36,820 nucleotides of DNA from Ignavibacteriales bacterium (GTDB taxonomy: Bacteria > Bacteroidota > Ignavibacteria > UBA10030). The notes under the pieces are model-generated. The model had not been told where the DNA came from. It did not search any database and was given only the letters and a program-made list of their open reading frames with translations. The stretch is from NCBI GenBank assembly GCA_026390585.1, contig JAPLFP010000166.1, forward strand, positions 1 to 36,820. The letters run 5' to 3'. The position numbers were made by a program, and so were the translations under genes. Of the stretch, positions 1-36,820 are shown one piece after another. Within the stretch, counting starts at the first letter, position 1; each line of letters begins with the position of its first letter.

Positions 1-551
1 TGCGCCGCCGATACTTGACTGATCTCTATGCGGACAGAATCTCGACGATAAGGGAACTCTTCCCGAATGCCGGTATCGGGGCTGACGTAATAGTTGGCTT
101 TCCGGGAGAGACAGATGACCTGTTCTCAAGGACATATACATTTCTTGTCGACCTGCCAATCTCGTATTTGCACGTCTTCACGTATTCCGAACGGCCAAAC
201 ACCCCCGCTCTTTCGTTTGATGGCCGAGTAGAACCGAGAATTCGTGCAGAGAGAAGCGAGATGCTGCGAATTTTGAGTTCGAGAAAACGACATTTGTTCT
301 ACAGCTCGTTTCTGGACTCGGTAGTTGATGTCCTCTTTGAAGATTGCACGGCCGATGGATGTTGGTCGGGGCTATCACAGGAATACGTTCGCGTAAAGGT
401 ACGAAGCAGTAGTGAACTTACGAACCAAATTCTACCGGTAAGGATCTTGAAAACGGAAGGAGAATACTGCACGGGAGAGCTAGTTGATACCCAGCTTGGA
501 AAAGGTCAGATGTCTCACTCGAAGCCAAAGGAGGTATCGCTATGCGCTTAA
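1..551 (+). CDS. tRNA methylthiotransferase, MiaB/MtaB family (radical SAM), C-terminal part; truncated by window start
   Basis: Frame is open to the window edge (RRRYLTDLYADRIS...); 'IGADVIVGFPGETDDLF' and 'LHVFTYSERPNTPA' are typical of the MtaB/MiaB radical-SAM C-terminal half, followed by a TRAM-like tail. Confidence 0.85.
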   Translation, partial: RRRYLTDLYADRISTIRELFPNAGIGADVIVGFPGETDDLFSRTYTFLVDLPISYLHVFTYSERPNTPALSFDGRVEPRIRAERSEMLRILSSRKRHLFYSSFLDSVVDVLFEDCTADGCWSGLSQEYVRVKVRSSSELTNQILPVRILKTEGEYCTGELVDTQLGKGQMSHSKPKEVSLCA

Positions 552-1285
552 ATAAGTTGTGCAGTCTGTCTATGGTGATTGTTCTGGGCTCAATTACAGT
601 TCTTGGACAATCCAAACTCAAGATTGAAATGATAACGCGGACGGCATCGACCCCGGTCGCGTCTACGAGTCTCGCCATGGAGCCCCAAGGCGACACTCCA
701 AAGAAATCGATCGTGTTGGCGATCGCATATTCACTGGTGCTGCCAGGGCTTGGAGACCTTTATGCTGAGAATTTTAGGACAGGAAAATACTTCATGGGAG
801 CGGATGCTGGGTTGTGGCTCACGTACGGAGGAATCAGGGTCTATGGGCAGTGGCTGAAGGATGACGCGAAGACGCTGGCGGTTCAGCATGCATCAGCGAA
901 CTTCGACGGCAAAGATGCCAAGTTCGAGGTCAACCTGGGAAATTTCGCAGATGTTTTGAGTTACAACGATGCCAAGCTGAGAAATCGTGAATTCGATGTG
1001 CTTTATGATCCGAAGTCGAATTTCGCATGGCAGTGGAGCTCTGATGCAGACCGGCTTCACTACAAGGATCTTCGCAATCGGGGGGAGGGTACGCTCAAGA
1101 ACTCGCAATTCGTTCTCGGAGCGCTTTTCTTAAATCGGGTTATTGCCGCCATCTCGGCTGTGAGATCGGTCTCGGTCTATAACCGAAGCGCGCAAATGCT
1201 TGGATCCTGGCAATTGAACGCTAGGGTCACGGGCGGGATGCTTGCTGCTGACGGATTAGAGCTAAACTTTTCAAGAGAGTTCTAA
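542..1285 (+). CDS. DUF5683-like hypothetical membrane protein with signal peptide
   Basis: Strong SD 'aaaggaggtatcgctATG'; N-terminal hydrophobic signal; 'AIAYSLVLPGLGDLYAENFRTGKYFMGADAGLWL' resembles the PG-x-GxxY-x-GK motif of DUF5683-type proteins. Confidence 0.6.
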   Translation: MRLNKLCSLSMVIVLGSITVLGQSKLKIEMITRTASTPVASTSLAMEPQGDTPKKSIVLAIAYSLVLPGLGDLYAENFRTGKYFMGADAGLWLTYGGIRVYGQWLKDDAKTLAVQHASANFDGKDAKFEVNLGNFADVLSYNDAKLRNREFDVLYDPKSNFAWQWSSDADRLHYKDLRNRGEGTLKNSQFVLGALFLNRVIAAISAVRSVSVYNRSAQMLGSWQLNARVTGGMLAADGLELNFSREF

Positions 1286-1306
1286 ACAGCGATCGAAAGC
1301 AAGTAC

Positions 1307-1339
1307 AAATCCCGCCTCCAGTGCGGGATTTTGTTTTTT
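1307..1339 (+). terminator. Intrinsic terminator/attenuator-like hairpin just upstream of truA
   Basis: Perfect 9-bp inverted repeat AAATCCCGC (1307-1315) / GCGGGATTT (1323-1331), 7-nt loop, followed by a T-rich tract (ttgtttttt). Confidence 0.75.
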
Positions 1340-1345
1340 GGACTG

Positions 1346-2077
1346 ATGCAAAACACAAAGCTCATCATAGAGTATGATGGTTCGGATTTCGTCGGCTGGC
1401 AGATTCAACCGAACGGTCCTTCCATTCAAGGCGAACTTGAGAAGGCGCTCGGGCAAATTCTCCAGGAGCCAATTTCGACGATTGCTGCTGGGCGCACAGA
1501 TGCCGGCGTACATGCCCGGGGACAGGTAGCTTCATTCAAGACCTCAAAGTCGGTCGCTCCGGATTTGATCCAACGAGGGGTGAATGGTCTGCTACCTCCT
1601 CAGATTGTCGTTCTGTCTGCTGAGCAGGTATCCGATTCGTTTCACGCTCGCAACAGCGCTAAAGCTCGGATTTATCGTTATCACCTTGGTCTGCGGCTGA
1701 CTGCTCTGCAACGAAATCAATGTTGGTACGTCGGCGGGTACAAGATTCAAGAAGATCTGCTTCAGCAGTGTGCAGGGCTACTCCTGAAGGAACACGATTT
1801 CTCTTCCTTCTGCAAAGTTAACACGAGTGCCGATCATTTACGTTGCACCGTCGACCGCGCGTCATGGCAGAGGATCGATACCCAATTGGTATTTGATATC
1901 CGGGCGAACAGGTTCCTGTACGGAATGGTAAGAGCTCTTGTGGGAACAATGGTAGAGGTGGCTCGAGGCCATCGTCAGTTCACGGAATTTCAGGAAATCC
2001 TTGAGGCGAAAGACAGAGCACGTGCTGGAGCTTCTGCACCGGCCAAGGGTCTGTTCCTGGAAGAAGTGGTTTACTAG
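1346..2077 (+). CDS. truA: tRNA pseudouridine(38-40) synthase TruA
   Basis: MQNTKLIIEYDGSDFVGWQIQPNGPSIQGELEKAL...AAGRTDAGVHARGQVASF is the diagnostic TruA signature (catalytic D in GRTDAGVHA). The ATG at 1346 is preferred over the track's TTG at 1331, which lies in the hairpin. Confidence 0.95.
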   Translation: MQNTKLIIEYDGSDFVGWQIQPNGPSIQGELEKALGQILQEPISTIAAGRTDAGVHARGQVASFKTSKSVAPDLIQRGVNGLLPPQIVVLSAEQVSDSFHARNSAKARIYRYHLGLRLTALQRNQCWYVGGYKIQEDLLQQCAGLLLKEHDFSSFCKVNTSADHLRCTVDRASWQRIDTQLVFDIRANRFLYGMVRALVGTMVEVARGHRQFTEFQEILEAKDRARAGASAPAKGLFLEEVVY

Positions 2078-2101
2078 GGAACGTTTAGTGCGCAAGAGGA
2101 C

Positions 2102-3124
2102 ATGATTCGCGAAGTCATCCATAAGCTCGCGGCACGAGAGAACCTCTCAAAAGAGGAATCGTACGACACGATGAATGAGATCATGTCGGGGAACGCATCT
2201 GAAGCACAAACAGCTGCGTTCTTGATGGGCCTCAGGCTGAAAGGTGAAACTGTTGACGAGATCGCGGGATGTGCGCGATCGATGAGGGAGAAAGCCGTTC
2301 CGATTCGAACGCGGCGCGAAAATATCATTGATACCTGTGGTACAGGTGGGGACGGTTCCGGTACATTCAACATCTCCACGTGCGCAGCGATCATTGCGAG
2401 CTCTGCCGGTGCAGTGGTTGCAAAGCATGGAAATCGAGCCGTCTCGAGTCAATCGGGGAGTGCAGATGTACTACGAGAGCTCGGAGTGAACTTAGACATT
2501 ACGCCTGAGAGGACGTCTGAGATTCTTGATGGCATAGGAATCACCTTTCTCTTTGCGCCGCAGCTTCACGGAGCGATGAAGTTCGCTGTGCCCGTTCGTC
2601 GGGAAATGGGAATTCGCACCATTTTCAATGTGCTCGGACCTCTTACGAATCCGGCCGGTGCTCGACGGCAAGTTGTGGGAGTATTCGATCCCGCCCTCAC
2701 GAAAGTGCTCGCGGAGGTTCTGCGCGATCTTGGCTCGGAGCACGCTCTTGTTGTTCATGGTGAAGGGGGCATCGACGAGTTCTCGACCCTCGGGTCGTCG
2801 CACGTCAGCGAGTTGAAGGATGGACATGTGACGTCGTACGAGATTTCGGCAGAGGATCTTGGGATTGCAAAAGCGACTGCCGCGGACCTTCGTGGGGGAG
2901 ATTCGAAAAGGAATGCAGAGATCATCAACGGAGTACTCAATGGCAGGAAAGGGCCCGCGAGGGATATTGCTGTCCTGAATGCTGCCGCCGCTCTCTTGGT
3001 GTCAGGCATTTCAACCAGTGTGGAAGAGGGTATCGCGGAGGCGACAAAAGCGATTGACGACGGATCTGCGGCCGCCAAGCTGCAACAATGGATTCGAGCA
3101 ACAAATGGTAGAGGTGATTCTTGA
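2102..3124 (+). CDS. trpD: Anthranilate phosphoribosyltransferase
   Basis: 'DTCGTGGDGSGTFNISTCAAIIASSAGAVVAKHGNRAVSSQSGSADVLRELGV' is the TrpD signature; 'FNVLGPLTNPAGARRQVVGV'. Confidence 0.96.
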   Translation: MIREVIHKLAARENLSKEESYDTMNEIMSGNASEAQTAAFLMGLRLKGETVDEIAGCARSMREKAVPIRTRRENIIDTCGTGGDGSGTFNISTCAAIIASSAGAVVAKHGNRAVSSQSGSADVLRELGVNLDITPERTSEILDGIGITFLFAPQLHGAMKFAVPVRREMGIRTIFNVLGPLTNPAGARRQVVGVFDPALTKVLAEVLRDLGSEHALVVHGEGGIDEFSTLGSSHVSELKDGHVTSYEISAEDLGIAKATAADLRGGDSKRNAEIINGVLNGRKGPARDIAVLNAAAALLVSGISTSVEEGIAEATKAIDDGSAAAKLQQWIRATNGRGDS

Positions 3125-3954
3125 CATCGGTTCGGGACAAATTGAAGGAGCTACTGGTTCGCTGGGGTTTGCACAAAACCAGGCTCTCTGAGGAAGAATT
3201 CAAGCAGGTGCTCGAAGCGAGCACGATGAGCGGCGCGATAGACAAGACTGAACATGAACTCATCAAAAGCATTCTCGAGTTCACGGATACGACCGTGAAG
3301 GAGATCATGGTGCCGAGGCCGGATATCATTGGACTCGACATTTCGATGCCGCGCGATGTCCTCGTGAGAAAAGTGATCGAAGAGGGGTATTCACGCCTGC
3401 CTGTGTACAAAGGGACGGTCGACAATGTCATTGGGGTTATCTACAGCAAGGATTTGCTGAGTCTCCTGGAACACAGGGACCTCATTGTGTTGCAGGACAT
3501 TGTCCGACCGGCATACTTCGTTCCCGAATCAAAGAAAATTAGTCAACTCCTGCGCGAGTTTCAGCAAAAGAAAGCTCACCTTGCCATCGTCATAGATGAA
3601 TTCGGAGGCACTGAAGGCATTATCACGATGGAAGATATCATCGAAGAAATTGTCGGTGAGATTCATGACGAATATGATGAAGTGAGTAAGTTGATTGAAC
3701 AGGCTCGCGATGGATCCGTGACCGTTGACGCACGGATGAGTGTCGGAGATTTCAATCAGCAATTCAAGGCTCAATTGCCGGAAGCTCCGGAGTATGAGAC
3801 TCTTGCCGGCTTCATCCAAAAAGAGCTTGGTCGCATGCCCGATGTGGGTGATACGGTCACCCATCAGACATTGACGTTGACGGTTCAATCGAAAACCGCC
3901 AGGAGAATTCGCACAGTGCGAGTGACACGACCATCCACTGAAGCGAAGGAGTAA
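3121..3954 (+). CDS. CBS-pair / CorC_HlyC-domain protein (hemolysin-C-like), no CNNM membrane domain
   Basis: 'KEIMVPRPDIIGLD', 'YSRLPVYKGTVDNVIGVIYSKDLL', 'KAHLAIVIDEFGGTEGIITMEDIIEEIVGEIHDEYDE' are the canonical CBS pair plus CorC_HlyC motifs. The TTG start overlaps the trpD stop (TTGA). Confidence 0.9.
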   Translation: MTSVRDKLKELLVRWGLHKTRLSEEEFKQVLEASTMSGAIDKTEHELIKSILEFTDTTVKEIMVPRPDIIGLDISMPRDVLVRKVIEEGYSRLPVYKGTVDNVIGVIYSKDLLSLLEHRDLIVLQDIVRPAYFVPESKKISQLLREFQQKKAHLAIVIDEFGGTEGIITMEDIIEEIVGEIHDEYDEVSKLIEQARDGSVTVDARMSVGDFNQQFKAQLPEAPEYETLAGFIQKELGRMPDVGDTVTHQTLTLTVQSKTARRIRTVRVTRPSTEAKE

Positions 3955-4740
3955 GTGACCTCAATGGATGTCTTGCGCACTATTCTGGAAGATAAGAGCG
4001 TTGAGGTCGCGGATGCCAGGCGACGGGTTCCATTGGCAACAATTCGGCAGCAAGCCGCGAATGTCCAGGGGATCAGGGACTTCAAGCGCGCCCTCGAGAA
4101 ACCACCCATCGCGATCATTGCGGAGATCAAGAAGGCATCCCCTTCCAAAGGAACACTCACCGAGAAGTTCGATCATCTGGAACTGGCGATGCAGTATCAG
4201 GCTGGCGGGGCACACGCGCTTTCGGTCCTGACGGACAAGAAGTACTTTCATGGGGACAAAACGTTCATAGAAGACATTAAAGATCTGACCCATCTGCCTA
4301 TTCTTCGAAAAGATTTCATTATCGACGAATACCAGGTCTATGAATCGCGGGTCCTTGGTGCCGACGCGCTGTTGCTCATTGTGCGGGCACTTTCGAAGGC
4401 GCAGCTGAAAGAACTTTATCAATGTGCGAAGGCGACAGGGTTGGCTGTTCTTGTCGAGGCTCACTCTGAAGAGGAACTTGAGGTAGCGAACGAGATAGGT
4501 GCTGAGATCATCGGGATTAACAATCGCGATCTTGTAACGTTCGCTGTCAACCTCGAACAATCAGTGCGTCTCCGCCCGTTGATTCGGAAGGGAGCCCTTG
4601 CCATCAGTGAAAGTGGCATTTTTACTGTGACTGATGTCCGTTCATTGAAGAATGCAGGGTTCAAAGCCGTTCTTGTTGGTGAAGGCTTGATCCGTCATGC
4701 CGACAGGTCGGCGGCAGTCCGCTCTATTATCCCAGACTGA
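3955..4740 (+). CDS. trpC: Indole-3-glycerol-phosphate synthase
   Basis: 'IAEIKKASPSKG', 'LSVLTDKKYFHGDKTFIEDIK', 'LRKDFIIDEYQVYESRVLGADALLLI', 'IGINNRDL', 'ISESGI'. Start is GTG 3955 or ATG 3964. Confidence 0.96.
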   Translation: MTSMDVLRTILEDKSVEVADARRRVPLATIRQQAANVQGIRDFKRALEKPPIAIIAEIKKASPSKGTLTEKFDHLELAMQYQAGGAHALSVLTDKKYFHGDKTFIEDIKDLTHLPILRKDFIIDEYQVYESRVLGADALLLIVRALSKAQLKELYQCAKATGLAVLVEAHSEEELEVANEIGAEIIGINNRDLVTFAVNLEQSVRLRPLIRKGALAISESGIFTVTDVRSLKNAGFKAVLVGEGLIRHADRSAAVRSIIPD

Positions 4741-4741
4741 A

Positions 4742-5392
4742 ATGAAACAAGATCTCTTTGTGAAAATCTGTGGTATTACGAACCTGGAAGACGCCAAGTT
4801 CGCTGTGCGTTGCGGTGCGGATGCCATTGGATTCATCTTTCACGAAGAAAGTCCGCGATTCATCTCTCATCATCGTGCGGCAGAGATCGTCAAAGGCCTG
4901 CCCGAGCATATCTCGAAAATTGGCGTTTTCGTCAACGCTGAAAGAAAATTCGTACGGGACATTGTCAACCATGTCAATTTGAGCGCAGTTCAATTGCTCG
5001 GGAACGATGGTCCCGACGACCTTGTAAATTTCGAGACGAGCGTTATAAAGGTCTTCAGAGTCTATAAGGGTTTTGACGTGGATGTCATGCGCAACTACAT
5101 TGTCGATGCGTTTCTTCTGGACACCTACAAAGAAGGTTCGTACGGTGGCACCGGAAAAGCATTTGATTGGAACATTGCGATCAAAGCAAAAGAGCACGGT
5201 CGAATCATCCTGTCGGGTGGGCTCAACCCGGACAATGTCGAAGATGCAATTCGGTATGTCCGGCCATACGGAGTTGATGTGAGCAGCGGTGTCGAGGGAA
5301 GCCCCGGCCGCAAGGAACCGAAGAAAGTCCGCGAATTCATAATTCGTGAAAAGAGCATTCCAGTATCCTACTACGGTGACGATGAGCACTGA
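4742..5392 (+). CDS. trpF: Phosphoribosylanthranilate isomerase
   Basis: '[37 protein letters not shown]' ... '[41 protein letters not shown]'. ATG at 4742. Confidence 0.95.
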
Positions 5393-6590
5393 GCGATACA
5401 TAGGGTCATATCCGGACGCTCGAGGTCATTTCGGTATGTACGGCGGCAGCTACATCCCTGAAACTCTCGTTCCGGCGGCAAAGGAGCTCACGTCGAGATA
5501 CATGGAGCTCCGGGATGATCGGAAGTTTCAGGATGAATTGTCTTACTACCTGCGCTATTTCGTGGGACGGCCTACACCGCTTCTCTTTGCCGAGCGGCTG
5601 ACTGAACACTGTGAGGGGGCAAAAATCTATCTCAAAAGAGAGGACCTGTGCCACACCGGCGCTCACAAAATCAACAATACCGTGGGGCAGATTCTGATCG
5701 CTCGCAGGTTGGGGAAGAAACGTATCATCGCTGAAACAGGAGCAGGTCAGCATGGAGTGGCGGTCGCGACCGTATGCGCCCGGTTCGGCCTGGAGTGCGT
5801 TGTGTACATGGGGGAGGAAGATATTGAGCGTCAGTCTCCGAATGTTGCCAGAATGAAGCTCTTGGGCGCAGAAGTGCGCCCGGTCTCCAGCGGAAGCCGA
5901 ACCCTCAAGGATGCCACCAGCGAAGCAATCAGGGATTGGGTGACGAATGTGCAGACGACGTTCTACATCATCGGATCTGTCGTTGGTATGCATCCCTATC
6001 CAATGATGGTTCGTGATTTCCAGAGCATTATTGGTAAAGAAACGAGAGAGCAGATAATGGCAGCAGAAGGTCGACTTCCCACGTCCATCGTTGCGTGTGT
6101 TGGCGGGGGAAGCAACGCGATGGGGATCTTCTATCCTTTTCTCGATGATGCTGCGAGCGTGAAGCTGATCGGCGTTGAGGCGGCAGGGTTGGGATTGGAG
6201 AGCGGGCAACATGCGGCGCCCCTTTCAGCAGGATCTCCTGGCGTGCTGCATGGTGCGATGCAATATCTCCTGCAGGATGAACAAGGGCAGGTGAAGATTG
6301 CACATTCGATCTCAGCAGGTCTTGACTATCCCGGTGTTGGCCCTGAGCACTCTTATCTCAAAGACCGGAAGCTCGTCGAGTACGCATCGATCACCGACGA
6401 CCAAGCGCTGGCGGCGTTCAAGACACTGTCGCACCTCGAAGGAATTTTGCCTGCACTTGAATCAGCTCATGCGGTCGCATACGTCCTGAAGATTGCGGCT
6501 GACCAACCCCAAGACAACATCATCATCGTAAATCTTTCCGGGCGGGGTGACAAAGACCTTGCAACCGTAATGAAGGCATTTGGCCTGTAA
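5382..6590 (+). CDS. trpB: Tryptophan synthase beta subunit
   Basis: '[12 protein letters not shown]', PLP-lysine motif '[20 protein letters not shown]', '[10 protein letters not shown]', '[11 protein letters not shown]', 'NLSGRGDKD'. The ATG at 5382 overlaps the trpF stop. Confidence 0.97.
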
Positions 6591-6706
6591 CACCATTCCT
6601 CCCTCCGATATTTCCCGATGTGAATCCTTCACGTGATGGTATGAGGTACCGCTTTGTGCCTGGCAAGACTGAGATTATTCCTGTGTTTTGAGAGACGCGA
6701 TCTCCG

Positions 6707-8121
6707 TTAAAACTTTGTCGGAGTCCTCAAAGATGCAAAGAGCATTCTGATGTCCTTTACGCTGAGCGCCCTGAAGACAAGAAGGGCACTGAAGTAGATC
6801 AGAATGCTTCCGAGGAGGAGAAAGACAACGTGAATATTTGGTTTCCACAGGAGGAAGGGAAGTGCGGTTGCTCCTGCGAGCAACACACGGACCAAAGGAA
6901 CCCAGGAGATCGGCGTGGAGATCCTCTTCGCCATTTTTACAACAAGGAAGACGAACCCAAGCAAGGCTGTGAGAACGGTGATGATCGATGCGCCGGTTTG
7001 TGCATAGCGAGGGACGACGATGAGGTTTGCGACAATGTTAAAGACTGCGCTGAGGATCGTGACCTTAAGGACAAACGTCTGTTCATCTATGGAGAAAAGA
7101 GAAATTGGACGATTTCTCTCGAAAGAAAAGTGGTCGTGAGCGCAATGGGAAGGGCAATCATCAGAAGTTGAATGACGCTTCGTCTGACAACATCTTCAAC
7201 CTCGGTCCGGTTTCTCGAATAATTCTGGCTGGCAAATGGAAAAACGGCGCCGGTTATGGCCAGGCCAAACATTGTGAGAGGGAACAAGAGATTGTAGGCC
7301 GCCCGATAGATTCCTGCTGAATCATCCCCGATGTACTTGGAAATGAGGACAGTGTCGAAATTGAAGTAGATGGCAGAGAAGATCGTGGCCAGTGCAAAGG
7401 GGAGACCGCCCCGAAGCATTGCAAGCATGTGCCGGAAATCTTGTACAAGAACCGGGCGCGTAAATCGCGCTCGGACGAGAACATGAGTCAGTGAAACGAA
7501 GACAATATTCACAATGGTCATCACAGCGAGCAGGGCCAGAAGACCAATATCCATGGAAATGGAAACGACCACGACGACAAACTCGGCCATCCTTGCAAGC
7601 GATAGCATGCCAGTTTCATAGCCGACACTGTTGATGGCGCGAAAGAACGATGCAAAGGTTGTCCAATAGGTCCGGAGAAGGGTGATCAGGCCTGCGAGGA
7701 CGACCATATAGAATCGGTCTGTTCCGAAATTGTCGAGAATTCCTGTGGTGACGGACATGAGGATGAAGACGAGAAACGTGAGCATTCCTTTCCAGGCCAG
7801 CACCGCTCCAAGTTGTTTGGGGATCTCATCTGGGTGAAGCCGCGGAACTTCGCGCATCAGATAGGTGTCCATTCCCAGGTCGCAGAGGGGTATGAATAAC
7901 GCAGTGAGTGCGAAGGAATAGTTGTAGACGCCAAAGAGCTGCGTGCCCAGATACTTGGCCAGGAGTATGAAGGACACGAAGGCCATCGATTTCGTAAAGA
8001 CGTGGAATCCAAACAGAAGGACGGAATTACGAAGAACAGAGGAACTCTCGATGCGTTGATGGCTTGCCGATGGCTGAGAGATTTCTTCTCCGGATGGTTG
8101 ATTCGTCGAGGTGTGATCCAT
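6707..8121 (-). pseudogene. Polysaccharide biosynthesis flippase (Wzx/MATE-like), split by a -1 frameshift near 7095-7098
   Basis: ORF 7087..8121(-) ends '...REIVQFLFSP*'. The other frame continues 'LFSIDEQTFVLKVTILSAVFNIVANLIVVPRYAQTGASIITVLTALLGFVFLVVK...' into ORF 6707..6964(-). Together they give a full-length multi-TM flippase. Confidence 0.8.
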
Positions 8122-8182
8122 TCGTTTTCGTTAATGACACGCAGAAAATACTGAAATTGCAGGGCTGAATCAAGGTGATTGC

Positions 8183-8211
8183 TTGAGTTTAGCCCATTCG
8201 GTGGTTATATT
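8183..8211 (+). promoter_or_regulatory. Candidate sigma70-type promoter for the glycosyltransferase-nadD-glgB operon
   Basis: TTGAGT (8183-8188) - 17 nt - TATATT (8206-8211) in the divergent intergenic region; ~50 nt upstream of the ATG at 8261. Confidence 0.5.
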
Positions 8212-8260
8212 CACTCTACCTTCATCCGACGCAGTTGCTGTTTCTAACCAACCGGAGAAC

Positions 8261-9379
8261 ATGGCTCACATCGCGATCGACGCTCGCAAGTACTTTGACT
8301 TTGGAATCGGCAGCTATATTCAGAACCTGATATCTGCTCTCCCCGATCTCAGATCAAACCACACGTTTTCGCTTCTTGCCGCTCCCAACGATCTTCGACG
8401 CATCATATGCCCGGAAGACTGGATCAGGCAATCCACTCCATACAAACGCTATTCCCTGGGAGAATTACTGCTTCTTGGAAGGCAAGCCAGAAGGTTGGGA
8501 GCCGACATTCTTCATGAGCCGCATTATACGCTTCCGCTCGGCTTGAAAGGGAGATCAGTAGTGACGATTCATGATGTCATCCACCTCAAGATGCCTCAGT
8601 TTTTCAGTCCTGCCCAGCGAGCGTACGCACGCACCGTGATTGGTCATGCGGTTCGTCATGCGGGGGCGGTAATTGTCGACTCTCAAAAAACAAAGGACGA
8701 TATTCTGGAAATCTTCAAAGTGAAGGAACAGGATATCGTCGTAATCCATCTTGGCGTTCGTCCGATATTCCGCAAGCTGGAAGATCGCACCGTCGTGGAA
8801 CGGTTTCTCTCGGCCGCGGGACTGAAACGGCCGTATGTGTTGTACGTGGGGAACGTCAAGCCGCACAAAAACATTCCGACACTTCTGAGTGCCTTCGCTC
8901 ACATCCGGGCGCAGAGGGATGACATCGAGTTGGTATTCGTCGGCGGATCATGTAAAGAAGAGAGAAGCCTAGCGGAACAAGCGCAGCGGTTGGGGATCAT
9001 TGGTGCGATACGGGACCTCCATCATGTCTCCGATGAAGAACTTATATGCGCTTACAATGGGGCTGAAGTGCTTGTCCTCCCCTCGTTGTACGAGGGGTTT
9101 GGGTACCCAGTGCTCGAAGCGATGTCGTGTGGAACCCCGACGGTTGTGTCGACTGCTGGATCACTCCCAGAGATTGCAGGCATCGCTTCTCTCATGGTGG
9201 ACCCTTCTCGACCAGAGCAGCTTGCAGAAGCAGTCTTGAGCGTGGTCCGCGATCCCGAAATGAAACGAGACCTGACCGCAAAAGGGAAGATCAATGTTCA
9301 GAGGTTCTCGTGGAGGGCGACGGCCGGTAAAACTGTGGACATCTATGAGAAAGTCCTGAGCCGATGGCGCAAAAACTAA
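8261..9379 (+). CDS. Glycosyltransferase family 4 (GT-B)
   Basis: 'MAHIAIDARKYFDFGIGSYIQNL', 'VTIHDVIHLKMPQFFS', 'YVLYVGNVKPHKNIPTLLSAF', 'LVLPSLYEGFGYPVLEAMSCGTPTVVSTAGSLPEI' (E-x7-E motif). Confidence 0.93.
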   Translation: MAHIAIDARKYFDFGIGSYIQNLISALPDLRSNHTFSLLAAPNDLRRIICPEDWIRQSTPYKRYSLGELLLLGRQARRLGADILHEPHYTLPLGLKGRSVVTIHDVIHLKMPQFFSPAQRAYARTVIGHAVRHAGAVIVDSQKTKDDILEIFKVKEQDIVVIHLGVRPIFRKLEDRTVVERFLSAAGLKRPYVLYVGNVKPHKNIPTLLSAFAHIRAQRDDIELVFVGGSCKEERSLAEQAQRLGIIGAIRDLHHVSDEELICAYNGAEVLVLPSLYEGFGYPVLEAMSCGTPTVVSTAGSLPEIAGIASLMVDPSRPEQLAEAVLSVVRDPEMKRDLTAKGKINVQRFSWRATAGKTVDIYEKVLSRWRKN

Positions 9380-9963
9380 AGCGGGTCGGAGTCTTCGGAG
9401 GCTCCTTTGATCCTCCCCACATAGGGCATCTTGTTATCGCTGAGATGGCCCGGCGGGCGCTGAATCTGGATGCTGTCTATCTTGTTCCAGCATATCAACC
9501 ACCGCACAAAGAAGGGAGCCACGCGTCGACTGCCCATGATCGGCTCGCGATGACGAAGCTGTCAGTCCTCGGGAACGCAGAGCTCAAAGTCTCTGATGTC
9601 GAACTTCGTCGCAAGGGGATTTCCTACACCGTCGACACCGTGAGAACGTTTCGCAAGCGATTTCCAACCTCGGACCTGTTCCTGATCATCGGAAGTGACA
9701 GCCTTCGTCAGTTCCATTCCTGGAAGTCCCCCGCGGAAATCTTGGCGAAGGTTTCTCTCATCGTTTACCGGAGGCCACGTTCGGGACGCACGAATGCCCG
9801 TCTACGTTCTCGGAATGTGTCGTTTGTCAAGGGGCCACTTATGGATATCTCTTCGTCAGACATCCGCAACAGGATTCAACGAGGGAAATCGATTCGATAT
9901 CTTGTACGAGACAACGTGTTAAGGTTCATTGAAAAAAAGAACCTCTACTCAGACATGAGATAG
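9364..9963 (+). CDS. nadD: Nicotinate-nucleotide adenylyltransferase
   Basis: 'RVGVFGGSFDPPHIGHLVIAE' (nucleotidyltransferase HxGH motif), 'PPHK', 'FLIIGSDSLRQFHSWK', 'ISSSDIRNRIQRGKSIRYLV'. Confidence 0.95.
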   Translation: MAQKLKRVGVFGGSFDPPHIGHLVIAEMARRALNLDAVYLVPAYQPPHKEGSHASTAHDRLAMTKLSVLGNAELKVSDVELRRKGISYTVDTVRTFRKRFPTSDLFLIIGSDSLRQFHSWKSPAEILAKVSLIVYRRPRSGRTNARLRSRNVSFVKGPLMDISSSDIRNRIQRGKSIRYLVRDNVLRFIEKKNLYSDMR

Positions 9964-9973
9964 GCCACCGACA

Positions 9974-12199
9974 ATGAAATCGACAGCTCCACTTGAAGAA
10001 ATAACGAAGATTGTTCAGACAGACCACTACGATCCCTTCCGGATTCTCGGTGCTCATTCGGTGGAGCTCAAGGGGATGAAGGGACTCGTGATCCGGGCGT
10101 TCTTACCGGATGCTGTAACAGCCGAGGTGGTTGAGTTTCAGGGAGATACCGAGGTCAAAGCAACAACAATGAACAAGATCCTCGATGAAGGATTCTTTGA
10201 AGTCTTCTTCCCCAATCAAACAGAAGTATTCCAGTACAAGCTCCGTCGACACGCGAAGAATGGCGAAATCGCGACCTTCTACGATTCGTACTCATTCTTG
10301 CCCACACTGACCGAATTCGACCTCTATCTTTTCAACGCCGGCGATCATCATCGGATCTACGAGAAACTGGGTGCACATCTGGCCGAGGTGAACGGTGTTC
10401 GTGGAATTCAATTCGCTGTTTGGGCTCCGGCGGCGCGAAGCGTTAGCGTCATCGGAAGTTTCAATGAATGGGATCGCAGGAAACATGCGATGCGCGTTCT
10501 CGGATCATCCGGTGTATGGGAGATCTTTGTTCCCGGCCTTCCGGAAGGAGAGCTGTACAAGTTCCAAATCAAGACTCAAAACGGCACCATTTTAGACAAA
10601 TGCGATCCGTACGGCTTTGAAATGGAACTGAGGCCGAGCACTGCCTCCCGAGTCAATATCCTCGGAGGGTTTGAGTGGAATGACGAAGTATGGATGAATG
10701 CCCGACGCTCGACGGATCAGCTGTCGAGGCCGATGTCGATTTATGAGATCCATCTTGGCTCCTGGGCAAGAGTCCCCGAAGAAGGAAGCCGTTGGATGAC
10801 GTATCGCGAACTCGCAGAACAAATCGTCGACTACGTCAAAGCCCGCGGATTTACGCACATCGAGCTCATGCCTGTGATGGAACATCCGCTCGACGCGTCA
10901 TGGGGATATCAGGTAACGGGATACTTCGCGCCGACGAGCCGCTTCGGCAAGCCTCAGGACTTCATGTTCTTCGTCGACTATTGTCATGAGCATGGCATCG
11001 GCGTAATCCTCGACTGGGTCCCGGCCCATTTCCCGAAAGATCCTTACGCCCTCGGCCAGTTTGATGGAACGCATTTGTATGAGCATTCCGACCCCCGAAG
11101 AGGTGAACACCAGGATTGGGGAACATACATTTTCAATTATGGTCGGCATGAAGTTCGAAATCTTCTGATCAGCAATGCGCTCTATTGGCTCGACAAGTAT
11201 CACATCGATGGTCTTCGTATCGATGCCGTTGCATCGATGCTTTATCTCGATTACTCCAGGAGAGAAGGGGAATGGCTGCCGAATCAATATGGTGGGCGCG
11301 AGAACATTGACGCACTTGAATTTCTCAAACAGCTCAATGGCATTGTGCATCACTACTATCCGGGCTGCCTGATGATTGCCGAGGAATCCACCGCATGGCC
11401 GGGGGTGACGAACAGCCTTCAGTACGGCGGACTTGGGTTTGATCTCAAGTGGAACATGGGCTGGATGCATGACATGCTTGAGTACTTTTCCAAAGATCCT
11501 GTCCACCGTGCATATCATCACCGCAATCTCACCTTCGCACTCCTGTATGCCTTCAGCGAACGGTTCATGCTTCCGCTCTCCCATGATGAGGTGGTTCATG
11601 GCAAGCGCTCGTTACTTGACAAGATGCCAGGCGACCTCTGGCAGAAGTTCGCCAACCTCAGAGCGCTCTTTGGCTTGATGTTTGCTTTCCCGGGTAAGAA
11701 ACTTCTCTTCATGGGAGACGAACTGGGACAATGGGTGGAATGGAATCACGAGTCATCCCTTGACTGGCACCTGCTGCAATATGAGTCGCATCAGGGAGTA
11801 CAACGGCTCATCGATAGTCTTCACGCTCTCTACACCTCGGAAGCGTCTCTCTATGAAGTCGATTTCGAATATCGAGGATTTGAATGGATCGATTTTCAAG
11901 ATGCCGCGAATAGTGTCATCGCGTTCGAGAGGAAGGCAAGAGATCCACGCAACCGAATCGTCGTGGTCTGCAATTTTACTCCGGTACCGCGATATGGGTA
12001 CAGGGTTGGCGTCTCTGACCTTGGGAAGTACCAGGAGTTGGTCAATACGGACTCATCATTTTTTGGCGGGAGCAACGTTGGGAACAGCGGTGAGATCGAG
12101 GCCGAGAGCATTCCGTTTCACCACCATCCATTCTCTTTGAGCCTCACGTTGCCACCACTCGGAGTTCTCTACCTGAAGCTCAAGAAACAAGCCCCCTGA
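9974..12199 (+). CDS. glgB: 1,4-alpha-glucan branching enzyme (GH13)
   Basis: 'DPFRILGAHSVE', 'GSFNEWDRRKHAM', 'ELMPVMEHPLDASWGYQVTGYFAPTSRFG', 'DGLRIDAVASMLYLDYSR', 'IAEESTAWPGVT', 'LPLSHDEVVHGKRSLLDKMPGD'. Confidence 0.97.
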   Translation: MKSTAPLEEITKIVQTDHYDPFRILGAHSVELKGMKGLVIRAFLPDAVTAEVVEFQGDTEVKATTMNKILDEGFFEVFFPNQTEVFQYKLRRHAKNGEIATFYDSYSFLPTLTEFDLYLFNAGDHHRIYEKLGAHLAEVNGVRGIQFAVWAPAARSVSVIGSFNEWDRRKHAMRVLGSSGVWEIFVPGLPEGELYKFQIKTQNGTILDKCDPYGFEMELRPSTASRVNILGGFEWNDEVWMNARRSTDQLSRPMSIYEIHLGSWARVPEEGSRWMTYRELAEQIVDYVKARGFTHIELMPVMEHPLDASWGYQVTGYFAPTSRFGKPQDFMFFVDYCHEHGIGVILDWVPAHFPKDPYALGQFDGTHLYEHSDPRRGEHQDWGTYIFNYGRHEVRNLLISNALYWLDKYHIDGLRIDAVASMLYLDYSRREGEWLPNQYGGRENIDALEFLKQLNGIVHHYYPGCLMIAEESTAWPGVTNSLQYGGLGFDLKWNMGWMHDMLEYFSKDPVHRAYHHRNLTFALLYAFSERFMLPLSHDEVVHGKRSLLDKMPGDLWQKFANLRALFGLMFAFPGKKLLFMGDELGQWVEWNHESSLDWHLLQYESHQGVQRLIDSLHALYTSEASLYEVDFEYRGFEWIDFQDAANSVIAFERKARDPRNRIVVVCNFTPVPRYGYRVGVSDLGKYQELVNTDSSFFGGSNVGNSGEIEAESIPFHHHPFSLSLTLPPLGVLYLKLKKQAP

Positions 12200-12355
12200 A
12201 GATTGAACGAAGCTCACAAATGCGTCGTCTGTCGGAGGAAAAGGTTCCCGTTAATGGGGGGTGATAGCGCGACAAAAGTGCATCTGCAGGACGGCCGGTA
12301 CAGAATATCAAAGATCCTGTATCCCGAGAAGGCCAAGTAGTACTCTTGCTGGTTA

Positions 12356-12395
12356 CGAAAAAGCCCGGTCAGTTTTTGCCGACCGGGCTTTTTCG
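12356..12395. terminator. Bidirectional intrinsic terminator between convergent glgB and glycosidase genes
   Basis: Perfect 15-bp inverted repeat CGAAAAAGCCCGGTC (12356-12370) / GACCGGGCTTTTTCG (12381-12395), 10-nt loop; A-tract and T-tract flank a GC-rich core. Confidence 0.92.
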
Positions 12396-12417
12396 TTTGA
12401 CAGGCCTTCCACGTCGC

Positions 12418-15400
12418 CTATGTTGACAACCGTACCTCTTTTCTTGAATAGCCGGTTGCTTGATTCTCAGGGAAAACGACAGACATCGTGATATATTCTC
12501 CGTCTCTGGCAAGGGGGACTGCGCCATCGAAGTGGTTCACGGTCCCTGACGGATCAAACACATCAAGCAAATACTCTGTGCCCGAGCTTCCTTCGACGGT
12601 AACCGAATAGGTTTGTTGCTGCCATCGCTCATTGACGATTCGCAACCCCTTCGATTCTCCTCCTCTCACGAACTGTGGCCGCGGCGGAACGACACTCACT
12701 CCGTTCGAGTGTCTAAATCGTATTTGAAGATGTGATTTCAGGGGCGCGTGGACCTTTGGGGTGGATTCATACTTGTCAACTGTTTTGTCCCAGGCCGTTC
12801 GTTTTCCATTGATCCATATCTCCTGAATGCGGGTACCAAGAGGAAACATGGGTTGCAGATTCAGTTGCACGGTACGTGACTGTTTCGATTTGCGCGGTGA
12901 TGCGATCGAGAAGGAGAACGTGGTCTCTCCAATCCTTCGCTTCACCTTCATTGTTACTCTTTGGTTGGCAAGGCGAATATTCCGCACTTCCAACTCCTTC
13001 CACCGCGGTGGTAAATATGGCTTCATTTCGATAGAACGAGTACGCACATCCGTCTTCAATCCCAACATCCCTTCAATTGCCGGCTGCAGAATCATGGTGC
13101 CTGACCAACCCTGATGTGGGCAGACGCCGGCCGGCTGGAATCGAACCCCGTGGAGAACTTCCTCCACGCATCCAGCCGAGAACTGATCAAAGAGCAGTGC
13201 ATTGCTCAAGAGGTGACCAAAACCCTGGAGCGGTCGACGCAAGCGAAACTCCGCCAACGATGTCCACCCCGTGAAGAGCGGCCAAATACTCCCGTAGTGA
13301 TACCCAGTGGGTTCAAACAACACATCGTCTTTGCCAACGATACGAACGCCCCAATCAGCCGAGAATTTGTCGCTGGCGTACTCGGAAAGACTGAACCGCG
13401 AGAATTCCTTTTCTGCACAATCAAAATACATCCCGACAGCCGGTAAGACAGTTTTCTCAGATCGAAATGACCCATCGCGGTTCTTCGCGAAACTGTAGAA
13501 ACCTGTCTCCTCATTTCGAAAATCCTTATGCAGAATTGACCTGACCATGCTCGCTTCGCGATTCCACTTTGAAGCTATGCGATGTTCATTCAAGGCCTTT
13601 GCGATGTAGGCGACCTCTGTGAGAGCCTGGGCCCAACAAGATGCGAGATAGTGTTCCGCGTGAGCGGGGAATAGTCTTCCGCCTTCAAGCCAACCATGCC
13701 CCGCAATTGTGTTTTCTATGAGATGATCACCGTCTGTATCAGTTGATAGGCAGTACGCCAGAGCATTCTTGAGACTTTGAAACTGCTTTCGCGCAAAAGG
13801 AACATCTCCACTAGCTCGGAGGTACTTGCCAAAGACCACAAGATAGAGCGGAGTCGAATCCGCTGCATCAAAGTGAGCATGACCACTCGTGGTCATTTCG
13901 TGAAGGATCTTCCCACTGATATCCTGATGACGCCCGAGGAATTCCAAGACAGATCGTACCTTTTCGAAATCTCCATAATCGAGTGCGGCCATGCATGTCC
14001 AGGCACTGTCGCGTCCGAAATACCAAGCATAGCCTGGGCGGCCGCTCACTTTTTGCCCTCCGTCCCAACCTGCGGAGCTCAGACCATATCCGGCGAGGAA
14101 GGAGGATCCTAGTCCTGGAGTCTCAGCGAAGAGCTTGTCCGTGCCAGCGATAGACCAGCGGTATGACCTGTTGAACTCCTCATCGGGAGTCACGAGTTGC
14201 GTCGTGGTGCCGAGCAAGAGCTTGAAGTGTCGTACCTGTTCTGCGAAGAGTCTTGCTATGTTCTTCGTCGCTAGGCGATAAGAGCGAAGCGCCTCTTCCA
14301 TCGCGACTCCTGAACCGGCGAAAACAAACGCGCATTGTCTGGTTTTCGGGGGAAGAGTCACTCTCATCGCACAGCAGACCTGGATTTCATTGGTGGGAAT
14401 GCCAGTGAGATGATCATCTCGGTTGTCAATCTCCGAGAACTGGCCGACAAGGTGTTCCGTCGGCGGACAGGATGAACCGAGAACGGCGGCGTTCTTTCCT
14501 GTGCCGTCGGTGACGAGCGCACAGCGTAATCCCGGATCCCAGGCAAATCTGAGTGAGCCAGTTGCTTGCTCACTTAGAGGCCACATCAGCCGGAGATCCA
14601 CCTGAGCGGTTACGACAATTTGGATTTGCTGATCCGACTCCACTTCATAATGGAGAATCCCGGCAGGCAATTTGACCGCTGTATAGATGACCTCCTCAAT
14701 CACTGCGCTTTCACACTCGTAACGTCGAGTGAGAGATTCCGGCCGGACGGTGATCGTAGAATTGAGTTCGCTCAACCAATGCCATTGACCATCTCCGACT
14801 TTGAAGCCGGTCCGGATGTTCTTGAATATTCTTGTTGGATGCGACCAGACCTCCGCTATGCCGCCACGTTCCTTGCCCATGACAAGGAGCCTCCGGCCTG
14901 ACAGGTCGAAGAACTGATCCTCTTCGATGCTGGAAGGAACATAGCGGTTGATCTCCAGGCTATTCGAAATGGTTGGAAGACTTGTCCTGATCCTGCCAAG
15001 TGGCTTGCTGAAGTGTTCAAATGGGGCGACACTGGGCGTGTCGAAATTCCAATGCCACGATCCATCCGAGTTCTGATGAGAATGGGGCTTTCCGCCTAGA
15101 TAGCGCAGACAGTTTAGGGTAAGCCGCTCAAGATGCGATCGAAACCGTTGAGTTATGTCGGAGAAGTAGAAATGAGAACCAATGGTCAGTATCCGTCCTC
15201 TACCCAGTTCATATTCCAACATGATCCGGCGATGCTCATTCAACTTGATATACAACTTCTCGACTGCAACGATCTTTCCTGAATTAGGGAGAACATCGTG
15301 GTAGTAGCATGCTGAATAGGAGTCACCAACCCTTGGCGCCCAAGTGTAGACTCCGCCAAAGAATCCTGCAAGCACGGGATGACGATTGAATCCTCCAAAG

Positions 15401-15783
15401 CCCCTGATATCGGGGCATCCATCGGCCCAAGAGTTTTCAGACCACTCGCCACGAATGACCACGTTCGGCCGAACTTCTTCGAGGCCGAGGCCCACAACGA
15501 ACTGAGATGCAAGCAGAGAAAGCAGACAAGATCCTCCCCCTGAAACGTAAATCTTGAACGCTTCCACAATTCGTGGGTTGATCTGCGTTGCTTCAGGAAA
15601 CTCTGCATCACAATGCCACCAGACCACATTGTACGAAGCTAAGACGGAAGGTTTGGCAGTGACTTGATCGAGAGTGAGTCTTCGCGCCTTCATTCCCCGT
15701 TCCTTCGCAAGGAAGTTCCAGGCTTGGAGTTCTTCGGAAGTGAGCGGTCGGCTTTTCGGTATGAGGAATGCTACTCGCGTCAT
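12418..15783 (-). CDS. Large glycosidase: N-terminal GATase1-like domain plus six-hairpin (amylo-alpha-1,6-glucosidase/GDE-C-like) catalytic domain
   Basis: N-term 'MTRVAFLIPKSRPLTSEELQAWNFLA...YNVVWWHC...FKIYVSGGGSCLLSLLASQFVVGLGLEE...GRGRILTIGSHFYF'; C-term (alpha/alpha)6-type 'GRPGYAWYFGRDSAWTCMAALDYGDF', 'GHGWLEGG', 'YHYGSIWPLFTGW', 'HQGWSGTMILQPAIEGMLGL'. Confidence 0.8.
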   Translation of the reverse strand: MTRVAFLIPKSRPLTSEELQAWNFLAKERGMKARRLTLDQVTAKPSVLASYNVVWWHCDAEFPEATQINPRIVEAFKIYVSGGGSCLLSLLASQFVVGLGLEEVRPNVVIRGEWSENSWADGCPDIRGFGGFNRHPVLAGFFGGVYTWAPRVGDSYSACYYHDVLPNSGKIVAVEKLYIKLNEHRRIMLEYELGRGRILTIGSHFYFSDITQRFRSHLERLTLNCLRYLGGKPHSHQNSDGSWHWNFDTPSVAPFEHFSKPLGRIRTSLPTISNSLEINRYVPSSIEEDQFFDLSGRRLLVMGKERGGIAEVWSHPTRIFKNIRTGFKVGDGQWHWLSELNSTITVRPESLTRRYECESAVIEEVIYTAVKLPAGILHYEVESDQQIQIVVTAQVDLRLMWPLSEQATGSLRFAWDPGLRCALVTDGTGKNAAVLGSSCPPTEHLVGQFSEIDNRDDHLTGIPTNEIQVCCAMRVTLPPKTRQCAFVFAGSGVAMEEALRSYRLATKNIARLFAEQVRHFKLLLGTTTQLVTPDEEFNRSYRWSIAGTDKLFAETPGLGSSFLAGYGLSSAGWDGGQKVSGRPGYAWYFGRDSAWTCMAALDYGDFEKVRSVLEFLGRHQDISGKILHEMTTSGHAHFDAADSTPLYLVVFGKYLRASGDVPFARKQFQSLKNALAYCLSTDTDGDHLIENTIAGHGWLEGGRLFPAHAEHYLASCWAQALTEVAYIAKALNEHRIASKWNREASMVRSILHKDFRNEETGFYSFAKNRDGSFRSEKTVLPAVGMYFDCAEKEFSRFSLSEYASDKFSADWGVRIVGKDDVLFEPTGYHYGSIWPLFTGWTSLAEFRLRRPLQGFGHLLSNALLFDQFSAGCVEEVLHGVRFQPAGVCPHQGWSGTMILQPAIEGMLGLKTDVRTRSIEMKPYLPPRWKELEVRNIRLANQRVTMKVKRRIGETTFSFSIASPRKSKQSRTVQLNLQPMFPLGTRIQEIWINGKRTAWDKTVDKYESTPKVHAPLKSHLQIRFRHSNGVSVVPPRPQFVRGGESKGLRIVNERWQQQTYSVTVEGSSGTEYLLDVFDPSGTVNHFDGAVPLARDGEYITMSVVFPENQATGYSRKEVRLST

Positions 15784-15857
15784 CGGAGGTGCACCTGCAT
15801 CGCGCTGTATCGTTCAGATGAGCACATCAACATCCAAGTTGTGACGAGACCATTCAT

Positions 15858-17165
15858 CTACTTTTTCTTTATCGCTTGCATATCATTCAACGCCTTCAAC
15901 CGGATCTTTGTCCATTTCACCCTATTCGTTTCTGTTGGATCATCCTCTGCAAGCTTGACATACGTGCTGTAACTGCGAATTGCCGTTGGGATGTCAGTGA
16001 GGTCATCATAAGCCGACCCAATATAGAATTGAGCATTGCGATTCTCGGGATCAAAGCGAAGCGATGCTTGATAAGCCTCGATTGCTTCCTGGTGCTTCTT
16101 GTGGAGGAAATAGAGACTGCCAAGCTTGACGTAGATGTCTGCGATTTCGTTTGGATGATAATTCGAAATTGCCTTCCGATAGGCAACTGCAGCGGATTCC
16201 ACCGAGTCCAGTTTCTGTAAAGCGAGAGCGAGGTTCAGGAGGAAAATCGAGTTCTCATTGTCGAGAGCAACCGCTCTGTTATACGCGAAGATTGAAGAAT
16301 CGTATTTGTCCAAGCGGAAATACGCGTGTCCCAGATTGCCAAAGTATGGTCCAGAAAGGGAATCCAAGTTGGCGGCTTTTCGGAACGCCGAGGCTGCAAG
16401 CAGATATTGGTCAAGATTTCGATGACAGAGACCGACCTTGTGGATAAACTCGGCACTGTTTGGGCGAAGTGAAAATGCGAGCTGATAAAGAACGAGAGCA
16501 TCCGCAAATCGCTTCTTCACATAGTGAATCGATGCAAGGACATTTACCGCTGGGACGAAACTACGATTCAATTTCAGACAGGTTGATAGGTAGATCGATG
16601 CTGAATCTTGATTTCCCAACCCAACCAGAGCACTTCCAAGGTAGTAGTTGCTGAGGAAATCATTCTCATTTAAGGCGAGGACTCGGTTGAACATGTCGGC
16701 CGCCATCTCATACGAGCGCGAATCGTTGTGCAGCAAGCCGAGGGAAAACAAGGCGGGGATGTAAGAAGAGTCCAGCTGGATCGTTTTTTCGTATTGGACT
16801 TGACCATCCTTTACGGCGCCCGCTTGGACAAGTGAGCGAGCAAACTGATAACGATAATTCACGTTGTTGGAATCAAGAAGTACTGCGCTGTGCAAGTACT
16901 TGTTTGCATGCTCAGCGTCGTTCAACGCAGCATAGCTCATGCCGAGATTGAATCGATCTGCTGCCGAGCCGGTGTCAGCTCCCGCGCGTAGAAACGTCTT
17001 CACTGCATCGACATAGTGTCCGGTCATGTGCAATGCGAGCGCTGCTCTCGTTAGAGTATCAGCGTTAACCTTCGAAGAGTCGACTGGTGAGAGAGCAGAG
17101 GCCGCGGTTGACGGAAAGAGTATCGCGGCAATCACGACGATGAAGCTGAATCTTGAATATTGCAT
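15858..17165 (-). CDS. TPR-repeat protein with signal peptide
   Basis: N-term 'MQYSRFSFIVVIAAILFPSTAASA' followed by many TPR units (e.g. 'AADMFNRVLALNENDFLSNYYLGSALVGLGN', 'AIEAYQASLRFDPENRNAQFYIGSAY'). Confidence 0.85.
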   Translation of the reverse strand: MQYSRFSFIVVIAAILFPSTAASALSPVDSSKVNADTLTRAALALHMTGHYVDAVKTFLRAGADTGSAADRFNLGMSYAALNDAEHANKYLHSAVLLDSNNVNYRYQFARSLVQAGAVKDGQVQYEKTIQLDSSYIPALFSLGLLHNDSRSYEMAADMFNRVLALNENDFLSNYYLGSALVGLGNQDSASIYLSTCLKLNRSFVPAVNVLASIHYVKKRFADALVLYQLAFSLRPNSAEFIHKVGLCHRNLDQYLLAASAFRKAANLDSLSGPYFGNLGHAYFRLDKYDSSIFAYNRAVALDNENSIFLLNLALALQKLDSVESAAVAYRKAISNYHPNEIADIYVKLGSLYFLHKKHQEAIEAYQASLRFDPENRNAQFYIGSAYDDLTDIPTAIRSYSTYVKLAEDDPTETNRVKWTKIRLKALNDMQAIKKK

Positions 17166-17194
17166 GGGTCACCTTCCATGGATGTATGGAATGC

Positions 17195-18532
17195 TCAGGA
17201 GCGAGGTTTCAGCCTCTTCTTCCAGAAATAGTACACCGGAACACCAAGGGCAAGAAATCCTAGTCCCACGATAGCTTCCGCAGGTTTTTCAAAAGAGGTA
17301 TAAATGACGAACAAGGAGGAGATTGTCACGAAAAACAAAGGAGTGAAGGGGTAGCCCGGGGTTCTATACGGTCGATCAGCGCGAGGTTGCCGTCTGCGAA
17401 AAACGAAAATGCTAAACGCTGCCAAGGCAAAGAAAATCCAATCCGTGAAAACGACATAGGATATGAGACTCTCGAACGTCCCCCAAAAAAGAAGAAGGAC
17501 GATTGCCCAGCAAGACTGGAGGACGATAGCGAGCATAGGCGTGCGATATTTTGGATGCACTTCCGCGACCTTCTTGAAAAACACCCCGTCATTTGCCATT
17601 GCATAGTAAATGCGAGGGGCTGTCAACGTGTAAATGCCCGTCGTCCCGAATGTGGATATGAAAATTGTCAGGGCGATAAGGGTGCCGCCAAATGGACCAA
17701 GGACAACACTTATGGCATCCGAAGCTACACGTGTCGACGCAGCCATGTCGTGCGGAGAGAGCAGAAACATGTAAGCAATATTGACGGTGACATAGATAAT
17801 CGTCACAGCCAATGCGCCCAGGATGAGCGAAAGAGGGACTGTTCGCTTCGGATTCTTTGCTTCAGCTGCAGCAAAGGTGGCGTGCTGCCAACCACCGTAT
17901 GACCAGAGTATGCTGACGAAAGCCAGCGTCAAGGCGCTGGCAAGTCCATTCGGGAGGTTACCAAGAGGCACTGAGAAATCTGTGGTGGCGCTGGATCCCC
18001 AACCCAGACCCACAACGACAAGCACGCCGATGCCAAGCACTTTGAGGACAGTGAAGAGGTCTGAGAAGACACCGCCAACCTTGACACCGAGAACATTGAC
18101 AGCAGTCACGGCGGCAATTCCAACGATCCCCGCAATGGTTACGTGCTCTCCAACAACTGGAACGAAATATCCCAGGTACGTTGCGAATGCAATCGACAGA
18201 GCAGCGATTGCGCCCGTGTTTACCACAAGGAAGTATGCCCAGCCATAGAGAAATCCTGCCAATCCACCATACGCTTCGGAGAGAAAAACGTAGACTCCGC
18301 CTGCCCGCGGCATCATCGCACCCAGTTCGGCGTAGGTCAGTGCTCCGCTCAGAGCCATCATGCCACCAAGAATCCACACGCCAAGGATCCACACTGGAGA
18401 GGGGAGAGCCTTCGCAATCAGGGCAGGAGTGAGGAAAATTCCCGAACCGATCGTTGAGCCAATCGCGATCATCGTCATATCAAACAGGGATAGCTCCCGT
18501 CGAAGTTCAGGCATGCGTGTTCCTCGATACAC
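17195..18532 (-). CDS. Amino acid permease, APC superfamily (LAT/SteT-like)
   Basis: 'LSLFDMTMIAIGSTIGSGIFLTPALIA', 'LGAMMPRAGGVYVFLSEAYGGLAGFLYGWAYFLV', 'LWSYGGWQHATFAAAEAKNPKRTVPLSLI'. ATG start probably at 18514. Confidence 0.92.
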   Translation of the reverse strand: MYRGTRMPELRRELSLFDMTMIAIGSTIGSGIFLTPALIAKALPSPVWILGVWILGGMMALSGALTYAELGAMMPRAGGVYVFLSEAYGGLAGFLYGWAYFLVVNTGAIAALSIAFATYLGYFVPVVGEHVTIAGIVGIAAVTAVNVLGVKVGGVFSDLFTVLKVLGIGVLVVVGLGWGSSATTDFSVPLGNLPNGLASALTLAFVSILWSYGGWQHATFAAAEAKNPKRTVPLSLILGALAVTIIYVTVNIAYMFLLSPHDMAASTRVASDAISVVLGPFGGTLIALTIFISTFGTTGIYTLTAPRIYYAMANDGVFFKKVAEVHPKYRTPMLAIVLQSCWAIVLLLFWGTFESLISYVVFTDWIFFALAAFSIFVFRRRQPRADRPYRTPGYPFTPLFFVTISSLFVIYTSFEKPAEAIVGLGFLALGVPVYYFWKKRLKPRS

Positions 18533-18582
18533 AATACTACTTTTTGGAAGCGGGACTGGCAGTTGCTGAAGAAGCCCGTCAT

Positions 18583-18626
18583 CGACTGAAGTCGACGCCT
18601 TTGAAAACGCGAAACCCTTTGGGTTT
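18583..18626. repeat. Palindromic intergenic element (two adjacent hairpins)
   Basis: CGACTGAAGTCG (18583-18594) and AAACCC-TTT-GGGTTT (18612-18626) in the gap between the glucosidase and the APC permease. Confidence 0.45.
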
Positions 18627-18687
18627 TGTCACAATTGAGCCGTCCGATTTATCGGATAGCGCTGCAAAACCGTTTTTCCGCAAGCTG

Positions 18688-20938
18688 CTAGATCTGAATG
18701 CTAATAGGCTTACCCAGAACACTCTCTGCATGGTGTTCACCATCGAGCCAGACGACAAAGCGCGTGTTATCTATTTTTACTTTGAGGCGGCGCCCACGAA
18801 TAAGGACATTGTCGATCAAGACCGCTTTCACACCGAAGGGGAACGGATCAATGACGACACAGAATTCCGCAGGTCTGATCCCGCAGAGATACTTGATGAT
18901 GAGGTCGTTGACCCAGGAATGTTGATAGTCATCGATCCCCCGATACACGCTTGGCGTTCCGGTGAACGGGTGATAATGCTCGAAACAGTTTGGCCGGCCA
19001 GAGTCGTGATCGAAAAACATCATTTTGACATACTTCGTCATGAAGACAGCCGCCTTGTTGCGCAAAGCACTGTCTTTCATACTGATGGCAGATGAAGCGA
19101 GTGCCTCCGCGATGTGACTGTTCGTCATCGGCCAAACGCGTCCGTTCCATGGACAGTTCATGCGTTTCCCTTTCCATTCCGGCTCCGCACAGAAGAACTC
19201 ATCATCGGCACTTGAAGAGGGAATGGGAAAAGGTGTCCAGAACTCTTTCTTATTCAGGAGATGCCTTTTCAAGCCGCGACCGTGGCTCTTCTCAACGATA
19301 TCAGTAAAGTACGGATAGAAACAAGTGGCGGCTTTAATGTTGGTGCGCTCTCCTGAAGCGGGATTAACATCAAAGAACATTTCTTCTTTCGGATCCCACA
19401 TTTTCTCAAGTACCGCTGTCTTGATCTTCTGTGATTCAATCTTCCACAGGTCTGCGTCATCATTCTTTCCAAGCTTTTCGGCGATCGTACATAGTGCTTG
19501 TTTCAGTCTGTAGACGTAGACGGTAACGTCGACTCCTTTCAGCCGAAACACCTCGCCCCAATTGTCCTGGTCTGCCTTGGGATTGACCGCAATGTAGCGA
19601 TGCATGAACTCTTGGCCAGTCTCATAGTGATTGTCAATGTCGTACAATCCGCTGACTTCTTCGTCACGCTCCCGGTCGAAGTATCCGACGTACTTCTTCA
19701 AACCATCGTAGACTTCTTCGAGGTAACTATGCAAAGGGTGAATCAAATCCAACTGTAGCAGTGCGTTGCCCCAATCGGCATGGTAGAACATCTCCTGGCG
19801 GAAGTAGTTCATGTCGATGTACCCGCGAAACCCTCCGTCGTCACGTTGATTATCCAGAAATGTCAGAAGACTCCCTTGGGCGAGATCCGGCTCATGCATC
19901 CAGCGATTCTCGAGCATGTGACATGGTGCGCTGTAGGAGATCGGCGCGCGGAAATATCCGATTCCTTCGCACACAAAAGGCCGTTTGTAGTTGCCTTCGC
20001 TTCCATACTGTGTGTTGAGTCTGAGTCCGAACCAGCGATACCAATAGTACCGGTTGAAGAATCGATCTGAGCACTCGAAAGATGGGACCGAACTGAAGTG
20101 GTCGTTCCAGTTCATCCGGCTTAAGTCGATGGGATTTGGCTGCTGGAGAGCCACGCGCAGACTATTCAGAGTTTCTTCAGCTGCGGAGGAGGCGGCAAAT
20201 CCCACAGCGACCTGTGTCGATTGACCTGGTCCAACGGAAATGGGCGAGTGCAAAGCCATATAGACCAGACCTTCATGGGTCACGCCATCAAGTTGCTTCT
20301 TGTTCCCGAGGCCTGTAGAAGTGAACTTCTCGAACCACGGCGTTTGTCTCCAATCAGGGCGAAGCGAAGTCTTCTCACCAAGATTCAGGCCGAAGGATCG
20401 CGATGGACGATTGAGAGAATGCGCAAGCGATTTCAACATGTGGATTGACCGAAGGGCGAAGGAGCTTGTGAAATGAAACTGTCCCTTTAGAATGTTCGAT
20501 GTCCGACAGCCACACGGATTCTTTCGAAGGGAAGTGCTCCTGCGTTGTCCAAGCCACGAAATGGATGCGGACCTTTTTCTTTGTCGGATTATTCACTTCA
20601 ACAACAGACAGAGCCACATCATTCGGAAGAATTGAGCGGCGCTCTGTCAGTCGCAATCGCGTTTTCGTGCCGCAGACCGTGCCTTCGAATTCTTGTGTGA
20701 GGCACGAAGGGTCCCAGCGACGCCTGAGGAATCTCAGCTTGATCTCTCGTCCGACCTCATCAAGAACGGTCCATGTGAAGAGCGGCTTCAGTTCATAGTT
20801 ATAGTAGTGCGCCTCATCCCAAAATCCCGGGGTATCGAGGTGAAGGGGGAAGGGCGGAGCCCAAAGAAGCCGATTGCCGCCTCCGAGGTACCACTTGTCC
20901 TCGCGAGAGAGGAGATGAAGGATGTCTTTGTTTTTCAT
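18688..20938 (-). pseudogene. MGH1-like/GH63-like glucosidase, split by an apparent frameshift in 20375-20439
   Basis: N-term part from ATG 20938 (MKNKDILHLLSREDKWYLGGGNRLLWAPPFPLHLDTPGFWDEAHYYN...) in one frame ends at 20375. The C-term part (18688..20439) in the other frame carries the catalytic region ('WYRWFGLRLNTQYG', 'FEHYHPFTGTPSVYRGIDDYQHSWVNDLIIKYLCGI'). Confidence 0.75.
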
Positions 20939-20970
20939 AGATGGATCCTCCTGCAATTGGAATGAGGACC

Positions 20971-21789
20971 TTACCCCTTGAGGCCTGTCATCGTAATGCC
21001 TTTGACGAAGTACTTCTGTGCAAACATGAAGACGATGACGATCGGGAGCATGACAACCACGGCTGCCGCCATCTGGTGTGGCCAATCTGTTGTATAGAGA
21101 TTGCTGAAGGACGCGATGCCAACCTCGACCGTCCGCATATCGACCCTGTTTGTCACGATCAGAGGCCAGAGAAAGTCTTTCCAGCTCCCCATAAACGCGA
21201 AAATTGCGAGCGTCGCAAGCGCCGGTTTGGAGAGTGGTAGGATGACTTTAAGAAAGATGGTGAACTCCGAAGCGCCATCGACGCGGGCCGCATCCTCAAG
21301 CTCTTTGGGTATCGTGAGGAAGAACTGTCGAAGAAGGAAAATGCCCCAGACACTTGAGACCGTCGGCGTGAAAAGTGCCCAATAGGTGTTCATCCATCCA
21401 AACGTTGTGATGATCAGGAAGGCTGGGATGATCGTGACGATTGCGGGAATCATCATCGTGCCGAGATACAGCGCAAAGATCTTTTCACGTCCCCGAAATT
21501 GGATTCGTGCAAAGGCATACGCTGCCATTGAGCAGAACGTGAGCTGGCCGAGAACAGATGCAGCTGCAACGATCAGAGAATTCAGAAAGAATCTCCCAAA
21601 CGGTTGCAGCGTCATCGCTTCTCTGAAGTTGTCCCATTTCCAAACAGCGGGAATGAACTTCGGGGGGAACTGGTAGACTTCGAGCTCATCCATGAGCGAA
21701 GTACTGATCATCCACAAGAATGGAATGAGCATGGACGCGGCAATCGCGATCAAACCCAGGTACAAGAATATCTTGCCTGCGCGCTTCAT
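20971..21789 (-). CDS. Carbohydrate ABC transporter permease, MalG/CUT1 type
   Basis: EAA-like loop 'PKELEDAARVDGASEFTIFLKVILPLSKPALATLAIFAFMGSWKDFLWPLIV'; C-term 'FAQKYFVKGITMTGLKG' is typical of MalG-like proteins. Confidence 0.95.
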   Translation of the reverse strand: MKRAGKIFLYLGLIAIAASMLIPFLWMISTSLMDELEVYQFPPKFIPAVWKWDNFREAMTLQPFGRFFLNSLIVAAASVLGQLTFCSMAAYAFARIQFRGREKIFALYLGTMMIPAIVTIIPAFLIITTFGWMNTYWALFTPTVSSVWGIFLLRQFFLTIPKELEDAARVDGASEFTIFLKVILPLSKPALATLAIFAFMGSWKDFLWPLIVTNRVDMRTVEVGIASFSNLYTTDWPHQMAAAVVVMLPIVIVFMFAQKYFVKGITMTGLKG

Positions 21790-21795
21790 GAATGA

Positions 21796-22848
21796 TCAAT
21801 TCTGTCGGGATTGCTGGAGCTGTTTCCAAACATCAGGATCTTCATGCCCCAGTCGCCACACCGAGATTCCACGAAAACGATATTTCTTGACCAGCGCCAT
21901 CTTGGCAGTGAACGATCGAGCATCCTCAAGGTACAGGTACTCGTTCAGCCCCTCGTTGCTGTAGAATGTATAGTAGACCTTCTCCCGATCATCCCACTGC
22001 CAGGATGCTCCAGATCGTTCTGCGATCCCTTTGGCTTCTTTGTAGTCCAGTGTGCGACCCCACGCGAGAGGTTTGCCATTCTGATAGGCGGCCTGCCAAT
22101 GATGTGAATAAAACGGCAGACCAAGCGAAATCTTCGAGGTCGGCACACCTTGGGACACGAACTGAATGGCTGCCTCCATCCATGGTATCCCTGCAACGGG
22201 ACCTGGAGGAGTCCGAGGGGTGTGTTGGGAATAGGTCATAAGCGAGACAAAATCCCCGATTTCACCGAGCGCTTTGTAGTCGTATACACCACTCCAGTTT
22301 TCGAAGTTCCATCGGTGATATTCCGTCGGACCAGCGTTGTCACTTGATCGGGGAACAACGGCAATGCTGATACCAAAGCCGTTTGCGTGCAAGAGGGAAG
22401 CAGCCTGTCGATAAAACTCTGTGAAAAGTTCTTTGTCCTTTACGTGGATGTTCTCGTAATCGAATTGGATGCCGTAGTATTTGTTTTCCCGGCATAGACG
22501 AAGCATGGTGGAAACTGCCCTGATTCTCGCTAGCGAATCGTGAAGGAAAGAGTGGAATGCAGGTTGGTCAAAGCCCGTGTTCATTACCAGTGGCATGACT
22601 TTGACACCATTTCTCCTCGAGAGATCGAGAACACGACTATCGACAGAACCCGCGATGATTCCATGTTCATCCATCTTATATGATTGCGGACCGACAATGT
22701 CGATACTCTTAATGTTCGCTTTGAAGCTCAAGAAACAATCCTCATTGTCGATAGCATAGAAGAGCGTCTCAGTCCGCTGTGCTAACGCAACCGTCGCCGA
22801 CAGAAGGACGAGGATACAGGCAGCCGAGATACATCGTAGAGAGAACAT
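21796..22848 (-). CDS. GH18-like glycoside hydrolase (YaaH/SleL-like), secreted
   Basis: Signal peptide 'MFSLRCISAACILVLLSATVALAQ'; 'YYGIQFDYENI' (DxE of GH18), 'GDFVSLMTYSQHTPRTPPGPVAGIPWMEAAIQFV', 'KISLGLPFYSHHW', 'FRGISVWRLGHEDPDVW'. The ATG at 22848 has GGAGGT just upstream; the track start is 22863. Confidence 0.85.
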   Translation of the reverse strand: MFSLRCISAACILVLLSATVALAQRTETLFYAIDNEDCFLSFKANIKSIDIVGPQSYKMDEHGIIAGSVDSRVLDLSRRNGVKVMPLVMNTGFDQPAFHSFLHDSLARIRAVSTMLRLCRENKYYGIQFDYENIHVKDKELFTEFYRQAASLLHANGFGISIAVVPRSSDNAGPTEYHRWNFENWSGVYDYKALGEIGDFVSLMTYSQHTPRTPPGPVAGIPWMEAAIQFVSQGVPTSKISLGLPFYSHHWQAAYQNGKPLAWGRTLDYKEAKGIAERSGASWQWDDREKVYYTFYSNEGLNEYLYLEDARSFTAKMALVKKYRFRGISVWRLGHEDPDVWKQLQQSRQN

Positions 22849-22881
22849 ATGACCTCCGGACATTCTATACGGATGAGATGC

Positions 22882-23991
22882 TCAATCGCCGAAGCAAATC
22901 CCCAAGTCTCGACCCGTGCTCATTGTGTCGCAATCAAGCGGAACGGATTTCATCCGGCGTGTTGCCTGGTCCAACGGGACATATCGCACGGTAGGGGGAT
23001 CTAAAGCAACCATAACTCCCGACTTTCCTTCATCGAGCGCACGAATCGCCGCAGCACCGAACCGGAGCGATATGAGTCGGTCGAATGTCGTCGGTGTCCC
23101 ACCCCGCAGCAGATGTCCGAGGACGACGCAGCGGGTTTCCCGTCCCGTTGCTTGCTGGATTTCCTCTGCCACACGCTCCCCGGCGCCGCCCAGCCGTTCG
23201 GCTCGTCCCAGTTCTTTGGAGACCACGGAAAGGGAGCCCCCTTTCGGTTTGGCGCCTTCTGCAACGACCACGATCGCGAATTTCCGTCCGCCTGTGAACC
23301 GCTCCTCGATCTTCTTGGCCACACTTCGGATATCGTATGGGATCTCAGGGATCAGGATCGCATCAGCTGTCCCGGAGATGCCGCTGTTCAAAGCAATCCA
23401 TCCGGCGTACCGTCCCATGACCTCCACCACCATAACACGCCGATGTGCCTCTGCGGTGGAGTGGAGTCTATCGATGCACATGGTGGCAAAGGAGACGGCC
23501 GTGTCAAAACCGAATGTAATGACCGTCTTCTCGAGATCGTTGTCGATCGTCTTGGGAACACCAACCACTTTGATTCCTTTTTGCGCGATGACGTTGGCAA
23601 TTGTCAATGAACCGTCTCCTCCAACTGCGACGAGAGCGTCAATCTTCTCGCGTTTGAACGCTTTTATCAATTCGTCCGAACGGTCCTTCTCGTACATCTT
23701 GCCGTCTTTGCCTTTGGTTGGGTACTTGAGCGGGTTCCCTTTGTTCGTCGTCCCGAGAATGGTTCCGCCCAGATGCGTAATGCCTCTCACCGCGGCACGC
23801 GTCAGAGGTATAAGTCCCCCTTCGGGGTACTCATCAGGCATCATTAATCCATTGTATCCGTCCCTGATGCCAACGCACTCCCACCCTCGGTCCACGGCTG
23901 CAATCGTTGCTGCACGAATCACCGCGTTGAGTCCAGGAGCGTCTCCGCCGCCGGTGTTGATAGCGATTTTCTTGATGCCTTTGGTTGCCAT
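22882..23991 (-). CDS. 6-phosphofructokinase (PFKA family, Gly104/Lys124-type)
   Basis: 'IAINTGGGDAPGLNAVIRAAT', 'DALVAVGGDGSLTIAN', 'VVGVPKTIDNDLEKT', 'FGFDTAVSFATMCIDRLHSTAEAHRRVMVVEVMGRYAGWIAL'. Confidence 0.95.
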   Translation of the reverse strand: MATKGIKKIAINTGGGDAPGLNAVIRAATIAAVDRGWECVGIRDGYNGLMMPDEYPEGGLIPLTRAAVRGITHLGGTILGTTNKGNPLKYPTKGKDGKMYEKDRSDELIKAFKREKIDALVAVGGDGSLTIANVIAQKGIKVVGVPKTIDNDLEKTVITFGFDTAVSFATMCIDRLHSTAEAHRRVMVVEVMGRYAGWIALNSGISGTADAILIPEIPYDIRSVAKKIEERFTGGRKFAIVVVAEGAKPKGGSLSVVSKELGRAERLGGAGERVAEEIQQATGRETRCVVLGHLLRGGTPTTFDRLISLRFGAAAIRALDEGKSGVMVALDPPTVRYVPLDQATRRMKSVPLDCDTMSTGRDLGICFGD

Positions 23992-24015
23992 AGATGTTCC
24001 TCCAATGGAAATAAA

Positions 24016-26403
24016 TCATCCGTATTCGACTTGTCTTCCCAGTAGTCTGAATTGAATCCATGTTGCGATGACAATGATAACGAAGAGCACCCAGGACATT
24101 GCCGAAGCGTACCCCATTCGAAGTTGTTCCCAGGCCGATTGATAGATGTGATAGACGATGACATCAGTACTCCCGACAGGACCTCCGGCAGTCATGACAT
24201 AGATTGAAGTGAAGACCTGAAATGAACCAATCAGTGATGTCGTGAGAATAAAGAACGTCGTCGGTTTCAGCAAGGGGAGAGTGATATGCCAGAATCGATT
24301 CCAACTCCCTGAGCCGTCGATCCGGGCTGCATCGTGCAATTCTTCCGGTATCCCCTGCAATCCAGCAAGGAAAATGATCATTTGATAACCAAGTCCCAGC
24401 CAAATGGAAAAAATGATAATAGATACCATTGCGGTGCTTGTGGAGTTCAGCCATGCCGACGGCCCAAGGCCGACAAGCTGAAGGAGAACATTCGCCACCC
24501 CAAACGTCGGATGATAAATCCACATCCACACGAGGGCAATTGCGACGAAGGAAGTAACGCTTGGCAAGAAATACAGCGCCCGGAGGAAGGCAATCCCCTT
24601 GAATCGATGGTTCATCATGAGCGCAACGGCCAGAGAGAGGACCATGCCCACCGGGACGTTGAGAGTGTAGAGGAACGTGTTCTTCAGAGCATTCCAGAAC
24701 GAATCATCTGAAAACACTTCCCGAAAATTGGCCAGTCCGACAAATGGCTTGTCGGCCACGATGACATCCCACCGATGCAGGCTCAGGTATCCCGCAAAGA
24801 CTATGGGAGTCAGAATAAATACGGTGAGATGAAGAAGAGAAGGAGCGAGAAAGCCAATCGCCGTGCCCGTAGTTCGACGTGACTTCCCGCGAGCCCGCGC
24901 ATACAGCAAGCCGCTCGCCAGGGCAACGAGGAATGCAACGATGAGCAGGAAGCGAAGGATTTCAGAATGTTGACGGATGGGTTTGAATTCCGAGGCTTCG
25001 TGGAGTCGCGTATTCTCCAGCTGACGGTCGATCTTCGCTGCATAGCGATTCATCGTCTCGTGCATCGGCTGTCCGTTCACCAGCACCTCATCGACGGCGT
25101 CCTGCAAAGTCCATTCAACTTCGCTGAAACGCTCAATCAATGAACCCCAAGGTTGGCGGCAGGAGGGAACTTCCGCGACGAATGCGCGCTCAAATCCATG
25201 AGTATCCCGTGACACAATCTCTTCAGCAATGCTGCGGGAGGATGGTATCTCGAGGTGACGAGAGGCTCTGATTCGATTTGCTTCCTCCCCCGCCATAAAT
25301 GCAGCAAGAAGCGCCGCCTCTTTTGGGTGTGGGCTGTTCACAGGCACGCACCATCCCGATTCGTACATCACGTTGACCTTCTTCGCACCGGGACGCTGAG
25401 GTATGGGAGCGATGCCGATGTCAAGCTTGCCTTGTTCCACTAGTCTGAGTAACCGCGGCAACCGCCAATGGCCATCGATCATCATGGCGATCTTTCCATT
25501 CGCGAAAAGCTGGCTGTTGCTCCCTGTTTTCTCAGATTGGACCCAGCTTCCTGTGCCGGGTGCTACGTTCTGTATTTTTTGGAGGTCGATCAGAAACTGA
25601 AGTGCGGACTCCGTTGCACGGGAATTGAGATATCCTGTCGCCTTGGTTCCGGATGGATCAACAACATCTCCACCAGAACTCCAGACCCAGACGATCCAGA
25701 AATAATAATAATTTGTAAATGCTGTGCCGTACTGATCAATCGATCCATCACCGTCAATATCCCGCGTGAGCTTCGATGCGATGTTACGGTATTCATCCCA
25801 AGTCCAGGCAACGCCTGGAAAGGGAAGACCTGCCTCTCGAAAGAGTCGCTTGTTGTAGTACATCATCAGCGGCGTGAATCCTTTTGGAAAAGCGTAGAGG
25901 GCTGATCCTTTGCGGGCAATGTCCGTGACATTTGAAAACCACTGGGTGGTGTCAATGTTCAACTCATGGACAAAGGAGGAGAGATCGAGAAGAACTTTCT
26001 TGTTCGTGAAGGTCGGTATCAACTTTGAATCGAGGAGAAACACGTCGGGGGGCTCATCGGCGGCCAGAGCGGTGAGTATTTTTTCTTCATACTGGACGCC
26101 GGGATTAGGCTCGTAAAGGATTTCGATATTCGGACACCTGTACTTGAACGCAGCGATGGATTCTTTGTCAAGGGGCATCTCGTCAATGTCGGCCCAGTTG
26201 GTCAATCGCAATGTGACCGTGCGTTGGGCATTTGCCGTCAACGAGAACAGCAGGAGGAGAACAAAGAGCCAGGGAATGGTATTTCTCAGCGGGACATCAG
26301 ATGTGAGGGAGTGAGACACGGTTTGTTCTCGCTGATGTTGATAGCAGGGATGTTCATTATCCCACAATCGCTGCACGCTTGAGAAGGCTTCACCAGATCT
26401 CAC
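24016..26403 (-). CDS. Single-polypeptide sugar ABC importer: extracellular solute-binding domain fused to MalF/CUT1-type permease domain
   Basis: Residues ~45-470 are SBP_bac_1-like ('VTLRLTNWADIDEM...LTALAADEPPDVFLLDSKLIPTF...FPKGFTPLMMYYNKRLFREAGL...ANGKIAMMIDGHWRL'). The rest is a MalF-like permease ('GFLAPSLLHLTVFILTPIVFAGYLSLHRWD...GIPEELHDAARIDGSGSWNRFWHITLPLLKPTTFF...GGPVGSTDVIVYHIYQSAW'). The ORF is uninterrupted. GTG at 26319 is a plausible start before the signal peptide. Confidence 0.9.
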   Translation of the reverse strand: MRSGEAFSSVQRLWDNEHPCYQHQREQTVSHSLTSDVPLRNTIPWLFVLLLLFSLTANAQRTVTLRLTNWADIDEMPLDKESIAAFKYRCPNIEILYEPNPGVQYEEKILTALAADEPPDVFLLDSKLIPTFTNKKVLLDLSSFVHELNIDTTQWFSNVTDIARKGSALYAFPKGFTPLMMYYNKRLFREAGLPFPGVAWTWDEYRNIASKLTRDIDGDGSIDQYGTAFTNYYYFWIVWVWSSGGDVVDPSGTKATGYLNSRATESALQFLIDLQKIQNVAPGTGSWVQSEKTGSNSQLFANGKIAMMIDGHWRLPRLLRLVEQGKLDIGIAPIPQRPGAKKVNVMYESGWCVPVNSPHPKEAALLAAFMAGEEANRIRASRHLEIPSSRSIAEEIVSRDTHGFERAFVAEVPSCRQPWGSLIERFSEVEWTLQDAVDEVLVNGQPMHETMNRYAAKIDRQLENTRLHEASEFKPIRQHSEILRFLLIVAFLVALASGLLYARARGKSRRTTGTAIGFLAPSLLHLTVFILTPIVFAGYLSLHRWDVIVADKPFVGLANFREVFSDDSFWNALKNTFLYTLNVPVGMVLSLAVALMMNHRFKGIAFLRALYFLPSVTSFVAIALVWMWIYHPTFGVANVLLQLVGLGPSAWLNSTSTAMVSIIIFSIWLGLGYQMIIFLAGLQGIPEELHDAARIDGSGSWNRFWHITLPLLKPTTFFILTTSLIGSFQVFTSIYVMTAGGPVGSTDVIVYHIYQSAWEQLRMGYASAMSWVLFVIIVIATWIQFRLLGRQVEYG

Positions 26404-26430
26404 GAGGAGGCGAGACAGGATCGCAGCCTG

Positions 26431-27624
26431 TTACTGTTTAGATAGCTTCTGAAGCACATCCTTTGTGTTGGATGCCGCAGAGAGGATTTCTTCCCGCGAA
26501 TTGTAAAAATGCGGAGAGTACCGAAACTTGCCGTTTCGCAATGAAATGAAGACCTCGCGCCGAGTCAGCTCCTGAAAAGCAGCAGTAGGATCCACATTCT
26601 TTGGAGGTTCGATGGTGACGATGCCTGCACGTTCGCTGAGTGTTGTTGGTGAAAACAGTTTGACTCCCTCAACGGCAACAAGCTCGTCCATCAAGGTTTG
26701 GGTCAGGCCCAGAATGTGAGATTCAATGATGCTGGGACCGACTTCAAGCAGAGTCGACAAGGCGGCGTGCATGCCCCACATACCGGGGATGTTCACCGTG
26801 CCGCCTTCATAACGCCTCGCATTGGGATCGAGAGCCTGATCCCAGTTTGAGAAATCAAACGGATTCTCAACGGAAAGCCAGCCAAGATATTTTTGATGAA
26901 CGCGTGCCTGGAGTTCCTCCGTGAGATAGAGAAATCCGATTCCCTGTGGGCCCATCTGCCATTTTGGAGCGCCGGCCGCCATTGCGTCGATTTTCATCGC
27001 CTGAACGTCCAGCTTGATGGCGCCAATTGCTTGGATCCCATCGACCGCGAAAATGATCCCTTTTGAGCGACAAAGATCCCCGAGGAGCATCATGTCTGCC
27101 CTGTATCCCGACAGAAACTGAACCGCGCTCAGCGCCAGGAGCCTCGTCCGAGGTTGCAAGGACGAATAGATGAGCTCTGGAGTCACCCGACCATCGGCAC
27201 ATCGCATGATGTCCACTTCAACGCCCTGGCTCTTCAGGTGATAGTATGGATAGATGTTTGCCGGGAATTCCTGATCATTGAGAAGAACACGATCCCCCGG
27301 TTTCCAATCGATGCCTGAGGCGACGACATTGAGGGCGTCGGATGTATTTCCGACAAGTGCGATGCGTTTGTAGGATTCGGCGTTGATCAGGCGCTGAATA
27401 CATCGCTTCGTCTCTTCGATTTGTACCAAATCATCGAAGAACGTCTCGATCTTTCCTGACGAGCGATCTTGTAGATGCTGTGTTTGCGCTCGCACGACTC
27501 GGGTCGAGAGAGGGCTGACCGCGGCGTGATTGAGATATATCACGCCTTTTTGGGTATGAGGGAAGAGCTGACGAAGGTTCTGAAGCTGGTCGTGCGGAAT
27601 GGGATTGAGTGATTGTGTGTTCAC
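26431..27624 (-). CDS. PLP-dependent aminotransferase class V (cysteine desulfurase/isopenicillin epimerase-like)
   Basis: 'GVIYLNHAAVSPLSTRV', 'LVGNTSDALNVVASGIDW', 'VDGIQAIGAIKLDV', PLP-Lys region 'AAGAPKWQMGPQGIGFLYL', 'YEGGTVNIPGMWGMHAAL'. Confidence 0.92.
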   Translation of the reverse strand: MNTQSLNPIPHDQLQNLRQLFPHTQKGVIYLNHAAVSPLSTRVVRAQTQHLQDRSSGKIETFFDDLVQIEETKRCIQRLINAESYKRIALVGNTSDALNVVASGIDWKPGDRVLLNDQEFPANIYPYYHLKSQGVEVDIMRCADGRVTPELIYSSLQPRTRLLALSAVQFLSGYRADMMLLGDLCRSKGIIFAVDGIQAIGAIKLDVQAMKIDAMAAGAPKWQMGPQGIGFLYLTEELQARVHQKYLGWLSVENPFDFSNWDQALDPNARRYEGGTVNIPGMWGMHAALSTLLEVGPSIIESHILGLTQTLMDELVAVEGVKLFSPTTLSERAGIVTIEPPKNVDPTAAFQELTRREVFISLRNGKFRYSPHFYNSREEILSAASNTKDVLQKLSKQ

Positions 27625-27715
27625 GTCGGGTCTGGAATAGAAAGACTATGGAATTGTGTGAAGATAATACTCAAAGAGACGAGTAAAATCAAGGATTTCT
27701 GGGGTGTTTGCGGTA

Positions 27716-27744
27716 TTGTTTTTCGTCAGCGAGTTGCATAAAAT
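27716..27744 (+). promoter_or_regulatory. Candidate sigma70-type promoter for the YdjC-like gene
   Basis: TTGTTT (27716-27721) - 17 nt - TAAAAT (27739-27744), ~160 nt upstream of the start codon. Confidence 0.45.
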
Positions 27745-27904
27745 GAATATCAGCGACCCCTCCCGGTCCTGAAACTGCCATCACTCGTAAGAGACCTGAA
27801 GGCGGAGTCAAGAGGAAGGGATACCGACTCTCTTGAAAGCGTCTGGAAACTATCGCTATTGCTGGGATCTCGTACACAATGTTAAATCATCAAGGTGGTG
27901 ACAA

Positions 27905-28804
27905 ATGCGAAAACCAGTACTTCTAAGCTCTCTCCTTCTTCTCATTGTCGTCCATGCATCATTGTCTGCCCCGGCAGGCAGCGACAGCACTGTTACTACC
28001 GCACTCATTCGGTGTGATGACATTGGTATGTGCCACGCCGTGAATATGGCCGCCAAGCAAGTCCTTGACCAGGGATTCCCCGTTTCAATGTCTGTCATGT
28101 TTGTCTGTCCATGGTATCAGGAAGCTGTAGATCTCCTCAAGCAATATCGAAATGTTTCGGTGGGTGTGCATCTGACACTCAACGCGGAATGGAAGAACTA
28201 CCGATGGGGTCCCGTGAGTGGACGGAGCGCCGTTCCGTCGCTCGTTGATAGCCTGGGATTCTTCTTTCCATCGCGAGCGACCTTCTTTGCACACCAACCA
28301 ACGTTGTCCGACATTGAACAAGAACTCCGCGCCCAGTTGGATCGTGCTCTGCGTTGCGGCCTGCACATTGACTACGTTGACTACCACATGGGGACTGCAG
28401 TTGACAAGCCCGAGTCACGTGCGATTCTGGAGAACCTAGCGAAAGAATATGGAGTTGCCATCTCACGTTATTTTGGCGAAGAAGATGTCAGCGGCGTGTA
28501 TAGCGCTCCCCCGGCGGGGAAACTCGATACACTTCTCGATAGAACGCGAAAACTCCCTTCTGGTAAAATCAACTTGATGGTCTTCCACGTGGGGCTAGAG
28601 GGCCCCGAAATGGACGCGCTGCTTGACCTGAATGTTTTCGGTCCTGCAGATATGAGCAAACATCGTGAAGGCGAATTGCGGGCACTCACCGCAGTCGACT
28701 TCATGAAACTCATTCGAACAATGAAAGTCCATCTGACCACATATCACGAATTGGTGGAAGAAGTTGGACTGCAGGGAATGAAACGACCATCGGCAAAGGA
28801 CTAA
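27905..28804 (+). CDS. Secreted YdjC/ChbG-like carbohydrate deacetylase
   Basis: Signal peptide 'MRKPVLLSSLLLLIVVHASLS'; 'ALIRCDDIGMCHAVNMAAKQVLDQGFPVSMSVMFVCPWYQEA', 'NVSVGVHLTLNAEW', 'IDYVDYHMGT', 'LMVFHVGLEG'. SD 'aaggtggtgacaaATG'. Confidence 0.88.
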   Translation: MRKPVLLSSLLLLIVVHASLSAPAGSDSTVTTALIRCDDIGMCHAVNMAAKQVLDQGFPVSMSVMFVCPWYQEAVDLLKQYRNVSVGVHLTLNAEWKNYRWGPVSGRSAVPSLVDSLGFFFPSRATFFAHQPTLSDIEQELRAQLDRALRCGLHIDYVDYHMGTAVDKPESRAILENLAKEYGVAISRYFGEEDVSGVYSAPPAGKLDTLLDRTRKLPSGKINLMVFHVGLEGPEMDALLDLNVFGPADMSKHREGELRALTAVDFMKLIRTMKVHLTTYHELVEEVGLQGMKRPSAKD

Positions 28805-28808
28805 TGGT

Positions 28809-30077
28809 TTGAGATTACTGGTTGTCATAACGATCGCCTTGCTTGGATTAACTTCCTGCGGTATAACGACGTATGTGCCCGCCCGAATGGCTGCGAAGTT
28901 CTATGACGAGGGGGACTACGCAAACGCGATTCACTACTACATGAAAGCCGTCGCGGATCGCGATCAGCGGGCTGAAACATTCTTTTGGCTTGGGATGTCT
29001 TTCTACAAGCTCGGAGATCTCGAAGAAGCAATGCTAGCCCTGGAAAGGAGCTTTGAGAAAGACTCAACAGATGTCGCAGTGATAGAGAGACTTGCTGCCG
29101 CTAATCTTGATCTTGGAAATCTTCCAAAGGCAGGGTACTATTGCAGGAAAGCAATACATATTGATGCCGACTACCTCGAGTCATACAATACACTCGGTCA
29201 CGTGCTCTTTGAGGGGGGAGAGTTGGACAGTGCTGAGTCTTGTTTCAGCTACGCTCTCTCTCTTTCGAAATCGTCGCGATGGAAATCCATTGCTGACGCT
29301 TCGTTCAGGTACTACGAGGGACCTCGGGCGGAAGCGAGCAACGGACTTGGGGAAATCTGCATCGCACGCGGTTTGTTCTATGAGTCACTGGTGTTCTTTG
29401 ACGCTGCCAACTCCCTTGCGAATCATTGGGAGACGCCATGGTTCAACAAGGGAAGAGCCTATGAAGCTCTGGGGAACACCAAGGCTGCAGAAGTTGCCTA
29501 TCAGAGGACAATCGATCTTGCCCCAGGAAAAGCGGGGGCGTTCAGGAACCTGGGGCGGATGTATCGAAGGCTTAGACGGGATTCTGAGGCGATGTCTCTG
29601 TACAGGCGTGCCATTCGGATCGATTCGACAGATGTGGAGTCTTACTATGCACTGGCTGAACTTTATGACAAGAACGACGACAAATGGAACGCGGCTGATA
29701 CTTACAACAGAGCCGTGGACAGAGCTCCTGATGACCCATCTTCGTACTCACGCGCTGCAAGGGCCAACATGTTGATTGGGAACTATGATCTGGCCATAGA
29801 ATTCTTGAGCGAGGTTGTCGAACTGCAACCTCAACACGCAGATGGTCACAACGCACTCGGTGAGGCCTATCGGGCTGCTGGTGATACTGTCCAAGCGCGT
29901 CAGGCATTTGAAGAAGCAATTGCCATCGATTCTCTCTATAGTCTTCCGCTTCGCAACCTGGGAGAGTTGCTGCTCCAGGAAAATAATGCGTCAGAAGGTC
30001 TGAAGTATTATGTCCGCGCAGCTCGGTTGGGTGACGAGAAGGCGGCCGCGTTCCTTCGTTCTCGCGGCCTCGATTGA
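28809..30077 (+). CDS. TPR-repeat lipoprotein
   Basis: Lipobox 'MRLLVVITIALLGLTSCG'; repeated TPR units (e.g. 'AEVAYQRTIDLAPGKAGAFRNLGRMYRRLRR', 'ARQAFEEAIAIDSLYSLPLRNLGELLLQ'). Confidence 0.88.
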   Translation: MRLLVVITIALLGLTSCGITTYVPARMAAKFYDEGDYANAIHYYMKAVADRDQRAETFFWLGMSFYKLGDLEEAMLALERSFEKDSTDVAVIERLAAANLDLGNLPKAGYYCRKAIHIDADYLESYNTLGHVLFEGGELDSAESCFSYALSLSKSSRWKSIADASFRYYEGPRAEASNGLGEICIARGLFYESLVFFDAANSLANHWETPWFNKGRAYEALGNTKAAEVAYQRTIDLAPGKAGAFRNLGRMYRRLRRDSEAMSLYRRAIRIDSTDVESYYALAELYDKNDDKWNAADTYNRAVDRAPDDPSSYSRAARANMLIGNYDLAIEFLSEVVELQPQHADGHNALGEAYRAAGDTVQARQAFEEAIAIDSLYSLPLRNLGELLLQENNASEGLKYYVRAARLGDEKAAAFLRSRGLD

Positions 30078-30086
30078 GAACGATAG

Positions 30087-30416
30087 ATGAAACTTCACCT
30101 CGTTGAGATCGTCGTTCTGGCTTTCGTTCCGCTGACTCTCCGAACCGTGCTTTATCTTGTCGCCTGTCGAGTGCGCTCCCTTCACATCACATTACTCAAT
30201 GCAATTATTCTCGCAGGCGCAGGGTATCTGCTTGCGTTTATTCCGATTCCAATTCCTTTTTTCCTTCACCAACCCATTGTCATTGGCGTTGCGATGTTCC
30301 TGTTCGCCCGCTATACGGAAGCCGAACTTTTCCCCGACGTTATCTTTATTCCGCTGGTGATCGAACTCTTCTCCGCCTTGCTCATGGACGAGGTTCTGGT
30401 ACCGATGTTAGCGTGA
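30087..30416 (+). CDS. Small hypothetical integral membrane protein
   Basis: 109 aa, strongly hydrophobic with several predicted TM segments; starts 10 nt after the preceding stop in the same orientation. Confidence 0.6.
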   Translation: MKLHLVEIVVLAFVPLTLRTVLYLVACRVRSLHITLLNAIILAGAGYLLAFIPIPIPFFLHQPIVIGVAMFLFARYTEAELFPDVIFIPLVIELFSALLMDEVLVPMLA

Positions 30417-30508
30417 AATGTGTTTTCGCAAATCCAGAGTTTCATTGGATACCACAGCTGAGAATGAGCTTTCGAATTTGCCCGCACGCACTCTGTGAAA
30501 CATGACTC

Positions 30509-30537
30509 TTGCGAGACCATCGATTTTTCCGTAACTT
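30509..30537 (+). promoter_or_regulatory. Candidate promoter of tRNA-Arg
   Basis: TTGCGA (30509-30514) - 17 nt - TAACTT (30532-30537), ~10 nt before the mature tRNA 5' end. Confidence 0.5.
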
Positions 30538-30547
30538 CCCTAAAATC

Positions 30548-30625
30548 GCCCCCGTAGCTCAGCATGGATAGAGCAGCGGTTTCCTAAACCGGAGGTCGGA
30601 CGTTCGAATCGTCTCGGGGGCACCA
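30548..30625 (+). tRNA. tRNA-Arg (anticodon CCT), CCA encoded
   Basis: Cloverleaf: acceptor GCCCCCG/CGGGGGC; D-arm GCTC..GAGC; anticodon loop TTCCTAA; T-arm GGACG-TTCGAAT-CGTCT; 3' ACCA. One likely 27:43 mismatch. Confidence 0.93.
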
Positions 30626-30630
30626 AGGCA

Positions 30631-30763
30631 TTTTCGATTGTCGATTTGCGATGTACCGTTCACGGTTCGCTCTTCACAGTTCACTCATCAAAACTCACAC
30701 TTCACTATTCACAATTCACTACTCACGAACTGACTAATCACCGCTACCAATCAACCAATCACC
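30631..30763 (+). repeat. Degenerate heptameric tandem repeat (consensus about TTCACNN)
   Basis: In strict 7-nt phase from 30659: TTCACGG TTCGCTC TTCACAG TTCACTC ATCAAAA CTCACAC TTCACTA TTCACAA TTCACTA CTCACGA ACTGACT AATCACC GCTACCA ATCAACC AATCACC. Weaker units precede it (TTTTCGA TTGTCGA TTTGCGA TGTACCG). Confidence 0.85.
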
Positions 30764-30765
30764 AA

Positions 30766-30809
30766 CCCTTCGACTCGCCCCGACAAAACACGTCGGGACT
30801 CGCTCAGGG
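30766..30809. repeat. REP-like palindrome with nested hairpin, adjacent to the heptad repeat
   Basis: CCCTTCGACTCG-CCCCGACAAAACACGTCGGGACTCG-CTCAGGG: inner CCCGAC/GTCGGG 6-bp stem; outer CCCT...AGGG; GACTCG duplicated on both sides. Confidence 0.6.
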
Positions 30810-30848
30810 CAGGTTAACCAATCATTAACTAACTAATCCGACTTCCCA

Positions 30849-32543
30849 ATGCGCTTATCACACGCTTTCATTCCGACTCAAAAGGAAATACCGGCAGAGG
30901 CCGCGATACCAAGCCATCAACTCATGATCCGGGCGGGCCTGATGCGCCAGCTTACGGCTGGGGTGTACTCGTTCTTGCCTCTCGGGTTCAGAGCAATCCT
31001 CAAGGCGATCCAGATTGTGCGCGAGGAAATGAACGCGATAGGGGGTCAGGAATTCTTGTTGCCGGCCCTGAACCCGGAGTCCCTGTGGGTTCAGTCGGGC
31101 CGAAGGGATATACCGAACTTCATCCTGAGCATCAAAGAGCGTGACCTTGTCCTCGCACCAACGCACGAGGAAGTCATCGCTCAAATCGCTGGGATGCATA
31201 TCCAGTCGTACAAAGACCTTCCCCAAATCTGGTACCAAATTCAAACGAAATTCCGGAACGAGCCCAGACCGCGGTCGGGCGTCTTGCGTGGCCGCCAGTT
31301 CATCATGAAGGATTCCTATACGCTTGACACTTCATTCGAAAACCTTGACATCGGATACGACAAGCACGCCGAGGCGTATCGCAAAATCTTCACCCGATGT
31401 GGCCTGAAGTTCTTCGTCGTAGGAGCATACAGCGGAGCGATGGGAGGGACCGGTTCACAGGAGTTCATGGTGGAATCGACATCCGGCGAGGATACAGTCG
31501 TGCTCTGCCAGAAATGTGGATATGCAGCGAATCTCGAAGTGGCGAAATCATCGGTCGCGGGCGTGGGGCGCATCGCCGAGAGCAAGTCGCCTGCAGAGAT
31601 TCACACCCCGAACGTACATACGATCGACGAGCTTGCCGTGTTCCTCAACATTGAACACAAGTGGCTTGCGAAGTCCCTTGTCTATCAGCACAACAGCAAG
31701 CCGCTTCTTATCCTGATGTCAGGAAACGATCAGCTGAACGAGGCGAAGCTGGGGACTGCTCTTGCAGGAGGCGAGTTCCGTGCGATGCCCGCGGAAGAGT
31801 TGAGCAAATTGACGGGGGCAGATGCCGGATCGATTGGACCTCTGGGCCTCAAAGGTTTCCGGATTATCGCCGACAAGCGCCTGGAGGGGGCGAACAATCT
31901 CATCAGCGGAGCGAATCGCAACGACTATCACATCGCGAACATTGATATGCAACGCGATGTGAAGGTCGATGGATATTTTGATCTTCGCACTGTGGAGTCC
32001 GGAGAGGCCTGCTCATCGTGCGGATCGCCCCTGAAGATTACGAACGCGATTGAACTCGGACATATCTTCAAACTTGGAACGAAATACTCTGATGCATTGA
32101 ATGTGACATATCTTGATGAAAACGGGCAATCGAAACCTGTCGTGATGGGAAGCTACGGAATCGGGATCGAGCGCATTATCGCGTGTGCTATCGAGCAGAA
32201 CAACGACAAAGACGGCATTGTGTGGAACACAGCGCTTGCTCCATATCCGGTGCATCTGACGGCCATCAACATGAACAACAACGACATCGTGACTACGGCA
32301 GACAGGCTCTACAAGTCTCTCAACGAAGCGGGTTTGGATGTATTGTTTGATGACCGAGGGAATGTCTCTCCGGGGTTCAAATTCAAAGATGCCGATTTGC
32401 TCGGCATGCCGGTTCATGTGATCGTCGGGGAAAAGGGTTTGAAGAACAATCAGATTGAGGTCAAGCTCAGGAGAACGGGAATAAGGACGATGGTTCCCAT
32501 CGACGATCTGATCCCGACTGTAAAGAAACTTCTGGCTGATTAA
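30849..32543 (+). CDS. proS: Prolyl-tRNA synthetase (bacterial type, with editing domain)
   Basis: 'MRLSHAFIPTQKEIPAEAAIPSHQLMIRAGLMRQLTAGVYSFLPLGFRAI', 'LAPTHEEVIAQIA', 'FRNEPRPRSGVLRGRQFIMKDSYTLD', 'GSYGIGIERIIA'. Confidence 0.97.
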   Translation: MRLSHAFIPTQKEIPAEAAIPSHQLMIRAGLMRQLTAGVYSFLPLGFRAILKAIQIVREEMNAIGGQEFLLPALNPESLWVQSGRRDIPNFILSIKERDLVLAPTHEEVIAQIAGMHIQSYKDLPQIWYQIQTKFRNEPRPRSGVLRGRQFIMKDSYTLDTSFENLDIGYDKHAEAYRKIFTRCGLKFFVVGAYSGAMGGTGSQEFMVESTSGEDTVVLCQKCGYAANLEVAKSSVAGVGRIAESKSPAEIHTPNVHTIDELAVFLNIEHKWLAKSLVYQHNSKPLLILMSGNDQLNEAKLGTALAGGEFRAMPAEELSKLTGADAGSIGPLGLKGFRIIADKRLEGANNLISGANRNDYHIANIDMQRDVKVDGYFDLRTVESGEACSSCGSPLKITNAIELGHIFKLGTKYSDALNVTYLDENGQSKPVVMGSYGIGIERIIACAIEQNNDKDGIVWNTALAPYPVHLTAINMNNNDIVTTADRLYKSLNEAGLDVLFDDRGNVSPGFKFKDADLLGMPVHVIVGEKGLKNNQIEVKLRRTGIRTMVPIDDLIPTVKKLLAD

Positions 32544-32549
32544 ACCATC

Positions 32550-33983
32550 ATGAGCAATTCCGTTCTACCTTATTTTGTTGGCGGTGAATGGCGCGGCCTC
32601 TCGTCGCCTCCTGCTGTCATCGAGGTGCGGAATCCGTATGATAACGCGCTTGTGGGAGTTGTGGCACGAGCGACGGAACCGGACGTCAACATCGCGGTTG
32701 AGCGCGCACTGGCTGGTTTCGAGAAGACCCGACGTCTACAGAGCCATGAGCGGCACGAGATCCTCACGTTCATTGCAGCAAAGATCAACGAGAGGAAGGA
32801 TGAGTTCGCCGAACTGCTGTCCATGGAGGTGGGAAAACCAATTTCGGCGGCCAGAACAGAGGTCATCCGCTCGGTTCTCACCTACCAACTTGCTGCGGAG
32901 GAGGCGCGCAGGATCGGAGGGGAAGTTGTCCCATTGGATCTCAATATCCCAGGGCAAAACAGGTACGGTATTGTTCGGCGTTTTCCCATCGGGATAGTTC
33001 TGGCAATTGCTCCGTTCAATTTTCCTCTGAATCTCGTTGCCCATAAGGTTGCCCCTGCAATCGCCAGTGGCAACGCAGTCATCCTCAAGCCCACATCGTC
33101 AGCTCCCATAATAAGCCTGAAGCTAGCAGAGATTATCGAGGCGTCCGGATATCCCGCTGAAGCTTTCAGTGTCTTGCCGTGCTCGAGCCGTGTCGCAGAG
33201 ACCCTTGTGAGGGATCCACGCATTAAGATGCTCAGTTTCACTGGGAGCCCGGCAGTGGGGTGGCCTCTGAAAGCGATTGCTGGAAAGAAAAGGGTCCTCC
33301 TTGAACTCGGAGGGAATGCCGGTGTGATTGTCGATCGTTCGGCGAACCTTGAGGAGGCCGTTCGCAAGAACCTCCTGGGTGCATTTGTCTATTCTGGTCA
33401 GGTGTGTATCAAGGTGCAGCGAATCTATGTACATACTGACCTTTTCGACGAGTACACAGCACGATTCGTTGAAGGCGCGAAACAGATGAAGACCGGAGAC
33501 CCGCGTGACCCTGCAACGATTGTTGGACCAGTCATTACTGCTGAAGCAGCGTCTCGGATACTGGACTGCATCGATGAAGCACGCGAACAAGGTGCAAAGG
33601 TTCTTGCGGGTGGCGGACACGTCGGCAGCGTGATTGAGCCAACAGTCATAGTCAATGTCTCAAGAACATCGAAAGCCTTTTGTACGGAGATCTTCGGCCC
33701 GGTGGCTACACTGCACAAATTCTCTACGATCGAGGAAGCAGTCGCCGGTGTGAATGACTCTTCGTTCGGTTTGCAGGCGGGGATCTTCTCGAATGACTAC
33801 CGAAATATTCTCTACGCGTACAACAACCTCGAAGTCGGAGCTCTCATTGTCAATGAAAATCCTACCTTCAGAGTTGACAACATGCCATACGGCGGTGTGA
33901 AGGACTCGGGGTTCGGACGGGAAGGCATTCGATACGCAATTGAAGAGATGACTGAGCCGAAGATGCTGGCAATGGGGATGTAG
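32550..33983 (+). CDS. NAD(P)-dependent aldehyde dehydrogenase
   Basis: 'PFNFPLNLVAHKVAPAIASGNAVILKPTSSAPI', 'LSFTGSPAVGW', 'LELGGNAGVIV', catalytic Cys 'YSGQVCIKVQRIYVH', 'TEIFGPVATL'. Confidence 0.95.
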   Translation: MSNSVLPYFVGGEWRGLSSPPAVIEVRNPYDNALVGVVARATEPDVNIAVERALAGFEKTRRLQSHERHEILTFIAAKINERKDEFAELLSMEVGKPISAARTEVIRSVLTYQLAAEEARRIGGEVVPLDLNIPGQNRYGIVRRFPIGIVLAIAPFNFPLNLVAHKVAPAIASGNAVILKPTSSAPIISLKLAEIIEASGYPAEAFSVLPCSSRVAETLVRDPRIKMLSFTGSPAVGWPLKAIAGKKRVLLELGGNAGVIVDRSANLEEAVRKNLLGAFVYSGQVCIKVQRIYVHTDLFDEYTARFVEGAKQMKTGDPRDPATIVGPVITAEAASRILDCIDEAREQGAKVLAGGGHVGSVIEPTVIVNVSRTSKAFCTEIFGPVATLHKFSTIEEAVAGVNDSSFGLQAGIFSNDYRNILYAYNNLEVGALIVNENPTFRVDNMPYGGVKDSGFGREGIRYAIEEMTEPKMLAMGM

Positions 33984-34072
33984 GAATTGCGGCAGTTGAT
34001 TTCCACTTTCCTAATGCGTACTGTTTTGTAGTTGCTTTTCGTTTCCATCAACCTTTCTTTTCCCGGTTTCAC

Positions 34073-36820
34073 ATGCCTGAGTTCATTCACCTTCACAATC
34101 ATTCGCATTACAGTCTCCTCGATGGGGCTTCCACAGTTGAAGCCCTCGTGGCCGCTGCTGTCCAGAACAAGATGCCCTCTGTGGCACTCACGGACCATGG
34201 GGTAATGTACGGTTCGATGGAGTTCTACAAAAAGGCGAAGAAGGCAGGGATCAAACCGATCGTCGGATGTGAAGCCTATATTGTACGATCTGGAACACGG
34301 TTTGACAAGTACTCATCGAGCGACAAAACAAGCAACATTCAAAAGGGAGGTAACTATCACCATCTCCTGTTGCTTGCAAAGAACGAGGAAGGCTATCATA
34401 ACCTGATCAAGCTCGTCACGCTGGGTCACACAGAAGGCTACTACTACAGACCTCGCATCGATTTCGAGCTGTTGGCGCGATATAAAGAAGGCCTCGTCGC
34501 AACTTCTGCTTGCCCGGGGGGCATCGTGGGTTCGCAGCTCATCGACGGAAAATATGATGAGGCGAGAATCCTCGCCGGGAAATACAAGGAACTCTTCGGT
34601 GAAGATTTTTACATCGAGATACAAAACCATGGTTTGGACATTGAAGAGCCAATTCTCTCGAATGCTCCACGGTTAGCAAAGGAGCTGGGTGTCAAACTCG
34701 TGGCGACAAACGATTGCCACTACATCAGCTCGAAGCACTCGATGCCGCACAACATCATGAAATACATCCCGGACGCCACGAGTACGTTTAGTCCGGACTA
34801 CAGGGTTCTGAAATACCGCACAGATCAGCTCTTTTTCAAGTCACCGGCTGAGATGATCAAGGCCTTCAAGGATTTCCCGGAAGCCATCACCTCCACCTTG
34901 GAGATCGCCGAGAAGTGCAACCTGGCGCTAGATTTAAAAAAGAACCACATGCCCCAGTTTCCTATCCCTGCTGACGCTGGAGTGGCATCCCTGCCAGAGT
35001 ATCTTGACAAGCTTTCCAGGGCCGGTATCGAGCGGAGATATGCCAACGTAACGCCAGAGGTTCTCTCGCGACTCGAGCATGAATTGCAGGTCATCAAGAA
35101 GATGGGCTATGAGGGATACTTCCTGATCGTTCAGGACTTCATCAATGCGGCCCGATCGATGGGCATTCGCGTGGGTCCTGGTCGGGGAAGTGCAGCCGGA
35201 AGCATCGTTTCGTATGCCCTGGGCATCACGGACGTGGATCCAATCCACTACGATCTCCTGTTTGAGCGTTTCCTCAACCCGGACCGCGTAAGCATGCCCG
35301 ACATCGACGTCGATTTCGCTGATGACAAACGCGACCAGGTCATTAACTATGTCAAGCAGAAGTATGGCGAAAACTCTGTTTCTCAAATCATCACCTTTGG
35401 AACGCTCTCGACTCGTGCTGTCCTGAAAGATGTAGGCAGGGTGCTTGGAGTACCTCTCAGCACGATCGAGCCACTGACGAAGCAGATCCCCGTTATCATG
35501 GGAAAAGTCACCCCACTTGCTGAAGCCCTGGAGACTGTTCCGGAGCTCAAAGCCATCAAGGAAACAGGGGATGACAAGATCAGGCTGATGATCGAGACCG
35601 GTCTTGTGCTTGAAGGGATGAATCGGAATGTCTCAACGCACGCCGCTGGAATTGTCATCGCTCCGGGGGAGATCAGTGATTATGTCCCGATGTACAAGAC
35701 TCCGCAAACGGAGCTGATGACGCAGTACAACATGAAAGATCTTGAGGCGGCTGGACTCCTCAAGATGGACTTCCTCGGTCTCCGGACACTCACAGTCATT
35801 GACAATGCGCTTCGACAAATCAAAGAGAATCACGGCGTCGAGGTAGACCTTGATCACCTTCCGATCGATGATGAGAAGACGCTTGACCTCTTCTGCAACG
35901 GACAAACAGTTGCTGTGTTCCAGTTCGAAAGTTCCGGGATGACAGACTATCTCCGGAAACTGAAGCCGACGTCGATTCATGACCTCGTTGCAATGAACGC
36001 TCTGTATCGGCCGGGTCCGATGGAAAACATACCTGACTTCATCGACCGGAAGCATGGGAAAAAGAAGATCGAGTACATACATCCGAAACTCGAACAGGTA
36101 TTGAAGGAGACATACGGCGTCATCGTATACCAGGAACAGGTGATGAAGATCGCCAGCGAGATTGGTGGACTCAGTCTTGCCCAAGCCGACATCCTGCGTC
36201 GAGCGATGGGGAAGAAGGACAAAGAATTGATGGCGAAGCAGAAGAAGGAATTCGTTGATGGCGCCGTCAAGAATGGCATAGAGAGAAAGATCGCCGGCGA
36301 CATCTTCGATTTGATTGAAAAGTTTGCTTCGTACGGATTCAATAAATCTCACAGTGTTGCGTACTCCGTTCTTGCCTATCAAACGGCATATCTGAAGGCA
36401 CATTATCCCGCCGAGTACATGGCGGCGACGATGTCAAGCGAAATGGCCGACACAGGCAAGATCGTCATCCTGACGGACGATTGTCGAAAATTGGGTATTC
36501 ACGTCCTGCCGCCGGATGTCAACGAAGGAGAAGTGACGTTTGTCGTGAAGTCGAAGGGCATTCGTTTTGGCCTGAGCGCGATCAAGAACGTCGGAATCAG
36601 TGCAGTGGAATCGATCGTTAAAACCAGGATGGAGAAAGGTCCCTTCACGGACGTCTTCGATTTCTGTGCTCGTGTGGACCTTCATCTTGTGAACAAGAAA
36701 ACTGTTGAGAGCCTTATCCAGGCTGGTGCGTTTGACTCACTCCATGACAATCGTGCGCAAGTCTTCGAGTCAGTAGAAAGAGCAGCGTCCTACGGACAAA
36801 ACACGCAGGAGCACTCAGGA
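34073..36820 (+). CDS. dnaE: DNA polymerase III subunit alpha, 5' part (truncated by window end)
   Basis: My translation from ATG 34073: 'MPEFIHLHNHSHYSLLDGASTVEALV...LTDHGVMYGSMEFYKKAKKAGIKPIVGCEAYI...ATNDCHYIS...VGPGRGSAAGSIVSYALGITDVDPI...MPDIDVDFADDKRDQVINYVKQKYG...FASYGFNKSHSVAYSVLAYQTAYLKAHYPAEYMAA'. Open to the window edge; absent from the ORF track because no stop is present. Confidence 0.97.
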   Translation, partial: MPEFIHLHNHSHYSLLDGASTVEALVAAAVQNKMPSVALTDHGVMYGSMEFYKKAKKAGIKPIVGCEAYIVRSGTRFDKYSSSDKTSNIQKGGNYHHLLLLAKNEEGYHNLIKLVTLGHTEGYYYRPRIDFELLARYKEGLVATSACPGGIVGSQLIDGKYDEARILAGKYKELFGEDFYIEIQNHGLDIEEPILSNAPRLAKELGVKLVATNDCHYISSKHSMPHNIMKYIPDATSTFSPDYRVLKYRTDQLFFKSPAEMIKAFKDFPEAITSTLEIAEKCNLALDLKKNHMPQFPIPADAGVASLPEYLDKLSRAGIERRYANVTPEVLSRLEHELQVIKKMGYEGYFLIVQDFINAARSMGIRVGPGRGSAAGSIVSYALGITDVDPIHYDLLFERFLNPDRVSMPDIDVDFADDKRDQVINYVKQKYGENSVSQIITFGTLSTRAVLKDVGRVLGVPLSTIEPLTKQIPVIMGKVTPLAEALETVPELKAIKETGDDKIRLMIETGLVLEGMNRNVSTHAAGIVIAPGEISDYVPMYKTPQTELMTQYNMKDLEAAGLLKMDFLGLRTLTVIDNALRQIKENHGVEVDLDHLPIDDEKTLDLFCNGQTVAVFQFESSGMTDYLRKLKPTSIHDLVAMNALYRPGPMENIPDFIDRKHGKKKIEYIHPKLEQVLKETYGVIVYQEQVMKIASEIGGLSLAQADILRRAMGKKDKELMAKQKKEFVDGAVKNGIERKIAGDIFDLIEKFASYGFNKSHSVAYSVLAYQTAYLKAHYPAEYMAATMSSEMADTGKIVILTDDCRKLGIHVLPPDVNEGEVTFVVKSKGIRFGLSAIKNVGISAVESIVKTRMEKGPFTDVFDFCARVDLHLVNKKTVESLIQAGAFDSLHDNRAQVFESVERAASYGQNTQEHSG

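Follow-up and report, generated by a model that had tools for sequence, protein, structure and literature searches.

The fused gene, its domains and its partner subunits

The window analyzed here, a 36,820-nucleotide stretch of an Ignavibacteriales bacterium genome (contig JAPLFP010000166.1), carries on its minus strand an open reading frame of 795 amino acids (24016-26403 in the list of open reading frames), in which a solute-binding protein (SBP) domain precedes a MalF-type permease. The true start of the gene is likelier at 26319, because in the closest ortholog (83% identical) no start codon precedes the GTG that corresponds to residue 29. The coding sequence would then probably begin with this GTG, 28 codons inside the open reading frame, and encode 767 amino acids, and the in-frame extension from 26319 to 26403 is probably not translated. 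The first-pass annotation had described, with no strand given, a single uninterrupted protein of 795 amino acids; the frame is uninterrupted and both Pfam domains are present, but the start probably lies 28 codons further in. The features of the locus are listed in Table 1, where residue numbers of the parts refer to the 767-amino acid form; Pfam and hydropathy spans given in the text refer to the 795-amino acid form.

Table 1. Features of the fused gene, its cluster, and related loci
Feature	Position	Strand	Basis
Fused SBP-MalF coding sequence (probable start)	24016..26319	-	ORF, Pfam; start from closest ortholog; 17 orthologs
Signal peptide, residues 1-31, signal-peptidase-I type (..LTANA^Q), without lipobox cysteine	26227..26319	-	Sequence and hydropathy; predicted cleavage site
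Sugar-binding (SBP_bac_1) domain, residues 32-441	24997..26226	-	Pfam, PDB sequence matches, Foldseek, model
Linker, residues 442-451, conserved core E-F-K-P-I-R-E-H	24967..24996	-	Model boundaries; mean conservation 0.69
Extra transmembrane (anchoring) helix, residues 452-475	24895..24966	-	Hydropathy, model, absence from split homologs
MalF/UgpA-type permease, residues 479-767, six helices	24019..24885	-	BPD_transp_1, NCBIfam UgpA, PDB SugA, model
EAA loop (DAARIDG-x9-I-x-LP), residues 663-682	24274..24333	-	Sequence reading; conserved in orthologs
6-Phosphofructokinase, between fused gene and MalG	22882..23991	-	Kept in genus and at one other locus
Secreted GH18-family protein, same cluster	21796..22863	-	Kept only in genus
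Cognate MalG/UgpE-type second permease	20971..21789	-	Pfam, NCBIfam; ortholog in 15/15 fused genomes tested
MGH1-like glycoside hydrolase gene, two overlapping frames here	18688..21000	-	ORFs, Pfam, relatives
Members of the family with a twin-arginine-like signal	L043:3586-5931, L045:3485-5773, L047:3677-5944, L048:3491-5767, L096:1153-3429, L095:10371-12662
Second secreted family	L095:12770-17246 (-), L045:1217-3457, L048:1400-3439		Two copies in G038

Pfam searches with the 795-amino acid protein detected both SBP_bac_1 (1.6e-40, residues 78-376) and BPD_transp_1 (2.2e-19, residues 586-787), each far above its curated cut-off. The permease half is nearest to UgpA in NCBIfam (2.7e-43) and, among PDB sequences, to SugA of a trehalose importer (3.3e-31). 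For the SBP half, the closest solved protein by sequence is the arabino-oligosaccharide-binding AbnE (6rjy, 1.3e-34), and by fold, using Foldseek, Lmo0181 (5f7v, TMt 0.89; AbnE, TMt 0.85); identity in the structural alignments is 24% for AbnE and 20% for Lmo0181, and the substrate cannot be transferred from either to the window SBP. Among orthologs, conservation is 0.82 for the permease half, 0.75 for the SBP half, and 0.69 on average for the linker.

Besides the permease helices, hydropathy analysis revealed a segment at residues 482-500 (KD 2.59), and the same analysis placed the extra helix in 16/16 of the fused rows inspected. After this helix, the window protein has the basic loop RARGKSRR, with five Lys or Arg and no Asp or Glu; a loop rich in Lys and Arg and free of acidic residues is as expected for a cytoplasmic location under the positive-inside expectation. 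An AlphaFold model from a deep alignment is confident (mean pLDDT 92.5, pTM 0.88) and runs from the terminal helix of the SBP (419-441) through the linker (442-451, pLDDT ∼78) to the extra helix (452-475) and the permease helices; a model from a 14-sequence alignment was poor (pLDDT 52.6) and was set aside in its favor. The relative placement of SBP and permease is predicted with high confidence, yet it deserves caution, as the alignment put C-terminal portions of several split SBPs into permease columns. Pfam, hydropathy, and the model together bear out the domain order read in the first-pass annotation, i.e., signal peptide, SBP_bac_1 domain, transmembrane segment, and complete MalF permease with its EAA loop. 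The signal peptide, the positive-inside loop, and the model fit an extracytoplasmic receptor that is covalently attached in the predicted mature protein.

The MalG of the cluster has an ortholog with 71-91% identity in each of the 15 fused genomes tested, the next-best MalG reaching at most 51%, and it follows in the cluster at every locus with enough flanking sequence except in G038, where it lies ∼16 kb off. No gene of the cluster was recognized as encoding an ATPase. The genome itself encodes a single full-length UgpC/MsmX-type ATPase above the curated cut-off, on another contig (G000:C164:21409-22512), and at least one full-length UgpC-like ATPase above the cut-off is found in 15/15 fused genomes tested. 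This unlinked ATPase would serve the fused importer by MsmX-like sharing. The components expected of CUT1 are all present: SBP_bac_1, a MalF-type permease with EAA loop, MalG, and an ATPase of the UgpC/MalK/MsmX type. Separately, we note that the ATPase of the genome is apparently common to about six CUT1 permease sets.

Orthologs, split relatives and the origin of the fusion

The fusion is present in 17 distinct Ignavibacterial genomes, intact in 15 and cut by contig ends in the other two, and in a sample of the class it was found in 12/294 genomes spread across four families. No internal stop or frameshift occurs in the fused orthologs, whose identity extends down to 57-62%. Comparison of the window gene with L040 gave dN/dS values of 0.055 for the SBP, 0.076 for the junction, and 0.048 for the permease; with synonymous sites close to saturated, only the strong excess is meaningful. 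The junction is under purifying selection. Because the uninterrupted architecture recurs in 16 other genomes and the junction is under such selection, the fusion is real and conserved, and neither chance nor an assembly slip. A missed stop or frameshift joining two neighboring genes in the assembly had seemed conceivable, since the split systems of the class often have adjacent SBP and MalF genes, separated by roughly 0 to 100 bases, which a lost stop could merge, and since another gene of the window is frameshifted. The probability of such an artifact is now close to nil: it is refuted by 15 intact orthologs that share the identical frame in independent assemblies, and the junction contains a helix missing from the split genes. 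The doubts raised in the first-pass annotation, namely a defect at the domain junction and homologs that are consistently two genes, thus do not apply within this ortholog group.

At all other homologous loci examined, two distinct genes encode the SBP and the permease, often as neighbors with the SBP gene preceding that of MalF, and the other MalF-type homologs found in the genome of the window are all unfused. A C-terminal transmembrane segment was detected in 0/58 split SBPs and an additional N-terminal one in 0/61 split permeases, and the extra helix therefore arrived with the fusion. All fused rows group in a single clade in the permease tree and again in the SBP tree, with an SH-aLRT of 100 each time; these are quick trees in which the deeper branching is weak. 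Two sets of apparent fusions were discarded. Open frames of 515-842 amino acids at other MalF homologs in relatives are mechanical extensions, the SBP and permease open reading frames being separate, and one-piece tblastn matches on plasmids of Microvirga, Sinorhizobium, Rhizobium, and Aminobacter were, in those checked, adjacent separate genes read through stops. In Thermaceae, six MalF-type open reading frames of 411-504 amino acids (L063, L064, L065, L068, L069, and L071) have ∼100-200 additional residues on the N-terminal side of the permease domain, without an SBP match.

The split and fused SBPs also differ at their signal peptides. In about 30 split SBPs from the class, the hydrophobic core of the signal is closely followed by a lipobox-like cysteine (23/31 by a strict pattern, the remainder by eye), whereas in the fused SBPs the signal ends in A-Q or similar, as a rule without a lipobox cysteine; a possible exception is the fused protein of L046, and in L013 the pattern match sits within the hydrophobic core. 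From this difference, the added helix seems to take over membrane anchoring from the lipid anchor of the split SBPs. Since the fused group is one clade, the anchor swap would represent a single evolutionary event.

The proposed importer, alternative readings and known systems

We infer that the natural CUT1 SBP-MalF fusion encoded by this gene would very probably pair with MalG and the shared ATPase as a one-receptor oligosaccharide importer. In the proposed mechanism, a cleavable signal peptide would export the binding domain, and the short conserved linker and the added helix would keep the SBP attached to the N terminus of the permease. The fused subunit, the MalG of the cluster, and two copies of the shared UgpC/MsmX-type ATPase would form the importer, each translocator having one receptor and no more, attached covalently and always within docking reach. 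The added helix would perform two jobs: it would lead the chain back to the cytoplasm, the permease keeping its normal N-in topology, and it would substitute for the lipid anchor of the split SBPs in these bacteria. A receptor tethered to the MalF half-translocator had been proposed in the first-pass annotation and is favored by the domains lying in one frame, the confident model, and the dedicated MalG; the proposal that the extra helix restores permease topology likewise gains support from the positive-inside charges, the model, and the absence of the helix from split homologs. A more far-reaching version, in which the short conserved tether (E-F-K-P-I-R-E-H-S-E-I-L) would be more than a passive leash, both holding the receptor near its docking site and joining the transport cycle, and in which this clade would have traded the receptor excess usual in the sugar importers of diderm bacteria, in an independent origin, for a permanently docked one-receptor importer, is rather unlikely.

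SBP domains occur in sensors, and a histidine kinase gene adjoins the fused gene in one genome (L047:8287-9171), which would suit a membrane-spanning protein that senses or binds sugar without being part of a transporter. This is highly improbable, given that conservation is higher in the permease half (0.82) than in the SBP half (0.75), that the EAA loop is kept, that the MalG partner is always present, and that a signaling domain is absent. A somewhat better case can be made for synthesis as one chain followed by periplasmic cleavage, the SBP becoming an ordinary soluble receptor and the fusion merely ensuring co-expression: the mature SBP lacks a lipid anchor, and free SBPs are normally in excess, the free maltose-binding protein of E. 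coli being made in 30-50-fold excess (PMC9045158), which is impossible in a fusion. Cleavage, however, could not lift the ratio of SBP to permease above one and would leave the added helix without a purpose, and the linker that would be cut is both short and conserved, so that we consider this reading distinctly improbable and favor the tethered importer.

Bdellovibrio bacteriovorus already provides a published example of a natural CUT1 MalE-MalF fusion (PDB 6ffl, the title of which gives the MalE domain of this species and the molecule name a permease homologue). The study by Licht and coworkers reportedly concerns this Bdellovibrio MalE-MalF protein, in agreement with the titles of the PDB entries. 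A review (PMC7756565) states that the fusion of MalE to MalF is competent for transport, citing Licht et al. 2019 (Res Microbiol 170:1-12, doi 10.1016/j.resmic.2018.08.006). The first-pass annotation had cited fusions solely for other ABC classes; they do exist there (OpuA and GlnPQ), but the CUT1 example has also been described (6ffl, PMC7756565). Like the fused Ignavibacterial protein, Bdellovibrio MalE-MalF has a CUT1 binding domain on MalF and one receptor per heterodimeric translocator, but its SBP is of a different subfamily. Because the 6ffl binding domain is only distantly related to the window SBP (1.9e-7 over 153 residues; 33 other solved sequences score better), the Ignavibacterial fusion is likely independent of the Bdellovibrio one, as judged by the binding domain. 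One fusion event common to both and spread by gene transfer would explain the identical domain pair (MalE and MalF, going by the PDB names), and is improbable with binding domains from different subfamilies.

In OpuA, an osmolyte importer of the OTCN family, the SBD follows the TMD. The TMD of OpuA is homodimeric, with two receptors and a linker that is not conserved, whereas in the fused protein the SBP comes first, the linker is conserved, and there would be one receptor. The likeness lies in the tether: in OpuA, a close mechanical parallel, the receptor is held by an 11-residue soluble linker and an extra anchoring helix, for a local concentration estimated at 4 mM (PMC11065425); the fused protein has ∼10 residues and one helix. 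GlnPQ (amino acids) and EgtU (ergothioneine) are likewise covalent receptor-translocator fusions, but they belong to other ABC importer classes, with another domain arrangement and no CUT1 permease. The Pfam and NCBIfam matches of the fused protein are to CUT1, outside the OpuA/GlnPQ-type (OTCN, PAO) families; by analogy, it may work like these importers without belonging to them. Conversely, the canonical CUT1 systems LpqY-SugABC and UgpABCE have a related permease (SugA, UgpA) but a separate receptor (lipo)protein.

A tethered-receptor design known mainly from osmolyte and amino acid importers, and from one maltose importer, is thus both stable and conserved in a sugar importer of an entire Ignavibacteria clade. 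The split relatives in the same bacteria provide a natural comparison between a lipid-anchored receptor and one built into the translocator. For annotation, the locus is a warning that a single gene may contain two expected importer parts while the ATPase is located elsewhere.

Neighboring genes and the substrate

Apart from MalG, the only recurrent neighbor of the fused gene is an MGH1-like glycoside hydrolase; at other loci, GH26 and further genes are found. In the window, the MGH1-like gene is interrupted by a frameshift, real or a sequencing error, between ∼20414 and 20586, and it is intact (732-756 amino acids) in close relatives. The attempt to derive the substrate from neighboring genes failed, the GH18-family protein and the phosphofructokinase being mostly confined to the genus. 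The nearby glycoside hydrolases suggest that the imported substrate is an oligosaccharide.

Several other genes lie close to the fused gene. A 1121-amino acid open reading frame in the window (12418-15783, minus strand) has weak glycoside hydrolase matches (MGH1-like, GDE_C), and genes related to it are found near the fused gene in other genomes. In six genomes, a member of a conserved family of 755-781 amino acids (42-84% identical), with a twin-arginine-like signal (RRKFL/RREFL) and no Pfam domain match, is encoded upstream of the fused gene, immediately before it or almost so. The one member searched against the PDB gave no match; the protein may have an enzymatic role in preparing the glycan that is imported. 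Further upstream lies a second family of secreted proteins of 679-747 amino acids, without a clear Pfam match and with a C-terminal sorting-like tail.
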